This document shows, piece by piece, positions 1 to 60,173 of a DNA stretch of 60,173 nt. Within the stretch, counting starts at the first letter, position 1. Every line of letters begins with the position of its first letter. The notes under the pieces are model-generated. The model ran no database searches. It worked only from the letters and a program-made list of their open reading frames with translations, and was not told where the DNA came from. The DNA comes from an uncultured bacterium (GTDB lineage: Bacteria > Desulfobacterota > GWC2-55-46): the NCBI GenBank assembly GCA_905339405.1, contig CAJPGC010000002.1, forward strand, positions 1-60,173, read 5' to 3'. The position numbers and the translations under genes are program-made.

Positions 1-632
1 ACCGTTCTGCCGCCCCTGGCAACCTCGCCCATCTTCCCGAGGCACTTTTTCTGAAAGGACGCGTCCCCGACCGCCAGCACCTCGTCTATGATGAGTATCT
101 CGGGCTCGAGGTGTGCGGCCACCGCGAAGGCAAGCCGGACGTACATCCCGCTTGAGTACCTCTTCACAGGGGTGTCGAGGAACTTCTCTATCTCCGAGAA
201 GGCGACTATCTCGTCGAACTTGGCCTTTATCTCGCGGCTGGACATGCCCAGGAGCGCGCCGTTCATGAAGATGTTCTCCCTGCCGGTCAGTTCCGGGTGA
301 AAGCCTGTGCCGACCTCTAGGAGGCTCGCGATGCGCCCGCGCATCTCTATTCTCCCCTCTGTGGGCTCGGTTATGCGGGAGAGTATCTTCAAGAGGGTCG
401 ATTTGCCCGCGCCGTTTCTGCCTATTATGCCGAGCACGTCCCCTTCGAAGACCTCGAACGAGACGTCCTTGAGCGCCCAGACAAACGGGTCCGGGGAGGC
501 TCCTCCGCCGAAAAGACGCCTGAACGGTGACGAAAGCGCGTCCATGACCTCGTCGCGCAGGCTCCCGTAGCTCTCCTTTTTGCCTATCGTGTAGCGTTTT
601 GAAACGCCGTCTACCGTGATTATCGGCTTCAT
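1..632 (-). CDS. Polysaccharide ABC transporter ATP-binding protein (Wzt/TagH-like), 3' end beyond window
   Basis: This is the nucleotide-binding subunit of an ABC exporter that moves lipid-linked O-antigen, teichoic acid or capsule-type polysaccharide across the inner membrane. Translation begins at an ATG at 632 and reads leftward for 210 codons until the window edge, so the C-terminal part is missing. Visible motifs are the Walker A GRNGAGKST (about residue 71), the family-specific signature YSSGMYVRL in place of LSGGQ, and the Walker B ILIIDEVLAVGD. The YSSGM signature is characteristic of the Wzt/TagH group and separates it from nutrient importers. Wzt proteins often carry a C-terminal carbohydrate-binding domain, but whether this one does cannot be seen. 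Its permease partner (Wzm) is not in the window and would lie to the left or elsewhere. Confidence 0.9.
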   Translation of the reverse strand, partial: MKPIITVDGVSKRYTIGKKESYGSLRDEVMDALSSPFRRLFGGGASPDPFVWALKDVSFEVFEGDVLGIIGRNGAGKSTLLKILSRITEPTEGRIEMRGRIASLLEVGTGFHPELTGRENIFMNGALLGMSSREIKAKFDEIVAFSEIEKFLDTPVKRYSSGMYVRLAFAVAAHLEPEILIIDEVLAVGDASFQKKCLGKMGEVARGGRT

Positions 633-1378
633 AAGCTCGTAAGAGAAGGCGCCCGGCCGGGTATGCCGGATGCGGTTGTATATCCCTTTGAAATCAAGAC
701 CTTAAGGAAGGAGTTCACAAGACCAAAAACAGGGCCGGGCCTGTTGAGGTCCCGCAGGGTAAGGCCCCTGTTGTTTGATATATCGTCGAGAAAGAAATAA
801 GAATGGAGGTCGAATTTCGCGCTTGTGTTCACAAAATGAACATTAGCATGGAAAAACAGTGCGGTCAAGAGCTTTGTTCATTTCCTGAACAGCTCTATAT
901 ATGCTATTTTTGCGGGCTTTTTCGGACGGGACGGACGGCGGAGAACCGACCGTGGATCACATTGAAATATGGGGTATGCGTCTGTAGTCGGCGGCTACCG
1001 AGGCCGCAGGCCACTCTACAGACGAAAAAGGCGTCTTAAAATCGCTTTTCACGACTTTTTCAACACTTGCGTTCTTCTGTACTTTAGGAGTAGAGCACCA
1101 GTTTGAAAGATTTGTTGACTGAACTGAGCATACCCCGGTGACTTGAGAGCCGCCTGACGCGATGACTCCCGCCCGGCAAGCGCAAACTGATTTCGGCGCA
1201 ACCGTCCTGGAAGCCACGATGCACTGCCGGGGGGCGTCAATGGTTACCCAGGGCAGATTACAGCGATGGACCACCCTGGGAGCTGGCGGAAAGCGCTTCA
1301 GGCCGGAGGCGTTCTCCCAACCCCAAAAACGGATAGCAAGCGGAGCTGTAGACCAGCCCCATAATCCCGGGTCAGCCA
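633..1378. other. Gene-poor interval between the ABC ATPase and the tail-fibre genes
   Basis: No convincing gene is visible on either strand. Short open frames exist (for example 629-868 and 957-1424, both minus) but they look like random high-GC frames with no recognisable domain or good ribosome site. The interval holds two inverted repeats: GAGC..GTTCA..TGAAC.GCTC at 869-895 and a larger nested hairpin at 979-1024. The part from about 1100 to 1378, just after the stop of the LamG-type gene, has coding-like composition but no long intact frame, so it could be decayed sequence. Confidence 0.4.
979..1024. repeat. Nested inverted repeat (cruciform or terminator-like)
   Basis: The outer arms CGTCTGTAG (979-987) and CTACAGACG (1016-1024) are perfect complements. 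They enclose an inner GCGGC/GCCGC pair, giving a two-level hairpin. On the + strand it is followed by GAAAAAGG rather than a clean T run, so it is not a classical terminator. It lies about 355 bases downstream of the tail-fibre gene that ends at 1379. Confidence 0.5.
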
Positions 1379-2815
1379 TCAGTATGCCCTGTGTCTCGTC
1401 TTGCACGACCCGTCGTGCGTCCATGTGAGGAGAGGCGTGGAGTTATCATCGTCGTAGAGGACCCACGTCTCGAGCGTGCCCGCAACATTTATCCTGGCCA
1501 GCTTGTTGTTCTTCCACTTGGACATGGCGACGGCGTAGGTCACGAGAGAGTTCACTTCGGTCTGCATGGACGATAGCGAAGCCGCGGTGGCCAGGGACGA
1601 GGCCGCTACGTCGTTGTTCGATTCATAGCTCGACCATGACTCGCTGGCGTCAAAAAAGCTGCCTATGCGCCAGTTGATGCGGCCGTGGGCTATTGGGGAA
1701 ACCCACACGAGATAGTCAGACGACAGGCTCGAAAGCGTCTTCTCTTCAACGCCGTCCGAGGTCCAGTCCTGAATCAATACTTCGGGGCCGCCAGCCGGGC
1801 AAGAGGTAAGGCGGTACTCGACCGTCTGCCCCGGAGGGAAGCCGTGGACCTCTTTTTTGAGTGTCTTTTCAGTGGGCTTCGTGACGGCGACCGCGTCTGT
1901 GCCGGTGGCAGTGTCGAAGACGGGGATTGTCGCACGAATGGAAACGGCATCTGCGCATTCGCCGCTGTCAGCTACTGGGTGCGGGTCGCCAGCCCCTCCG
2001 GTCGCCACGTCAACGCCGCTGCCGGTGTCGGAGACGCCGACCTCCTTGTACGAGAGGGCCGTGGCGTCTGCGCCAGAGCCGGAGTCCGCGATAGAGACGA
2101 TGCGCGTGACGGAGACCGAATCGGTACCCGAGCCGGTATCAGAGACGACCTCATACGGGAAGTCATCGCCGAGAGCGTAGAGCTGAGATACCTCGCCAGC
2201 GCTTAGCGCCCTCGACCATATGGCAACGTCGTCGATCGTGCCGTTCCAGAAGTAATTATCTTTGGGGCCGTTTGCGCCGATGACCAAATCTGAATTGCTA
2301 TTAAAAATACCCCCGGTGTAAGAAACAGGAGTGACAGCCAGAGAGCCGTTGATGTAAATCCTCATGTCAGTCCCGTCATAGACGCAGACGACATGGTACA
2401 TATTGTCCTTTAAAACCGTTGTGCTGCTGATGGCGCTTGTGTTGCCCGTTCCGTTGGCGCTCAGCTGGAATACTATCTGGTTGGTGGTATTCCTGTATAC
2501 GCCATAGCTGTATTGGCCCGATGCGCCAGACTTGCTCCAGAGGATCTCAACAACGCTGTTTCTTGTCGGCCTGACCCACCCGGCAAGGGTTATGCTTCCG
2601 GTTATATCAAGGCCCGCCTGCTCGGCGTCGGTAAGATGAAGGTACTGCGAGCTTGCGGCGGTGAAAAAGGCCGCAAGGTTCGCTCCGCCGCCATGCCCGG
2701 TTGCCTGCGTAGGCGAGCTGGCCGAAGCGGTAAGGTCGTTCCCATTGCCGGAACTGTCCGTCCAGACCCCGCCGGAGAGCTTCCATTTACCCTGTATGTT
2801 ATCCCAAAGAGCCAT
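1379..2815 (-). CDS. LamG-domain phage tail-fibre-like protein with DTGSG repeats
   Basis: 478 residues with no signal peptide. The first ~210 residues form a concanavalin/LamG-type lectin fold, recognisable from segments such as ITLAGWVRP, HVVCVYDGTDMRIYING and IDDVAIWSRALSAGEVSQLY. Residues ~220-310 contain about five imperfect copies of a short unit resembling DTGSGxDxVSV. The C-terminal ~150 residues resemble phage/virion attachment proteins and end with YDDDNSTPLLTWTHDG, a common closing motif of such proteins. It follows the tail-spike-like gene by 9 bases and is probably co-transcribed with it. The role inferred is glycan binding at the tip of a phage tail or a related particle. Family identity is clear at the domain level only; the exact host structure is unknown. 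Confidence 0.7.
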   Translation of the reverse strand: MALWDNIQGKWKLSGGVWTDSSGNGNDLTASASSPTQATGHGGGANLAAFFTAASSQYLHLTDAEQAGLDITGSITLAGWVRPTRNSVVEILWSKSGASGQYSYGVYRNTTNQIVFQLSANGTGNTSAISSTTVLKDNMYHVVCVYDGTDMRIYINGSLAVTPVSYTGGIFNSNSDLVIGANGPKDNYFWNGTIDDVAIWSRALSAGEVSQLYALGDDFPYEVVSDTGSGTDSVSVTRIVSIADSGSGADATALSYKEVGVSDTGSGVDVATGGAGDPHPVADSGECADAVSIRATIPVFDTATGTDAVAVTKPTEKTLKKEVHGFPPGQTVEYRLTSCPAGGPEVLIQDWTSDGVEEKTLSSLSSDYLVWVSPIAHGRINWRIGSFFDASESWSSYESNNDVAASSLATAASLSSMQTEVNSLVTYAVAMSKWKNNKLARINVAGTLETWVLYDDDNSTPLLTWTHDGSCKTRHRAY

Positions 2816-2824
2816 TAAAACCCC

Positions 2825-4456
2825 TTATGCGGTAATCTGTTTCCAGTCTGCGGATGAAGATGTGCCGACGGCTTTGTAAAAGTGGCCGCCCGATAGTGCT
2901 TCCTGCCCGACATATCCCGGCGTCGAGGCTATCGAAGTGCCGTAGTCCTCTATGCCGAAGTTCCCGCTTATGCGGGAGTTCTCTCTGACGGTCGAGCCGA
3001 AGGAGTAGGCGGCTGTATTGTTGTCGAGGAAGTTGTTGCCCTGGATGATGGTATTAAAGGCCCCGTTCTCAACCGTAAGGCCGTATCTTCTTTTCTTCGC
3101 GGCACAACCTATAATCTGCGTTCCGTCCGCGCCGGAATAGACCTTTATGCCGTCATACGAATTTGTCGAATTCCCGGTAGAGCCGACGTGTATTCCCAGG
3201 AGCTTCGTTTTCTTCCCGTAAATATGAACGCCGCTAGAACCTACCGGGTAGCAGGGTATGGTTATGCCCACGAGGTTTGTATCTTCAACACCAGCCCCGA
3301 CGTATATGTTCCCGAGCAAGACCTCGCCGCCCGTAAAGCAGACCGCGGTAATGTCGTAGGCCCCTTTTTCAAGATAAATGCTATAGTCGGAAGTCCCTGC
3401 GCCGGACTCGTTGGTGAAGCCGGTGAAAATCTGCGTGCTCACAGGCCCCGCCGTCGAGCGTATCCATGCGTTCTTGGGGAAGCCGAAAAAGCTGATGTTG
3501 TTGTACCTTGTGGTGTCTCCCTTGTCCATGTAGAAGCCAGCCACCACCCCAGCCCTCCATGAAGGCGAGCCTAGATATATGATGATATCCGAGTATTCGC
3601 AGCCGCCAGTCGGCGTACCGGAGGTTGAATACCACCCGTAACGGCGGGGGTCTGCAATCACAACCTTGTAAATCGACGAAGAGGTCGTGTTTTCCGTCCT
3701 AAGCCCGTCATAGGTATTAACGATGCTCACTTCGTTCACATAAGTTCTCACCGACGCAGACGACCCTACCTTCCCCACGACAACGCCAGCACCTGAAGTA
3801 GGGGTCAGGGAAGCGTCCATAATCACCATAAGCCTTCTCAGGGAAGTGCCGACCTTGACCAAAACAATGCAGTCTTTCGTGAGGCTCCTGTGATATATAC
3901 GGGTCTTTTCATCGCCGCCGCCCATGAGACATTGCCCGGCGTATGTGTCGAGGGTCAGCGTGTCGGTCACGTTGTAGTTGCCCCACGGAGCGTAGACGTG
4001 CTTTGCCGTATCTATCGCGTCTAAAAACGCCTGTGTATCGTCATGGTGTACTGTCGTGCCGATGGCAACGGTCGTGGAGGTCGCGCCAGACCAGCTTACG
4101 ACGTTGCCGACGACACTGGTAAGGGTTACGGCAAGCTCGGCCCCTGCCGCTCCCGCTCCGGGGATAGCCATGCCGTGACCAATGGCATAAGAGGAAGCGT
4201 CTGTAAGAGTAGCCGAGGTCGAGCCGGAGTTGAGCTGCGCGGCAAGGGTCGTCGTGGTTATGACCCCTGCCGCATTGTAGTCCAGCACGTTTACCCAATC
4301 GGCGGCCCACGCGAACGGGCTGATATTTATCGGCGCGAACTCAAGGGAGTTTTCGGCCGCGTTTACCCTGGCGACCTTCAATGCGTGTCCGGCCAGAGAA
4401 TTCGGCGTATCGAACAGCTGCGTAAACCGCCTGGGTACAGATATTGCTCCGCTCAT
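2825..4456 (-). CDS. Pectate-lyase-fold (right-handed beta-helix) tail-spike-like protein
   Basis: 543 residues. The N-terminal ~130 residues are a Thr/Ala-rich head with the look of a virion-anchoring domain (FTQLFDTPNSLAGHALKVARVN). From about residue 140 it becomes a right-handed beta helix of the pectate-lyase-3 superfamily: DDTQAFLDAIDTAKHVYAPWGNYNVTDTL is the hallmark opening, shown here as key residues only, followed by repeated short strands with T, S, N and G turns and later QIIGCAAKKRRYG and NTIIQGNNFLDNN coils. Such proteins are tail spikes or polysaccharide depolymerases that bind or cut capsule and O-antigen. No catalytic residues can be assigned with confidence. It sits between two other tail-like genes on the same strand with gaps under 15 bases. 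Confidence 0.75.
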   Translation of the reverse strand: MSGAISVPRRFTQLFDTPNSLAGHALKVARVNAAENSLEFAPINISPFAWAADWVNVLDYNAAGVITTTTLAAQLNSGSTSATLTDASSYAIGHGMAIPGAGAAGAELAVTLTSVVGNVVSWSGATSTTVAIGTTVHHDDTQAFLDAIDTAKHVYAPWGNYNVTDTLTLDTYAGQCLMGGGDEKTRIYHRSLTKDCIVLVKVGTSLRRLMVIMDASLTPTSGAGVVVGKVGSSASVRTYVNEVSIVNTYDGLRTENTTSSSIYKVVIADPRRYGWYSTSGTPTGGCEYSDIIIYLGSPSWRAGVVAGFYMDKGDTTRYNNISFFGFPKNAWIRSTAGPVSTQIFTGFTNESGAGTSDYSIYLEKGAYDITAVCFTGGEVLLGNIYVGAGVEDTNLVGITIPCYPVGSSGVHIYGKKTKLLGIHVGSTGNSTNSYDGIKVYSGADGTQIIGCAAKKRRYGLTVENGAFNTIIQGNNFLDNNTAAYSFGSTVRENSRISGNFGIEDYGTSIASTPGYVGQEALSGGHFYKAVGTSSSADWKQITA

Positions 4457-4469
4457 CCGGTAAGGCCCC

Positions 4470-4961
4470 TTAGCTGAAAGTGATGGTCAAGTCGAGCTGC
4501 CAGGTCTGGCCGGAAGCCTTCGTGCCCTGTGAGGAGACTTTTCTGTTGAGGTTTTCGGAAGCGTCAGAGTTGCCGTTGGCGACGGTAAACTCTTCCCACG
4601 CGAAGTTCGCCTCTGCCGAGGTGAAGACCGAGCGGAACGCAACCGACTGGTTGGTTATCTGCGGGTAGGTAGCTTCCATAGCCTTGTAGAGCTTGTTCGT
4701 TGCCGCCTGCAGGCCCGTCTGCGTCGCGTTGGCCGCCGTGCTTGAATCGCCCACGCCGAGATAGGAGCTTGCGTTGTTGAAGGCCGTGCCGCCGCCTCCT
4801 ACGAGGAGGTTCAAGAGGCGGGTGATTCCCTCGTTCAAAAGAAGGTTGCCCGGCAATTCGACCTTCTCGAAGTGCTCGCCGCGCTCGAAGGCCGCGTCGT
4901 CCGCGAACTTGGTAATGGTCCAGAGCGGCTTCCAGCCTATTTTGTCCTGTATTGCGTTCAT
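4470..4961 (-). CDS. Phage structural-type protein, tail-spike operon leader
   Basis: 163 residues with ATG at 4961, preceded by an AAGGAG-type ribosome site (complement of 4968-4974). The sequence (KIGWKPLWTITKFADDAAFE..., LLNEGITRLLNLLVGGG, SSYLGVGDSSTAA, VAFRSVFTSAEANFAWEEF) matches the type of small conserved phage protein that is encoded just before tail fibres, with a pattern known from many prophage tail modules. No membrane segment or signal peptide. It is the first gene of the three-gene minus-strand unit running to 1379. Its function is inferred only from context: a baseplate or fibre-attachment component. Confidence 0.65.
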   Translation of the reverse strand: MNAIQDKIGWKPLWTITKFADDAAFERGEHFEKVELPGNLLLNEGITRLLNLLVGGGGTAFNNASSYLGVGDSSTAANATQTGLQAATNKLYKAMEATYPQITNQSVAFRSVFTSAEANFAWEEFTVANGNSDASENLNRKVSSQGTKASGQTWQLDLTITFS

Positions 4962-5238
4962 GTCAGTTCTCCTTTTTTAAAAATAAACTGAGAATATATT
5001 TAGAGTTGAACTCCAGGTCACACTCACTTAAGGTGCGTTTTTTATACCCTCGCGGCCGCATGGTGCTGAATTCACAGTAAGAAAAATGTTTTTTTATTCC
5101 TTGATTGCGGAAACTGAGCGTTTTCATGAGGGATGGAAAAGATTGAAGCGGATAAGACGTTCTTGGTATACTTCCCGGACAAGAAAGGATTTTAAAAACG
5201 GTCGAAGCTGCTGCCCGCTTTACAGGAGACGATTTAGG

Positions 5239-7029
5239 ATGAATACCCGGTTTCAGCCCGCGAATCTTGTCTTTTGCCTCTTACTGACGGCAATCGTGTT
5301 CGCCACCTACTGGAACACTCTTCCAGGCGAATTTGTCTACGACGACCACGAACAGATAGTCGAGAACACCTGGATAACCGAATCCAGATACCTCCCTTCG
5401 ATATTCAGCAGCCATTCGTTCGGCTTCGCGAAGGGCAAGGAACTCGGCACCACCTACCGTCCTCTTGTTTTTTCCGTCTACATGGCCGAATACTCGTTTT
5501 TCGGACTTGACCCGAAGGGCTGGCACCTTGTAAACGTCATCTTCCACGCCATCAATGCCGTACTCGTCTTTTTCGCGGCTTCCCTTCTGCTGAAAAATCC
5601 GGATGCGGGAAGTCCTTTCAATTCATTCCCGGCTTTTGCCGCCGCCGCGCTGTTCGCGCTCCATCCCGTGAACAGCGAAGTCGTCTCCTGGGTCGGCTGC
5701 GTGCCGGAGCTGACATATACTTTTCTCAGCCTCGGCGCGTTCTGCCTTTACCTTAGGTCAAGGAGCGCGGTAAAACTTCCGTACCTGTTACTCTGGGGTT
5801 CTGCCCTGCTCTTTTTCGCAGCTCTTTTCGCAAAGGAGACGGCCATCTCACTGCCGGTACTGGTCTTCGTCCATGACCGGCTTCAACACGGAAGAGAGCG
5901 CCTACTCAGCCCCGGCTCTATCAAAAGATACCTTCCTTACGCATTGTTTACCGTCCTGTACTTCATAATAAGGCTCTCGGCAATGGGCGGAATGGCCCCC
6001 CGCAGCAACATGTACCCTTTCCTCAGCTGGGACCAATACGTCCTGAACGCGTGCACTCTTTTCGTGAAATACCTGCGCGTGCTCGTCATTCCTGTTAATG
6101 ATTATCCCTTTCAGATCCTTGACCCGGTCTTTTCAATAGCCGAGCCGAGGGCCTTTATCTCCATCGCCTTGATAGCGGCTTTAATCAGTGTTTTTCTGAT
6201 ACTTAGAAAACGCGTGAACCCGTTGTACTGGCTTGCGGCCGCAATTATTTTTCTCCCAATCCTCCCCGCCCTTTACCTGCCCGGGCTCAGCCGCGCGCCG
6301 TTCGCAGACAGGTATCTTTACCTGCCTTCGATGGGCTTCGCACTCATACTTGCGCTGCTTTTGAAAAATGCACTTTTCCGGGCAGATGCCTCCGGCGGCA
6401 ATATGCGCAAGGCCGCAGTCTCAATATTCTTGATACTCGCTTTGGTTTACGCGTTTGGCTCTGGCTACAGGAACATGCGATGGAGAGATGATTTTTCGCT
6501 CTGGAGGTCTTCTCTGGAAGGGGCTTCAAGCAACTATTACGCAGTATACCAGCTCGGTGCGGCCGCGCTCAGGAAAGACATGCACGACGAGGCCATCTCA
6601 AACTTAAGGGAGGCCATAGGGATAACGAGCGCAAACAAATACCCCGATACAGGTCTCATTGGCGACGCGCACCTCAACCTCGCGTACGCGTACAGGCAAA
6701 AAGGCAGCCTCGAAGAGGCAGCGGCCGAATATGTCGAGATTTTAAGGTCGTACCCAGAGCACGCGGTCTCGAATTACGAGCTCGCCTCCATCTATATGGA
6801 ACTGGGCAGGCTGGACGACGCGGTGGAATACTTCGAGAGGTCAGCGAGATATTTCAAAGACCCGCTGGACGTGAGAGACGCTCTAATGGGAATGGGGAAC
6901 AGCCAGGCTAAAAAGGGAGAGTTCAACGAGGCGCTCCTCAGCTACCAGGAAGCGCTGAGGATTACCCCGGGAGACCCGGCCGTATTAAGGAACCTGAGCG
7001 TCATCAAAAGACTTTCAGAAAACAGGTGA
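5239..7029 (+). CDS. TMTC-like membrane glycosyltransferase (GT-C fold) with C-terminal TPRs, copy 1
   Basis: 596 residues from the ATG at 5239, chosen because AGGAGA lies upstream and the first membrane helix (LVFCLLLTAIVFATYW) starts at once; the open frame extends back to 5086 without family-like sequence. About ten membrane segments are followed by roughly four TPRs (from ~residue 430, for example LNLAYAYRQKGSLEEAAAEY and MELGRLDDAVEYFERSA). The first periplasmic loop has FVYDDHEQIVEN; acidic pairs in this loop are the catalytic signature of GT-C enzymes. The HPVNSEVVSWVG motif is shared with four other proteins in the window. By analogy with eukaryotic TMTC1-4 it may transfer sugar from a polyprenyl-phosphate donor to exported proteins. 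Substrate unknown. Confidence 0.75.
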   Translation: MNTRFQPANLVFCLLLTAIVFATYWNTLPGEFVYDDHEQIVENTWITESRYLPSIFSSHSFGFAKGKELGTTYRPLVFSVYMAEYSFFGLDPKGWHLVNVIFHAINAVLVFFAASLLLKNPDAGSPFNSFPAFAAAALFALHPVNSEVVSWVGCVPELTYTFLSLGAFCLYLRSRSAVKLPYLLLWGSALLFFAALFAKETAISLPVLVFVHDRLQHGRERLLSPGSIKRYLPYALFTVLYFIIRLSAMGGMAPRSNMYPFLSWDQYVLNACTLFVKYLRVLVIPVNDYPFQILDPVFSIAEPRAFISIALIAALISVFLILRKRVNPLYWLAAAIIFLPILPALYLPGLSRAPFADRYLYLPSMGFALILALLLKNALFRADASGGNMRKAAVSIFLILALVYAFGSGYRNMRWRDDFSLWRSSLEGASSNYYAVYQLGAAALRKDMHDEAISNLREAIGITSANKYPDTGLIGDAHLNLAYAYRQKGSLEEAAAEYVEILRSYPEHAVSNYELASIYMELGRLDDAVEYFERSARYFKDPLDVRDALMGMGNSQAKKGEFNEALLSYQEALRITPGDPAVLRNLSVIKRLSENR

Positions 7030-7093
7030 TTGAAGATTTCCAGCGCAAAGCCGCTGGGATGCGCTCGCAATCTGTGTTCAGAGATAAGGCGGA

Positions 7094-8779
7094 TTACCGG
7101 CCCTTTCTCATCTCCTTCTCAATCGGGTGAGCCAGAGCATTCAGGTCAATCATGCGCTCAATGTTCTTTTCCAAGTATGTCTTGGATGGCTTAAGCCTGA
7201 GCCCCATCTGTAAATGAGCTATCGCGCCGTCATAGTCCTCCGCGCGGCCCAGGGCCACCCCAAGGTTGACATGGGCCTCCGTATAACGGGGCTCCCTCGA
7301 GATGACCTCTTTGTACAATTCTATCGCCCTGCCGTTGTACTCCATCGCCTGCCTTTCCATTCCAATCGCAGACAGCTCCCTGCCCTTAATGTAAAAGGCG
7401 CGGCCCAGGGCATGGACAATAGTCTCATTTGAAGGGTTCAGCCCGAGCGCCTTCTCGAGGTGGGCTATCGCGAAGTCCGGGTCTTTTTCGATCTTTACCA
7501 CAGCGAGATTCGTATGGGCTATCCAGGCGCCCGGGTTTTTGTCGAGCGTGTCGTTCCAGATGGCATCGGAATCTTTGTAAGCAAGCGTCTGGCTGAAGCT
7601 CAGTGCCCAGAGCGCGGCGAGCACAAGAGACGCCAGGGCTGCGGACATCCTTGCCCTTTCAAGAGAGGCGCACCTTCGGACGGCCCACGCCGCGGTACCC
7701 GCGAACAGGCTTATGGGCCCGGCACTGGCCATATACTGGAAGTGGTCAGCCACGAACGAGAACTGGAACGGGTAGACGTCTATGAAGCCCAGGGCAGGAA
7801 AAAGGGTGGCAAGAAAAAAGGCCAGGGCAGCGGCCGGCCCCCTGCCGACTCTCCGCGAGAAAGCTAATGAAAGCACGCCTGCCAGGAGCACCCCTGCGGG
7901 GAAGAGCCATTGCCACATCGCTGATGAATCGACCTGCCAGCGCGGGTAAATAAAAATGAGCTCAAAAGGAAAGACAAGCTTGTATATGTAAAACCAGAAG
8001 ATGCGGCCCGCGAGCAGCGCCCGCTCGACAAGGCCCATATCCCACATGCTGCCGCTCGCGCCGACCAGGTTGGCCTCCCACCAGACCGTAAGGAGGCCAA
8101 AGGCAAGCCCCAGCGCGAAGAACGGGACAAGAGCGGCGGCATAACGGGGGCCTATATCACGCCCTCTCATCCACCTTATGATGAGGAGCGCGGCCGGCAA
8201 CGTACACGCGACGGTCTTGCAGAGGAGGGCCATTATGAACAGGACGAGAGAGATGACATAAAGCCCTTTACCGGGCCTGTCTTCACTTTTCAGGAACGTG
8301 TAGAGCGAAAGTAAATAAAAAAGGCCGGAGAGGACGTTCTTCCTCTCTGATATCCACGCTACCGATTCCACGTGCACAGGGTGAAGGGCAAAGATAAGGC
8401 CGGCGAAAAGCGCGCCCCTTATATTTAGATGCTTCAGGACGGCGTACAGCAAAAAGGCGTTCAGGGCGTGGATGGCGGCGTTGATGAGATGCGACATCGC
8501 GGGGTTGAGCCCCCACAGGTTGCTCTCGAGCCAGAAAGAGGAATAGATTAGCGGATAGTACTGCTGCATCTCCTTTGAGAACCAGATTTTCCAGAGCCCG
8601 GCCAGCCCCCAGAGGGAGCTGTCCATGAGCACGTGCCTCTCATCGTCCCAGATGTAGCCGCAGTTGAGGATATATATGTATGCGGATATCGTGACCAGCA
8701 GGAAAAAAAGAAGCGCCTTGAGGCCGGAAAGGCCTTGGGTGAACCCTTCTATTCTGCTAAAGAGGTTTGAATTGCGCAT
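7094..8779 (-). CDS. TMTC-like membrane glycosyltransferase with C-terminal TPRs, copy 2
   Basis: 561 residues, convergent with copy 1 (64-base gap). A cytosolic N-terminus precedes the first helix, then comes the loop motif YIWDDERHVLMDSSLW, with the paired acidic residues expected of a GT-C catalytic loop, and HPVHVESVAWISERKNVL after the third or fourth helix. The hydrophobic part ends near residue 400. The remainder holds about three TPRs (ATNLAVVKIEKDPDFAIAHLEKAL-type units with GRAEDYDGAIAHLQMGLRL). It resembles bacterial 'TPR and GT-C' proteins and TMTC family members. It shares clear similarity with the genes at 8951, 37103 and 5239, so these are paralogues. Donor and acceptor are not known. 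Confidence 0.75.
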   Translation of the reverse strand: MRNSNLFSRIEGFTQGLSGLKALLFFLLVTISAYIYILNCGYIWDDERHVLMDSSLWGLAGLWKIWFSKEMQQYYPLIYSSFWLESNLWGLNPAMSHLINAAIHALNAFLLYAVLKHLNIRGALFAGLIFALHPVHVESVAWISERKNVLSGLFYLLSLYTFLKSEDRPGKGLYVISLVLFIMALLCKTVACTLPAALLIIRWMRGRDIGPRYAAALVPFFALGLAFGLLTVWWEANLVGASGSMWDMGLVERALLAGRIFWFYIYKLVFPFELIFIYPRWQVDSSAMWQWLFPAGVLLAGVLSLAFSRRVGRGPAAALAFFLATLFPALGFIDVYPFQFSFVADHFQYMASAGPISLFAGTAAWAVRRCASLERARMSAALASLVLAALWALSFSQTLAYKDSDAIWNDTLDKNPGAWIAHTNLAVVKIEKDPDFAIAHLEKALGLNPSNETIVHALGRAFYIKGRELSAIGMERQAMEYNGRAIELYKEVISREPRYTEAHVNLGVALGRAEDYDGAIAHLQMGLRLKPSKTYLEKNIERMIDLNALAHPIEKEMRKGR

Positions 8780-8950
8780 ATAAATGTCCGAAAAGCTGCA
8801 TTATATAACAAGAAGCGGCGCGATTGAAACAATGGCGTAAACGGCTTGACTGATTTTGCCGGACGCCTGAACACATATCTGCCTCATTGAAGTCCATAAT
8901 CATCCATCCTCTCACACTAACTCTGAATAAACACGGCTACGCGGCCAGCC

Positions 8951-10657
8951 TCACAATATCCTCGCAAGGTATTCATCCGCCTCCTTGAGACCGAGGCTCG
9001 AAGCCTTCTTCAGGTTTGAGGAGGCCAGGTCGAGCGCGCCGGTCTCCGCGTATGCTATACCAAGGTACATATAGGCGTGCGCGTTTTCCGGTTCACGGCT
9101 GACAGAAGCCTTGAAGTCTTCAAGCGCCAGGCCAGGCCTGCCAATCGACAGATACGAGATGCCGCGGTTGATGTACACGTTTACAAGTTCAGGCTTCAGC
9201 TTCTGCACAACGTTATAATCTTTTAGCGCATCCTCATAGTTTTGTCTCTTCTGGTTCATTAAGCCGCGGTTATAAAGAGCGTCGCTGTAAAAGGGGTCAA
9301 GGCGCACCGCGGTGTTGAAATCAGCGATGGCGCTTTCCATGTCATTCACCCGTTCAAACGCGTTCCCCCTGTGATTATAGCCCTGCGGGTCTTCCGGATA
9401 CAGGCCTATCTGGTGGTTCCAGAGCGCGAATGAATCCCTCCAGACCCTTTCCTGCCTGACGGTATTCGCGGTCAATAGAACAAATATCACGGCGAGGAAG
9501 GCCAGGATAACATTCCTCCGCGAGCTGAACCTTTCGAAAACCATGCCCGCGCCTATGCCAGCCAGCAAAAAAGGGCCGATGCTCGGAATATAGGTGTATC
9601 TGTCGGCTATAAAGTGCGCGCCAACCTTTATAAAACCAATCACAGGCAGGAGAGTTATTATGAAGTAAGCCCAGACAGCAAGGTAAACCGGGTTCTTTTT
9701 CGCCTTGAGTGCCGAGTACGCTGTCACAAGGATGATAAGCGCCAGCGAGATGAAAAAAGCCGGGCCAAAAACCTCCTCTGCCTTAGGCAGCGGGTAGATG
9801 ACAGCCAGGTCGGCCGGCCACAGCATCTTCTGGATATACGCGGCAATTCCCTGTGCCGCTATACCAACCCGAGACATAAAAGGGACCGCTTCATCCCCGG
9901 CTATTGCGCCGCCTTTGCCCTGTGCCCACATCGTAAGCACGCCTGAGATGGCGCTGATAGCAAGGAAGGGGACCTTTTCAATGAGCGGCTTTCCATAACC
10001 CGCCGCGAACCTTCTGAGAGGATAAAAATCGATGAGGAGCAATATGAAAGGCGTTGTGACCGCCATGGGCTTGCTCAGGATGGATAACGTAAACAGAAGA
10101 AGCGCCGAGAGGTATTTAAGGGCCTTTTTTGAATCAGACCGCGCGAACTCCAGATACACAACGAGGCTGAGCAAAAAAAATAAGCCGCTCAAAACGTCCT
10201 TCCTCTCGGATATCCAGGCGACCGATTCAACGTGAAGCGGATGAAGACCGAAGAGGAGCGCGGCTGTCAGCGCGCCGACCATGCGGCCGCCGGTCACTGA
10301 ACGGTCTTTGGGAAAAGCTGCCCGGAAGAGTCGGATGCAAAGGAGAAAAACGAGCGCGGTATTAATAGAATGGAGTATTATGTTCGTGAGGTGGTGCCCG
10401 GCGGGGCTTAAACCCCAGAACGCGTAATCAAGCGCGTGCGAGACCATTGTCAGCGGGTGCCAGTTGGCGACCATCGCCTCGGTAAAAGCGGCTTTTAAAA
10501 AATGAAGGTCAAGGGAGCGTATCGCGCTGTTCTCGAATACATACAGCTGGTCGTCCCAATTGACGAAAGCCCCTTTGAGCGAAGGCAGATAAACCAAAAA
10601 AACAAATACCGCCGAAAGAAAGAGCGCGGCTGTGGCGTATCTTTTCGAATCTTCCAT
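8951..10657 (-). CDS. TMTC-like membrane glycosyltransferase with C-terminal TPRs, copy 3
   Basis: 568 residues. The N-terminal helix is followed by FVNWDDQLYVFENSAI (acidic pair in the first loop) and NWHPLTMVSHALDY. The HPLHVESVAWISERKDVL signature appears near residue 140. Around ten membrane segments end near residue 400. Three TPRs follow, the clearest being AIADFNTAVRLDPFYSDALY and ALKDYNVVQKLKPELVNVY, which are standard consensus. It is most similar to the copy at 37103-38770, with near-identical motifs. It lies 171 bases upstream of copy 2 on the same strand. The start at 10657 fits the helix start; the region upstream to 10898 has no gene. Confidence 0.75.
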   Translation of the reverse strand: MEDSKRYATAALFLSAVFVFLVYLPSLKGAFVNWDDQLYVFENSAIRSLDLHFLKAAFTEAMVANWHPLTMVSHALDYAFWGLSPAGHHLTNIILHSINTALVFLLCIRLFRAAFPKDRSVTGGRMVGALTAALLFGLHPLHVESVAWISERKDVLSGLFFLLSLVVYLEFARSDSKKALKYLSALLLFTLSILSKPMAVTTPFILLLIDFYPLRRFAAGYGKPLIEKVPFLAISAISGVLTMWAQGKGGAIAGDEAVPFMSRVGIAAQGIAAYIQKMLWPADLAVIYPLPKAEEVFGPAFFISLALIILVTAYSALKAKKNPVYLAVWAYFIITLLPVIGFIKVGAHFIADRYTYIPSIGPFLLAGIGAGMVFERFSSRRNVILAFLAVIFVLLTANTVRQERVWRDSFALWNHQIGLYPEDPQGYNHRGNAFERVNDMESAIADFNTAVRLDPFYSDALYNRGLMNQKRQNYEDALKDYNVVQKLKPELVNVYINRGISYLSIGRPGLALEDFKASVSREPENAHAYMYLGIAYAETGALDLASSNLKKASSLGLKEADEYLARIL

Positions 10658-10897
10658 TGCGTGCCTTCAAAAAAAAACAGAATCACATAAAAAAACCGAG
10701 TAGATTGCCAGAAAAGCTTTTAGTCCCGGGCGTGAACTTTCTTGATTTTTTCATGCTACTATTTTCAAATATCTACTTCAAGCCAAAACAATGGCAACGC
10801 CATAAACCATCGCACTACTTTCCTTGAAGAAAAATAAGCAGATACACGCAAGAGTTTTAGAGCGGAAAAAACTGAAGGAAACAATTTTACATGGGAA

Positions 10898-10944
10898 TTT
10901 GGTGGCGGTGGGTGGAGTCGAACCACCGACGCGGGGCTTATGAG
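10898..10944 (-). repeat. 3' half of a tRNA-Met(CAT): candidate attachment-site repeat
   Basis: These 47 bases match 23650-23696 at 45 of 47 positions. They contain the anticodon loop CTCATAA, the 3' side of the anticodon stem, the T arm and the acceptor 3' strand with ACCA, but the 5' half of the tRNA is absent; similarity stops exactly at the anticodon loop. The two differences (10911 and 10927) form a base pair in the T stem, so pairing is kept. The orientation equals that of the intact tRNA, as expected for the distal junction left when an element integrates in a tRNA 3' end. The surrounding interval 10658-11157 holds no gene. Confidence 0.8.
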
Positions 10945-11074
10945 CGCTAACCAATAGAAAATGAAAAGCCCTTGGATTGCCTGGTTTTCCCCTTAATGCA
11001 TTGATTTAGTTATCCTTTTTGACATTCCAAATTTTCGCTCTCGGCAAGTACTTTGTGCCATTTCAGGTATTTTT

Positions 11075-11090
11075 TGGCACAATTTTGTCA
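11075..11090. repeat. Short repeat TGGCACAATTTTGTCA near the left end of the putative island
   Basis: TGGCACAATTTTGTCA here is nearly the same as TGGCACAATTTCGTGA at 23575-23590, close to the other end of the tRNA-bounded segment. It also forms an inverted pair with GTGCCA at 11055-11060. Recombinase arm-site repeats are often arranged this way, but two imperfect copies alone are weak evidence. Confidence 0.35.
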
Positions 11091-11157
11091 CAGTTTTAGT
11101 CATCGCAAAATCCACGCATATCTACCCCGCCTGTGATCACAGATTGCATAAACCATG

Positions 11158-12204
11158 TTAAACAGTTTTAGCCTTTTCAAATTTTTCTTGGAACCTCAGG
11201 GCGACATTTACGAGGCTTATGAGCACCGGTACCTCAACCAAGGGGCCTATGACAGCGGCGAACGCTGCCCCGGAGTTTATTCCGAAAACGGCTATGGCCA
11301 CCGCTATCGCGAGTTCGAAATTATTGCTGGCGGCAGTGAACGCAAGGGTCGTTGTCTTGGGGTAGTCAGCGCCTATCCTGTGGCCCATCCAGAAACTGAC
11401 AAAGAACATCGTAACGAAGTACAGGAGGAGCGGCACCGCTATTTTTATGACATCGAAGGGTATCGTCACTATCATCCCGCCCTTGAGGCTGAACATGACC
11501 ACGATCGTAAAGAGCAGGGCGCCTAGCGTAATGGGGCTTATTCTCGGGATAAAGGTCTTCTCATACCATTCGCCCCCCTTCCTGCCTATAAGCAGATATC
11601 TCGTCATGAACCCGGCGATAAAGGGTATGCCGAGGTAGATGAACACGCTCTGCGCGACATGCCCGATGTGTATGCCAATGGCTTTCCCTTCAATTCCAAA
11701 AAGTGTTGGGAGATAGGCGATAAAGAACCAGGCATATACGCTATAAAACAGAACCTGGAATATACTGTTAAACGCGACGAGGCCAGCGGCATACTGGGTG
11801 TCGCCTTTCGCGAGCTCGTTCCACACTATGACCATCGCGATGCAGCGGGCCAGCCCGACGAGTATAAGCCCGGTCATGTACTCCGGCGTATCATGCAGGA
11901 ATATCATCGCGAGCGCAAACATCAGTATCGGGCCAACCAGCCAGTTCTGAACCAGTGACAGCCCCAATATTTTCGTGTTCCTGAACACGCCCCCAAGTTC
12001 TTCGTATTTCACCTTCGCGAGCGGCGGATACATCATCAAAATGAGACCTACAGCAATGAGTATATTAGTCGTGCCAACCTGCAGGGAATCTATCGCCACC
12101 ACCACGACGGGAAAAGCGTAGCCAAGAAGGACCCCGGCGCCCATGGCGAGGAATATCCACAGGGTCAGGTACCTGTCAAGGAATGAAAGCTTTTTCTCAG
12201 ACAT
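11158..12204 (-). CDS. acr3: Arsenite efflux transporter Acr3
   Basis: 348 residues with ten hydrophobic segments, the normal size and topology for Acr3 in the BART superfamily. It exports As(III) across the cytoplasmic membrane using the proton gradient. Recognisable conserved segments include [18 protein letters not shown], which holds the cysteine required for arsenite transport in characterised Acr3 proteins, and [20 protein letters not shown] in the C-terminal half. It is the last gene of the minus-strand arsR-arsC-acr3 operon, 11 bases after arsC. Expression should follow the ArsR-controlled promoter near 13009-13038. The assignment is firm. Confidence 0.95.
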
Positions 12205-12215
12205 TGTGTTTCCTT

Positions 12216-12659
12216 CTATATGTTCTTGAGTATTTCAGGGAGTCTTGTCACGAACTCCCGTATCTCGTCACGGACACGCCGATAATATCCAAGGGCGTCT
12301 TCTTCACTAGAGGCGCCCTTGGCCAGCCTTGGAGGGTCTTCGAAACCGAAATGCATCACCTTGGCCTTGCCGGGGAATATGGGGCAGTTGTCGTTCGCGT
12401 CTCCACAAAGTGTGAGGACAAGGTCAAATTCGATCTTACCCAGTTCATCTATGTGCTTTGAATGCTGCCCGGCGATATCGACGCCAGCTTCAAGCATCAC
12501 CTTGATTGCCCTCGGGTCCATTCCCTTGGGGTTTGTCCCGGCGGAGTATGCCTCTACAGAATCGAAAAGTAAGTTCTTGGCCCAGCCCTCGGCCATCTGG
12601 CTGCGGCATGAATTCCCGGTACACAGGAACAGAAGCTTCTTTTTGTTTAATCCTTGCAC
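12216..12659 (-). CDS. arsC: Arsenate reductase, thioredoxin-coupled (low-molecular-weight phosphatase fold)
   Basis: 147 residues from a GTG at 12659. A longer in-frame reading starts at 12749 but overlaps arsR by about 100 bases and adds no family sequence. Residues 13-19 are CTGNSCR, the CX5R phosphate-binding loop with the nucleophilic cysteine. Two more cysteines at about 85 and 92 ([10 protein letters not shown]) are spaced as in the S. aureus pI258-type enzyme, where they relay the disulfide for reduction by thioredoxin. It reduces As(V) to As(III) for export by the downstream Acr3. The GTG start lies inside the 3' end of arsR (13-base overlap), which suggests translational coupling. 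Confidence 0.92.
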
Positions 12660-13000
12660 AAATCCTCCGGTGGGACGGAAGTTACTTTCCTGAGCTTCTT
12701 CAGGTCGCGGCGCGCTTCTTCGGTGTCTATCGAGGACGCGATGACCCACTTGAGCAGCTCGCGGGCGCTTTTCGGGGCATCATTACCGGCAAGGCTATAG
12801 TAGACCCACTTGCCACACTTTCTCATATTCACCAGCTCCGCCCCGTACAGGATCGAGAGGTGCTTGGAGACGGTCGAAGGAGCCAGATCGAGAACTGCCG
12901 TGATCTGGCAGACACAAAGCTCTTTAAGTGAAAGAGCCAGCAGGATGCGGGCTCTCGTCTCATCGGCGGCGGCCTTTAAAATGGCGATAGTTGTCCTCAT
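12647..13000 (-). CDS. arsR: ArsR-family arsenite-responsive repressor
   Basis: 117 residues, a winged-helix repressor. The helix-turn-helix runs through LDLAPSTVSKHLSIL. The metal site ELCVCQ (Cys29, Cys31) is the canonical As(III)/Sb(III)-binding ELCVC box in the DNA-recognition region. It releases DNA when arsenite binds, relieving repression of its own operon. The -10 element ends nine bases before the ATG, so the transcript would be nearly leaderless. It heads the arsR-arsC-acr3 unit and faces a divergent truncated permease whose promoter holds a similar operator. Confidence 0.93.
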   Translation of the reverse strand: MRTTIAILKAAADETRARILLALSLKELCVCQITAVLDLAPSTVSKHLSILYGAELVNMRKCGKWVYYSLAGNDAPKSARELLKWVIASSIDTEEARRDLKKLRKVTSVPPEDLCKD

Positions 13001-13008
13001 ATTTCATT

Positions 13009-13038
13009 ATTATACTTCGTCATCTGACGAATTGTCAA
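13009..13038 (-). promoter_or_regulatory. arsR promoter with embedded ArsR operator
   Basis: Read on the minus strand: -35 TTGACA (13033-13038), an 18-base spacer and -10 TATAAT (13009-13014), both perfect sigma-70-type hexamers. The spacer contains the palindrome TTCGTCATCTGACGAA (13016-13031; arms TTCGTCA and TGACGAA, two-base centre), well placed for a repressor to exclude RNA polymerase. Transcription would start around 13002, next to the ATG at 13000. Confidence 0.8.
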
Positions 13039-13082
13039 TGTCAAACATTTCTATAATTTCTGCAAAGTTCAGGGATGAGCGG

Positions 13083-13112
13083 TTGACATTCCGTTATCCA
13101 ACGAATTATAAA
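13083..13112 (+). promoter_or_regulatory. Divergent promoter with second ArsR-like operator
   Basis: TTGACA (13083-13088), an 18-base spacer and TATAAA (13107-13112) drive the + strand toward the truncated permease. The spacer carries the imperfect palindrome TTCCGTTATCCAACGAA, which shares the ACGAA half-site with the arsR operator. The same spacing logic in both directions suggests one repressor controls both units. Confidence 0.7.
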
Positions 13113-13154
13113 ATATTCATCTCCAAGCATAGGTTTTTTTAAAACAAGGAATTA

Positions 13155-13361
13155 TTGGACTGGAAAAACGAATGGAAGTACCTGGCCGTGATAATCGCTG
13201 TATTCGCTGCGTTCTACTACCTGCCGGTAGGGTCCTCAAGGTTTGATAACTCTGTTCTTGAGGCTTTTCACCTTGCAAAGTGGTACGCTCAGGAGCATGC
13301 CTTGCTCTGCCTTGTGCCGGCCTTTTTCATAGCCGGGGCCGCAAAGAACAAAAGAAAGTGA
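13155..13361 (+). pseudogene. Truncated permease (ArsP/SO_0444 family), N-terminal fragment only
   Basis: A TTG start at 13155 with AAGGA four bases before opens a 68-codon frame. Its sequence (YYLPVGSSRFDN, LEAFHLAKWYAQEHALLCL, VPAFFIAGA) is the conserved N-terminus of a metal/metalloid permease family of about 350-400 residues. The family sequence stops after AGA and is replaced by AKNKRK and a stop, and no continuation is found in any frame before 14190. It has lost all but the first membrane segments. It sits head-to-head with arsR behind an ArsR-like operator, so the ancestor was probably an arsenic-induced exporter. A recently selected short protein is possible but less likely. Confidence 0.6.
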
Positions 13362-13641
13362 GCGAGGTGCTGTCTGCGGAAATCGTTCGGGAGCCGTCAG
13401 CAGATCGCTTTCAAGTGAACTACCGTTGGCTGACGCGCACGGCTTCTCTTACTTAAAGCAATTTGCTTCCGCTTCGCTCAAGGCGGCCAGAAAACCCTGG
13501 CATCAGCATTCATGAAGTCGCTTATCGTCAAAAAAGACCTTTGGTAATTTTTTTACGGTCGAAGTTGAACCAGGCGTTAAGAGGCAGATGCGCCTCAGGG
13601 CTGGTAATACTCTAATTTTTCTCTGGACACGCCACTTATTG

Positions 13642-13806
13642 TCATTTTGGCTCTTCAAAAAAGCCTTCTTCAGAAATCCATATATACAGCTCGATTGAGA
13701 GCGCCTCAAAGGAGGCCAAATCCCTATTTCTGTCCCCGGTTAATTCGACAGAAAACATTTTTTCAAGAGTCTTTTCAGTCTTCATTACTTGTATATCTAA
13801 TTTCAT
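13642..13806 (-). CDS. Small hypothetical protein
   Basis: 54 residues from an ATG at 13806, preceded by AGGGG seven bases upstream. The frame continues upstream to 13920 without a good start site. The protein is acidic with no membrane segment; segments are MKLDIQVMKTEKTLEKMF and ELYIWISEEGFFEEPK. I do not recognise a family. It lies in a loosely packed AT-richer part of the putative island and could be a non-gene frame. Confidence 0.3.
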   Translation of the reverse strand: MKLDIQVMKTEKTLEKMFSVELTGDRNRDLASFEALSIELYIWISEEGFFEEPK

Positions 13807-14193
13807 GATTTGACCCCTGCGGCTGGCGTTTTTTTGATTTTTTGTATGAAAAAACTGCCATACCGATGGCAGCTTTTTAATCTCAAGAGTCCCGAAGAAC
13901 CTCACAATTTCCGATGCCAATTATACGGGGCGACCTATTGACACATTTACATTATATCTCATTCCTCTGGTGTTCATTGTAAGGCAACCTGAGTCCCAGC
14001 CGCGGTTTTTGCCTTAAAAGGCAAAAACCCACTCAAGCGATAGACGTGGGAGGTTATGACTCTACCTGACATAATTATGCCTTGCCAAATCTATAACCGC
14101 CGTGAAATATGGATTATTTTAAAAGAGGGGGCTAAAGAAGGGAAAGGCTTTGGCAGCTGATTTTAAGGCTAACAACCCATTTAAAATGGTCTT
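13807..14193. other. Gene-free interval with hairpins inside the putative island
   Basis: No gene seen. It contains the strong hairpin GGTTTTTGCCTT / AAGGCAAAAACC at 14004-14029, followed by CCCAC..GTGGG arms (14028-14052). The second pair resembles the subterminal hairpins found at ends of IS200/IS605-type elements, but no transposase is present, so this is only suggestive. Confidence 0.4.
14004..14029. terminator. Hairpin, possible bidirectional terminator
   Basis: Perfect 12-base arms GGTTTTTGCCTT and AAGGCAAAAACC with a minimal loop. It lies 165 bases beyond the 3' end of the minus-strand AsmA gene (ending at 14194). There is no clear T run outside the stem, so termination is uncertain. 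Confidence 0.4.
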
Positions 14194-15627
14194 TTACTTC
14201 GGGTGCTTCACCGACCCTGTATAAAAAATTTCGCACTCTTCGCCTGTAAACAACTCACTTGCGTTATCGAACAGATTACGAACTGATTCCGCCATTGATC
14301 TCAGAATGCTTACCTTTTCTACGCGTGGGTGCCGGAAGCTGCCATGAATTTTCTGCCTGAACCACACGCATCCTTTTTCATCCAACACCGCCACAATTAC
14401 ATTGTCGAACCTCTCGTTGACAAAATCCAGCTTTCCCTTCATGGCGACCCTGTTCTGTTTTGTCGAAAAGGCAACGTCCTTAGCCTCTGCAACGCCGTTT
14501 TCCACCTTCCAGTCAGAAACGAGTTTTGGTATCGTGCTCTTTCCTCCCAAGGATGCCTCGTAGAGGCTCCCAAAGTCATAACCCTTTGTCAAAAGCGTGC
14601 CAAGAGGGCCTGCGATGAAAAATGCCCCCATATCTACCAGGCTTACGTGCTGCGTCTTTTCGTACATCTCTAACACGCGGTCGAGGTCAATGCTTTCATG
14701 AAGGAGGCCCTGCCCCCGGAGCGAGATCTCTCCCTGTGCCGACCTCTTCATCTCATTCGCGTTTTTACCTTTCATCTCGAGATGCGAATTCAGATTCAAT
14801 TCACCCCGTATGGATTTTTTCTGTTTAAACGCGCCAAGCACCTCTTCGAAACGGAATTTTGTAATTGCGAAATCCACCGTGTACTCGGGGCTTTCACCTG
14901 ACATCACACCCTTGACGCTCCCCTTGCCTTCTCCGCCAAAGATTTTCATCATGACGGGGTTTGCCTCAAAGCTTCCTTCGCGGGACTTCATGACAACCTG
15001 GACATCAGATATTTTCAATCCTCTCGCCTTCACCTCCCGGCATGACAAATTCCCATCGTAGGAACTGGCGAAAATAGATCTTCCTCCAAGCACAGCGAGA
15101 TTTTTGACCTCAAGGTCGCACCCATTCGCCTCGCTCTTTTCACCCGATTTTTCGTCTTGATAATGAACTTGCCCATTTTTGACGAAGATTTTTCCTATCT
15201 TAAAGGGTTCCGCAGGCAACTCTTTCTCAGCCGGTTTTCTCTCCGGTGTTTCGAAGTTGAAATGCCCTTTTCTGTCTTTGGTAATAAAGAACTTGGGGGT
15301 GATGACCCCTATTTCTTGGATGACTATTTTCCGTTTGACAAGAGGCAGCAGTTTTATTTCCACCTCCGTTTTTTCCGCAGAGGCGATGACAGCACCCTTG
15401 TTTTGTATCAGGATGTCTTCAAGCGATACCCCTGCGTTGGGAAAGAGAGCGAGCTTCAGTTTGCCGTTAATGCGGACCGTCAGCCCCGAAGCCTCGGAGG
15501 CGGCTGCCTCGATGCGGGGCTTGTAGCGGTTTATGTCGAAAGTGAGGACGAAGATAACGACCACGAGGACAATGGCTGCCGCTGCGCCGATGAGGATAAA
15601 AAGAGCTTTTTTCATCTTCGCGTTCAT
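14194..15627 (-). CDS. AsmA family protein
   Basis: 477 residues. A single N-terminal membrane anchor (ALFILIGAAAAIVLVVVIFVL) is followed by FDINRYKPRIEAAASEASG, the defining AsmA opening in which the chain enters the periplasm after DINxYKP. The rest is beta-rich repeat sequence (NGKLKLALFPNAGVSLEDI, GKIFVKNGQVHYQDEKSGE) typical of AsmA/TamB/bridge-like lipid transfer proteins. These influence outer-membrane lipid transport and assembly. The full-length family size varies, and no truncation is visible. The gene is isolated on its strand, flanked by gene-poor sequence on both sides, and lies within the tRNA-bounded segment. Confidence 0.85.
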   Translation of the reverse strand: MNAKMKKALFILIGAAAAIVLVVVIFVLTFDINRYKPRIEAAASEASGLTVRINGKLKLALFPNAGVSLEDILIQNKGAVIASAEKTEVEIKLLPLVKRKIVIQEIGVITPKFFITKDRKGHFNFETPERKPAEKELPAEPFKIGKIFVKNGQVHYQDEKSGEKSEANGCDLEVKNLAVLGGRSIFASSYDGNLSCREVKARGLKISDVQVVMKSREGSFEANPVMMKIFGGEGKGSVKGVMSGESPEYTVDFAITKFRFEEVLGAFKQKKSIRGELNLNSHLEMKGKNANEMKRSAQGEISLRGQGLLHESIDLDRVLEMYEKTQHVSLVDMGAFFIAGPLGTLLTKGYDFGSLYEASLGGKSTIPKLVSDWKVENGVAEAKDVAFSTKQNRVAMKGKLDFVNERFDNVIVAVLDEKGCVWFRQKIHGSFRHPRVEKVSILRSMAESVRNLFDNASELFTGEECEIFYTGSVKHPK

Positions 15628-15907
15628 TCCTCAGCCACCCCCTAGGCGCAGAGAGCCTCGACTGCCGAAACGTTCGTAATAGAGGTCCACCCCTGCTTTA
15701 GATATTATTTTCCCACGGCCCATCTACTTCCATTCTGCCAGAAAAAAGTATTACGCGTTTGAGCTCCAGACCGTATATATTGCGAAACGCTGCCATGAGA
15801 TTATAATTAATGTATGAGGTACTTGGGCAGACGAAATACACCGGCAGCTTCATCCAATGACTTGAAAAATTTAAAGACAGATATTCTGTCGGATTGCGAG
15901 GGAGCAG

Positions 15908-16105
15908 GTGGGTGCAAAAGTAATTTTGGCTGTCAGTGTCGCAGTAATAACGGCATTTATTATTCAAAATGCCGTTACGGTCACGGTTTCTTTTTTATTT
16001 TGGCAGTTCGATGCCTTGCTGTCGATAATTGTACTACTGTCCGCGCTTGCAGGAGCAGTTGCCTCTGCGAGTGTTGCGTTTTCCAGAAGTAGACGAAAAG
16101 CCTAA
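15908..16105 (+). CDS. LapA/DUF1049-type small membrane protein
   Basis: 65 residues from a GTG at 15908 with GGGAG nearby upstream. Two hydrophobic segments (VILAVSVAVITAFIIQNA and LSIIVLLSALAGAVASASVAF) are separated by VTVSFLFWQFDA, matching the LapA domain layout: helix, short strand with NxxxVxVxFxxW, helix, basic tail SRSRRKA. The family (lipopolysaccharide assembly protein A domain) has members near LPS and stress functions. It is an isolated gene between AsmA and a histidine kinase, each on the other strand. The function in this organism is unknown. Confidence 0.7.
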   Translation: MGAKVILAVSVAVITAFIIQNAVTVTVSFLFWQFDALLSIIVLLSALAGAVASASVAFSRSRRKA

Positions 16106-16171
16106 AAAGGGTGTGATGGCTCGCCCACTCTTTTAAACATGAACGCTGGATTCAACCCCCGATTGCGAAAA

Positions 16172-17824
16172 TCAAGCCTGATCCGAATTCAAGCAAACGC
16201 GAATCATCCTGAGTATTTCAGATATCTCGTAGGGCTTTTGCAGGAATTTAAAGCCCTTCTCCCGTATTACTGACCATTGAGATTCCACATCCATATATCC
16301 GCTTGTGAGCAGAACGCCCAACCCTGGTTTTTTTAACAACAGTTTCTGGACGAGTTCAACGCCATTCCTGTCCTGCAGAATTATGTCGCTGAATACCATT
16401 GCAAAGTTCCCATTTTCCATTTCAAAAATTTCAATCGCCTCCTGAGCGCTGCCTGCCGTGAAAACAGAGTAACCATTTATGGCAAGCACCATTTCCAGGC
16501 TTTTGCGAAGGTGTTTTTCGTCTTCTATCAATAAAATACGCTCTCCGTTGCCCATGGGCGCTTCCGATAAAACCTCAGGCAGCGCCGTTTTCAAGGCCTC
16601 TGTTGAGACCGGCAAATAGACCTTGAATATTGACCCGTGTCCGGGCTCGCTTGCAATGTCGAGCCACCCTTTGTGCTGTTTAATTATGCTGTCTACAACA
16701 GCCAGTCCGAGCCCTATGCCCTCACCGATTCTCTTGGTAGTGAAGAAAGGCTCGAAAATGCGTTCCAGCACCTCTTTTGTCATGCCGGCCCCGGCATCCT
16801 CGATAGTAAGACAGACGAATTTGCCAGCATCACGACCTCGGGTGCCGCCGGGTTGCCCTGGCGCCGTGGCCGCGTTTTCCGTCCTTATGAGTATGTTGCC
16901 GCCATCGGGCATCGCATCCCTTGCGTTGATGACTATGTTCATTACAAGCTGCTCAATGCTTCCCCTGTCTGCGTAGACCGGAGAAAGGTCAGCGGCAAGT
17001 TCTGTCTTGAGCTCGATGTTTTCGTTGATAAACCGGCTCAGCATGTTAAGCATGCCGGTGATCGCGCCATTGAGGTCAAGAGAGCTCATATCTATCGGCT
17101 GATTGGAGCTGAAGATCAACAATTGCCTTGTCAGGTTCCTGGCCCGATCAGCCGAAGCGCGGACCTGGTCGAAATAGCCGTGAATGGTCTCTAATCTGTC
17201 CGACATCATGGCGAGCCCGCAGTAAGACGAGATAACGGTAAGAAGGTTGTTGAAATCGTGTGCTATTCCGCTCGCCAGCTTGCCGATGGCCTCCATTTTC
17301 TGCGATTGCTGAAGCTGCGCCTGTATTTTTGTCTTTTCCTCCTCAGCGGCCTTTAACCTGGAAATATCCGTTATCGTCGTTTTAAATACGGGCTGGTTGG
17401 CATTTGAGCCAGCTCCATGCGCGATCAACATCTGCGCATGCACCGGGGCGCCAGAGCCTGTCATGAAGTTGACTTCAAAAATCGCGCTATGGTGATTTTT
17501 TATGCACTGACTCATATTTCTAAAAAACAAGACGGCGCCTGCCTTATCCATGTACCTGGCCAGAGGCATACCTGAAAGCTTGGAACGCTCGATGCCGATC
17601 ATCGAGGCACCGGTGAGGTTCATGTCCAGTATGCAGCCTTTCGCGTCAAGGGAGGCATATCCTACAGGAGCGAAGTCATAGAGCTCGGCGTAACGGTCGC
17701 GCGATTCCTCAAGCTCGCGTTGAGCCATCGTGAGCTCAAGGTTCTGCATTTCAAGCTCAATCTCATGGATCCGGAGGTCTTCGAGAAGTATTTCGACGTC
17801 TGTTGCGATAACGATCCTCCGCAA
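16172..17824 (-). CDS. Hybrid sensor histidine kinase: PAS, HisKA, HATPase, receiver
   Basis: About 550 residues, cytosolic. Order: N-terminal coiled segment HEIELEMQNLEL; PAS domain (YDFAPVGYASLDAKG, residues ~45-160); HisKA with the phospho-accepting histidine in ASGIAHDFNNLL (~residue 190); HATPase with NIVINARDAM, DAGAGMTKE and GIGLGLAVV; and a C-terminal receiver (~430-550) with ILLIEDEKHLR, phosphorylatable Asp in FSDIILQDRNG, and Lys in LQKPY. The start is uncertain: the frame opens with TTG at 17824 without a ribosome site, while a GGAGG lies a few codons inside. It follows the CheB-CheR gene by 37 bases and is likely co-expressed with it. No membrane segment, so it probably senses a cytosolic signal. 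Confidence 0.88.
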   Translation of the reverse strand: MRRIVIATDVEILLEDLRIHEIELEMQNLELTMAQRELEESRDRYAELYDFAPVGYASLDAKGCILDMNLTGASMIGIERSKLSGMPLARYMDKAGAVLFFRNMSQCIKNHHSAIFEVNFMTGSGAPVHAQMLIAHGAGSNANQPVFKTTITDISRLKAAEEEKTKIQAQLQQSQKMEAIGKLASGIAHDFNNLLTVISSYCGLAMMSDRLETIHGYFDQVRASADRARNLTRQLLIFSSNQPIDMSSLDLNGAITGMLNMLSRFINENIELKTELAADLSPVYADRGSIEQLVMNIVINARDAMPDGGNILIRTENAATAPGQPGGTRGRDAGKFVCLTIEDAGAGMTKEVLERIFEPFFTTKRIGEGIGLGLAVVDSIIKQHKGWLDIASEPGHGSIFKVYLPVSTEALKTALPEVLSEAPMGNGERILLIEDEKHLRKSLEMVLAINGYSVFTAGSAQEAIEIFEMENGNFAMVFSDIILQDRNGVELVQKLLLKKPGLGVLLTSGYMDVESQWSVIREKGFKFLQKPYEISEILRMIRVCLNSDQA

Positions 17825-17861
17825 AATTTATGGTAAGTCTATCGGATTACCCGAGTTGTGT

Positions 17862-20800
17862 CTAACTGACGGGTATCTCGTGCGCTGTCAAAATAACATA
17901 CCCTTGCCCTTTTTCTCCTTCAGCCAGGAGAGTGGCTGTCAGAAAAACCTGGACAACCCTCCCGTTCTTTGAGACATACCCGGCTTTAAGGGACCTGACT
18001 TCCTCGCCTTTGAGCAGGCGGCTGAAGATTCCTCCCTGGCTCAGCGCGCCGTCCGGGGCCAGAACGCTGACATTCATGCCGACCGCCTCGGCCTCGGTGT
18101 AACCGTATATCGACTCGGCGCCCCTGTTCCAGAAAAGTATTACGCCGTCTGGACCGTACGCGAATATGGCGTCATTGGAATCGCGCATGATGACCGCGAG
18201 CCTCTCGATAAGCTCCTTGACGGAACTGCGCGACGCGATTGCCTCATCCTGGCTGCGCCTCAGCGCGGTTATCTCCAAAAATAACAATACTGCACCCTCT
18301 ATATTTTTAAATGCCGTCCTGTAAGGGCTTATCCGCATGGAATAGAAACGCCCCTCGGAGTCGCGGACTTCTCTTTCCTCGCGCCTGCCCTTTTCAATGA
18401 CTTTTTTCGTCAGCTCTTCGAGGTCCGGAACATCGACTCTGGGCTTTATGTGGCCGATAGGCCGTCCGATGTCGGAATGTATGAGATTAAGGACTCTTTC
18501 GGCAGCCGGCGTGAAACGCCGGATAAAACTATCAGCGTCCAGGATCACAATGGGGATGTCTACGCTGGAGAACAGGTTTAAAAGGTCGTTGTTGGCCTGC
18601 GTAAGCTCGTTGTTGCGGTTCTCCAGCTCTTCATTTACAGTGGCAAGTTCCTCGTTCGTGGACTGAAGCTCTTCTTTGGCGGTCTCCAGTTCCTCATTTG
18701 TGGACTGAAGCTCCTCATTGCTTGAAAGTATCTCCTCGTTCGCGGACTTCAGGTCCTCGTTTGCCGCCTCCCTGCCATTTATTATGGATTGCAGGTATTC
18801 CCTCGTGGCGGTCAGCTCCTGCTTCAACTCCGTTATTTCAGTTTCCTGTTCGCCTGGCTTTCCAGCTTTTTTCCTTTTCACTTTTGAGCCCTTTACTTCC
18901 TTTTCCCGCTTTGCTTCATGGAAGAGGACCAGGAAATAACGGTCCCTGGAGCTTATCTGCTTGAATGGCATGATCTCTATGTCGATCTCCTTGACCTCGC
19001 CGTCGCGCCTCAGGCGCACGCCTTCCCTTCGGGCCTGCCTGCCTTCCTTGTTCGATTCTTCCAAAGCGTCCCGCAGGTCATGGAGCATCCCCTCCCTGAC
19101 CATCTTCATCAGGTTCAGGTCCGCGGACCCCGGCCTGTGCTCCAGATAAGGGTCGGTGCGCCCGTGGAACTGCATGATTTGCATGTCTTCATTGACGACC
19201 ACCCCGGCGGGCCCGTATTTTTCAACGATGATGCGGTCGATATCATACTTTACATCCTGCCCCACCCATGTCTCCCTTCCTTCCCTCTTTTCAACGGCCC
19301 CTGTATCCTGCCTGGCCGGGGAAAAAGCGAGATCGATGACGGGCTTCATCCGGATACTTTTTTTTGAATAGACTTTGAATTTCCTGTCGACTACGGAGAA
19401 AAGGTCCGCTGAGCTTCCAACGGACTCGGAACTGCCAAGCATCAGAAAACCGGTCGGCTTCAGCCCGTAATGGAAGATGCTCAGTACTTTTTTCTGCATC
19501 TCCTGTTCGAGATAAATAAGGAGGTTCCTGCAGCTTATGAGGTCCAGCCTGGAAAAAGGCGGGTCCTTGAAAACATTCTGCCTTGCGAAAACGCACATGT
19601 CCCTGACGGTCTTGCTGACCCGATAAGCGCCTTCGACCTTGAGAAAGTATTTTTTCAGCAGTTCAGGAGCGACTTCAGTGGAGATATGCTCGCTGTACGT
19701 CGCGGCGCGCGCTTTTTCCAGTGCCTTCTCATCGATATCGGTCGCGAAAAGCTGAACATAGGCCGTGGACGCCTCTTCACCCAATGTCTCCATCAGCGAT
19801 ATCGCAATCGAATAGGCCTCTTCCCCGGTGGCGCACCCCGGGACCCATATCCTGACAGGTTCACTGTTTTTCCTGCTGCTTAAAATGGACGGGAATATTT
19901 TCTCCCTGAGCGCCTGGAATGACCCCGGGTCGCGGAAGAAACTCGTCACGCTTATCAGTATGTCCTGGTACAGGGCCTTGGCCTCGGCGTTGTTCTCCTG
20001 CAGGTACTTGAGATAGTGCTCCATTTTCTCAAGCCTGTGCAGGGCCATCCTGCGTTTGATGCGCCGCAAGACAGTGCTTTTTTTATAGAATGAGAAATCA
20101 ACCCCGGAGGCGTCACGGAGCCGGACAAATATCTTGTTCAGAGCCGCGTCTGCGGCTATTATCTCAAAGGCCTTGCCGCCCGCCGGCCTGGACAGATAAG
20201 GGTGTTTGCTGATCTTCACAAGCTCGTCTGCTATGGCTTCAGGCGGCAACACAAAATCCACGCACCCTGTTTCAATGGCGCTCGAAGGCATGGAAAAATA
20301 TTTTGACGATTTCTCGTCCTGAGCGAAGACGATGCCTCCTTCAGCCTTTATCAGCTTGACTCCCTTGGTCCCGTCGTATGCCGAACCTGAAAGGACCACG
20401 CCGATGCAGTTGCTCCCGTGGTCCTCCGCCAGCGAAGCAAAAAAATAATCGATAGGCATATGCTGCCCACGCACCTTCTCGACCGGTACAAGGTGGAGCT
20501 TGCCCCTTAAGATTCCCATGTTCTGCCCGGGAGGGATGACATATACGCGGTCCGGCGCTATCGAGACACCGTCGGTGACCTGCGAAACAGGCATTTTCGC
20601 GACCTTTCCGACAAGCTCCGAAAGCATGCTCTCGTGCTTAGGGTCAAGGTGCTGAACGATGACGAATGCCATCCCGGTATCGGAAGGAAGGTTCTGAAAA
20701 AGATTGGTAAGCGCCTCCAGCCCGCCGGCAGACGCGCCGATGCCGACGACCGGAGTCAAAGGAGCTTTTTCGGGACTTTCTTCAGGGCTTTTAGTTTTCA

Positions 20801-20891
20801 GCGGTTTTTCAGTCTGGGAAACGACAGGGACGGCAGGCTTCGTGTGTGTTGAGGGCTTCCTGGCCGGAGGAGGCTGCTTTTTGCTTTTCAT
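17862..20891 (-). CDS. CheB-CheR-PAS fusion chemosensory protein
   Basis: About 1009 residues from the ATG at 20891, which has AAAGGA seven bases upstream (the frame extends to 20930). A Pro/Lys-rich leader precedes a CheB methylesterase domain (GIGASAGGLEAL, VQHLDPKHES, SGSAYDG: Ser, His, Asp catalytic set), then CheR methyltransferase (LRRIKRRMALHR, VPGCATGEEAYSI for S-adenosylmethionine, DLISCRNLLIYL). Next comes a long coiled coil of repeated NEELQSTNEELxxxxEEL units (~residues 680-770) and two PAS domains (PIVILDADSFIRRFTPAAE and DSNDAIFAYGPDGV). There is no receiver domain before CheB. No kinase domain is fused here; the separate hybrid kinase immediately downstream may supply it. Such proteins modify receptors or act in non-motility sensory pathways. 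Confidence 0.9.
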   Translation of the reverse strand: MKSKKQPPPARKPSTHTKPAVPVVSQTEKPLKTKSPEESPEKAPLTPVVGIGASAGGLEALTNLFQNLPSDTGMAFVIVQHLDPKHESMLSELVGKVAKMPVSQVTDGVSIAPDRVYVIPPGQNMGILRGKLHLVPVEKVRGQHMPIDYFFASLAEDHGSNCIGVVLSGSAYDGTKGVKLIKAEGGIVFAQDEKSSKYFSMPSSAIETGCVDFVLPPEAIADELVKISKHPYLSRPAGGKAFEIIAADAALNKIFVRLRDASGVDFSFYKKSTVLRRIKRRMALHRLEKMEHYLKYLQENNAEAKALYQDILISVTSFFRDPGSFQALREKIFPSILSSRKNSEPVRIWVPGCATGEEAYSIAISLMETLGEEASTAYVQLFATDIDEKALEKARAATYSEHISTEVAPELLKKYFLKVEGAYRVSKTVRDMCVFARQNVFKDPPFSRLDLISCRNLLIYLEQEMQKKVLSIFHYGLKPTGFLMLGSSESVGSSADLFSVVDRKFKVYSKKSIRMKPVIDLAFSPARQDTGAVEKREGRETWVGQDVKYDIDRIIVEKYGPAGVVVNEDMQIMQFHGRTDPYLEHRPGSADLNLMKMVREGMLHDLRDALEESNKEGRQARREGVRLRRDGEVKEIDIEIMPFKQISSRDRYFLVLFHEAKREKEVKGSKVKRKKAGKPGEQETEITELKQELTATREYLQSIINGREAANEDLKSANEEILSSNEELQSTNEELETAKEELQSTNEELATVNEELENRNNELTQANNDLLNLFSSVDIPIVILDADSFIRRFTPAAERVLNLIHSDIGRPIGHIKPRVDVPDLEELTKKVIEKGRREEREVRDSEGRFYSMRISPYRTAFKNIEGAVLLFLEITALRRSQDEAIASRSSVKELIERLAVIMRDSNDAIFAYGPDGVILFWNRGAESIYGYTEAEAVGMNVSVLAPDGALSQGGIFSRLLKGEEVRSLKAGYVSKNGRVVQVFLTATLLAEGEKGQGYVILTAHEIPVS

Positions 20892-21106
20892 CAAAGAGTC
20901 CTTTGCAGCCATTAATGGGAATGCAGTCACAGCGCTTCGGCTTGAAGAAGCCTCAAGATCAATACAGGCCGGACAAGAATAAACCCATTTATTATTTATT
21001 AACGCATCTTATAACGGACAGAACTTTACTACAAGTTAAAACGGCTCTTGATTCCTTTCTGTCAGAGGGCATGTTTCCCCCTGGCTTTCACCGTGAGTCC
21101 AACGCA

Positions 21107-23158
21107 TCAGGAAGCACGCGCTGCTTTTTTCCTTTTTTGATACTCGGAGGCCGGCAGAAAAATATGGACAATTGTGCCTGAGCCTGGTTCAGACTCTATT
21201 GTGATAAGGCCGCCGTGTTTTTTGATTATCGAATAGGCGATAGTAAGGCCCAGGCCGCTGCCTTTCATCTGTGTTGTAAAAAACGGGTCGAACACCTTCT
21301 GCAGGTGCTCTTTTGGGATGCCGGTACCGGTGTCTTTAATTGATATTTTGACGTATCTTTTTTTCTTGAGGTTATTTTTTTCGCTCTCCTCAGCAGCAAT
21401 GTTTTCACAGCTGACACTGAGCTTTCCGCCCCCGAGCATTGACTGGACGGCGTTTTGCAGCACATTTCTGAATACCTGCCCGACCTGCTCCTCGTCAACT
21501 TCAACGAACCAGAGGTCATCGGGGAAGGAAGCCTCATAACCCATTTCAGAGCCGCTCAACGCGAAGCCGATTGCTTCTCTTAGTGTCTCTTCTATGTATA
21601 CTACATCCTTGACAGGCTCTCCGCCGGGTGAAAGGGTCAGCAGCTGATGCGACAGGTCCCTTGTCATGTTAACGACCTTCTCAGCCTCGCTCAACCTGTC
21701 ATAGGAGTCTCCGGGCGGCATGGAATCTTTTGCCAGTTCGATATTCCCCTTTATCAGGTTCAAAAGCTTATTGAACTCAGCGGCGAGGCCTCCGGCGAGG
21801 ACTACTACGGACTCAAGTTTCTGGATCTTCAGAAGCTCATCTGCTATCCTGCTCCGCGCAGTGACATCCCGGAATATCAGAACCATCCCGGTGATGCGCC
21901 CGTCTTTGCCCTTGATGGGCGCCATCTCGCCGGTGATTATCTTTTTCCGTCCATGCCTGTCGACAAGGATTATATTTTCGTAAAAGCCAGGGTCAGTGTG
22001 CATTTTGAGAAAGACTCCGGCCGGGTTTTCGTAACGCTCCCCGGTCTTCTCGCTGACAAGGTCCAGAACCTCGAACAAGGGCCTGCCGGAGAAGTCCTCC
22101 GGTGTCAGGCCGGTAAGCTCTTCGCCCTCTTTGTTGATGAAGGACACCCGGCCGTTATTGTCCATCGTTATTACGCCCTCACCAATGCTTTGCAGTATCA
22201 CGGAGAGGCGTTCCTTTTCAGCCGATAGCGCCTCTTCCGCGGTTTTGCGCTCGGTGTCGTCTATCTCAACGGCGACAAAATGGGTAACGGCGTCGCTGAA
22301 GACCCTGAGCGGGGCTACCGACGTCAATTGCCAGAAGCTGCTGCCGTTTTTCCTCGTGCTACGGATGTCGCCTCGCCAGATCAACCCGGCCCTTACAGCA
22401 TTCCATAACTGTCCGTAGAACTCAGGCTCATGAGCGGCAGATTCAAGGATGCTGATATTCCTGCCTATGACCTCATCCGGTTCATATCCTGTGACTTCCG
22501 TGAACCTCGGGTTTACATATTCGATGTTGCCGTCGATCGTGCCGACTATCACCATGGAAGGGCTCTGCTCGATAGCCATGGACAGCTCAAGCATGCGCCT
22601 CTCTATTTTCCTGCGCTCGGTCACATCGACAACTACGGTCCTGATGGAAATCTGTTTTTCTTGCTCATCATAGACGGGTATACTCTGTAATTCAGCCCGG
22701 AACCTGTCCTTGCCGGCTCGCAGCAGACTCACCTCATCGACTGTCTTTTCCTTCGTCTCCTTGCAGCGCCGCATATGCCCGTAAAACGTCCTGCCGTCAG
22801 CCTCGTCTATGAAATTTCTGAATGGCAGGCCGATTATCCGGCTGCGTTCCTGGCCAAGCATCGCAGCGCCCGTTAGATTGATGTCCAGGACAACCCCATT
22901 TTCATCCAGGCTTACATATCCAATTGGGGCGAAATCGTACAGGTCTACATATCTGTTCCGGGCCGCTTCCAGCTGCTGCTGTGATTCCTGAAGCGCGCGG
23001 TTCTGCATCTCCAATTCGATCTGATGGACCTGCAGATCGTGCAAAACAGCGCTGCTCTCGCCTGCTGCCTTCAGGCTTTCAAGCTCCGCCTGGAGGGATT
23101 CCAGGTGCCGGATAAGCTCTTCTTTGCCCATTTTTCTATAATTCATGTCTGGTTTCAT
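21107..23158 (-). CDS. PAS-domain histidine kinase-like protein lacking the H-box histidine
   Basis: About 683 residues from an ATG at 23158 (frame open to 23245; ribosome site weak). A coiled N-terminus and the LQVHQIELEMQNRAL linker precede three PAS domains (YDFAPIGYVSLDENG; VIVGTIDGNIEYVNPRF; ITMDNNGRVSFINKEG) with C-terminal motifs such as VVDVTERRKIER. The dimerisation helix reads LAGGLAAEFNKLL where the family has GGIAHDFNNLL: alanine (codon at 21779-21781) replaces the phospho-accepting His. The HATPase is intact (NVLQNAVQSM, DTGTGIPKEH, GSGLGLTIAY). There is no receiver domain. It may act as a pseudokinase, phosphatase or partner of the neighbouring hybrid kinase, with which it shares its N-terminal architecture. 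Confidence 0.85.
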   Translation of the reverse strand: MKPDMNYRKMGKEELIRHLESLQAELESLKAAGESSAVLHDLQVHQIELEMQNRALQESQQQLEAARNRYVDLYDFAPIGYVSLDENGVVLDINLTGAAMLGQERSRIIGLPFRNFIDEADGRTFYGHMRRCKETKEKTVDEVSLLRAGKDRFRAELQSIPVYDEQEKQISIRTVVVDVTERRKIERRMLELSMAIEQSPSMVIVGTIDGNIEYVNPRFTEVTGYEPDEVIGRNISILESAAHEPEFYGQLWNAVRAGLIWRGDIRSTRKNGSSFWQLTSVAPLRVFSDAVTHFVAVEIDDTERKTAEEALSAEKERLSVILQSIGEGVITMDNNGRVSFINKEGEELTGLTPEDFSGRPLFEVLDLVSEKTGERYENPAGVFLKMHTDPGFYENIILVDRHGRKKIITGEMAPIKGKDGRITGMVLIFRDVTARSRIADELLKIQKLESVVVLAGGLAAEFNKLLNLIKGNIELAKDSMPPGDSYDRLSEAEKVVNMTRDLSHQLLTLSPGGEPVKDVVYIEETLREAIGFALSGSEMGYEASFPDDLWFVEVDEEQVGQVFRNVLQNAVQSMLGGGKLSVSCENIAAEESEKNNLKKKRYVKISIKDTGTGIPKEHLQKVFDPFFTTQMKGSGLGLTIAYSIIKKHGGLITIESEPGSGTIVHIFLPASEYQKRKKAARAS

Positions 23159-23649
23159 TGTTTGCCGGTTAAAATCAAAGCCTGTTTTCAATATTTTTAA
23201 GTATATCAGCGCAAAAACTTTTATCAATGCGCAGGCCTTAACCAATGAGGCAAACCAGAGGCCAGTATCTTTCAGGTCGGAGTCGGGAGACAGTTGGACC
23301 TCCGAGAATGATACTCACCATAGGAGTCGGGGCAAGCTTGGTGATGAATCGCGGATATGAGGTTTACAATAGGATTACATGCTCATTCTGAATTTAAGAT
23401 ATGGCAGGAACTCTCTCCAGACCGAAATCCTTTTCAACCATTGACCCTTGACGCGGGGTCATGAATCCCTCGAATTGCCATCTTCTTAAATTTTCAGCCT
23501 CAATTTTTATTTTGAAAATCAAATAGATGCAAGTGAGGGAGCTCTATATCAACACCCTATCGCGTCAAAAATGATGGCACAATTTCGTGAATTATGAATA
23601 GATGATAGAGCTTGAAAGAAATTCTAAGTGCTTATTTTTTAAAGAGTTT
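23159..23649. other. Gene-free right end of the putative island
   Basis: No gene or integrase is visible. The stretch holds the short repeat TGGCACAATTTCGTGA (23575-23590) that resembles 11075-11090 at the other end. A-T content rises toward the tRNA gene. Confidence 0.4.
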
Positions 23650-23651
23650 TT

Positions 23652-23727
23652 TGGTGGCGGTGCGTGGAGTCGAACCACGGACGCGGGGCTTATGAGACCC
23701 CTGCTCTGCCAACTGAGCTACACCGCC
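23652..23727 (-). tRNA. tRNA-Met (anticodon CAT)
   Basis: 76 bases that fold as a full cloverleaf: acceptor GGCGGTG/CACCGCC, D stem GCTC/GAGC, anticodon stem GGGGT/GCCCC with loop CTCATAA, T stem CGTGG/CCACG with TTCGACT, discriminator A and an encoded CCA. The 1-72 pair is G-C, so it is not an initiator tRNA. CAT could also be read as tRNA-Ile2 if the C is lysidine-modified; elongator Met is the simpler call. Its 3' half is duplicated at 10898-10944. Confidence 0.93.
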
Positions 23728-23765
23728 GTACTGGGAACGAGAAGGGCAAAACCGAAGGTCAACGA

Positions 23766-25385
23766 TTATAACGAAATCCTGTGCGAAAGTATATAACTTT
23801 TTAAGGTCCCGAAAAGCCTCTCGGTCCCGGTCACTACCAGCATGGTCACTTCCTGGTTCCCGTCCCCGTCGAGGTCGTCGATGAAGAAATCTGATATATA
23901 GCCTTCGACCTGCTTCGTGCGCCAGTTCTCAGAGGTCGTCCCTCCCACGGCGTCCCAGGAGAGGCTTATTATCTCGCCGGTTTTGAAAGAGGCCGGAACA
24001 TCAGCGCTCCTGCCAAGGCCGCCCGGCGTGTTCTTCTTTATGATGAGCTCTTTTTTACCGTCCCTGTCCATGTCGGCGGAGAAGAACCTGCCTTCTATTG
24101 ATATGGGCGCGCTCTCCGAACCAGCAGCTTCCCTCAGTTTCATTAGGTTAAGCGTGCCGCCAAAGTAATCAGCGCTCTTGTAGCTCTGCGCCCATCCCCT
24201 GCCCTCGCTTTTCGGCGAATAAAGCGTCAGGTACTGCCTTGAATCGAGCGTGGCGAGCTCGGTTGCCCCGCCGGTCAGGCTGAAAGCTTCGAAACCGAAA
24301 ATATTAACGTTCTTGGGGAGCTCGACCTCGAAGGAAGACACCTCCTTCAGGACGTCCCCTTCCTTTCTGAGCTTTTTGAGGTCGCCGAAAAAGCCGTCGA
24401 TGGTTCTCAGCCTCTGCCCGACCAGGACCGGCTCCTTGCCGTCGACGCTTACGGCCCTCAGCATCCAGTCTATGTTCGAAGCGGTGATCGAATAGGCGCC
24501 GCCCTTGTACTCCAGCATGGCGCTCGCAGGCTTGCCGCCGGAGACCCTCGAGACGTATACCTCGATTGCCCCGTCATTGTCAGAGTCTATCGAAGTGACG
24601 GCGATGTTCTGGCTGCGGCTGTCCTTTATCTCTTTTATGACCTCCATGCCGTCCGCGCTGTACTTCGCGATGGCAAGCACATTGCCGGATATCAGAAAGA
24701 GCTCCTTTACGCCGTCCTTGTCGAGGTCGGCCGCGGTCATGGCGACGAACATCCCGTCGATGTCGCGCCCTTTCCATAAAACAGGCTGCTCCTTTGATTT
24801 GTCGGCCTTTATGATGAAGCCGCCGTCCTTGCCAGCGGCAGCCGGGGCGGGTATTGCCGCCGGTATCGCAACAGTCGCGGGCACGCCCGGCTGCACAGCA
24901 ACAGGGGCCGGGGGCGGGTTCAGGTGAGAATTGACGTCGGTGGAGAGCTTGTCGACAAGCCCGATTATCGATTCGATGCCTGTCCCCTTCGAAGCGAACG
25001 GCGCGGCATCTCCGGTGTTTATGTTTATGAGCCTCGCGTCCATGCTCACGGCGTTGCCGAATATCGTAAGGCTGCCGTAGAGGACATAGTCGGCCTTAAG
25101 GGTCTTGCCAGCTTCGAAGGCTCCGGCGTCGTTGAGCTCGGCCTTCTTATCAGTTACAGCTCTGCCTGCCTGGTCAGGCCTTATTATCTCGGAGCGGCCC
25201 TGCCCCAGCCTCGTGGCGAGCATATCCGGCATGGCCGCCCTTATGTAATCCACATCCCCGGAGGCGTTCACCTTCCACGGAAGGACCGCTATCTTCTCGC
25301 CGGCAGACATGGCGCTGGCCGGGAAAAACGATACGAACAAGAAAGCCGCTGCTGCGGCTACCGACAACCTTTTAATGAAGCTCAT
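23766..25385 (-). CDS. Exported TolB-like/FG-GAP (VCBS) repeat protein
   Basis: 539 residues. A signal peptide (VAAAAAFLFVSFFPASAMSA) is followed by a domain of ~130 residues resembling the TolB-N/FlgO/CsgG-type fold (KIAVLPWKVNASGDVDYIRAAM, DYVLYGSLTIFGNAVSMDARLININTG, shown as key residues). A Pro/Ala-rich linker (~165-190) leads to a beta-propeller-like region. Its calcium-binding-type loops are DLDKDGVKE, DSDNDGAIE, DMDRDGKKE and DLDGDGNQE, the marks of FG-GAP/VCBS repeats. Likely periplasmic or outer-membrane associated, function unknown. It lies just outside the right boundary of the tRNA-bounded segment, 38 bases beyond the tRNA 5' end. Confidence 0.8.
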   Translation of the reverse strand: MSFIKRLSVAAAAAFLFVSFFPASAMSAGEKIAVLPWKVNASGDVDYIRAAMPDMLATRLGQGRSEIIRPDQAGRAVTDKKAELNDAGAFEAGKTLKADYVLYGSLTIFGNAVSMDARLININTGDAAPFASKGTGIESIIGLVDKLSTDVNSHLNPPPAPVAVQPGVPATVAIPAAIPAPAAAGKDGGFIIKADKSKEQPVLWKGRDIDGMFVAMTAADLDKDGVKELFLISGNVLAIAKYSADGMEVIKEIKDSRSQNIAVTSIDSDNDGAIEVYVSRVSGGKPASAMLEYKGGAYSITASNIDWMLRAVSVDGKEPVLVGQRLRTIDGFFGDLKKLRKEGDVLKEVSSFEVELPKNVNIFGFEAFSLTGGATELATLDSRQYLTLYSPKSEGRGWAQSYKSADYFGGTLNLMKLREAAGSESAPISIEGRFFSADMDRDGKKELIIKKNTPGGLGRSADVPASFKTGEIISLSWDAVGGTTSENWRTKQVEGYISDFFIDDLDGDGNQEVTMLVVTGTERLFGTLKSYILSHRISL

Positions 25386-25410
25386 GACCTGTCCTGTTTT
25401 TTTTGTAAGG

Positions 25411-25731
25411 CTACTTGCCGAGCCTGTAATGCAGCAGGCGTTCTATTATTTCGCCTTTCCTCAAATGCTTCTCTATTATCTCATCGACGTCAGAGGCCGC
25501 GACGTTCCTGTACCAGGTCCCCTCCGGGTATATGACGATGGCCGGAGAGAACTGCCCCTCTTCGTCCGTCTCCTTGCACACGCTCAGGCAGCCCGACCTC
25601 GACACCTTGACCTCGCCCTTCAGGCTCGAACCTTTTACCTTTGCCTTCATATCCTCATATATCGCTTCAGAGCCCCTGGCGGCGCACCTTTTGCCCTCGC
25701 AGACGAACACATGGAGCCTGTACGGTTTCAT
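25411..25731 (-). CDS. Thioredoxin-like [2Fe-2S] ferredoxin
   Basis: 106 residues. The ATG at 25731 is chosen because AAGGAGG stands seven bases upstream; the open frame reaches 25791 without support. Four cysteines in the pattern CEGKRCAARG ... SRSGCLSVC match the thioredoxin-like ferredoxin family (as in Aquifex Fd4 and the NuoE-type fold), which ligate one [2Fe-2S] cluster. IVIYPEGTWYRNV and the C-terminal helical tail also fit that family. It probably shuttles electrons in the cytosol; the partner is not evident. It is 25 bases upstream of the exported FG-GAP gene on the same strand. Confidence 0.85.
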   Translation of the reverse strand: MKPYRLHVFVCEGKRCAARGSEAIYEDMKAKVKGSSLKGEVKVSRSGCLSVCKETDEEGQFSPAIVIYPEGTWYRNVAASDVDEIIEKHLRKGEIIERLLHYRLGK

Positions 25732-25884
25732 GAAAGCCTCCTTGCCGTGTTTGCAGGTAAATATAATCCGATTTCGTGGCAGGCAAATCAAGGAGAAATA
25801 TCAGGGTGCGCCCCCACGCGCCATTTAAACCGCTTACCTCAACCCGGCGATTCTGTTATAATCCCGTACGCAAGGAGCCGGACA

Positions 25885-27348
25885 TTGGGCCATAAAGAGT
25901 ACGAACTCACCTATAAAGACAAAGCCTCCGTTGGCGAGGTACTTTCGACGGCGGCCAAGCCTCTCGCCGCGCTCAAATCATCGAGGGAAGAATCCACCTG
26001 GCGCAACATCCTCATCACGGCCGAGAACCTTCACGGCCTCGCCTCCCTCATTGAGATGAAAAAACAGGGAAAGCTCCTGTGCGCCGACGGCTCGCCGGGG
26101 GCGCGCCTAATATACATCGACCCGCCTTTTTCGACCAGGCTCGAATTCAAGGGAAAGAAGAGCCAGAAGGCGTATAAAGACAAAACAGTCGGGGCTGAAT
26201 TCGTAGAATCCCTCAGAAGAAGGCTCATCCTCCTCAAGGAGCTCCTCACGGACGACGGCTCAATATTCGTCCATCTCGACTGGAAAAAGGCACATTACAT
26301 CAAGGTCGTCATGGACGAAGTGTTCGGAGAGGAGAACTTCCTGAACGACATCGTCTGGAGCTACGGCGGCAGGGGAGCGAAGCACATCGCGGGACAGTTC
26401 TCCAGAAACCACGACATAATCCTCTGGTACAAACGAGGCGGCCGCCACATCTTCAACCAGCTGACAGTCGGCAGAAGGGTCGCCAAGAAAGGGAGCGGCT
26501 TCAAGCAGGACGAGTCGGGCCGCTGGTTCAAGACCTCCCCCCGGGGAGATTATACCGACGAGTCGATGGAAGCCCTCGAAAAAGAGGGCCGGGTCTACAC
26601 TACCCGCAACGGCACGATGCGTGTGAAGTACTTCCTCCGTGAGGACGGGGAACACCTTGTAGAAGACAAGCTCGTTGGCGACGTCTGGGACGACATCCCA
26701 GATGCCATGCACCTGTCGGAGACCGAAAAGACGGGCTACCCAACGCAGAAGCCCGAAGCGCTCCTGGAGCGTGTGATAAGGGCGGCCTCGAACCCGGGGG
26801 ACATCGTCCTCGACTGTTTTGCCGGGGCCGGAACGGCCCTCGTCGCGGCCGAAAAACTCGGACGCCGCTGGGCCGGCATCGACTCCGGCACGCTCGCGGG
26901 CCACACCATCGAAAAAAGGCTTCTTACGATAGCCTCGACGAAAAGCCTCGACGACCCGAAAAAAAAGTATGGGAAGGCTTGCCGCCCATTCGACGTGCTC
27001 GGCACGCTGGAACACAGCGGGGAAAATTGCTGCGATGCGCACGGGCATACTCCCAGCGTCAAATGCAGGTACGACATAGACGACGCGTCAGGGGAATGCG
27101 TCGTGAAAATAGAGCGCTTTTCGAGCCCCGGGTCGGGTTTGAAGGGCATGGAGGCCCTCTCTTCAGTAGCCATAGACTTCTGCTTCGACGGGGAGACGAT
27201 GAAAACAGACCTGTTCGCCACCGCGGCGGAATTGGAAGCCAAAGGCTATGAGCTCCGCTTCCCACTGGAATCCATAAAGGGCGAGGTGCTCATTGTCTTC
27301 ACGGACATATTCGGCCACGAGAAGTGGTTTGTGGGCGAGCTGGCCTGA
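25885..27348 (+). CDS. Site-specific DNA methyltransferase (beta class, DPPF motif)
   Basis: 487 residues from a TTG at 25885 with AAGGAG seven bases before. The frame is open to 25309, but that part overlaps the ferredoxin gene. Motif IV, IYIDPPFSTR, comes first (about residue 75). The S-adenosylmethionine motif I, VLDCFAGAGTALVAAEKLGRRW, comes late (~310, shown as key residues), preceded by GYPTQKPEALLERVI. This order defines beta-class N6-adenine or N4-cytosine methyltransferases, similar to type III Mod proteins. The last ~150 residues are a region I cannot assign; no restriction gene is adjacent, so it may be an orphan regulatory methyltransferase. Convergence with nothing on the right and the next gene 83 bases away suggest its own transcript. 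Confidence 0.85.
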   Translation: MGHKEYELTYKDKASVGEVLSTAAKPLAALKSSREESTWRNILITAENLHGLASLIEMKKQGKLLCADGSPGARLIYIDPPFSTRLEFKGKKSQKAYKDKTVGAEFVESLRRRLILLKELLTDDGSIFVHLDWKKAHYIKVVMDEVFGEENFLNDIVWSYGGRGAKHIAGQFSRNHDIILWYKRGGRHIFNQLTVGRRVAKKGSGFKQDESGRWFKTSPRGDYTDESMEALEKEGRVYTTRNGTMRVKYFLREDGEHLVEDKLVGDVWDDIPDAMHLSETEKTGYPTQKPEALLERVIRAASNPGDIVLDCFAGAGTALVAAEKLGRRWAGIDSGTLAGHTIEKRLLTIASTKSLDDPKKKYGKACRPFDVLGTLEHSGENCCDAHGHTPSVKCRYDIDDASGECVVKIERFSSPGSGLKGMEALSSVAIDFCFDGETMKTDLFATAAELEAKGYELRFPLESIKGEVLIVFTDIFGHEKWFVGELA

Positions 27349-27431
27349 GGGGGCGGATTAACGTTTTTTTAAAGTTAGTTTTTATGCAATTTTAATCTTC
27401 CTGGGAGATAATCCGGCGTGGGGATGGTGAG

Positions 27432-28169
27432 TTGCCTAAATTTTCAGGCAATTCAGCCGAAAAGCAACTGATGGAGGTTGCGGACTTCCCCGCGCATCGA
27501 AAAATGCGCTACTATCCCGTATTCCTTGACATAAAGAACAGGCCCTGCCTCGTCGTAGGCGGCGGGGCGGTCGCCGAAAGAAAGGTTGCCGGTCTCATCT
27601 CCGCAGGCGCCAAGGTGACCTTGGTGAGCCCCAGGGCCACGAAGGCCCTTTTGAGGCTCGCCAGAGGAGGCCGCCTCAAGCATATAAAGGGGCGCTTCAC
27701 GCCAGGCATGCTCAAGGGCTTCTTCCTCGTTTTCGCCGCAACCGACTCCACGGAAGTCAACGAGGCGGTATGGACGGAGGCACAGGAAAGAGGCATACCG
27801 GTTAACGTGGCCGACGACCCGGCCCGCTGCAGCTTCATAATGCCCGCTGTCGTAGACAGGGGGGCCCTGACGGTGGCCGTATCGACCTCGGGCAAGAGCC
27901 CACTTCTAGCGCGCTTTTTGCGCGAGGGGCTCGAAGCCGTCATCGGGACAGAGTACGAAACGCTTGTCGAGATACTGGGCGCGGTAAGGAAGAAGCTGTT
28001 GAAAACCAGCCTCAGTCGTGATAAAAAAGAAAGTATTATTAAGGATTTGTTGAATTCCGCCCTGCCCGGCCTGATACGCGCCGGAGATGTCCGGGGGATC
28101 AACGAAGCCTTGCTGGCCGCCCTGGGCAAAGGGTACTCCCTTTCCAGGCTGGGAATAAAAATAAAATAG
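27432..28169 (+). CDS. Precorrin-2 dehydrogenase / sirohydrochlorin ferrochelatase-type protein (CysG N-terminal, Met8-like)
   Basis: 245 residues with TTG at 27432; ATG codons at 27471 and 27504 are alternatives, and the family normally begins at YYPVFLDI, so the true start may be 27504. It oxidises precorrin-2 to sirohydrochlorin with NAD (CLVVGGGAVAERKVAGL is the Rossmann loop). It may insert iron to make siroheme, depending on residues in the C-terminal half (NVADDPARCSFIMPAVV and VSTSGKSPLLARFLRE are the family's active-site stretches). It opens the heme cluster and is 46 bases upstream of the CcsA/HemX-like gene. Siroheme is the precursor for the Ahb route represented by ahbD at 35266. 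Confidence 0.9.
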   Translation: MPKFSGNSAEKQLMEVADFPAHRKMRYYPVFLDIKNRPCLVVGGGAVAERKVAGLISAGAKVTLVSPRATKALLRLARGGRLKHIKGRFTPGMLKGFFLVFAATDSTEVNEAVWTEAQERGIPVNVADDPARCSFIMPAVVDRGALTVAVSTSGKSPLLARFLREGLEAVIGTEYETLVEILGAVRKKLLKTSLSRDKKESIIKDLLNSALPGLIRAGDVRGINEALLAALGKGYSLSRLGIKIK

Positions 28170-28215
28170 CGCGAGAGGTCTTATAGATGCCTCTTACGGG
28201 GTATTTTACGCAAAA

Positions 28216-29034
28216 GTGAGCGAGATCTTTTTCCACATAACAGCGGCGGTATATCTTTTGGCCACCATCGTCTATTCGACATATTTGTTCATCCGCAAGG
28301 ACAAACTGCTGACGGGGGCGCAGGCGGTCATCATAACCGGCTTCGCGTTCCATACGGCAACCATAGCCTTGCGCTGGATAGCCGCCGGGCGCACCCCAGC
28401 CACGAGCTTCCATGAGTCCCTCACCTTCTTCTCATGGATAACCGTCGCGCTCTTCCTAATGCTCCTCGTCAAATACAAGCAGCGCGTCCTCGGCGCGTTC
28501 GTCGCGCCCTTCGCGCTCCTTCTTGTAATAACCGCCTCGCTACTGCCCGGAGAGATAGTTCCTCTGGCACCGGTCCTTGAGAGCTACTGGCTGCCGGTGC
28601 ACGTCATACTCGCGTTCCTGGGCAACGCCTTTTTCGCCCTGGCCTTTTTTCTGGGCATCATGTACGTCATACAGGACAAGTACCTGAAATCGAGGAAATT
28701 GAAGGGTCTGTACTTCGTCCTGCCCTCATTAGAGACGCTCGACGAGCTCAACTACAAGTGCCTGCAGTACGGCTTCCCGCTCCTGACGGCCGCGATAATA
28801 ACCGGGGCCATCTGGTCTGAGTACGCTGTCGGAAGCTACTGGGAATGGAAGCACAGGCAGGTCTGGTCGCTTATCACGTGGTTCCTGTACGCCGCGCTCC
28901 TGCACGGCAGGCTCACGGCCGGATGGAGAGGCCGGAAAGCGGCAATACTGTCGGGGGTTGCCTTCATCACCCTCATAGGCTCGTTCATCATAATAAACGT
29001 CATATCTGGCGGGGCCCACGGGCTTTCTAATTAG
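28216..29034 (+). CDS. CcsA/HemX-type membrane protein
   Basis: 272 residues from GTG at 28216 with eight hydrophobic segments, the CcsA/ResC/HemX layout. In cytochrome c synthesis, CcsA moves and presents heme using a Trp-rich WWD loop; HemX relatives next to hemA modulate glutamyl-tRNA reductase. The loop reads SEYAVGSYWEWKHRQVWSL, whereas canonical CcsA has WDPKE at that place, so the Asp/Pro/Glu of the heme-handling motif are missing. Conserved His residues (FHTATIALRW, HVILAFLGNAFFALAF) remain. It sits directly before hemA (53-base gap), which favours the HemX role over cytochrome c assembly. Either is possible. Confidence 0.8.
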   Translation: MSEIFFHITAAVYLLATIVYSTYLFIRKDKLLTGAQAVIITGFAFHTATIALRWIAAGRTPATSFHESLTFFSWITVALFLMLLVKYKQRVLGAFVAPFALLLVITASLLPGEIVPLAPVLESYWLPVHVILAFLGNAFFALAFFLGIMYVIQDKYLKSRKLKGLYFVLPSLETLDELNYKCLQYGFPLLTAAIITGAIWSEYAVGSYWEWKHRQVWSLITWFLYAALLHGRLTAGWRGRKAAILSGVAFITLIGSFIIINVISGGAHGLSN

Positions 29035-29087
29035 GATTTAATCGCTCCGGCTTTAGAAATAAGCAATTCACAGGCGGAAGAGTCGAG

Positions 29088-30395
29088 ATGAACCTCGTAA
29101 TCGTCGGATTGAACCATAAGACCTCGCCCATCGAGATAAGGGAGAAGCTCTCTTTCCCCGCCCACTCGATAGGCGACCCCCTCAAGAAGCTCACGAACCA
29201 TTACGGCCTCAACGAAGGGGTCATCCTCTCCACCTGCAACAGGGTCGAGGTCCTCGCAATAACGAGCGAGCTCGAAAAAGGCACCTGGCAGATAAAACGC
29301 TTCCTTTCCGACTACCATTCGATTCCGCTCGAGAAACTCGACGAGCACCTCTACGTCCACCAGGGAGAGGAGGCCGTAAAGCACCTTTTCAGGGTCGCCG
29401 CGGGCCTCGACTCGATGGTACTTGGCGAGCCCCAGATACTCGGGCAGGTGAAGGACTCGTACGGGTACGCGGTTGAGCACGCGACCGCCGGGATAATCGT
29501 CAACAAGCTCTACCACAAGGCCTTCCAGGTCTCCAAGCGCGTGAGGACCGAGACGAAAATCGGCGAATCTGCGGTCTCCATCAGCTTCGCCGCCGTGGAG
29601 CTCGCCCGCAAGATATTCGGCGAGCTTGCCGGGAAGACCTGCATGCTGGTGGGCGCTGGCGAGATGGCCGAGCTTGCCGCCAGGCACCTCCAGTCAAACG
29701 GGGTGCGCGAGATAATGGTCGCCAACAGGACCTACGAGAAAGCCGTCGAGCTCGTCAAATGCTTCTGCGGCACGGCCATCATGTTCAGGGAGTTCCCGCA
29801 CTACCTTAAGAACGTCGACATCGTCATAGCCTCGACGGCATCCCCCAACTTCATAATAAAGCCGGACCAGATACACGAGGTCATGAAGGAACGCAGGCAC
29901 AAGCCGATGTTCTTCATCGACATATCCGTCCCCAGGAACATAGACCCGCTGGTCAATAACATAGACAACTGCTACGTCTACGACGTGGACGACCTCCAGG
30001 GCGTCGTAGTGGCAAACCTCCAGGAACGCCACAAGGAGGCCGAGGACGCCGAGAGGATCATCCTCGAGGAGATAGAGAAGTTCTACCGCTGGATAAAGTC
30101 GCTCGACGTCGTGCCGACCATCATCGCGCTCCGCCAGGAATGCGACAGCATAAGGAAGGCCGAGCTCGCCAGGGCCCTGCCCTCGCTCCAGAACCTCACT
30201 CCCAAGGAGCAGAAGGTCCTGGAGGCCATGACAGCGGCCATAGTCAACAAGATACTCCACCACCCGGTGACGCACCTCAAAAAAGAAGCGAACAAGATAG
30301 AGGGCGACCTCTACATAGACACCATAAGGAAGCTCTTCGACCTTTCCATAGACGAGGAGGCAATAAGAAAGGCCGCCCAGAGCAGCGACGACTGA
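29088..30395 (+). CDS. hemA: Glutamyl-tRNA reductase
   Basis: 435 residues, full length. It reduces glutamyl-tRNA to glutamate-1-semialdehyde with NADPH, the first committed step of the C5 route to tetrapyrroles. N-terminal catalytic domain: IVGLNHKTSPIEIREKLSF, then ILSTCNRVEVLA with the nucleophilic cysteine (Cys47-48 region) and GLDSMVLGEPQILGQVK. NADPH domain: MLVGAGEMAELAARHL. C-terminal dimerisation helices are rich in Glu/Lys with HPVTHLKKE. Start ATG at 29088 has GGCGGAAGAG upstream. It sits in the operon between the HemX-like gene and hemC (44-base gap). GtrA partner HemL is not in the window. Confidence 0.97.
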   Translation: MNLVIVGLNHKTSPIEIREKLSFPAHSIGDPLKKLTNHYGLNEGVILSTCNRVEVLAITSELEKGTWQIKRFLSDYHSIPLEKLDEHLYVHQGEEAVKHLFRVAAGLDSMVLGEPQILGQVKDSYGYAVEHATAGIIVNKLYHKAFQVSKRVRTETKIGESAVSISFAAVELARKIFGELAGKTCMLVGAGEMAELAARHLQSNGVREIMVANRTYEKAVELVKCFCGTAIMFREFPHYLKNVDIVIASTASPNFIIKPDQIHEVMKERRHKPMFFIDISVPRNIDPLVNNIDNCYVYDVDDLQGVVVANLQERHKEAEDAERIILEEIEKFYRWIKSLDVVPTIIALRQECDSIRKAELARALPSLQNLTPKEQKVLEAMTAAIVNKILHHPVTHLKKEANKIEGDLYIDTIRKLFDLSIDEEAIRKAAQSSDD

Positions 30396-30439
30396 GCGGC
30401 AAGCGCCGTGACAGGCAATAAACTTTAAGGGGAAGTCTT

Positions 30440-31387
30440 TTGAAAAAGAAGATAGTAGTAGGCACCAGGGGCAGCATGCTCGCCCTCTGGCAGGCCAACT
30501 GGGTCAAGGGAGAGCTCGAAAAACGCTACCCCGGCCTTGAGGTGAGCCTCGAGAAGATAAAGACCACCGGGGACAAGATACTCGACGTGCCGCTCGCCAA
30601 GGTAGGCGGCAAGGGCCTTTTCGTAAAAGAGATAGAAGAGGCGCTTTTAGAGGGCAGGGCCCACCTGGCCGTCCACTCGATGAAGGACGTCCCGACCTAC
30701 TTCCCGGACGGCCTGAGCCTCCGGTGCATAACCGAAAGGGAAGACCCGAGGGACGCGGTATTCAGCAGGGGGCACGTAAAGCTCCTCGACCTGCCGAAGG
30801 GCGCGAGGATCGGGACGTCGAGCCTTCGGAGGCAAGCCCAGCTCCTTTCAGTGAGGCCCGACTTCCAGATACTGCAGCTCAGGGGCAACCTCGACACGCG
30901 CATGAAAAAGCTGGAGAACGGCGACTTTGACGCAATAATCCTTGCCGGAGCCGGCGTCAAGAGGCTCGGCTGGGCTGAGAAGATAACCGAGCTCCTTCCG
31001 GTCGAGTTGAGCCTCCCGGCCATAGGCCAGGGCGCTTTAGGCATAGAAACCAAGACTGACGACGCTTACATAAACGGCCTCGTTGACTTCTTCAACCACC
31101 CCGAGACCTCGTACTGCGTAAGGGGCGAGAGGGCCCTCCTCACGCGCCTCGAAGGCGGCTGCCAGGTGCCGATAGCGGCCCACGGCTCTCTTTCCGGGGA
31201 CACCATAAGAATAGACGGGCTGGTCGCGAGCACCGACGGCAAGACCATCCTCAAGGACACGATATCCGGGCACAAGGACGACTGTGAGAAGCTCGGGGTC
31301 GAGCTGGCCGAAAGGCTCCTCAAGATGGGCGCCTACGACATACTCAAATCCCTGTACGAAGTGACGCCGCCGCCCGGTTCAGCCTGA
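30440..31387 (+). CDS. hemC: Hydroxymethylbilane synthase (porphobilinogen deaminase)
   Basis: 315 residues from TTG at 30440, preceded by GGGGAAG. It condenses four porphobilinogens into hydroxymethylbilane on a dipyrromethane cofactor. Key stretches: VGTRGSMLALWQANWVK, KTTGDKILDVPLAKVGGKG (substrate-binding), HSMKDVPTYFPDGL with the conserved Lys/Asp, GTSSLRRQAQLL, LRGNLDTRMKKL, and the cofactor-attaching cysteine in LEGGCQVPIAA. The length is normal for the family. An intrinsic terminator follows immediately (31397-31433), ending the upstream heme operon (27432-31387). Confidence 0.97.
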   Translation: MKKKIVVGTRGSMLALWQANWVKGELEKRYPGLEVSLEKIKTTGDKILDVPLAKVGGKGLFVKEIEEALLEGRAHLAVHSMKDVPTYFPDGLSLRCITEREDPRDAVFSRGHVKLLDLPKGARIGTSSLRRQAQLLSVRPDFQILQLRGNLDTRMKKLENGDFDAIILAGAGVKRLGWAEKITELLPVELSLPAIGQGALGIETKTDDAYINGLVDFFNHPETSYCVRGERALLTRLEGGCQVPIAAHGSLSGDTIRIDGLVASTDGKTILKDTISGHKDDCEKLGVELAERLLKMGAYDILKSLYEVTPPPGSA

Positions 31388-31396
31388 AAGTAACCC

Positions 31397-31433
31397 AAAA
31401 GGCCCATTGCCAAAAGCATGGGCCTTTTTTTAT
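31397..31433 (+). terminator. Intrinsic terminator after hemC
   Basis: Stem AAAAGGCCCAT / ATGGGCCTTTT followed by a T-rich run (TTTTTTTATTTTA). It closes the operon ending in hemC, ten bases after the stop. Confidence 0.9.
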
Positions 31434-31446
31434 TTTATGTTATAAT
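31434..31446 (+). promoter_or_regulatory. Extended -10 promoter candidate for the lipoprotein gene
   Basis: TATAAT at 31441-31446 preceded by TG one base before (TGTTATAAT), an extended -10 element. No good -35 is seen because the terminator T run occupies that place. It lies 34 bases before the ATG at 31481. Confidence 0.45.
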
Positions 31447-31480
31447 CAGAGTACACCAAGACAGTCGCAGGATAGCCGTA

Positions 31481-32230
31481 ATGCGTAAACTCCCAATCCC
31501 CGTGTTTTCCCTGTGCCTTTTCCTTCTGTCCGGCTGCCTCCCGGCATGGGGCGATCTTATCCGCCAGGAGCAGTTCGCCTCTCCTTCCGGCAAATACACC
31601 GTAGTATTCACTGAACTCGAAAACAGGAAATACGGCAAGGATGAGATGCTCGAAGACCTCGGCAACGTGAGCCACGTCCTGTACAGGGTCGACTTCATCG
31701 CAAACGGGGACACCGAGCCGGTCGCGAACAGCAGCTACGCCGACGTCTACGGCTGGGAGGCCGATGGACGGCCCGAGAAGGCCTCTGCCATATTCAGGAA
31801 GCTCATCTGGAGCCCGAAGGAAGACTACGTCATATTCCCCGAAGAGGGTTGGGCAGCCCAGGGGCCTTCGCAGTCCAGGGCGCTTGCCCTGAACCCTGAG
31901 CTCGCCTGGGAAAAAGGCGCCGTCTCGGTAGGCGCCATCGAATGGATAGACGACCTGTCGTTCATAAGCGACTACCACTTCGACTGCGACTACGGGATAT
32001 TGAGGTTCGACGGCACAACCGGCAAGACCATCTCGATGAAAGAATCAGAAAGCCCCATCGGCTACGAGCTCGTCTCTGTGAAGCAGGGAAAAGCCGTCAT
32101 AAGGATGCTGCTGGACAATTGCAGGATGCAGGACATCCCGCCCAGGTGCTTTACCCGCGACCTTCAGACCGGCTTTGAAGAGCCGGTCGCCTGCCCGACC
32201 CGAAAGACCAGGGTCAAGGCGCAGTACTGA
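31481..32230 (+). CDS. Uncharacterised lipoprotein in the heme cluster
   Basis: 249 residues from ATG at 31481, chosen because AGGA lies eight bases upstream and a signal peptide follows at once (KLPIPVFSLCLFLLSGC). LLSGC is a lipobox, with lipidated Cys19 or so. The mature part is acidic and beta-rich with FASPSGKYTVVFTELENRKYG and LIWSPKEDYVIFPEEGW, reminiscent of WD/TolB-type propeller edges, but I do not recognise a family. It lies between hemC and cobA-hemD, each separated by its own terminator or promoter, so it is probably an independent gene. Function unknown. Confidence 0.65.
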   Translation: MRKLPIPVFSLCLFLLSGCLPAWGDLIRQEQFASPSGKYTVVFTELENRKYGKDEMLEDLGNVSHVLYRVDFIANGDTEPVANSSYADVYGWEADGRPEKASAIFRKLIWSPKEDYVIFPEEGWAAQGPSQSRALALNPELAWEKGAVSVGAIEWIDDLSFISDYHFDCDYGILRFDGTTGKTISMKESESPIGYELVSVKQGKAVIRMLLDNCRMQDIPPRCFTRDLQTGFEEPVACPTRKTRVKAQY

Positions 32231-32272
32231 CGGAAATACCTCATTTTTCACGCAATATCCCCCTTAATCCAT

Positions 32273-32302
32273 TTGATAACTCCCTTGCCCCTCTGGTATA
32301 AT
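32273..32302 (+). promoter_or_regulatory. Sigma-70-type promoter for cobA-hemD
   Basis: TTGATA (32273-32278), 18 bases, TATAAT (32297-32302). Transcription would begin near 32309, cross the palindromic element at 32341-32463 and reach cobA-hemD at 32550, leaving a long structured leader. Confidence 0.7.
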
Positions 32303-32340
32303 GGCACGGTTTAAGATTACTGATAATACCGGTTAGGTTC

Positions 32341-32463
32341 AGGCCGCTCAAAAAGGTCCAGATGCCAGGAGTTCGAGGCGCGGGAAATGAGGCGTACTTT
32401 GTAGTACGCCGCAGTGAACTCGCGCCGAAGACGACAACGCAGATGGGCCTTTTTCAGCAGCCT
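32341..32463. repeat. Large intergenic palindrome (123 bp), REP/MITE-like
   Basis: The ends AGGCCGCTCAAAAAGG.CCAGATGC and GCAGATGGGCCTTTTTCAGCAGCCT are inverted copies with few mismatches. At the centre is GGCGTACTTTGTAGTACGCC, another palindrome, and flanking arms with CGAGGCGCGGG / CTCGCGCC also pair. It is a nested cruciform typical of dispersed palindromic repeats in deltaproteobacterial genomes. It lies in the 5' leader of cobA-hemD, where it would be transcribed. Confidence 0.75.
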
Positions 32464-32549
32464 ATTAAAAAAAAATTAATCGAAAAGGAAAATTCCCTTA
32501 ATCCTGCGGTGATATAACAAATACGAGCGCAGGTGAGGACCTTTCATTT

Positions 32550-34079
32550 ATGGCTGGAAAAGTATATCTCGTGGGCGCTGGCCCCGGAGACCCGGGGCTC
32601 CTTACGCTCAAGGGGCTCGAAGCGATAAAAGAAGCTGACTGCATTATCTACGACTTCCTGGCCAACTCGCGCCTTCTCGGGTACGCGAGAGATGGCGTAG
32701 AGACAATCTACGTCGGGAAAAAGGGCTCTCAAAAGACCCTGCCACAGGAAGATATAAACAAGATCATCATCAAGAAGGCCCGTTCAGGCAAGTCCGTAGT
32801 GCGGCTCAAGGGCGGCGACCCCTTTATTTTCGGCAGGGGCGGCGAAGAGGCCGAAGAGCTCGCGCACGCTGGCATAGAGTTCGAAATAGTCCCCGGCGTC
32901 ACTTCCGCGATAGCGGCCCCCGCGTACGCGGGCATCCCCCTTACGCACAGGGAGCTAGCTTCGGCCGTCACCTTCATCACGGGGCAGGAAAACCCCTTGA
33001 AAGAGCGGTCGAACATCGCGTGGGACAGGCTTTCGACCGGCAGGGGCACCCTAGTATTCCTCATGGGCTGGAAGAGCCTGCCGCTCATTACCGGCAAGCT
33101 CCTGGAGAACGGCTGGGACCCGGCCACCCCGGTCGCCCTCGTCCGCTGGGGCACTCTCACCAAGCAGACCTGCCTCACCGGCAGGCTCAACGACATAGTA
33201 GAGCTGGCGAACAAAAAGGGGTTGAAGCCGCCGGTCATAACGGTAGTCGGCGATGTAGTGGGCCTCCGTGAAAAGCTGAGCTGGTTCGAGACAAAGCCGC
33301 TTTTCGGCAAGAGGGTGCTTGTCACCCGCGCCCTCGAGCAGGCGGGGGACTTCACGCGTGTGCTCGAAAAATACGGGGCAGAGCCCATAGCCTTCCCCAC
33401 GATAAGGACTACGGCGCCCCCTTCATGGAAGGAGCTGGACAGGGCGATAAAAAGGCTTTCCGGCTACGACTGGGCCATATTCACGTCCGTCAACGGCGTC
33501 AAGTACTTCTTCGAGCGGCTCTACAAGCTCGGCTACGACATACGGGAGCTCAAAGGCGTCAAGATATGCGCCATAGGCCCGATGACAGCTAAGGCGGTAT
33601 CCGACCTGGGCATCAAGGTAGACCTCATGCCAAAGGAGTTCAAGGCAGAGGGCGTGCTGGAAGCACTGGGCAAAAGAGCGATACGGGGCAAGAAGTTCCT
33701 CCTGGCAAGGGCCATGGTGGCAAGGGATATAATCCCGCAGGAGATAAAACGCCTCGGCGGAAAAATAGACGTCGCCGCCGCGTACAGGACCGTGAAGCCC
33801 TCGAAAGAGGCAGGCGCGCTGAGGGAGCTCTTCCTCGAAGGGGGCGTCGACGTCGTGACCTTCACCTCGTCCTCGACCGTCACCAACTTCGCTGCGATGT
33901 TCAAAAAGAAAGAATTGCCGGAACTCCTGCGGCGTTGCACCATAGCGGCAATCGGCCCGATTACCGCCGAGACCGCTAAAGGCTTTGGCTTAAAAGTCGA
34001 TATTATGCCGAAGGACTACACGATACCGGCGTTGACTCAGGCAATGGCGGAGTACTTCAAAGGTGCCCCTAAAAATTAG
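32550..34079 (+). CDS. cobA-hemD: Fused uroporphyrinogen-III C-methyltransferase / uroporphyrinogen-III synthase (CobA-HemD)
   Basis: 509 residues. Residues ~1-245 are SUMT (CobA): VGAGPGDPGLLTLKGLEA, VVRLKGGDPFIFGRGGEEA, PGVTSAIAAPAYAGIPLTHR and LVRWGT, with the SAM-binding GDP loop. It makes precorrin-2. Residues ~258-509 are HemD: VLVTRALEQAGDFTRVLEKYG, DWAIFTSVNGVKYFF, and VDVVTFTSSSTVTNF, which cyclises hydroxymethylbilane to uroporphyrinogen III. The fusion is common in anaerobes and gives consecutive steps in one chain. It is preceded by a long structured leader and followed by a small palindromic element and hemB (39 bases). Confidence 0.96.
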   Translation: MAGKVYLVGAGPGDPGLLTLKGLEAIKEADCIIYDFLANSRLLGYARDGVETIYVGKKGSQKTLPQEDINKIIIKKARSGKSVVRLKGGDPFIFGRGGEEAEELAHAGIEFEIVPGVTSAIAAPAYAGIPLTHRELASAVTFITGQENPLKERSNIAWDRLSTGRGTLVFLMGWKSLPLITGKLLENGWDPATPVALVRWGTLTKQTCLTGRLNDIVELANKKGLKPPVITVVGDVVGLREKLSWFETKPLFGKRVLVTRALEQAGDFTRVLEKYGAEPIAFPTIRTTAPPSWKELDRAIKRLSGYDWAIFTSVNGVKYFFERLYKLGYDIRELKGVKICAIGPMTAKAVSDLGIKVDLMPKEFKAEGVLEALGKRAIRGKKFLLARAMVARDIIPQEIKRLGGKIDVAAAYRTVKPSKEAGALRELFLEGGVDVVTFTSSSTVTNFAAMFKKKELPELLRRCTIAAIGPITAETAKGFGLKVDIMPKDYTIPALTQAMAEYFKGAPKN

Positions 34080-34080
34080 T

Positions 34081-34110
34081 ATTTTTTCTGAGATCGAAAA
34101 AAAATCAGAG
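34081..34110 (+). repeat. Short palindromic element E1 before hemB
   Basis: ATTTTTTCTGAGATCGAAAA...AATCAGAG: this is the outer pair of the element found in full at 35111-35218 and 54511-54618, with the middle deleted. Its right end supplies AGAGGT, six bases before the hemB ATG, so it appears to contribute the ribosome site. Confidence 0.6.
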
Positions 34111-34118
34111 GTAGATAG

Positions 34119-35093
34119 ATGAGCAACTTTCCAATATACAGGCCGAGAAGGCTCCGTGCGAACGAGACCATAAGGAGGATGGTGCGTGAGAACAACCTCA
34201 CCCCCTCTGATTTCATCCTCCCCCTGTTCGTGACCTACGGCAAAAACGTCAGGAACGAGATAAAGTCGATGCCGGGGCAGTTCCAGCTCTCGGTGGACAA
34301 CATTAAAAAGGAAGCCCGGGAGATAAAGTCCCTCGGCATACCGGCCGTGATCCTGTTCGGCATACCCGAGCACAAGGACGAGGAGGGCACCAGCGCCTTT
34401 GACCCCCACGGCCCGGTGCAGGAGGCAATAAAGGCAATAAAGGACAAAAACCCGCACCTTATGGTCATAACCGACGTCTGCATGTGCGAATATACTTCGC
34501 ACGGCCATTGTGGTATCATAAAAAACAAGGATGTGGACAACGACGCCACCCTGGAGCTCCTCTGCAATGAGGCCGTCTCGCACGCCGAGGCCGGGGCCGA
34601 CATGGTCGCCCCCTCTGACATGATGGACGGCAGGGTCGGCGCGATAAGGGACGCGCTCGACGAGAACAACTTCCCGGACATCCCCATAATGGCCTACTCC
34701 GCCAAATATGCCAGTGCCTTCTACGGCCCGTTCAGGGACGCGGCCGAGTCGACCCCCAAGTTCGGCGACAGGAGAAGCTACCAGATGGACGCGGGCAATT
34801 CGGACGAGGCCCTGCGCGAGGTGGCGCTCGACATAGAGGAAGGGGCCGACATAGTCATGGTCAAGCCCGCCCTCCCGTACCTCGACATAATAAGAAGGAT
34901 CAAAGACCAGTTCGGCTACCCTGTCGCCGCGTACAACGTGAGCGGCGAGTACTCGATGATAAAAGCGGCCGAGAAAATGGGCTGGATGGACGGCGAGCGG
35001 GCCATGATGGAATCGCTCCTGTCTATTAAACGGGCCGGAGCCGACCTCATATTGACCTACTTCGCGAAAGACGCCGCGAAGGTTCTGAGATAA
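34119..35093 (+). CDS. hemB: Porphobilinogen synthase (delta-aminolevulinate dehydratase)
   Basis: 324 residues. It joins two 5-aminolevulinates to porphobilinogen. Visible: the two catalytic lysines in [16 protein letters not shown] and [11 protein letters not shown], the metal-type region [16 protein letters not shown] (Cys-X-Cys...Cys, the zinc-type site), and [17 protein letters not shown]. The Cys-rich site argues for the zinc-dependent class. Full length and colinear. It lies in the same direction as cobA-hemD and ahbD, so the order is cobA-hemD, hemB, ahbD, with palindromic elements in both gaps. Confidence 0.97.
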
Positions 35094-35110
35094 GGTGCCT
35101 CAAAAATCCA

Positions 35111-35218
35111 GCTATTTTTTCTGAGGTCGAGGAAGGGTGGAAATAAAAAGCGCAGCATATAATGTGAATATGTGAGCATTTTTATTTACACCCTGACAAA
35201 GAGATCAGGAAAAAGAGC
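35111..35218. repeat. Palindromic element E2 between hemB and ahbD
   Basis: Outer arms GCTATTTTTTCTGA (35111-35124) and TCAGGAAAAAGAGC. Inner arms GGGTGGAAATAAAAAGC (35135-35151) and GCATTTTTATTTACACCC (35176-35193) with an AT-rich loop. It is about 108 bp and closely matches E3 at 54511-54618 in the thiamine operon. Confidence 0.8.
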
Positions 35219-35265
35219 GGATTTTAGCGATACCCTAACAAACCGACCAACAAAGGAGTCGTTAT

Positions 35266-36495
35266 ATGTCCATGCACGGCGGAATGCCTAAAGGCCACCC
35301 ACACGAGGTGCCCGGTATGAAAGGCCACGGACACGGCCATCCCGGCCACCCAGGACACGGCGGCGGCGGACCTGATAAAAGCGGAGGCAGGAAATGGCTC
35401 CCCAAGCTCATAGCCTGGGAGCTCACAAGGTCCTGCAACCTCGACTGCATACACTGCAGGGCGGCCGCGAGGTTCGGCCCCTACCCAAACGAGCTGACGA
35501 CCGAGGAGTGCTTCAAGTTCCTCGACGACGTGGCATCATTCTCCAACCCCATAATGATCATGACCGGCGGCGAACCGATGCTCCGCGACGACATATGGGA
35601 CATCGCCAAGTACGGCACCAAGCTTGGCCTTCGCATGGTCATGGCCCCGTGCGGCTTCCTCGTCACTGAGGAGACCGCCCAGAAGATGATAGACTCCGGC
35701 ATACAGCGCGTGAGCTTCTCCATCGACGGAGCCACGGCCGAGAGCCACGACAACTTCAGGCGCGTTCCCGGCGCGTTCGCCAGCGTCATGCAGGCCATAG
35801 AGAGCGTCAAGAAGGTCGGCCTGCCTTTCCAGGTGAACACGACCATAACGAAGCACAACCTCGCCGAACTCCCCAAGATATTGGAGCTCGTCATCTCCCT
35901 GGGCGCGGTTGCCCACCACCCGTTCCTGCTCGTGCCGACCGGAAGGGGCGCGCAGCTCAAGGACCAGGAGATTTCCCCTGAGGAGTACGAGAAGTCGCTT
36001 TCGTGGTTCCATGAGATGAGGGACAAGGTGCCCCTGCAGTTCAAGCCTACCTGCGCCCCCCACTATTACAGGATATTCAGGCAGAAGGAACGGGAGAAGG
36101 GCATTACCGTCACCCCGGAAACCCACGGCCTGGACGCCATGAGCAAGGGCTGCATGGGCGGGCAGTCGTTCGCCTTCGTGTCGAACACCGGCAAGGTCCA
36201 GATATGCGGCTTCCTTGACGTGGAGTGCGGCGACATAAGGAAAGAGGAGTTCCACACGATATGGGACACCTCGAAGGTATTCCAGCAGATGAGGTCGTGG
36301 GACGACTACAACGGCAGGTGCGGCTACTGCGAGTTCAGAAAGGTATGCGGCGGCTGCAGGGCAAGGGCCTTCGCCTTCACGAACGACTACATGGACGAAG
36401 AACCGTTCTGCACGTACCAGCCGACCGAGGCGGCCAAGAAAGCCAGGGACGAGAAAAAGGCTGCCGAAGGCCCCGGGGAAAAAGTGCACAGGTAA
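35266..36495 (+). CDS. ahbD: Heme b synthase (radical SAM, AhbD) with histidine-rich N-terminus
   Basis: 409 residues. AhbD completes the siroheme-dependent heme pathway by oxidatively removing two propionate carboxyls of iron-coproporphyrin III. Radical SAM cluster: CNLDCIHC (Cys57, 61, 64). The GGEP motif is MTGGEPMLRD. The C-terminal SPASM-type cysteines are at ~352, 355, 361, 364 and 382 (CGYCEFRKVCGGC, then PFC). The highly conserved stretch AAARFGPYPNELTTEECF fits AhbD specifically rather than AhbC. The first 31 residues contain eight histidines amid Gly/Pro, a likely metal-binding tail. It follows hemB by 172 bases with element E2 between, and ends at a terminator. AhbA, B and C are not in the window. 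Confidence 0.93.
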   Translation: MSMHGGMPKGHPHEVPGMKGHGHGHPGHPGHGGGGPDKSGGRKWLPKLIAWELTRSCNLDCIHCRAAARFGPYPNELTTEECFKFLDDVASFSNPIMIMTGGEPMLRDDIWDIAKYGTKLGLRMVMAPCGFLVTEETAQKMIDSGIQRVSFSIDGATAESHDNFRRVPGAFASVMQAIESVKKVGLPFQVNTTITKHNLAELPKILELVISLGAVAHHPFLLVPTGRGAQLKDQEISPEEYEKSLSWFHEMRDKVPLQFKPTCAPHYYRIFRQKEREKGITVTPETHGLDAMSKGCMGGQSFAFVSNTGKVQICGFLDVECGDIRKEEFHTIWDTSKVFQQMRSWDDYNGRCGYCEFRKVCGGCRARAFAFTNDYMDEEPFCTYQPTEAAKKARDEKKAAEGPGEKVHR

Positions 36496-36514
36496 CAGAG
36501 AGCCTTAAAATAAC

Positions 36515-36548
36515 AAAGGCGGGGCCCGAAAGCCCCGCCTTTTTTTTG
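36515..36548 (+). terminator. Intrinsic terminator after ahbD
   Basis: Stem AAGGCGGGGC / GCCCCGCCTT with CCGAAA loop and a run of T's (36538-36547). Ends the heme gene cluster. Confidence 0.93.
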
Positions 36549-36638
36549 TGCCTGTAAAACCCCTTTTAACTGCTATAATCATATGCTGAAGCTTGACGGC
36601 GCTTCAAAAAGCAATCTTCCACAGGAGGGTCAAGAGGA

Positions 36639-37121
36639 ATGAACGAAGGCATCCCCTACAGCTCGCATACCGAAGCGGACACATTCACAAAGGCGGAGTA
36701 TCTCGAGCGTTTCATCGCCAAGTTCATAGACTTTCTCGTCATGGGAGCCCTTTTCATGGTGCCGGGCGCCGTGGGCCCGCTTGCCGGGACGACCTACATC
36801 CTCATCTCCGACGGCTTCAAAGGAGGCCAGAGCCTCGGGAAAAGGATAATCGGCCTGAGGGTCGTCTCGCTCCTTACCGGCTCGCCTGCGGACATCAGGA
36901 AGTCCATATTGAGGAACGCGCCGTTCGCCGTCCTTATTATATTCTTCTACCTTGTCGGGTGGATACCGTACCTCGGCAAGGTGCTTGAGGCGGCTGCCCT
37001 TTTGGCCGTCTTCGGCATCGAGATAGCCCTCATTTTCACCGACGACCTTGGCGCGAGGTTCGGCGACAGGGTGGCCAGAACGCTTGTAGTGCCTGCCGCG
37101 AATCACTGGGACGAGGAGTAA
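36639..37121 (+). CDS. RDD family membrane protein
   Basis: 160 residues with about three membrane segments. RFIAKFIDFLVMGALF carries the Arg...Asp pair (R and D) that names the family. GQSLGKRIIGLRVV is the conserved second stretch, and RTLVVP ends the domain. The ribosome site AGGAGG lies near 36624. Function is unspecified in most RDD proteins; transport roles are proposed. Its 3' end overlaps the convergent TMTC-like gene by 19 bases. Confidence 0.85.
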   Translation: MNEGIPYSSHTEADTFTKAEYLERFIAKFIDFLVMGALFMVPGAVGPLAGTTYILISDGFKGGQSLGKRIIGLRVVSLLTGSPADIRKSILRNAPFAVLIIFFYLVGWIPYLGKVLEAAALLAVFGIEIALIFTDDLGARFGDRVARTLVVPAANHWDEE

Positions 37122-38770
37122 CCAGCGGCCGCCGCCCTTTTAAAAAACACCTCCGATAAATCTTTGTCGCCTTGCCTTGAATACACTACCCCGATATTAT
37201 GCAGTGCAAAACCGTTGTTCTTTTCGAGCCTCACGGCTTCGGACAGGTCTTTGAGCGCGAGCCCGTTCTCTCCCGATTGAAGATAAAGGAACCCACGGTT
37301 AAGGTACGCTTTCACGTACCCGGGGTCGAGCTCCAATACCTTGCTGAAATCCTTTATCGCCCTTCCAGGCTCGCCTGTAGCGCTGAAAGAAAAACCCCTG
37401 TTGATGTATGCCTTTATGAACCTTGGCTCCATTGCGACCGTGGTGGTAAAATACTCTATGGCCCTTGAATAATCTCCCTTCTCTTGGAAAGCCATGCCCC
37501 GGTTATAATGGGCCAATGGAGAAGCTCCCGGATAAACTTCAATCTCCCGGTCCCAAAGGGAGGCCGAATCCTTCCAAACGGACTGCTGCCCGACCGTGAG
37601 GACGCTGAGGCCGGCTAAGACAACCGCCGTCAATGGAACAGCGGCGTTCCTCAAAGCCTGCCCCACACTTCCTGTGAGATGAACGGCCCCCAGTCCCGCA
37701 AGCACGAAAAACCCGTTCAATGAAAGATACGTGTACCGGTCGGCAGCTGCCTGAGGCCCCACCTGTATGATGCCTATTACAGGAAGGAGCGTCACGATGT
37801 AGTAGAGCCATACAGCGCGGTACAGCCGGCCCGCTCTGAACGCGGCCGCGGTCAACGCAATGAAGACAAAGACCGCAACGAGATATTCGAGGGATATAAG
37901 CTCCACCTTTGCCGGATATGAATAGAGCGGGGCGAGCCCTGACGGCAGAATTGTCTTCTGGAGATAGAACACATACGCCTTCACCGCGACCAGCAGCCTT
38001 TCGGGAACGCCAAGGCCCATGAGGATAGCCTCTTTCTCCCCCTGTGCAAGCATTGTAGCGGCTGAAACAGCCGCCGACATGATAATGAAAGGCGCCTTTT
38101 CAAGGACAAGCGAAGTCAGCTTTTTGTCCTTTGTTCTGTCAAGCGGGAAATAATCCAGTATCAGCATGACAAACGGCAGCGTTACCGCCATGGGCTTACT
38201 CAGCAAAGCGGCGGCGGTAGAGACAGCCGTCCAAACGTACCAGCTCCTGCGCCCCTTTTCAGCGTATCTCAGATAGCAGAGCAGGGCTGCGAGGGAAAAA
38301 GCCGCTGAAAGAACGTCTTTTCTCTCCGAGACCCAGCTTACGGATTCCACATGCAACGGGTGCAGACCGAAAAAAAGCGCGGCGACAAACCCGGCCCAGC
38401 ATGCCTTGCCCGGAGAGCCGCCGCCCCCGGCCCTTATAAGTGAAAGAGTCAAAAAGAATACAAGAACGGCATTGAGACAATGGAGCAGAACGCTGGTGAG
38501 GTGAAAAGTAAACGGGTTCAGGCCGGATATGCCGTAATCGACCGATAGGGAAACGAGCGTGAGCGGATGCCAATTCGCGAAGTAAAACGACGTAAACGCC
38601 CATTTCAGGAGAGCTGCGGCAGGGAGGCCGAGATATTTGTTCTCGTAGACATAGGTCGGATCGTCCCAGTTCACGAAACCGTTCCCGAGAGACGGGGAGT
38701 AGATGACGAAAACGGCAAGAAAGATTGCAGATGCCAAAAGAAATTTTCGATTCAAATTTTGACCTCGCAC
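37103..38770 (-). CDS. TMTC-like membrane glycosyltransferase with C-terminal TPRs, copy 4
   Basis: 555 residues, most like copy 3. The first loop is FVNWDDPTYVYENKYL (acidic pair). NWHPLTLVSLSVDY and HPLHVESVSWVSERKDVL follow. Ten or so membrane helices end near residue 400. Three TPR-like units follow (AIEYFTTTVAMEPRFIKAYI, AIKDFSKVLELDPGYVKAYL, ALKDLSEAVRLEKNNGF). It stands alone with respect to the GT2-linked copy at 50408. Its 3' end overlaps the RDD gene. Function as for copies 1-3: proposed GT-C transferase of unknown acceptor. Confidence 0.75.
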   Translation of the reverse strand: MRGQNLNRKFLLASAIFLAVFVIYSPSLGNGFVNWDDPTYVYENKYLGLPAAALLKWAFTSFYFANWHPLTLVSLSVDYGISGLNPFTFHLTSVLLHCLNAVLVFFLTLSLIRAGGGGSPGKACWAGFVAALFFGLHPLHVESVSWVSERKDVLSAAFSLAALLCYLRYAEKGRRSWYVWTAVSTAAALLSKPMAVTLPFVMLILDYFPLDRTKDKKLTSLVLEKAPFIIMSAAVSAATMLAQGEKEAILMGLGVPERLLVAVKAYVFYLQKTILPSGLAPLYSYPAKVELISLEYLVAVFVFIALTAAAFRAGRLYRAVWLYYIVTLLPVIGIIQVGPQAAADRYTYLSLNGFFVLAGLGAVHLTGSVGQALRNAAVPLTAVVLAGLSVLTVGQQSVWKDSASLWDREIEVYPGASPLAHYNRGMAFQEKGDYSRAIEYFTTTVAMEPRFIKAYINRGFSFSATGEPGRAIKDFSKVLELDPGYVKAYLNRGFLYLQSGENGLALKDLSEAVRLEKNNGFALHNIGVVYSRQGDKDLSEVFFKRAAAAGYSSSQ

Positions 38771-38812
38771 CTCCTTTATACCATACTTCCCGACTCCAAC
38801 AAAGGAACCTCC

Positions 38813-40105
38813 TCAGGCGGCCTGCTCCACCCTGTTCCTCGTCCTCTTGGCGTTGTACATCGCCGCGTCGGCCCTCAGTATGAAGCTGTCCTTTGACTCG
38901 CCTTCCCTGTACTCGGCAACGCCGAAACTGGCCGTCACCGGCCCTATGTAATCGAAGGCGTGAGCCCCCATTACCTGCCTTAATCTTTCCGCTACCAGAA
39001 AAGCCTTATCAATGCCGGTCCCCGGGGACACGATTAGGAACTCCTCTCCGCCCCACCTCACCAGGTAGTCAGTGTCCCTTATGCTTTCCCTGGCGATATT
39101 GGCAAGGGTCCTCAAGACATGGTCGCCCGTGAGGTGGCCGAAGCTGTCGTTTACCGCCTTGAACCTGTCGATATCGAAGATTATTATGGAAAGCGGCAGC
39201 CTCAGGCGCGCGGCCCTGTCCATCTCCCTTCCGATTATCTCCTCGAACTTCGACCTGTTGAACGCCTGGGTAAGCTCGTCGGTGGACGCGAGCCTCTTGA
39301 GGCGGCCTTCAACGGCCCTTCTTTCATCCATATGGCTGTTCACGGCCGTTATCATGGCGTCGAAGGAGGCCACCAGCTCCTTTATGTCCGTTACCCGCCT
39401 CGCCAGGCGGCTCTCATCCGGGGTGAGCCTTTCCGAGAGAAGACCGGCCGTGAGGCCTTTGCGCCGCCCCAGCTCCGCGTCGGCGGAAATCTCGGCCATC
39501 AGCCAACGGAGCCTCCTTAAAGGCACTGCCACGGAGCGGAACAGGTCCAGGTGCAAGGAGACCATGCTGAGGAGTATCGCAATCCATATCAGGATCACGT
39601 AGTACTTCGTGTTCGCCGCGGTCTCCTCCATCCGCCCTATCGCATCTGCCGACATGGCATGGACCTCTTTCATGAGAGCCTCTCCTGATTCGATGATCTC
39701 GCCGTAGCCTATCATCATATCAAGGTCGTGATGGTCTGCCGCCCTCTCCTTCATGTAGGGGCCGAGCTTTTGCCTTATGGCTTCCCATCTCAAGCCTACC
39801 CGCTCGATTATCTTAGCCTTTACTGATTCGTCCGGCTCCGCGGCCAGGGTGAGCGCGTGAGCCTCATCAAAGCATTTTACGGCTTCCCTCGTTATCTGTA
39901 TCGAATCCGGCGTGCCTGCCGTAAGGAGCGTTTCGTTCAGGCCCCTGTAGACCATCTGAAGGCACATGGACTCGCGCTCGAAAGCGCTAACGGCCCTGGA
40001 GCTTTTGACGACCGAACGGTACCCGAACCAGCCAGTCAGGGCCAGCAGGCCGAAAAGGGCGATGGATATTGCCGACGCCAGTATGAGTTTTTTGCCTATT
40101 GTCAT
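38813..40105 (-). CDS. Membrane-anchored diguanylate cyclase (GGDEF)
   Basis: 430 residues. The ATG at 40105 overlaps the rhodanese stop as ATGA; an upstream frame to 40177 lies inside that gene. Two membrane segments (KLILASAISIALFGLLALTGWF and YYVILIWIAILLSMVSLHLDLF, shown as key residues) bracket a periplasmic sensor of ~160 helical residues. A HAMP-like linker leads to a C-terminal GGDEF domain (~270-430) with active RWGGEEF and, upstream, RDTD that fits the RxxD inhibitory site. It converts two GTP to c-di-GMP, and its activity should be product-inhibited. It is tightly coupled to the exported rhodanese-like gene before it. Confidence 0.92.
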   Translation of the reverse strand: MTIGKKLILASAISIALFGLLALTGWFGYRSVVKSSRAVSAFERESMCLQMVYRGLNETLLTAGTPDSIQITREAVKCFDEAHALTLAAEPDESVKAKIIERVGLRWEAIRQKLGPYMKERAADHHDLDMMIGYGEIIESGEALMKEVHAMSADAIGRMEETAANTKYYVILIWIAILLSMVSLHLDLFRSVAVPLRRLRWLMAEISADAELGRRKGLTAGLLSERLTPDESRLARRVTDIKELVASFDAMITAVNSHMDERRAVEGRLKRLASTDELTQAFNRSKFEEIIGREMDRAARLRLPLSIIIFDIDRFKAVNDSFGHLTGDHVLRTLANIARESIRDTDYLVRWGGEEFLIVSPGTGIDKAFLVAERLRQVMGAHAFDYIGPVTASFGVAEYREGESKDSFILRADAAMYNAKRTRNRVEQAA

Positions 40106-40539
40106 CTCGTCCGTTCTTTGCCCGTCAAGACCGCGAAACGCTTTGAAACCCAGCCAGTGAAACCTTCCCTCATCCACATTACGTTGCGGTACCCGGCCTT
40201 GACGGCCGAGCTGGCCGCGTGATATGACTTCCAGCCGGTCTCCCCGTGGCTGTAGATTATTATCGGCGCTTCCTTGCCGGCCGGCAGCTCCTTCAGAAAA
40301 GCCGCCTTGTCCTGGGCGTATTCATAGGGGACCGCGACAGCCGAAGGGATATGGCCCCTGCCGTAATTGATAGGGTTCCTGACGTCGATGAACAACACAT
40401 TTCCTGAATCAAACCAGGCCTTTGCCTCTTCGACGGTGATGACGCGCCCACCCTCGAAAACGGTGGGCGCGGCCCCTTCATCGGCAAAGGCTGGGGCCGA
40501 GAGAACAAGGACAAAAAAACAGAGCAGCCTCGCGAGCAT
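40102..40539 (-). CDS. Exported rhodanese-like protein lacking the catalytic cysteine
   Basis: 145 residues with signal peptide (RLLCFFVLVLSAPAFA). The rhodanese fold is visible from VITVEEAKAWFDSGNVLFIDVRN through AVAVPYEY to the loop IIIYSHGETGWKS and ending GYRNVMWMREGFTGW. At the active-site position (Tyr-Cys in rhodaneses) the sequence is Tyr-Ser (Ser97), so sulfur transfer is not expected. The fold may bind a ligand instead. It overlaps the cyclase start by four bases, so the pair is probably co-translated, suggesting a periplasmic sensor partner. Confidence 0.85.
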   Translation of the reverse strand: MLARLLCFFVLVLSAPAFADEGAAPTVFEGGRVITVEEAKAWFDSGNVLFIDVRNPINYGRGHIPSAVAVPYEYAQDKAAFLKELPAGKEAPIIIYSHGETGWKSYHAASSAVKAGYRNVMWMREGFTGWVSKRFAVLTGKERTR

Positions 40540-40652
40540 GCAGGTCTCCTGTGAGTGTACAGCTGTATATCGGACGGCTTGCGTTTTTTCTAAACTGAAA
40601 TTAAGGGGTTTGTGGAAAGGGATGTATGGGATGGGGGATGGGCAGGAAAACC

Positions 40653-40886
40653 CTATACGCTACGCAGCTCTTCCCTGAGGACGATATTGCAGCCCTCGGT
40701 CACGGGGTCGTAGAGTATGACCGCTCTCCCGGACTCGAGCTGTTTTTTTACTGAAGCGGCCTTGCCCTCGAACGTATACTCGCCCTGGCCGTAGTCTGTG
40801 CCCTCCCTGGAGACGAACTCCTCGATAAGCCCCTTAAGGGCGTCCGCGGTCAGGAGGTGAAACGGTATCTCAATCCGCTCTTCCAT
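40653..40886 (-). CDS. YheU-family protein (UPF0270)
   Basis: 77 residues. IPFHLLTADALKGLIEEFVSREGTDYG (shown as key residues IP, L, L, I, EFV, REGTDYG) and SVKKQLESGRAVILYDPVTE match the small YheU family. Its ATG at 40886 overlaps the end of the phosphoesterase gene by 17 bases. The function of the family is not established. It is the last gene of the ribF-aroE-lpxH-like-yheU run. Confidence 0.85.
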   Translation of the reverse strand: MEERIEIPFHLLTADALKGLIEEFVSREGTDYGQGEYTFEGKAASVKKQLESGRAVILYDPVTEGCNIVLREELRSV

Positions 40887-41604
40887 CGGGGTTGCTCCAT
40901 TTTTCTACTTTGAACGCCTTGCCGTCGAAAACAAGATAGCTCCTGTCGCGGGCCCAGCTCCCGGGGTTGGCGTAAACGCCGCTCCTGCCGCCTGATTCAA
41001 GCTGGCTTACCCCCGGCTCGTGCGAATGGCCCAGCACGACGAAATCCGCGCCCTTGCCGACCTCGTCGACGGCGAACTCCCGGAGTTTTTTCTCCACGAA
41101 GTTCTCTTTCGAGCCGTAAGCGCGCTTCCTGCTTTTTTTCGAGAGCCTGCTCGCTATGGCCCATACTCCGGAGGGGGTAGCTATCCGGGACATGAACCTG
41201 AAAACGGGGCTCCTCAGGTACGCCCTCCAGAGCCTGTAACCGGCGGACATCCCGACGGTGTCACCGTGGCCGAGAAGGAAGCGCTTTCCTCCCAGCTCCA
41301 TCCGGGCGTTCCCGTCGAATACTTTTGCCTTGAGCTCGACCGTAAAAAAAGGGCCCATTGAAAAGTCGTGGTTGCCCTCGAAGTACATTATCCGGGTGCC
41401 GCGCCTCTTTAACCTGACAAGGGCGTCGAGCACGGGCCCGTAGTGCACCTTCGCCACGCCGTTCGACCCTGTCCAGAAGTCGAAGAGGTCGCCCATTACC
41501 GCAAGAGTGTCGGCCTTTAGAGAGTCGAGAAACCTTACCAGGTCCGCCTGGTTCGGGTCGTCTCCGCCCTTCAAGTGACCGTCTCCTATGAAGACCATCC
41601 TCAT
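40870..41604 (-). CDS. UDP-2,3-diacylglucosamine pyrophosphatase-like metallophosphoesterase (LpxH-like)
   Basis: 244 residues from ATG at 41604 (a TTG at 41622 is inside aroE). The calcineurin-type metal motifs are in order: FIGDGHL, MGDLFDFW, EGNHDFSMG, LGHGDTV and LGHSHEPG. The GNHD..GHSH set and size fit LpxH/YbbF-like enzymes that cleave UDP-diacylglucosamine in lipid A synthesis. The first motif is GDGH rather than SDxH, a tolerated variant. It may equally be another phosphoesterase of the family. Four bases separate it from aroE. Confidence 0.78.
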   Translation of the reverse strand: MRMVFIGDGHLKGGDDPNQADLVRFLDSLKADTLAVMGDLFDFWTGSNGVAKVHYGPVLDALVRLKRRGTRIMYFEGNHDFSMGPFFTVELKAKVFDGNARMELGGKRFLLGHGDTVGMSAGYRLWRAYLRSPVFRFMSRIATPSGVWAIASRLSKKSRKRAYGSKENFVEKKLREFAVDEVGKGADFVVLGHSHEPGVSQLESGGRSGVYANPGSWARDRSYLVFDGKAFKVEKWSNPDGRAD

Positions 41605-41608
41605 GTTC

Positions 41609-42478
41609 TTATCTTTGCCCAAGCGCCTTCAATGCCGCCTTCTCCATGACGCTCACGGGGGCCTTTTTGCCGGTCCAGAGCTCGAAGCCGATTGCGCCCT
41701 GGCGCACCAGCATGCCTAGCCCAGCGTGGGTCTTGAGCCCTCTTTTCTCGGCGGCCTTTATGAGGCCGGTCTTCAGCGGCCTGTAGACTATGTCCGAGAC
41801 TACGGCCTTCGGCGGCATGAGGGAGAGCGGCAGGCCGAGCTCGCCCTTGCCCATCATGCCGATGGAGGTCGTATTGACTACGAGGTCGGCAGAGGCGAGC
41901 ACTTTTTCCATGACGGCCTTCTCCAGCGGAGCCGTCTGCACAGACACAGAAAACTTCGGGGCGAACTCGCCTGCCAGCAAATCGGCCCTCTTGACCGTCC
42001 TGTTAACCAGCACGACCGAGGCGGGGGAAAGACCGAGGACCGAGTAAAGTATGCTCCTTGCGGCCCCGCCAGCTCCGATGATGACGACCCTCTTGCCGCC
42101 GGGCCGGAAGCCCGTCTCTTTTCTCAGACTGAGGAGATAGCCCGCGCCGTCGGTATTGTATCCGAAAAGCCTTCCGTCCCGGTTGACGATGGTGTTCACG
42201 GCGCCGATGTCTATCGCGTGCTCATCGGCTTCATCGAGGAACTTGAAGACGCGCTCCTTGTGCGGGATGGTCACGTTGACGCCCATCATGCCGAGCGCGC
42301 GAACCGCCTCGACCGCCGCCTTCAGCGCGCCCTTTGAGGCGGCCTTCACGTGAAACGGTATATAGACCGCGTTCAAGCCCAGGGCCTTGAACGCCGCGTT
42401 ATGCATGGCCGGAGAGAGGGTGTGGCTGATGGGGTCTCCGAATATCGCTGCGACTTTTGTGTGCCCGTCTATCTTCAT
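41609..42478 (-). CDS. aroE: Shikimate dehydrogenase
   Basis: 289 residues from ATG at 42478, overlapping the ribF stop as ATGA; a longer frame to 42655 runs inside ribF. NADPH-dependent reduction of 3-dehydroshikimate. Motifs: IFGDPISHTLSPAMHNAAF, NVTIPHKERVF (the catalytic Lys), GAVNTIVNRDGRLFGYNTDG, and VVIIGAGGAARSIL for the nucleotide. VVNTTSIGMMG completes the family set. In an operon with ribF, the phosphoesterase and yheU, a mix of unrelated pathways typical of housekeeping runs. Confidence 0.96.
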   Translation of the reverse strand: MKIDGHTKVAAIFGDPISHTLSPAMHNAAFKALGLNAVYIPFHVKAASKGALKAAVEAVRALGMMGVNVTIPHKERVFKFLDEADEHAIDIGAVNTIVNRDGRLFGYNTDGAGYLLSLRKETGFRPGGKRVVIIGAGGAARSILYSVLGLSPASVVLVNRTVKRADLLAGEFAPKFSVSVQTAPLEKAVMEKVLASADLVVNTTSIGMMGKGELGLPLSLMPPKAVVSDIVYRPLKTGLIKAAEKRGLKTHAGLGMLVRQGAIGFELWTGKKAPVSVMEKAALKALGQR

Positions 42479-43407
42479 GGCCGTATCTTCGCCGCGAGCA
42501 GTTTTGCCGCCCGCTCCGAGTCCTTTCTTATCTGAGTTATGAGCGCGTCCTTCGATTTGAAGGCCCTCTCTCCCCTGAGCCTTTTTACGAACTCTACTTC
42601 CATCCTTTTTCCATAAATGTTGCCTTTGAACCCGAGTATGTGGACCTCTATGCATCTGGCGTTCTCACCGAAGGTCGGGGCAACTCCGATGTTCACTACC
42701 GCCCCATGCTTCCTGCCCGAGACTGTCGCCCGCGCCGCATAGACGCCGTCGGCCGGGATGAGCTCCGCGCCGGTGCACAGGTTGGCAGTGGGGAAGCCGA
42801 GCTCCTTGCCGACGCTCCTTCCCTTTACCACCTTGCCGCTCACCGAAAAATCCCTTCCGAGGAGCTTCGACGCCTCCGCCACGCTGCCTTCAGTGACGAG
42901 CCCTCTTATGCGTGAGCTGCTTACTACCTCCCCGGCCTTCATGTACGCGGGTATGACGTGGACGGTGAAACCGAACTCGCCGCCGAGGAGCCTCAGGTAA
43001 TCGACCGTTCCTGATTTCGCCTTGCCGAAGGAGAAGTCGTGCCCTACCCAGACCTCGACGGGCCTCAGAGGGACTATCTCATCTTCGACGAACGCCCTGG
43101 GGTGCTTGGCCGCGAACTCCCTGGTGAACTCGGCTATGACCATGAAATCAATACCGAGGGAGGCAACAAGGTCAGCCTTCTTCCTGGCGTCTACTATCAG
43201 AAGGGGGCTTTTTTGCGGGGCCACGACCTTGAGCGGATGCGGCTCGAAGGTATAGACAACCGACGCGCGGCCGAGCCTTGCGGCCCGCCCTCTTACTTTT
43301 TCAATTATCTTCCTGTGGCCTAAATGAAGGCCGTCGAAGTTGCCGAGGGTCAGTACCGGGCCTTTGGCGGCCCTTGAGAGGGCCCTTGAGGTTTTGAAGA
43401 TCTTCAT
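42475..43407 (-). CDS. ribF: Bifunctional riboflavin kinase / FAD synthetase
   Basis: 310 residues. N-terminal FAD synthetase: LTLGNFDGLHLGHRKII (nucleotidyl-transferase GNFDGxHxGH), VVYTFEPHPLKVV, and VWVGHDFSFGKAKSGT. C-terminal riboflavin kinase: SGKVVKGRSVGKELGFPTANL, with the conserved PTAN. It makes FMN and FAD. It begins the four-gene minus-strand run. Upstream lies an inverted-repeat element at 43439-43521 and then the 3' end of ubiB. Confidence 0.96.
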   Translation of the reverse strand: MKIFKTSRALSRAAKGPVLTLGNFDGLHLGHRKIIEKVRGRAARLGRASVVYTFEPHPLKVVAPQKSPLLIVDARKKADLVASLGIDFMVIAEFTREFAAKHPRAFVEDEIVPLRPVEVWVGHDFSFGKAKSGTVDYLRLLGGEFGFTVHVIPAYMKAGEVVSSSRIRGLVTEGSVAEASKLLGRDFSVSGKVVKGRSVGKELGFPTANLCTGAELIPADGVYAARATVSGRKHGAVVNIGVAPTFGENARCIEVHILGFKGNIYGKRMEVEFVKRLRGERAFKSKDALITQIRKDSERAAKLLAAKIRP

Positions 43408-43438
43408 CTGCGGCGTAGTACCTTTAGCAAAAAGTTTA

Positions 43439-43521
43439 TCCCCCTTTTCTAAAGGGGGACTGAGGGGGATTTCCGGTTTTTCAAAATAATCTCCCCTTAC
43501 CCCTCTTTAGAAAAGAGGGGT
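43439..43521. repeat. Inverted-repeat element between ubiB and ribF
   Basis: Left part CCCCCTTTTCTAAAGGGGG and right part CCCCTCTTTAGAAAAGAGGGG are each hairpins, and they are inverted relative to each other around an AT-rich centre. This compact C-rich/G-rich double hairpin is a recurrent intergenic repeat type. It also lies at the end of ubiB, where it could act as a terminator. Confidence 0.65.
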
Positions 43522-43559
43522 AACAGCACATTACAAAATTACTTATCGATGACAGCCTT

Positions 43560-45236
43560 TCAAAACTTTCCGGACCTCAATATCTGCACCGCGAGCCAGA
43601 AGCCGAGGACAGAGGCTATTATGAAGCCCAGCAGGCCGAGAGCCGAAAGTCCGAAGACTTTCGGGGCGGCCTCGGCCGCTATTACCATCGAAGAGCCTAT
43701 TATGAGAGCGGCCACTATGATGGCGAAGGTCAGCCTGTTCGAAGACCTGTCCATCTCGCCCATGAAGTCCTCCAGGCCCCTGTGGAGGAACTCTATCCGG
43801 AGCTTGTCATCGACTATCTTCTTCATTATCCTGTCGGCCCTGGAAGGGAAATCGCCCAGGAAGTCCCTGAGGTCCCCGGCGGCCGAAAGGGCCCTGTCCG
43901 CGAAGGCCGAAGGCGTGAATCTCTCGACGTAAAGCTTCCTGGCGTACGGCTCGCTCTCTTCCAGGAGGTTCACCTCCGGGTAGAGCACCTTTGCCAGACC
44001 CTCGAGCTCGATTATGCACTTGTCGAAAAGCAAAAGCTCCCTGGGGAGCGTTATGTCGTACTTTGCGGCAAGCCTTATGTAGTCAAGGAGGAGCTCGCCT
44101 ATCTTGACGTACTTGAAGGGCCTGCCGAAATAATGGAGGATTATATCATAGTACTCCCTCTCGAACGAAGCCCTGTCTATGCCTTCGGGGAGTATGCCCA
44201 TCCTCTGGTAGACCTTCACGGTGGAATCGAAGTCCTGCGTGGCCAGCCCTATGAGTATGTCAGCCAGGTTCTGCTTCATATCCTGGCCTATGCGGCCGAC
44301 TATGCCGAAGTCGACGAAAGCTATCCTGTCCTGCGAGACGACGAAGATGTTCCCGGAATGCAGGTCGCCGTGGAAGAGGCCGAACTCGAAGACCTGCTTG
44401 AAAAAGACGTCGGCGATGATGTGGGCCACTTCCTCGGTGTCTATGCCCGCCTCCTTGAGCGAAGCGGCCCTGTCGACCTTTATACCGGAAACCCTTTCCA
44501 TCGTGAGGACTTTTTGCCTGGTGGCCTCCCAGTGGACGCGCGGCACCATGACCCTCGGGTCAGCCGAGAAGTTCTCCCTGAACTTCTCCATGTAGCTCGC
44601 CTCGAGCGTGAAGTCCATCTCCCGGTGTATGACCGACGAGAACTCCTCGACCATGCCGGAGGGCTGGTATATCCTGCTCTCGGGAATGTACTTTTCGAGA
44701 AGCTTTGCGAGATATCCGAGTATTGCTATGTCGTTATCGACGGTCTCCTCTATGCCCGGCCTTTGCACTTTGACCATGACCTCGGAGCCGCCCCTGGTAA
44801 TGGCCCTGTGCACCTGGGCGATGGAAGCGGCAGCGACGGGAGTTTCCTCTATCGATGCGAAGAGATCGCCTATGGGACGGCCGAACTCGGCTTCGACGAC
44901 CTTTGCGGCGTCTTTGAAAGGGAAAGGCGTGACCGAGTCCTGGAGCTTCAGGAACTCTATTATGTACTCGTGCGGCACCACGTCCGGCCTGGTGGAAAGT
45001 ATCTGTCCGAACTTTATGAAGGTCGGGCCGAGCTCCTCCATGGCGAGCCTCGCCCTCGTCGGCTCGTCCAGCTCCTCTTTCTCGCGGGTTATCTTCCTGC
45101 CCATGAGCCGCAGCGGAATGGAGACGAGCTTCGAGAGGTGAAGGCGCTCCATAAGCGGGAAGAAGCCGTGCCTTGCGAGCACGGTTGCTATCTCCCGGAG
45201 CCTGCGGACGCTCTTGTAGGCCATGTGCAGTCTCAT
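43560..45236 (-). CDS. ubiB: UbiB/ABC1 (AarF) atypical kinase
   Basis: 558 residues from ATG at 45236, overlapping the rnr stop as ATGA; the open frame to 45560 lies inside rnr. The family-specific KFGQIL motif is ELGPTFIKFGQILSTRPD, the ATP-binding part is VAAASIAQVHRA and VMVKVQRP, and the catalytic centre is HGDLHSGNI with DFG in AFVDFGIVGR. Two C-terminal membrane helices (AIIVAALIIGSSMVIAAEA and LGLLGFIIASVLGFWLAV) anchor it. These proteins support isoprenoid-quinone biosynthesis or lipid homeostasis. Other quinone genes are not in the window. It follows rnr in the same operon. Confidence 0.92.
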   Translation of the reverse strand: MRLHMAYKSVRRLREIATVLARHGFFPLMERLHLSKLVSIPLRLMGRKITREKEELDEPTRARLAMEELGPTFIKFGQILSTRPDVVPHEYIIEFLKLQDSVTPFPFKDAAKVVEAEFGRPIGDLFASIEETPVAAASIAQVHRAITRGGSEVMVKVQRPGIEETVDNDIAILGYLAKLLEKYIPESRIYQPSGMVEEFSSVIHREMDFTLEASYMEKFRENFSADPRVMVPRVHWEATRQKVLTMERVSGIKVDRAASLKEAGIDTEEVAHIIADVFFKQVFEFGLFHGDLHSGNIFVVSQDRIAFVDFGIVGRIGQDMKQNLADILIGLATQDFDSTVKVYQRMGILPEGIDRASFEREYYDIILHYFGRPFKYVKIGELLLDYIRLAAKYDITLPRELLLFDKCIIELEGLAKVLYPEVNLLEESEPYARKLYVERFTPSAFADRALSAAGDLRDFLGDFPSRADRIMKKIVDDKLRIEFLHRGLEDFMGEMDRSSNRLTFAIIVAALIIGSSMVIAAEAAPKVFGLSALGLLGFIIASVLGFWLAVQILRSGKF

Positions 45237-47383
45237 CGCCCCTGTTTTTTCCTCCCCTTTGCCTTCTCCCTGGCTTCGGCGGCCTCGTCGTAAAGGAGGA
45301 GCTCTACCCTCCTCCTTTCGAGGCTGACCCCGGCGACCTTTACCTTGACCGCGTCCGCGAGCCTGAACTTCCTGCCTGTCCGCTCGCCCATGAGAGTATG
45401 CCTCTTGGGGTCGAACACATAGTAGTCGTCGGCTAGCATCGAGACGTGCACGAGGCCTTCGACAAAAAAGTCCTTGAGCTCGACGAAAAAGCCGAAGCTC
45501 GTGACCCCCGATACGAAGCCGTCGAAGACGTCGCCGACCTTGTCCTTCATGAACTGGCATTTCTTGAGGTCGGCTATCTCCCTTTCGGCCTCCATCGCTT
45601 TCCGTTCCCTTACGGAAGTATGGTTGGCGGTCACCGGAAGCGCCGATTCCATCCTTGCCTGCATCTCTTTTGTGTAGGCCTTTTTCATGAGGAGCTTCAA
45701 GAGCCTGTGCACGACGAGGTCAGGGTAGCGTCTTATGGGCGAAGTGAAGTGCGTGTAGTCCTCGAAGGCCAGTCCGAAATGACCGGCGTTCTCCTCCGAG
45801 TAGACGGCCTGCTTCATCGAGCGCAGCAGCACGTGGTTTATGAGCCGCTCCTCGGGCCTGCCCTCGAACTTCGCCAGCGCCTCCTGGAAAGATTTGGGCC
45901 CGCCCGGCGTGAACCTGAGGCCGAAGCTCGCGACGAAGTCGGCGAAGTCGTGCACCGATTCCTCGTCAGGCTCCTCGTGGACCCTGTAGATGAAGGGAAG
46001 GCCCCTTTTGGAGAACTCTTCGGCCACCGCCTTGTTCGCCGCGAGCATGAACTCTTCTATGAGCTTGTGCGCCTCGTTCCTCTCGGAGCGCACTATGTCC
46101 TCGACCTTGCCCTCGATGTCGATTATTATCTGCGGCTCGGGCAGGTCGAAGTCAATGGAGCCCTGCTCGAACCTCCGTGCCGTGAGCTTTTTCGCCAGCT
46201 CCGCCATGAGCTTTATGTCGGCGAGGATGTGGCCGTACTGGCTGGCGAGAGCGCCGTCTCCGTCGATGAGCCCCTTGACCTTCGTATAGGTCATGCGCTC
46301 CGCGCTCTTTATCACGCTCTCGAAAAACCTCTTCTTGAGCGGCCTGCCGTCTTCATCGAATTCTATCTCGGCGGTCATGGTGAGCCTGTCGACCCTGGGG
46401 TTGAGGCTGCATATGCCGTTTGAGAGGGCCTCCGGAAGCATTGGAATTGCCCTGTCCGGGAAGTATACGCTCGTGCTCCTCTCGTACGCCTCCCTGTCTA
46501 TCGCGGAGCCCTCTTTCACGTAATGGCTCACGTCGGCTATCGACACCCAGAGCCTGTAGCCCGAGGCCGTCTTCTCTATCGAGACCGCGTCGTCGAAGTC
46601 CTTCGCAGTCTCGCCGTCTATGGTAATCGTAGTCCGGGGGCGAAGGTCGAGCCTGCCGCTCATCTCGGCTTCGGAGACCTCCGAAGGGACAGATTTCACT
46701 TCAGCCATTACGTCCTTCGGGAAGCTGTTCGTAAGGCCGTACTTCCTCAGTATGACCTCCGCCTCTACGTCCGGGTCGTCCGGCTCCCCAAGCACTTCCA
46801 ATATACTGCCCGCGGCCGACATCGTCCGGCTTGGCCAGCGGGTTATCCCGGCGGAGACAATCTGCCCTTCCTGTACGCCCCTGGCCTCTTTCGGGGGGAT
46901 TATGATCTGGTCTAGGACGCGCTCGTCGGAGGGTATGACCAGCCCAAAGCCCCTGCCCCATTCGAACCTGCCCACGATTGTCGAGCGGGCCCTCTTTACA
47001 ATCTTGAGGACGCTTCCCTCGCGCCTGCCCCCGGGCTTGAAGCCCTCTACCCTGGCCACGACCGTGTCGCCGTGCATGGCCCCGTTCAGCTTCCTCGAGC
47101 CTATGAAGACGTCGGTCCCCTCGCCTTCGGGCACCACGAAGCCGTAGCCGTCCGGGTGGCAGACGAGCTCGCCTGTCACGAGGTTCATCTTCGAGGGCAG
47201 ACCGTACGTGCCGCCCCTTGTCTTTATGAGCTCGCCTTCGGCGACCATCGACTTTACTATCTTCTTGAACTTGTCCCTGTATGCCTTTTTTACGTCAAAG
47301 GCATGGGCAAGCTCCCTGAAGGTAAGGGGGCCGGTGGCCATGTTCTCCATGAACTCCAGTATCTTTTGCCTTATCTCTTCCAA
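45233..47383 (-). CDS. rnr: Ribonuclease R
   Basis: 716 residues. 3'-to-5' exoribonuclease. The N-terminal winged helix (LTFRELAHAFDVKKAYRDKF) is followed by cold-shock domains (LVCHPDGYGFVVPEGEG, FEWGRGFGLVIPSD), the RNB catalytic domain with TIDGETAKDFDDAVSIE (the four Asp residues of the active site), HFGLAFEDYTHFTSPIRRYPDL (shown as key residues), and a C-terminal S1 domain (DVFDGFVSGVTSFGFFVEL). The C-terminal lysine-rich tail is short. Starts five bases downstream of the Dabb gene. Confidence 0.96.
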   Translation of the reverse strand: MEEIRQKILEFMENMATGPLTFRELAHAFDVKKAYRDKFKKIVKSMVAEGELIKTRGGTYGLPSKMNLVTGELVCHPDGYGFVVPEGEGTDVFIGSRKLNGAMHGDTVVARVEGFKPGGRREGSVLKIVKRARSTIVGRFEWGRGFGLVIPSDERVLDQIIIPPKEARGVQEGQIVSAGITRWPSRTMSAAGSILEVLGEPDDPDVEAEVILRKYGLTNSFPKDVMAEVKSVPSEVSEAEMSGRLDLRPRTTITIDGETAKDFDDAVSIEKTASGYRLWVSIADVSHYVKEGSAIDREAYERSTSVYFPDRAIPMLPEALSNGICSLNPRVDRLTMTAEIEFDEDGRPLKKRFFESVIKSAERMTYTKVKGLIDGDGALASQYGHILADIKLMAELAKKLTARRFEQGSIDFDLPEPQIIIDIEGKVEDIVRSERNEAHKLIEEFMLAANKAVAEEFSKRGLPFIYRVHEEPDEESVHDFADFVASFGLRFTPGGPKSFQEALAKFEGRPEERLINHVLLRSMKQAVYSEENAGHFGLAFEDYTHFTSPIRRYPDLVVHRLLKLLMKKAYTKEMQARMESALPVTANHTSVRERKAMEAEREIADLKKCQFMKDKVGDVFDGFVSGVTSFGFFVELKDFFVEGLVHVSMLADDYYVFDPKRHTLMGERTGRKFRLADAVKVKVAGVSLERRRVELLLYDEAAEAREKAKGRKKQGR

Positions 47384-47387
47384 AAAG

Positions 47388-47678
47388 CTACCTTCCTTCG
47401 TAGTCTACTACGGCTGAGGATTCCCTGAGCGTCGCGATGAAGCCGGCTACCTTCACGTGCTCGGGGTGCCTCTGGTATTCCTCGAGGTCCTCGAGGCTGT
47501 CGAACCTTACCGTAAGGGAGACGTCATAAGACCTCTCGGAGCGCAGCACGTCGACCCCGACCTCGATTGATCTAATTACAGGCACAGCGCCCTCGAGACT
47601 TTCAAGTGCCTGCGCGACCTTCCCGATTGCCTCCGGCGACCTGTCCTTTAGCTTGAAAAGAACCACGTGCGTTATCAA
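47388..47678 (-). CDS. Dabb family (stress-responsive A/B barrel) protein
   Basis: 96 residues. ITHVVLFKLKDRSPE and YDVSLTVRFDSLEDLEEYQ.HPEHVKV are the conserved strands of the dimeric alpha-beta barrel domain. Function varies (heme or stress linked, polyketide cyclisation); none can be assigned. It is the first gene of the Dabb-rnr-ubiB unit on the minus strand. The upstream interval 47679-48077 has no gene but contains repeat A and a terminator. Confidence 0.85.
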   Translation of the reverse strand: MITHVVLFKLKDRSPEAIGKVAQALESLEGAVPVIRSIEVGVDVLRSERSYDVSLTVRFDSLEDLEEYQRHPEHVKVAGFIATLRESSAVVDYEGR

Positions 47679-47748
47679 TGGAATGCTCCTTTATTTATTA
47701 TATTGGAAAATGGATAAATCCGTCCGGTTCTTGCTTTGTCTTTTAAAA

Positions 47749-47912
47749 CATACCCCTTAACAGGGCGGAGCGTGCCTAAGGGAGGAAGTGGCGAACCGAG
47801 CCGCGGTCGCAGGGAGCGAAGCGACCTCAGGGGCGAGGTTCGCGGGTGGGGGTGGCTGAAAGCGCGCGGAGCCCTGTTATGAAGAGCGGCGGCAGCCGCG
47901 TTACATGGCATT
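47749..47912. repeat. Dispersed intergenic repeat, copy A
   Basis: This ~164-bp stretch is closely similar to the reverse complement of 58834-59005 (copy B). Shared blocks are GCCTAAGGGAGGAAG, GAGCGAAGCGACCTCAGGGG and GAGCGGCGGCAGCCGCGTTACA. The ends carry short inverted repeats. It is GC-rich with coding-like frames but no protein family. It sits in the 399-bp gap between Dabb and fsa. Confidence 0.8.
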
Positions 47913-47995
47913 TTGTGCAAAGTCATAATGCGCTCCCCGTGCACACTTCCGGCTTTTTGACTTTGTACCTGGCAATTTTGGTGAAAACGAATATT

Positions 47996-48021
47996 AAGAA
48001 AGGCGGCCCTTGCGGGCCGCC
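47996..48021 (-). terminator. Terminator-like hairpin after fsa
   Basis: AGGCGGCCC / GGGCCGCCT stem (48001-48021, loop TTGC) followed on the minus strand by TTTCTTAATATT. It lies 57 bases beyond the fsa stop. The T run is interrupted, so efficiency is uncertain. Confidence 0.6.
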
Positions 48022-48077
48022 TGATTCGGACAGAGCTTATGGTCGGATCGATGAGGTTTCTTTTCTGAGGCCTTTTC

Positions 48078-48722
48078 CTACTTGGGCACCTTTTCCCAGT
48101 CCTTGAGGAACCTGTCTATGCCGATGTCGGTAAGGGGGTGCTTCGCGAGCTGCTCGAGGACCTTGAACGGGATGGTCGCCACGTGGGCCCCCATCCTGGC
48201 GCTCTCGAGTACGTGGAGCGGATGCCTTACGCTCGCGGCTATTATCTCGGTATCGAAGCCATAGTTGAAGTATATCTCCAGTATCTGGGCTATGAGGTCC
48301 ATGCCGGTGTGCGAGATGTCATCAAGCCTGCCGACAAATGGGCTCACGTAAGTCGCCCCGGCCTTTGCGGCCATAAGGGCCTGCACAGGGGAGAAGACCA
48401 GCGTCACGTTCGTCTTTATGCCCTCGGATGAAAGTTTCTTCACTGCGCGCAGCCCTTCGAGGGTCATCGGGATCTTCACGACCACGTTGGAATGTATCTT
48501 CACGAGCTCCCTGCCTTCGGCAATCATGCCGGCAGAGTCAAGGCTTACCGCCTCGGCGCTCACGGGGCCGTCGATGAGAGAGCATATCTCGGTGATCCTC
48601 TTCTTGAAATCGCATTTTTCCTTTGCCACGAGCGACGGGTTGGTGGTGACTCCGTCTATGAGGCCCCATTCGTCGGCCGTCCTTATTTCATCGAGGTTTG
48701 CCGTGTCTATAAAGAACTTCAT
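48078..48722 (-). CDS. fsa: Fructose-6-phosphate aldolase / transaldolase-like protein
   Basis: 214 residues from ATG at 48722 with GGGAG seven bases upstream (a TTG precedes it by one codon). Size fits the short transaldolase-like group (FSA/TalC), not the ~320-residue transaldolase B. Motifs: [43 protein letters not shown] with the Schiff-base Lys in VKIP, and [15 protein letters not shown]. It interconverts sugar phosphates by aldol chemistry; transaldolase activity (pentose phosphate pathway) is the likelier role in many anaerobes. Isolated gene on the minus strand. Confidence 0.93.
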
Positions 48723-48884
48723 CAAAAACTCCCTTGACTAAAGTTTTCAGCTGTGCGAATATTTTTTACTGAACTGCACCTGGCTGTCCGGGCAGGACAG
48801 TTTCGATGATAGCTTGATTCAGTCCGTTTTTCAAGGTTTTAATTGCTTTCCGGAAGGCCTTCAAGGCCTCCCCGGAACATCAGT

Positions 48885-48971
48885 GCCGAAGTGGCGGAAT
48901 TGGCAGACGCGCAAGATTCAGGTTCTTGTGGGTGAAAGCCTGTGGGGGTTCGAGTCCCCCCTTCGGCACCA
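48885..48971 (+). tRNA. tRNA-Leu (anticodon CAG)
   Basis: 87 bases with the long variable arm of class II tRNAs. Acceptor GCCGAAG/CTTCGGC, anticodon stem CAAGA/TCTTG with loop TTCAGGT, variable arm TGGGTGAAAGCCTG, T arm GGGGG/CCCCC with TTCGAGT, discriminator A and encoded CCA. A stable hairpin begins at its last base. The open frame on the opposite strand is a known kind of false protein. Confidence 0.95.
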
Positions 48972-49008
48972 AATTAAAAGTACAGCCTTCAGGCTGGACT
49001 TTTAATTT
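48971..49008 (+). terminator. Long hairpin at the 3' end of tRNA-Leu
   Basis: Arms AAATTAAAAGTACAGCC and GGCTGGACTTTTAATTT (17 bp, one mismatch) with loop TTCA. The first base is the tRNA's final A. It is a strong candidate terminator or processing element; there is no trailing T run except within the arm. Confidence 0.6.
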
Positions 49009-49038
49009 GGTATCAGATGGCGGGACTCGAACGGCGTT
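48978..49038. repeat. 61-bp direct repeat, copy 1
   Basis: Identical over 61 bases to 49149-49209. It contains the right hairpin arm and a segment GGCGGGACTCGAACGGCG, whose reverse complement CGCCGTTCGAGTCCCGCC resembles a tRNA T arm. Spacing between copies is 171 bases. No gene spans it; the interval 48972-49307 is otherwise empty. Confidence 0.85.
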
Positions 49039-49148
49039 TTTGCGCCGAGCAGCGCGAGGATGAGGCCATTCGGGAGAATGGCCGTAAGCAAAAACGCGCG
49101 GGTAGAGCGAAGTGCCGGGAGGCACGAGCGGAACCTCGAGTCCCCACT

Positions 49149-49209
49149 AAGTACAGCCTTCAGGCTGGACTTTTAATTTGGTATCAGATGGCGGGACTCG
49201 AACGGCGTT
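49149..49209. repeat. 61-bp direct repeat, copy 2
   Basis: Second perfect copy of 48978-49038. The left hairpin arm is only partial here, so the long stem is not reconstituted. The T-arm-like segment is preserved. The copies appear to arise from a local duplication next to tRNA-Leu. Confidence 0.85.
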
Positions 49210-49307
49210 AATTTTCTTTTAAGTCCAGCAATTTTAATATTTTTCGAAACAGACCCACACACTCCCTTCCGACCCTTTCAGAGCCGGGATATCCGCGGCC
49301 TTTGCAG

Positions 49308-50006
49308 ATGAAAAACAAGCTCCTCATAATCATCCCGGCCTTTAACGAAGAGGCCACGATAGCAGGGGTCATAGCCTCCATAAGAAGGCATATGCCTGCC
49401 GCCGACATCGTCGTCGTCAACGACGGCTCCAGGGACAGGACCGCCGAGCGCGCCTCTTCGGGCGGCGCGGTAGTCCTCAGCCACCTTTACAACATGGGCA
49501 TCGGCGCGACAATGCAGACCGGGTACAAGTACGCCCGCTCAAAAGGCTATTCCATAGCCGTGCAGGTCGACGCCGACGGTCAGCACCCTGCCGACCAGAT
49601 CGAGCGGCTCGTAAAACCCGTGCTCGAAGGCAAAGCCGACATCGTCGTCGGCTCGAGGTTCCTCGGAGAGGGCGACTACAGGCCGTCCATCGCCAGGAGC
49701 GCGGGCATGGCCATCTTCTCGAAGCTGGTCTCAATAATAATCAAGGAAAAGGTGACAGACACCACCTCCGGGTTCAGAGCGGCGGGGAAAAACTGCATCG
49801 ATTACTTCGCTTCGCGCTACCCTGATGACTACCCCGAGGTGGAAGCTCTCGTATTGCTTCACAAAAAAGGTTTTAGTATAATGGAGGTCCCCGTCAGCAT
49901 GGCCGAAAGGGCTGGCGGGCGCTCATCCATAACGCCGATGAGGTCGGTCTACTACATGGTGAAGGTGCTCCTGGCCATAATGGTAGACCTCATGAAAAAG
50001 AACTGA
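49308..50006 (+). CDS. Family 2 glycosyltransferase, polyprenyl-phosphate sugar synthase-like
   Basis: 232 residues from ATG at 49308 (a TTG two codons earlier is also possible). Opening LLIIIPAFNEEATIAGVIASI and VVNDGSRDRTAE with LYNMGIGATMQTGYKYA are typical of DPM1-like enzymes that transfer mannose or glucose from a nucleotide sugar to polyprenyl phosphate. The catalytic acidic motif is VDADGQHPADQI. There are no long membrane helices, but the C-terminal KVLLAIMVDLM is hydrophobic. It starts the operon gt2, DUF2304, TMTC-like transferase (23-base gap), so it may supply the lipid-linked donor to the third protein. Confidence 0.88.
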   Translation: MKNKLLIIIPAFNEEATIAGVIASIRRHMPAADIVVVNDGSRDRTAERASSGGAVVLSHLYNMGIGATMQTGYKYARSKGYSIAVQVDADGQHPADQIERLVKPVLEGKADIVVGSRFLGEGDYRPSIARSAGMAIFSKLVSIIIKEKVTDTTSGFRAAGKNCIDYFASRYPDDYPEVEALVLLHKKGFSIMEVPVSMAERAGGRSSITPMRSVYYMVKVLLAIMVDLMKKN

Positions 50007-50028
50007 ATCCTTCAAAGATGGCGGGTCG

Positions 50029-50415
50029 ATGTACCTTTTCCAGATAATTGCCATAATCGGCTCGGTCGCCCTGTTCGCCTTCGTCATCGATTTCATAAGG
50101 CGCGGGCTGCTGAAGGAAAAATACTCCGTCCTGTGGATAGCCTCGGCGCTCGTCATAATGGCGCTCTCCGTGAAAAAGGGGCTCCTCGACGGCATAGCGG
50201 GCCTCCTGGGCATCGCCTATCCCCCTTCGCTCCTTTTCCTTGTAGCCTTCATATTCATCCTTCTGATAAACCTTCACTTCTCCGTCGTCATATCGATACT
50301 CCACGAGAAGAACAAGACCCTCGTGCAGGAGCTTACGCTCTTGAGGAACGCCCTCAAGGAGGCCGGGGTAGACCTGTCCGGCAAAGCTGAAAAAAAGGGA
50401 CCGGGCAATGGATAG
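50029..50415 (+). CDS. DUF2304 membrane protein
   Basis: 128 residues with three helices (IIAIIGSVALFAFVIDFI, YSVLWIASALVIMALSV, SLLFLVAFIFILLINL) and a cytosolic coiled C-terminus with a basic/acidic tail. The pattern FxxDxIRRGLLKEKYSxLW is the DUF2304 signature. This family is regularly found directly behind family 2 glycosyltransferases of the DPM/ArnC type and is thought to assist them. Overlaps the next gene by eight bases. Confidence 0.88.
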   Translation: MYLFQIIAIIGSVALFAFVIDFIRRGLLKEKYSVLWIASALVIMALSVKKGLLDGIAGLLGIAYPPSLLFLVAFIFILLINLHFSVVISILHEKNKTLVQELTLLRNALKEAGVDLSGKAEKKGPGNG

Positions 50416-51715
50416 GCTCCTGCTTTCAAGGTGGTTCAGCCCCGTCTTTTTCCTTTTCGCGGCGCTCTTTACCGTAGTCATATACTCAAACTCGCTTACG
50501 GCCGCCTTCCAGTTCGACGACCTCCCCATCATAGTCGAGAACACGCAGTTGAGGGACCTCGCCAACCTCCCTGAGATACTGAAGAGCCAGAGGGGCCTTA
50601 CCATGGCCACCTTCGCCCTGAATTACGCCGCCAGCGGCGTCGATACGGCCGGATACCACGCGGTGAACCTGGCAGTTCACATAATAAATATTGGCCTGGC
50701 CTACTTACTGCTCCTTTATACGCTGAGGCTTACCGGCTCGAGCGAATCCTCGACCAGGAGGCTTTCTGCCCTTGCGGCCCTGCTCTTCGCGGTACACCCC
50801 GTGCAGACCCAGTCCGTGACCTACATAGTGCAGAGGATGGAGTCTCTAATGAGCCTTTTTTACATCCTCGCCCTCCTGTTCCTCGTCTGGGCCTCAAAGG
50901 CAACGGCAACCGGCAAAAGGGCGGCCCTGTACGCAGGCGTCGCCCTCTCTTACCTGCTGGCCTTCTACTCAAAGGAGGTAGCCTATACGCTCCCGGCGGT
51001 AGTCCTCCTCTACGATTTCTGCTTCATTGCCAGGGGCAAGGCCTCCGGGGTCGCCCGGAAGTGGCCCATGTACGCCATGCTCGCCGTCCTGTTCGCGGCC
51101 TTCACCGTAACGACCGTGATGCCGCTGGGCGGCTTCGGAGATTTGAGCGGAGAATCGGCAGACGCGAAGTACGCGGCCCCAAAGGTCAAGGCCGGGCTCG
51201 GCACGACGGAGCTCGATTACACAGCCGGCTTCAAGGTCTCGAAAGTGACCCCGAAGGAGTACCTTTATACGCAGTTCAACGTGATGGTCTACTACCTGGG
51301 GCTGCTGGCGTACCCTGCGGTCCAGAACCTCGATTACGACTTCCCGTGGTCAAGAGAGCTTTTCTCCGCCCCGCAGGCCGCCGAAGGCACGGCGCTCAAC
51401 ACGCCAATACCCCCGCCCTTCGTCTCGCTTCTCATCCTCCTTGCCATTGCGGCGGCAGGTGCCTACATGATAATATCGACGCACAAAACACCGGAATCGC
51501 GCAAAAGGGTCGCCGGTTTTTTCATATTCTGGTACTTCATAATACTCTCTCCCACGTCAAGCATAGTGCCCATAATAGACGCCATTTACGAACACAGGGT
51601 CTACCTGCCCTCTCTCGGCTTTTTTGCGATTTTCGTCCTTTTGGTAGATTCGGCCGCGGACCGTATCTTCAAAACTAAAGGAACGGCAAAGGACGGGCCT
51701 GCCCGTCCCCTCTAA
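50408..51715 (+). CDS. TMTC-like GT-C membrane protein without TPRs, copy 5
   Basis: 435 residues, shorter than the other four. It has the same membrane half: FQFDDLPIIVENTQL in the first loop and HPVQTQSVTYIVQRMESL. About ten helices are visible. After RVYLPSLGFFAIFVLLVDS the chain ends with a short tail and no TPR, so the predicted acceptor-interaction region is absent. No frameshift is evident. Because it is the third gene of a GT2-DUF2304 operon, it probably uses the lipid-phosphate sugar made by its neighbours. Function in glycan or protein O-glycosylation is inferred. Confidence 0.78.
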   Translation: MDRLLLSRWFSPVFFLFAALFTVVIYSNSLTAAFQFDDLPIIVENTQLRDLANLPEILKSQRGLTMATFALNYAASGVDTAGYHAVNLAVHIINIGLAYLLLLYTLRLTGSSESSTRRLSALAALLFAVHPVQTQSVTYIVQRMESLMSLFYILALLFLVWASKATATGKRAALYAGVALSYLLAFYSKEVAYTLPAVVLLYDFCFIARGKASGVARKWPMYAMLAVLFAAFTVTTVMPLGGFGDLSGESADAKYAAPKVKAGLGTTELDYTAGFKVSKVTPKEYLYTQFNVMVYYLGLLAYPAVQNLDYDFPWSRELFSAPQAAEGTALNTPIPPPFVSLLILLAIAAAGAYMIISTHKTPESRKRVAGFFIFWYFIILSPTSSIVPIIDAIYEHRVYLPSLGFFAIFVLLVDSAADRIFKTKGTAKDGPARPL

Positions 51716-51784
51716 TCGCTCTTTAATCTTTGATGCTTAAAATCTTATTGTAACTACCATAACCATGCCGGTTCAAAAGCACAG

Positions 51785-51842
51785 CAGGCGCGATGAAAGT
51801 AAAAACCTGCCTTTTTTGAGGTTTTTATTAAAGTCGCGCCTG
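51785..51842. repeat. Nested intergenic hairpin
   Basis: Outer arms CAGGCGCGA (51785-51793) and TCGCGCCTG (51834-51842) enclose inner TAAAAACC / GGTTTTTA arms. The interval 51716-52030 holds no gene; this is its only clear structure. It may be a terminator or a small structured transcript. Confidence 0.6.
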
Positions 51843-52030
51843 AATCTGCCGTTACAGTTACTAATGCGGACTTTTCAGGTATAATCTCGCTGGAGGTCTG
51901 GCAAGGGCCGGAGAAGCCTATAAACGGGGTCGCGGAAATGACGTAAACCCCTTTAACTTCAAATATATATGTTGACTCGAACATGGTTGTATATTATCCT
52001 ATCCAAAATAGTCACGAGGGCTATCAGGTG

Positions 52031-52624
52031 ATGAAGGCATCGACGCCGGCGCAGGAAAAAAAGGTCCTAATAGCGGAAGACAACCCAAAGACAAGGCTCT
52101 TCCTCAAAAACCAGCTTGAGCTCCTTGGATACCAGGTAGAGGCCGTCTCAAACGGGCAGGCCGCGGTAGACATGGTCTCCGAAGTAGACCCGACGCTCGT
52201 AATAATGGACGTCAAGATGCCGGAGATGGACGGCATAGACGCCGCCAGGAACATCTCCGCCAGGAAGACGATACCCATAATCCTCATCACCGGCCTCTCC
52301 TCCGACGAGATGGCCACGAAAGCCATAGAATCCGGCGTTTTCGCCTATCTGGTGAAACCCGTCACCAAAAAGCAGCTCGAGCCCGCCATTAAGCTCGCGA
52401 TGGCAAGGTACGACGAGTTCAAGAGCCTCAAGGTCGAGGTCGACGACCTCAAGGACGCCATCGAGACGAGAAAGCTCGTCGAGCGCGCCAAGGGCATCCT
52501 CATGAAAAGGTGCAACATCACCGAGGAAGACGCCTTCAAGCTCCTGCAGACCCATTCACAGAAAGAGAACAAGAAGATGCGCGAGATAGCGGAAACGATA
52601 GTGGCCGCGAGCAAGCTCATCTGA
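52031..52624 (+). CDS. ANTAR-domain response regulator
   Basis: 197 residues from ATG at 52031 (frame open to 51983). Receiver: VLIAEDNPKTRLFLKN with acidic pocket, phospho-acceptor Asp in LVIMDVKMPEMDGID, Thr in ILITGL, and Lys in LVKPVTKK. A linker helix (residues ~120-145) leads to the ANTAR domain (RAKGILMKRCNITEEDAFKLL). ANTAR proteins bind two-hairpin RNA leaders and promote antitermination. Its kinase is not adjacent. It lies 126 bases upstream of the TPP riboswitch of the thiamine operon, which is a separate regulatory unit. Target RNA unknown. Confidence 0.93.
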   Translation: MKASTPAQEKKVLIAEDNPKTRLFLKNQLELLGYQVEAVSNGQAAVDMVSEVDPTLVIMDVKMPEMDGIDAARNISARKTIPIILITGLSSDEMATKAIESGVFAYLVKPVTKKQLEPAIKLAMARYDEFKSLKVEVDDLKDAIETRKLVERAKGILMKRCNITEEDAFKLLQTHSQKENKKMREIAETIVAASKLI

Positions 52625-52750
52625 CCCCTCTTTTCGCCAAAACCCTTTTAAAAACTTGACTTGAACGGGCCGGACTGCTATTTTTATCTGGTAAGGGCGT
52701 TGTTGCGTTCACGCCTTTTGGTTTTCGAGCCCGACTCAGGGCAACATATA

Positions 52751-52842
52751 CACGCTGGGGGAGCCCGCAAGGGCTGAGAGTTCCCGAAAGGGAAGACCCT
52801 GACGACCTGATCTGGTTAATACCAGCGTAGGGAAGCGGCAGA
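52751..52842 (+). ncRNA. TPP riboswitch (THI element)
   Basis: Conserved bases: GGGGGAGCCC, GGGCTGAGAG, GACCCTGACGACCTGATCTGG, and TTAATACCAGCGTAGGGAAGC (each shown within the 20-base limit as key blocks). P1 pairs CGCTGG (52753-52758) with CCAGCG (52822-52827). It senses thiamine pyrophosphate and lies upstream of the thiH-like gene. A terminator at 52873-52898 completes a transcription attenuation switch. Confidence 0.95.
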
Positions 52843-52872
52843 TTACGGGAGCAGTCCCGTTAGAGGACATTT

Positions 52873-52898
52873 AAAGCCGCCTTTCCAGGCGGCTTTTT
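52873..52898 (+). terminator. Attenuator terminator of the TPP riboswitch
   Basis: AAAGCCGCC / GGCGGCTTT with loop TTTCCA and T run (52894-52898). Between it and the aptamer is ACGGGA / TCCCGT, a possible antiterminator or spacer hairpin. This layout fits TPP-induced termination before the first gene. Confidence 0.88.
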
Positions 52899-52914
52899 CA
52901 ATTTCAGGAAAAAG

Positions 52915-54264
52915 ATGATAATAGACGAAGTAAAAGTCGGACTCCTCTCGAAGGCCCCGGAGCCGGGAGCGGGCGAGCTGGCCGCCATCCTCGAAGAGGC
53001 CTCAAAAGGCAAGGGTCTTCCTCTCGAGGCGGCGGCATCCCTCCTTGCCGTCAGTGACGAAGCCATGCTCACCGGGCTCTTTGCCGCAGCCGGGAAACTC
53101 AAAGAACGCGTCTTCGGCAAGAGGATAGTCCTTTTCGCCCCGCTTTACCTGTCAAACCACTGCACGAACGGCTGTACTTACTGCGGCTTCAGGGCCCAGA
53201 ACAGGGACGTTTCAAGAAGGGCCCTTACCATAGAAGAGACCATCGCGGAAGCGAAGGCCCTCGAACAGATGGGCTTTAAAAGGGTGCTCCTCGTCACCGG
53301 CGAAGACCCCAGGTGGGGGCTCGATTACATCGTCGGGGCAGTAAAGGCCATATACAACAAGACCGGTATGAGGATAGTCCACGTGAACGCCCCCCCGATG
53401 GACGTTGACGCCTTGAGGGAACTGAAGGCGGCAGGCGCCGGAGTCTATCAGGCCTTTCAGGAGACATACCACAGGCCCACCTACGGGCTTATGCACCCCT
53501 CCGGCAGGAAAAAAGATTTCGACTACAGGCTCTCTGTCATGGACAGGGCCATGGAAGCCGGGTTCGGGGACGTCGGCATAGGCGCGCTCCTGGGCCTTTT
53601 CGACTACCGTTTCGACGCGCTCGCGTCAATCGCGCACTCCATCCACCTTTTCGAGACCTTCGGCAGCCACGCCCATACCATATCAATCCCGAGGCTGAGG
53701 CCAGCGGAGGCAGGGCTCAAGGAAGCCCCCTGGAAGATTACCGACGGGGAGCTCAAGAAGGTCGTCACAGTCTACCGCCTCTCGGTGCCGTCGGCTGGTA
53801 TAGTCGCCTCGACGAGGGAGTCTGCTTCCTTCAGAAGCGAGCTCATAAAAATCGGGGCCACGCAGCTCAGCGCCGCCTCAAAGACGAACCCGGGCGGCTA
53901 CAAGGGCGGACAGAGCCTCGAGCAGTTCTCGACCAACGACCACAGGTCGCTTCAAGAGGTAATGGCCTCGGTCGTGGACGACGGGCTTCTGCCGAGCCTG
54001 TGCACGACCTGCTACAGGGTCGGAAGGACGGGACAGGACTTCACGGACAAGGCCACAACCGGACAAATGGAGAAGTTCTGCCAGGCGAACGCCGTGCTGA
54101 CCCTCAAGGAATATCTCCTCGACTACTGCGTGAACGGCTCGAAAGAATCTGTCGCGAAGGCGATAGACGAAGGCTTGAGAGAAGTCAAAGACGAAGGGCT
54201 CAAAAAGGCCCTCATCGAAAAATTGAAAGAACTGGAAGCCGGCAAAAGGGACCTCTTTTTTTAG
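52915..54264 (+). CDS. HydG/ThiH-like tyrosine lyase (radical SAM), in thiamine operon
   Basis: 449 residues; AGGAAAAAG before ATG at 52915. The radical SAM cluster is CTNGCTYC (Cys83, 87, 90) and the core fits the ThiH/HydG family that cleaves tyrosine to p-cresol and dehydroglycine. ThiH feeds dehydroglycine to ThiG. Unusually the C-terminus has CTTC (Cys363, 366) and FCQ (Cys389), a CX2CX22C set identical in spacing to the auxiliary-cluster motif of HydG, the hydrogenase H-cluster maturase, and normally absent from ThiH. The other HydG-like segments are LLVTGEDPRWGLDYIV, QAFQETYHRPTYG and SLEQFSTNDHRS. Directly followed by thiS (one base) and preceded by a TPP riboswitch, so its role here is probably thiazole synthesis. 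Confidence 0.88.
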   Translation: MIIDEVKVGLLSKAPEPGAGELAAILEEASKGKGLPLEAAASLLAVSDEAMLTGLFAAAGKLKERVFGKRIVLFAPLYLSNHCTNGCTYCGFRAQNRDVSRRALTIEETIAEAKALEQMGFKRVLLVTGEDPRWGLDYIVGAVKAIYNKTGMRIVHVNAPPMDVDALRELKAAGAGVYQAFQETYHRPTYGLMHPSGRKKDFDYRLSVMDRAMEAGFGDVGIGALLGLFDYRFDALASIAHSIHLFETFGSHAHTISIPRLRPAEAGLKEAPWKITDGELKKVVTVYRLSVPSAGIVASTRESASFRSELIKIGATQLSAASKTNPGGYKGGQSLEQFSTNDHRSLQEVMASVVDDGLLPSLCTTCYRVGRTGQDFTDKATTGQMEKFCQANAVLTLKEYLLDYCVNGSKESVAKAIDEGLREVKDEGLKKALIEKLKELEAGKRDLFF

Positions 54265-54265
54265 C

Positions 54266-54466
54266 ATGAAGATAAAAGTAAACGGGGATATGAAAGAGCT
54301 TCCGGATGGCGCGACGATTGATGCGCTCCTTGAGCTCCTTTCAATCAAGGCCCAGGGCATAGCGGTCGAGGTCAACAGGGAGATAGTGCCCAAAAGGCTT
54401 TTTAGCGGGACGGCCCTGAAAGAAGGCGACGCTGTCGAGATAGTGCGGATGGTCGGCGGCGGGTAG
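54266..54466 (+). CDS. thiS: Sulfur carrier protein ThiS
   Basis: 66 residues with the ubiquitin-like pattern (MKIKVNGDM, ATIDALLELLSI, GDAVEIVRMVGGG) and the C-terminal Gly-Gly that is adenylated then thiocarboxylated by ThiF-type enzymes. It delivers sulfur to ThiG. The ATG starts two bases after the thiH-like stop. No thiF is in the window. Confidence 0.95.
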   Translation: MKIKVNGDMKELPDGATIDALLELLSIKAQGIAVEVNREIVPKRLFSGTALKEGDAVEIVRMVGGG

Positions 54467-54510
54467 AATCCAACCATGATGTTGAAAATTGTTGAAGCTG
54501 TTCAAAATTA

Positions 54511-54618
54511 GATATTTTTTCTGAGATCAAGGAAGGGTGGAAATAAAAAGCGGAGCATATATGAATAATATGTGAGCATTTTTATTTCCGCCCTGACACA
54601 GAGGTCAGAAAAAATAGC
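54511..54618. repeat. Palindromic element E3 between thiS and thiG
   Basis: ATTTTTTCTGAGATC... with inner GGGTGGAAATAAAAAGC / GCATTTTTATTTCCGCCC and closing GTCAGAAAAAATAGC. Its layout and most of its sequence match E2 at 35111-35218, with differences mainly in the loop. Paired changes GGGTGG/ACACCC versus GGGTGG/CCGCCC are seen in the arms. Confidence 0.8.
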
Positions 54619-54657
54619 AATTTTTTAGGCAGCATTAAAATCATACCGGAGAACAAG

Positions 54658-55425
54658 ATGGACACGGTAAAGATAGGCAAATACATATTCAAGTCCCGCC
54701 TCATGGTCGGGACGGGCAAGTACCCGTCAAACGAGATAATGGTTAAGGCCCTCGAGGCCTCAGGGGCCGACCTGGTGACAGTGGCCGTCCGCAGGGTCAA
54801 CCTCGACAGGTCAAAGGAATCACTCCTCGACCATATCGACAAGACCAAATACAGGCTCCTGCCGAACACGGCCGCCTGCTACACCGCCGAAGAAGCCATT
54901 AGGACGGCCCGCCTCGCGAGGGAAGCCCTCGAGACAGACCTCATAAAGCTCGAGGTCATAGGCGACGAGAAGACCCTCTTCCCAGATAACGAAGCGCTGC
55001 TCGAGGCCGCCAGGGTGCTCGTGAAAGAAGGCTTCACGGTAATGCCGTATACAAACGACGACCCCATCATGGCCAAGAAGCTCGAAGATATAGGCTGCGC
55101 CGCGGTGATGCCTCTTGCCGCGCCCATAGGCTCGGGGCTTGGCATCAGGAACCCGTACAACATTAGGATAATCCTCGAGACTGTGAAGGTCCCGATAATA
55201 GTCGACGCCGGTGTGGGCACGGCCTCTGACGCGGCGATAGCCATGGAGCTCGGCTGCGACGGCCTCCTCATGAACACCGCGATAGCTGGCGCGAAAGACC
55301 CTGTAGCCATGGCAAAGGCCATGAACCTGGCGACCCAGGCCGGAAGGCTCGCCTTCACCTCCGGAAGGATACAGAAGAAGCTCTACGCAACAGCTTCGAG
55401 CCCGCTTTCGGGGCTGATAGAATAA
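54658..55425 (+). CDS. thiG: Thiazole synthase
   Basis: 255 residues. It forms the thiazole ring from deoxyxylulose-5-phosphate, ThiS thiocarboxylate and dehydroglycine. Visible: [51 protein letters not shown] with the Schiff-base Lys region, and [21 protein letters not shown] (key residues). Full length. The gap from thiS holds palindrome E3. After it comes E4 and lgt. Confidence 0.96.
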
Positions 55426-55440
55426 AAGACACTCCAATCA

Positions 55441-55482
55441 GTTATTTTTTTCCGAGGTCGAGGAAGCGACAGGAAAAATAAC
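55441..55482. repeat. Short palindromic element E4 between thiG and lgt
   Basis: GTTATTTTTTTCC (55441-55453) pairs with GGAAAAATAAC (55472-55482). The middle GAGGTCGAGGAAGCGAC shares GAGGTCGAGGAAG with E2. It is a shortened relative of E2/E3. Confidence 0.65.
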
Positions 55483-55510
55483 GATTTTCCAAACCACCGC
55501 TAAGGAAAAA

Positions 55511-56287
55511 ATGCACCCGATACTTTTTGAATACGGGCCCATCCAGATAAGATTCTACGGGCTCATGTACGTCATCGCGATACTCGTGGGCAACTACCTC
55601 ATAAAAAAAGAGGTGGACAGGAAAGGCATACCCCTGAGCGGCGACGACGTCATGAACTTCGTCATCTGGACTGTCGTCGGCGGCATCATCGGCGCGAGGC
55701 TCTATTACGTCGCCTTCAACTGGGGCTTCTATTCCGCCAACCCTTCCGAGATACCGGCGGTCTGGCACGGAGGGCTCGCCATCCACGGCGGCATGATAGG
55801 CGGCATCATTGCAGCATTCATGTATTTGAAGCGCAAAGATATAAGATTCTGGAGGATGGCCGATTCGGTCGCCCCCGCGCTCATTCTCGGGCAGGCCTTC
55901 GGCAGGTTCGGCAACTTCATGAACGGGGACGCCCACGGCAGGCCAACCGACGCGCCCTGGGGCATCGTCTTTCCGCCGGAGTCGATCGCCGGGGCTGAAA
56001 ACCCGGGAGTGCCGCTCCACCCGACGATGCTCTACGAGATGTCGATAAACCTCTCCATCTTCCTGTTCCTCTGGCTGTATTTGAGGAAAAGGGCGCACAG
56101 GGACGGGTTCGTATTCGCCGCGTATATAGCCTTGTACTCACTCGGGAGGTTCGTGGTCGAGCACTTCAGGGCGGACAGCCTCATGTTGGGGCCCATAAAA
56201 GCGGCGCAATTCGTAAGCCTCGTGATAGCGGCTGTTGCAATCGCCATTATAATCTCAAGGAGGCTCTGGGAGCCTCAACGGAAATAG
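55511..56287 (+). CDS. lgt: Prolipoprotein diacylglyceryl transferase
   Basis: 258 residues, multi-pass membrane enzyme that transfers diacylglycerol to the lipobox cysteine of prolipoproteins. Key parts: YGLMYVIAILVGNYL, GGIIGARLYYV, HGGLAIHGGMIGGI with the catalytic His/Arg region, ALILGQAFGRFGNFMNGDAHGR (shown as key residues) and HPTMLYE, with FVVEHFR. It lies within the thiamine gene run, probably a chance operon member, and its stop is five bases before thiE. Confidence 0.96.
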   Translation: MHPILFEYGPIQIRFYGLMYVIAILVGNYLIKKEVDRKGIPLSGDDVMNFVIWTVVGGIIGARLYYVAFNWGFYSANPSEIPAVWHGGLAIHGGMIGGIIAAFMYLKRKDIRFWRMADSVAPALILGQAFGRFGNFMNGDAHGRPTDAPWGIVFPPESIAGAENPGVPLHPTMLYEMSINLSIFLFLWLYLRKRAHRDGFVFAAYIALYSLGRFVVEHFRADSLMLGPIKAAQFVSLVIAAVAIAIIISRRLWEPQRK

Positions 56288-56292
56288 GATTG

Positions 56293-56937
56293 ATGGGCCT
56301 GCCGAGCCTTTATCTCATAACCGACAGGAAGGCAACAGGCCCAAGGGGGCTCATTCCCACGCTGGAAGCGGCCTTCAAGGGCGAGGCCTCCCTCGTGCAG
56401 CTCCGTGAGAAAGACCTCAGCGCAAGAGAGATGCTTTCGCTGGCAAAAGATGTCAGAAAGCTCGCTCACAAGTACGGAGCAAGGCTCCTCATAAACGACA
56501 GGACGGATATAGCGCTTCTGGCAGGGGCCGACGGCGTGCACCTGACCTCGAAGAGCTACCCGGCCAAAGAGGCGAGAAGGCTCCTGGGCGGCAAGGGGCT
56601 CATAGGAGTTTCGACCCACAGCATCGAAGAGGCTTTAAAAGCTCAGGAAGACGGGGCCGACTTCGTAACCTTCGGGCCGGTATTCCATACCGCGTCAAAG
56701 GCGGGCATGGGCAACCCGCTCGGCATTGAAAAGTTGAAAGAGACGGTACAAAGACTTTCCATACCTGTATTTGGCCTGGGCGGAATAGACGAAACCAACG
56801 TGGAAGAAACGGCCGCTTCAGGAGCCTCTGTTGCCCTGATATCGGCCATTATGACGAGCAACGACCCGGAACGCGCAACGATTGACCTTCTGGCGGCCGC
56901 GGGTAAGTTCGGAGCAAATCACAAGGAGAGGACATGA
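56293..56937 (+). CDS. thiE: Thiamine-phosphate synthase
   Basis: 214 residues from ATG at 56293 (a TTG one codon earlier is alternative). It couples HMP-pyrophosphate and thiazole phosphate to thiamine phosphate. Motifs: LYLITDRKATGP, LVQLREKDLSAREM, RLLINDRTDIALLAGADGVHL (key residues), GVSTHSIEEA, FVTFGPVFHTASK, and VFGLGGIDETNV. Its stop overlaps the thiC start as ATGA. Confidence 0.95.
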   Translation: MGLPSLYLITDRKATGPRGLIPTLEAAFKGEASLVQLREKDLSAREMLSLAKDVRKLAHKYGARLLINDRTDIALLAGADGVHLTSKSYPAKEARRLLGGKGLIGVSTHSIEEALKAQEDGADFVTFGPVFHTASKAGMGNPLGIEKLKETVQRLSIPVFGLGGIDETNVEETAASGASVALISAIMTSNDPERATIDLLAAAGKFGANHKERT

Positions 56938-58202
56938 CACAGCTTGAGGCGGCCCGCAAGGGCATCATAACGGCGGAGATGAAAACTGCCGCGGCAAAAG
57001 AAGGGGTCGAGGCGGAATTCATAAGAAAAGGCATTGAGGAAGGCGTCATCGTCATCAACCGGAACCGCCTCCATACCTCCATCGAGGGCCTTGCCGTCGG
57101 GCGGGGCCTTAAGACCAAGGTCAACGCGAACATCGGCTCCTCGCAGGACATGGTCGACGTCGAAGTCGAGCTTCGTAAGCTGAGGGCCGCTATAGCGGCC
57201 GGGGCGGACGCTGTGATGGACCTCTCAACCGGCGGGGACGTGGCCTCCATAAGAAAAGCGGTCATGGCCGAATCGACGGTCGCCATCGGCACCGTGCCCA
57301 TCTACCAGGCGGCCCACGACGCGCGGAAGAGCGGCAAGTCCTTCGTCGAGCTTTCGGGCGAGGAGATGTTCGAAGCCATAGAGCGGCACGCAGAAGACGG
57401 GGTGGACTTCGTCACCGTTCACTGCGGAGTGACGAGGAGCTCTGTCGAGCGCACGAGGAAAGAAGGGCGCATCATGGGCATAGTGAGCAGGGGCGGGGCG
57501 CTCACGGCCGAGTGGATGAAGTTCAACAAGAAGGAGAACCCGCTTTACGAGGACTACGACAGGCTCGTCAAGATTGCAAAGAAGTACGACATGGTCTTGA
57601 GCCTCGGCGACGGGCTCCGCCCGGGCTGCCTCGCCGACGCGACCGACAGGGGGCAGGTCTCCGAGCTCATCACATTGGGCGAGCTCGCGAAAAAGGCCTT
57701 TGACGAAGGGGTGCAGGTCATGATAGAAGGGCCTGGACACGTTCCAATCGACCAGATAGAGGCGAACATACTCCTGCAGAAACGGCTCTGCAACGGCGCA
57801 CCCTTTTACGTGCTCGGCCCGCTTGTGACTGACATAGCCCCGGGCTACGACCACATAACCTCGGCCATAGGAGGGGCCATAGCCGCCTCCGCCGGAGCGG
57901 ACTTCCTCTGCTACGTCACGCCGAGCGAGCACTTGAGGCTGCCGACGATTGAGGACGTGAAAGAGGGCGTCATAGCCGCGAGGATCGCGGCCCACGCCGG
58001 GGACATCGCCAAGAGAGCCAAAGGCGCGATAGAGGCTGACAAAAAGCTCGCCCGTGCGAGGAAAGCCCTCGACTGGGACGAGCAGATAAGGCTTTCAATA
58101 GACCCCGAGAAAGCGCGGGCCATAAGGAGCACGAGCCCGCCCGAGGACGAATCGGTATGCACGATGTGCGGAAGCCTGTGCGCGATAAAGATCCAGAAAT
58201 GA
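56934..58202 (+). CDS. thiC: Phosphomethylpyrimidine synthase ThiC (short form)
   Basis: 422 residues. It rearranges AIR to HMP-phosphate with SAM-derived radicals. Recognised by TKVNANIGSSQD, SIDGTVPIYQAA-type core (VAIGTVPIYQAAHDA), SRGGALTAEWM, SLGDGLRPGCLADA, EGPGHVPIDQIEAN, and ITSAIGGAIAAS. The C-terminal cluster reads CTMCGSLC, a CX2CX3C form shorter by one residue than the CX2CX4C of E. coli ThiC; it is seen in the short ThiC type of anaerobes and archaea. Start at 56934 overlaps thiE. The operon runs on to the GNAT gene. Confidence 0.95.
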   Translation: MTQLEAARKGIITAEMKTAAAKEGVEAEFIRKGIEEGVIVINRNRLHTSIEGLAVGRGLKTKVNANIGSSQDMVDVEVELRKLRAAIAAGADAVMDLSTGGDVASIRKAVMAESTVAIGTVPIYQAAHDARKSGKSFVELSGEEMFEAIERHAEDGVDFVTVHCGVTRSSVERTRKEGRIMGIVSRGGALTAEWMKFNKKENPLYEDYDRLVKIAKKYDMVLSLGDGLRPGCLADATDRGQVSELITLGELAKKAFDEGVQVMIEGPGHVPIDQIEANILLQKRLCNGAPFYVLGPLVTDIAPGYDHITSAIGGAIAASAGADFLCYVTPSEHLRLPTIEDVKEGVIAARIAAHAGDIAKRAKGAIEADKKLARARKALDWDEQIRLSIDPEKARAIRSTSPPEDESVCTMCGSLCAIKIQK

Positions 58203-58702
58203 ACAGCGCCCTTGAGATAAAAAAGCCGCTCATACGCACAGCCATGGCCGCTGACAGGGACGGCATATGGACAGTCTTTTTGACGTCGGTGCTCGAGCTC
58301 TGCGGCACTCACTACGAGCGTGAAGAGGTGCTTGCCTGGGCAAAGTCCCTGGAGCCCGAAGCCTTCGCGGCCTCAATCAGCACGGCCCAGACCCTCGTTG
58401 CAGAGGACGAGGGCCGGATTGTGGCCTTCGGCCAGTTCAACCCCGGACAGGGCGAGGTTGAAGCCCTGTACGTGGCCCCGGAGTTCATTGGCCGCGGCCT
58501 GGGAAGGTCTCTTTTAAGGATGTTCGAGGAGTCGGCCCTTGAAAAAGGCATAGGCTGGATGCAGATGGGCTCGACCCTCAACGCCGTAGGCTTCTTCGAG
58601 AAAGAGGGCTACAAGCAGGCGCGCATGGAGCAGCTGAGGCTCGTTGATGGCACGACTCTTCCGCGCATAAGGATGTCGAAGAGCTTTCCGGAGAAGGGTT
58701 AG
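58199..58702 (+). CDS. GNAT family N-acetyltransferase
   Basis: 167 residues from ATG at 58199, overlapping the thiC stop as ATGA; the frame is open to 58157. The acetyl-CoA loop VEALYVAPEFIGRGLGRSLL has the R/Q-GxG/A pattern, followed by helix MFEESALEKG and NAVGFFEKEGYKQA. N-terminal ~60 residues are less conserved. Substrate not predictable. It is probably the last gene of the thiamine operon. Confidence 0.85.
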   Translation: MNSALEIKKPLIRTAMAADRDGIWTVFLTSVLELCGTHYEREEVLAWAKSLEPEAFAASISTAQTLVAEDEGRIVAFGQFNPGQGEVEALYVAPEFIGRGLGRSLLRMFEESALEKGIGWMQMGSTLNAVGFFEKEGYKQARMEQLRLVDGTTLPRIRMSKSFPEKG

Positions 58703-58833
58703 TCATTTTTTTAAGTGGGTTCAGCTGAAAAATGCCCATCTGGTAACAGATTCTTCGCTACGCTCAGAATGACAGGTTATAAATCATTCTGCAAAGCCCA
58801 TCTGGCGCTCCCGCGCAAAAAAATATTTTTTTA

Positions 58834-59005
58834 AAATACCGTGTAACGCGGCTGCCGCCGCTCTTTGTAACATGCTCCGCTTGCTTTCCGCCTCCCCAAC
58901 CCGCGAAACGCGCCCCTGAGGTCGCTTCGCTCCCAAGCTTCCCCTGCGCGTTTCGCCCTTCCTCCCTTAGGCGACGCTCCGCATGTTACGGTGTATGGTT
59001 AAAAA
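58834..59005. repeat. Dispersed intergenic repeat, copy B (inverted)
   Basis: Reverse-complement match of copy A at 47749-47912. Termini carry ATACCGTGTAA and TTACGGTGTAT, which form a short inverted repeat; internal blocks are GCGGCTGCCGCCGCTC and CCTGAGGTCGCTTCGCTC. No transposase or coding frame. Confidence 0.8.
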
Positions 59006-59082
59006 CGAAAACCAAAAAAGCAATTATCTATCTTATTCTAAAGGATGGACTTAGCCCCTACTTTCTTTTCAGCAGCTTCAAT

Positions 59083-59113
59083 AAAAAAAGGCGGGCCGTC
59101 AGGCCCGCCTTTG
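59083..59113 (-). terminator. Terminator of the GAF-GGDEF gene
   Basis: GGCGGGCC / GGCCCGCC with loop GTCA; on the minus strand it is followed by TTTTTTT. Located 20 bases past the stop at 59133. Confidence 0.92.
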
Positions 59114-59132
59114 AAATTCCAATCCGCTTTTT

Positions 59133-60173
59133 CTAAGTCTCGGCTATCTTCACCTGGTTCTTGCCGCCCCACTTCGCCTTGTACAAGGCGTCGTCGGCGT
59201 GGTTGACGAGGTCGCCGGAGTTCATGGCGCCCTTCTGAGGGTAGGAAGCAACGCCTATGCTCATGGTTATCTTGTGGTTCACGAGCCCGGCATAAGCGCT
59301 CGCCGCTATCGCTTCGCGCAGCCTCTCTGCCTCCTCGACGGCGCCCTTCTGGAGCGTGTGCGGCAGTATGACCGCGAACTCCTCGCCGCCGTAGCGGGCG
59401 ACGATGTCGGTCTTCCTCACGCCTTTTCTTATCGTGGCGGCTATCTCTTTTAATACGACGTCGCCGACCCTGTGGCCGTAGGTGTCGTGTCTCTGCTTGA
59501 AGTTGTCGATGTCCATCATTATGAGCGACAGCGGGGTTTCGTACCTTACCGCCCTCTCGAACTCCTCTTCGAGCCTCGAGTAGAAGAAGTTGTGGTTATA
59601 CAGGTTCGTCAGGTGGTCCTTTACCGCCATCTCGCGCAGGTAGTCCTTCTCCTTTACGACCTTCTCGAAAAGGCGCGCGTTCCTGAGGGCATGGAACGAC
59701 GCGTTCGCCACGATGCGGCAGAAGTCGACCTCTTTTTTGGTAAAGCCGTGCATTTTTCTGCGCGTGCGGAGGAACAGCGTCCCCAGCACCTCGTCGTTGA
59801 AGACTATGGGGACTATGAGGACGCTCATGCCGCCCAGGTCGTGTATGCATTCCTTCACAGGGTTCATTAGAGGGTGCGTCGTGATATCGTCGAGGGCGAG
59901 CGGAGTCTTGGTGCTTACGACCTTTTTTATCTCCGGGTACTTGGATAGGTCTATCCTCAGCTCCTTTACAGACGGGTCCTCGTGGGAGGCGAGCACGTAC
60001 GCCTCGTCCTCCTTGGCGATGAGGACTATCGAACACCTCACGGCCTCTGTTATCCCGGCTACCTTGCTCACTATCGCGCTCAGGACTTCGGAGGGGTCGA
60101 GGGTCGCGGACATCGCGGTCGTGATATCGAGGATGGTCTCGAGGTTCCTCTTGTCCTCTTCGAGCTCTCGGTA
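59133..60173 (-). CDS. GAF-GGDEF diguanylate cyclase, 5' end beyond window
   Basis: The frame stays open to the right edge (codons for YRELEEDKRNLETILDITTA precede the first ATG at 60113), so the start and perhaps an N-terminal sensor are missing. A GAF domain spans ~residues 5-150 after that ATG (SIVLIAKEDEAYVLASHED, VLIVPIVFNDEVLGTLFLR, KEVDFCRIVANASFHALRNA as key residues). GGDEF domain: DHLTNLYNHNFF, MMDIDNFKQRHDTYGH, VARYGGEEFAVILPH, and RKTD five residues before GGEEF, the RxxD inhibitory site. Cytosolic signal-responsive c-di-GMP synthase. Confidence 0.93.
   Translation of the reverse strand, partial: YRELEEDKRNLETILDITTAMSATLDPSEVLSAIVSKVAGITEAVRCSIVLIAKEDEAYVLASHEDPSVKELRIDLSKYPEIKKVVSTKTPLALDDITTHPLMNPVKECIHDLGGMSVLIVPIVFNDEVLGTLFLRTRRKMHGFTKKEVDFCRIVANASFHALRNARLFEKVVKEKDYLREMAVKDHLTNLYNHNFFYSRLEEEFERAVRYETPLSLIMMDIDNFKQRHDTYGHRVGDVVLKEIAATIRKGVRKTDIVARYGGEEFAVILPHTLQKGAVEEAERLREAIAASAYAGLVNHKITMSIGVASYPQKGAMNSGDLVNHADDALYKAKWGGKNQVKIAET

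Follow-up and report, generated by a model that had tools for sequence, protein, structure and literature searches.

The tyrosine lyase encoded in a thiamine operon of an uncultured Desulfobacterota bacterium most likely belongs to a HydG-family branch dedicated to thiamine synthesis, which current models annotate as hydrogenase maturase. The gene lies on the + strand at 52915-54264 of the window, the whole stretch of 60,173 nucleotides analysed here (ATG at 52915, stop codon at 54262-54264), and its 449-residue product is proposed to be a 2-iminoacetate (dehydroglycine, DHG) synthase. Judged from its sequence and those of its relatives, it is very probably a HydG-type enzyme specialised for the thiazole pathway, in a subfamily accompanied by a ThiG clade of its own. 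The enzyme is not peculiar to its own genome; it occurs across the class and in other phyla, among many unrelated anaerobes. Full-text searches of open-access literature turned up no prior account of a HydG in a thiamine operon. The NCBI HydG equivalog passes the thiamine enzymes, and HydG matches are thus misread as [FeFe]-hydrogenase maturation or hydrogen metabolism in lineages devoid of it.

A HydG-type lyase between a TPP riboswitch and thiS

A full-length TPP riboswitch aptamer (52747-52850, + strand; RF00059, 70.8 bits against a gathering threshold of 54.3) would control expression of the lyase. Its likely expression platform is an intrinsic terminator-like hairpin of 10 bp with a T-rich tail (52873-52896, +), which immediately precedes the lyase ATG. 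A sigma-70-like promoter candidate, TTGACT-17-TATTTT with an extended TG, was picked out by consensus match alone at 52656-52684 (+). A single base separates the lyase stop codon from thiS (54266-54466, +; TIGR01683, 73.7 bits), whose product is a sulfur carrier with a C-terminal Gly-Gly. The remaining genes on the same strand are thiG, encoding thiazole synthase (54658-55425; PF05690, 382.7 bits), lgt, encoding prolipoprotein diacylglyceryl transferase (55511-56287; TIGR00544, 224 bits), thiE (56290-56937; TIGR00693, 186 bits) and thiC (56934-58202; TIGR00190, 631 bits). This order, with lgt lodged between thiG and thiE, is kept across the class.

Two features of the surroundings deserve mention in their own right. 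A response regulator carrying an ANTAR RNA-binding domain is encoded at 51983-52624, immediately upstream of the riboswitch; its proximity to the thi operon persists across the family, and an anti-termination link between the two is conceivable. A short AT-rich repeat, TATTTTTTCYGAGRTCRAGGAAG, has three + strand copies at 35112-35135, 54512-54535 and 55443-55466, where none is expected. The copy between thiS and thiG lies within a nested inverted repeat at 54504-54625, which might be a small mobile element of the intergenic space or a REP-like one.

Family models place the lyase with HydG. It scores 400.4 bits against TIGR03955, the equivalog for the H-cluster maturase (cut-off 312.15), and fails TIGR02351, the model for the 2-iminoacetate synthase ThiH, at 315.8 bits against a cut-off of 380. 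The AlphaFold prediction has a mean pLDDT of 95.2; it can be superposed on 446 residues of TiHydG (4wcx) at 1.3 A (Z 57.3), with the C-terminal domain covered, and on 360 residues of ThiH (7pd1). The radical-SAM motif CX3CX2C (Cys83-Cys87-Cys90; 53161-53184, +) is invariant in the alignment. The HydG-type auxiliary-cluster motif that the earlier note had read from the translation, Cys363-X2-Cys366-X22-Cys389, is exactly in place at 54001-54081 (+), with the three cysteine codons at 54001-54003, 54010-54012 and 54079-54081; the residues share alignment columns with Cys394, Cys397 and Cys420 of TiHydG chain 4wcx. Chance is far from explaining this match, given a phmmer E-value of 4.7e-121 between the lyase and 4wcx and the superposition of the model. 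The C-terminal domain, which the same note had wished to see modelled around the dangler-iron site, carries the comparison further: His254 of an HTIS motif (53674-53676, +) falls in the column of the proposed fifth-iron (dangler) ligand of TiHydG.

The enzyme thus combines traits of two families. With HydG (TiHydG 4wcx and ChHydG 4rtb) it has in common the full-length fold, the radical-SAM and tyrosine-binding residues, the auxiliary CX2CX22C and the HTIS histidine; it differs in its thiamine operon and TPP riboswitch, in lacking HydA, HydE and HydF partners, in its barrel lining, which reads IHVV rather than RNTI, and in Thr377 of the C-terminal domain, where HydG has Met. With TcThiH (7pd1) it shares its place beside thiS and thiG, the tyrosine-binding residues and the inferred reaction, but it possesses a C-terminal cluster domain that ThiH lacks, has a HydG-like Asn158 instead of Glu158, scores below the TIGR02351 cut-off and sits in a distinct clade. 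NosL, a tryptophan lyase, shares the radical-SAM fold of amino-acid lyases (Z about 42) at only 24% identity. Arg307 of the window enzyme aligns with Arg306 of TcThiH, a residue absent from NosL (PMC9046217), which marks the enzyme as a tyrosine lyase.

All five tyrosine-binding residues described in TcThiH, T299, R300, R306, S318 and S321 (PMC9046217), are conserved in the window enzyme. For that reason the reaction should begin with cleavage of L-tyrosine into p-cresol and DHG; ThiG would then condense DHG with deoxyxylulose phosphate and the sulfur borne by ThiS. Genome content is in keeping with such a role. The window genome (2.65 Mb, about 95% complete) encodes a full-length ThiF/MoeB-type protein, and the lyase gene is its sole TIGR03955 match. 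The second thiH that the earlier note thought worth seeking was not detected in this genome. ThiO exceeds its cut-off in none of 63 class genomes and has no match at all in the window genome. With neither ThiO nor a second ThiH, the window enzyme is, on gene content, the sole candidate source of DHG. At about 95% completeness, single absences in this one genome are weak, whereas class-wide absences are strong.

Spread, signature and descent of the thi-type enzymes

The arrangement of riboswitch, HydG, thiS and thiG recurs throughout the window's class. The same operon occurs in named genomes, including Moorella mulderi, Nitrospirae, a Deferribacteres MAG and more deltaproteobacterial MAGs, in a set of up to 80 loci that was chosen by conserved peptide patterns and gives no frequency. 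A TPP riboswitch lies upstream of the thi-type gene or operon at 10 of 12 loci tested. The Moorella class is particularly informative. Eight of its 22 genomes carry a thi-type copy together with a separate HydG-type copy, and the latter adjoins hydE in seven of these genomes; the exception, G130, has two short loci that were typed by signature. Canonical ThiH in the thiG operon accompanies HydG in four further genomes and occurs by itself in one, and none of the 22 contains both a thi-type enzyme and canonical ThiH. This mutual exclusivity indicates that the thi-type copy occupies the ThiH slot.

Nine alignment columns divide thi-type from hydrogenase-type sequences, where control clades yield zero to two comparable fixed columns. 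Four of the nine, at window residues Ile154, His156, Val177 and Val297, read IHVV in 29 of 30 thi-type rows (the exception, L057, reads AHVV) and RNTI in all 50 other HydG-type sequences, TiHydG and ChHydG included; canonical ThiH has neither. This signature was derived in the present analysis, not taken from the literature, and in the sample studied it separates thi-type enzymes cleanly from HydG. One locus, L063, was assigned to the thi type on its signature while its context was still unseen, and was then found to lie directly behind a ThiF-like gene. The Carboxydothermus HydG structure 4rtb, considered as a possible thiamine-type protein, was ruled out by its RNTI signature. Glu133 of TiHydG (TcThiH position 128) was rejected as a HydG marker, being present in only 18 of 49 HydG-type rows.

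Phylogeny agrees with a distinct subfamily of thi copies. Without an outgroup, the enzyme tree splits thi-type from hydrogenase-type sequences at 100/99, and the ThiG partners of thi-type enzymes fall into a single clade apart from those linked to canonical ThiH, also at 100/99. The separate thiamine lineage raised in the earlier note, neofunctionalised or ancestral, is thus borne out by the HydG/ThiH trees, the IHVV signature and the ThiG clade, although the trees do not give the direction of evolution. When rooted on canonical ThiH, they recover thi-type and hydrogenase-type enzymes as sisters, with weak support and a long outgroup branch. The sister relationship would suit a history in which the thi-type preserves the original DHG synthase that gave rise to hydrogenase HydG. 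The weak support, the long branch and the lack of either signature in canonical ThiH make this somewhat unlikely. It concerns history, and is compatible with a HydG-type enzyme specialised for thiazole synthesis.

Repeated recruitment is less probable. The thi enzymes of the Moorella type and of the window's class might each have been drawn from HydG independently and have reached their four shared residues by convergence, and the branch joining them does fall to an SH-aLRT of 52 once the nine diagnostic columns are removed. A single origin of the enzyme accordingly depends for the most part on those columns and on ThiG, but the ThiGs of both groups belong to the one clade at 100/99, which argues against convergence.

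Barrel lining and the second metal site

HydG converts DHG to CO and cyanide, whereas thiamine synthesis needs DHG to arrive at ThiG intact. The residues that distinguish the two types might bear directly on this difference. In the predicted model, residues 154-158, 175-179 and 295-298 are barrel strands. The first, IVHVN (53374-53388, +), holds Ile154 and His156, which are R and N in HydG, and Asn158, which corresponds to Glu158 of TcThiH, a residue that faces the tyrosine carboxylate (PMC9046217). Ile154 and His156 should therefore face the cavity, lying four and two residues along the strand from Asn158. Val177 (53443-53445, +; Thr in HydG) precedes Phe181 by four residues, and the TiHydG counterpart of Phe181, Phe192, lines a proposed DHG channel (PMC9046217); the remaining switch residue is Val297 (53803-53805, +; Ile in HydG). 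In HydG, some 2.4 nm separate the auxiliary cluster, at the bottom of the cavity, from the first cluster (PMC6212873). From strand alternation, by which their orientation was assigned, we infer that the four switch residues face the cavity, along the shaft leading from the tyrosine site to the auxiliary cluster, and that thi-type enzymes have re-lined this shaft. The missing polar R/N/T side chains could plausibly explain how DHG escapes breakdown to CO and cyanide. The earlier concern that the cluster would harm thiazole synthesis is not justified; it presumes an output of CO and cyanide, which is doubtful given that every barrel position fixed in HydG differs here.

The second metal site itself is strictly kept. 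All three auxiliary cysteines are present in every thi-type sequence covering them, and the HTIS histidine is invariant in thi-type enzymes and HydG and absent from canonical ThiH. We take this histidine to correspond to His265 of TiHydG, the proposed fifth-iron ligand, at a numbering offset of 14 that three independent residues support. The HydG literature names 'a histidine' in that role (PMC6212873). Thi-type proteins are 41-54% identical to each other, yet neither the cysteine set nor the histidine changes. Such invariance argues that the second site is under selection and not a relic. The earlier note had allowed that the cysteine set might prove common and neutral among thiamine enzymes without hydrogenase; common it is, but the constancy of the cysteines and histidine speaks against neutrality. 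The same observation makes it improbable that a HydG was drafted into thiamine synthesis and kept its auxiliary site as structural ballast. Canonical ThiH does run the reaction without a C-terminal cluster domain (PMC9046217), but a relic would be expected to lose some of these residues at such divergence.

The auxiliary [4Fe-4S] site is accordingly expected, from residue conservation, to be metal-loaded and to serve the thiamine reaction. Structural, DHG-holding and gating roles would all fit. A purely structural cluster is possible, with the HTIS histidine hard to explain on that footing. The version favoured here, with moderate confidence, is that the site retains or gates DHG until it passes to ThiG. 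More tentatively, the site and its fifth-iron histidine might contribute actively to the chemistry of thiazole formation, for instance by chelating and protecting DHG until ThiG accepts it, in which case thiamine biosynthesis in these organisms would contain an unrecognised second metallocluster step. In TcThiH, the barrel end is thought to be the site of DHG hand-over to ThiG (PMC9046217). An exit route must be assumed for the thi-type enzyme, because its cluster-bearing C-terminal domain would cap that end.

Thi-type enzymes and HydG form a natural comparison set, in which one scaffold with the same second cluster apparently breaks DHG to CO and cyanide in one case and delivers it intact in the other. 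Control of DHG fate becomes testable through the four residues, and the Moorella class, with both enzymes in one cell, offers a convenient system.

Hydrogenase partners and a second HydG

The window genome lacks detectable HydA, HydE, HydF and canonical ThiH. None of the 63 class genomes has an [FeFe]-hydrogenase domain (HydA) or an over-cut-off HydF, and HydE-like proteins appear in only seven of them, all other than the window genome, as HypC-HydE fusions. The window genome does carry a large subunit of the [NiFe]-hydrogenase family, along with HypE and HypF, the normal cyanide route for that enzyme. The dual use raised in the earlier note, taken here as DHG going to ThiG and CO and cyanide to an [FeFe] hydrogenase or to this [NiFe] hydrogenase, is very improbable: the enzyme retains all auxiliary-cluster ligands, and a related HydG beside the fusions in sister genomes looks devoted to [NiFe] hydrogenase, but the HydA/E/F partners are missing, HypE and HypF are at hand, the thi-type copy is still kept where a genome has another HydG, and its barrel signature is unlike that of every HydG sampled.

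The seven fusion genomes raise a separate subject. Each has a second HydG, of RNTI type where aligned, beside a HypC/HydE-like radical-SAM fusion; these loci are L041 (G004), L042 (G007), L043 (G020), L044 (G047), L045 (G049), L046:10228-16343 (G052) and L047 (G016), and L133 and L082 also belong to this observation. The HypC part has an N-terminal MC[LY] motif, and PF01455 was present in both fusions scanned. Several of the loci adjoin genes for [NiFe]-hydrogenase subunits and a maturation protease. All seven genomes encode a [NiFe] hydrogenase, and none has HydA, HydF, HypF or an over-cut-off HypE, while HypF is found in 45 of the 56 other class genomes (Fisher p = 5.8e-5, relatedness ignored). 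Judged by gene content, these genomes seem to assemble the Fe(CO)(CN)2 unit of [NiFe] hydrogenase by a radical-SAM route that needs neither HypE nor HypF. Full-text literature searches yielded no description of such a route, which may outweigh the thi-type enzyme in importance.

Two further hydrogenase observations were made. In G089, of the same phylum, the HydG at L050:8444-9943 reads CTAGYRC where others read CTACYR, its second auxiliary cysteine being missing or displaced; this genome also has HydE, HydF and HydA. In eight genomes (G031, G033, G034, G030, G004, G056, G057 and G059), full-length large subunits of [NiFe] hydrogenase cross one or two in-frame TGA codons, suggesting selenoprotein (NiFeSe) hydrogenases.
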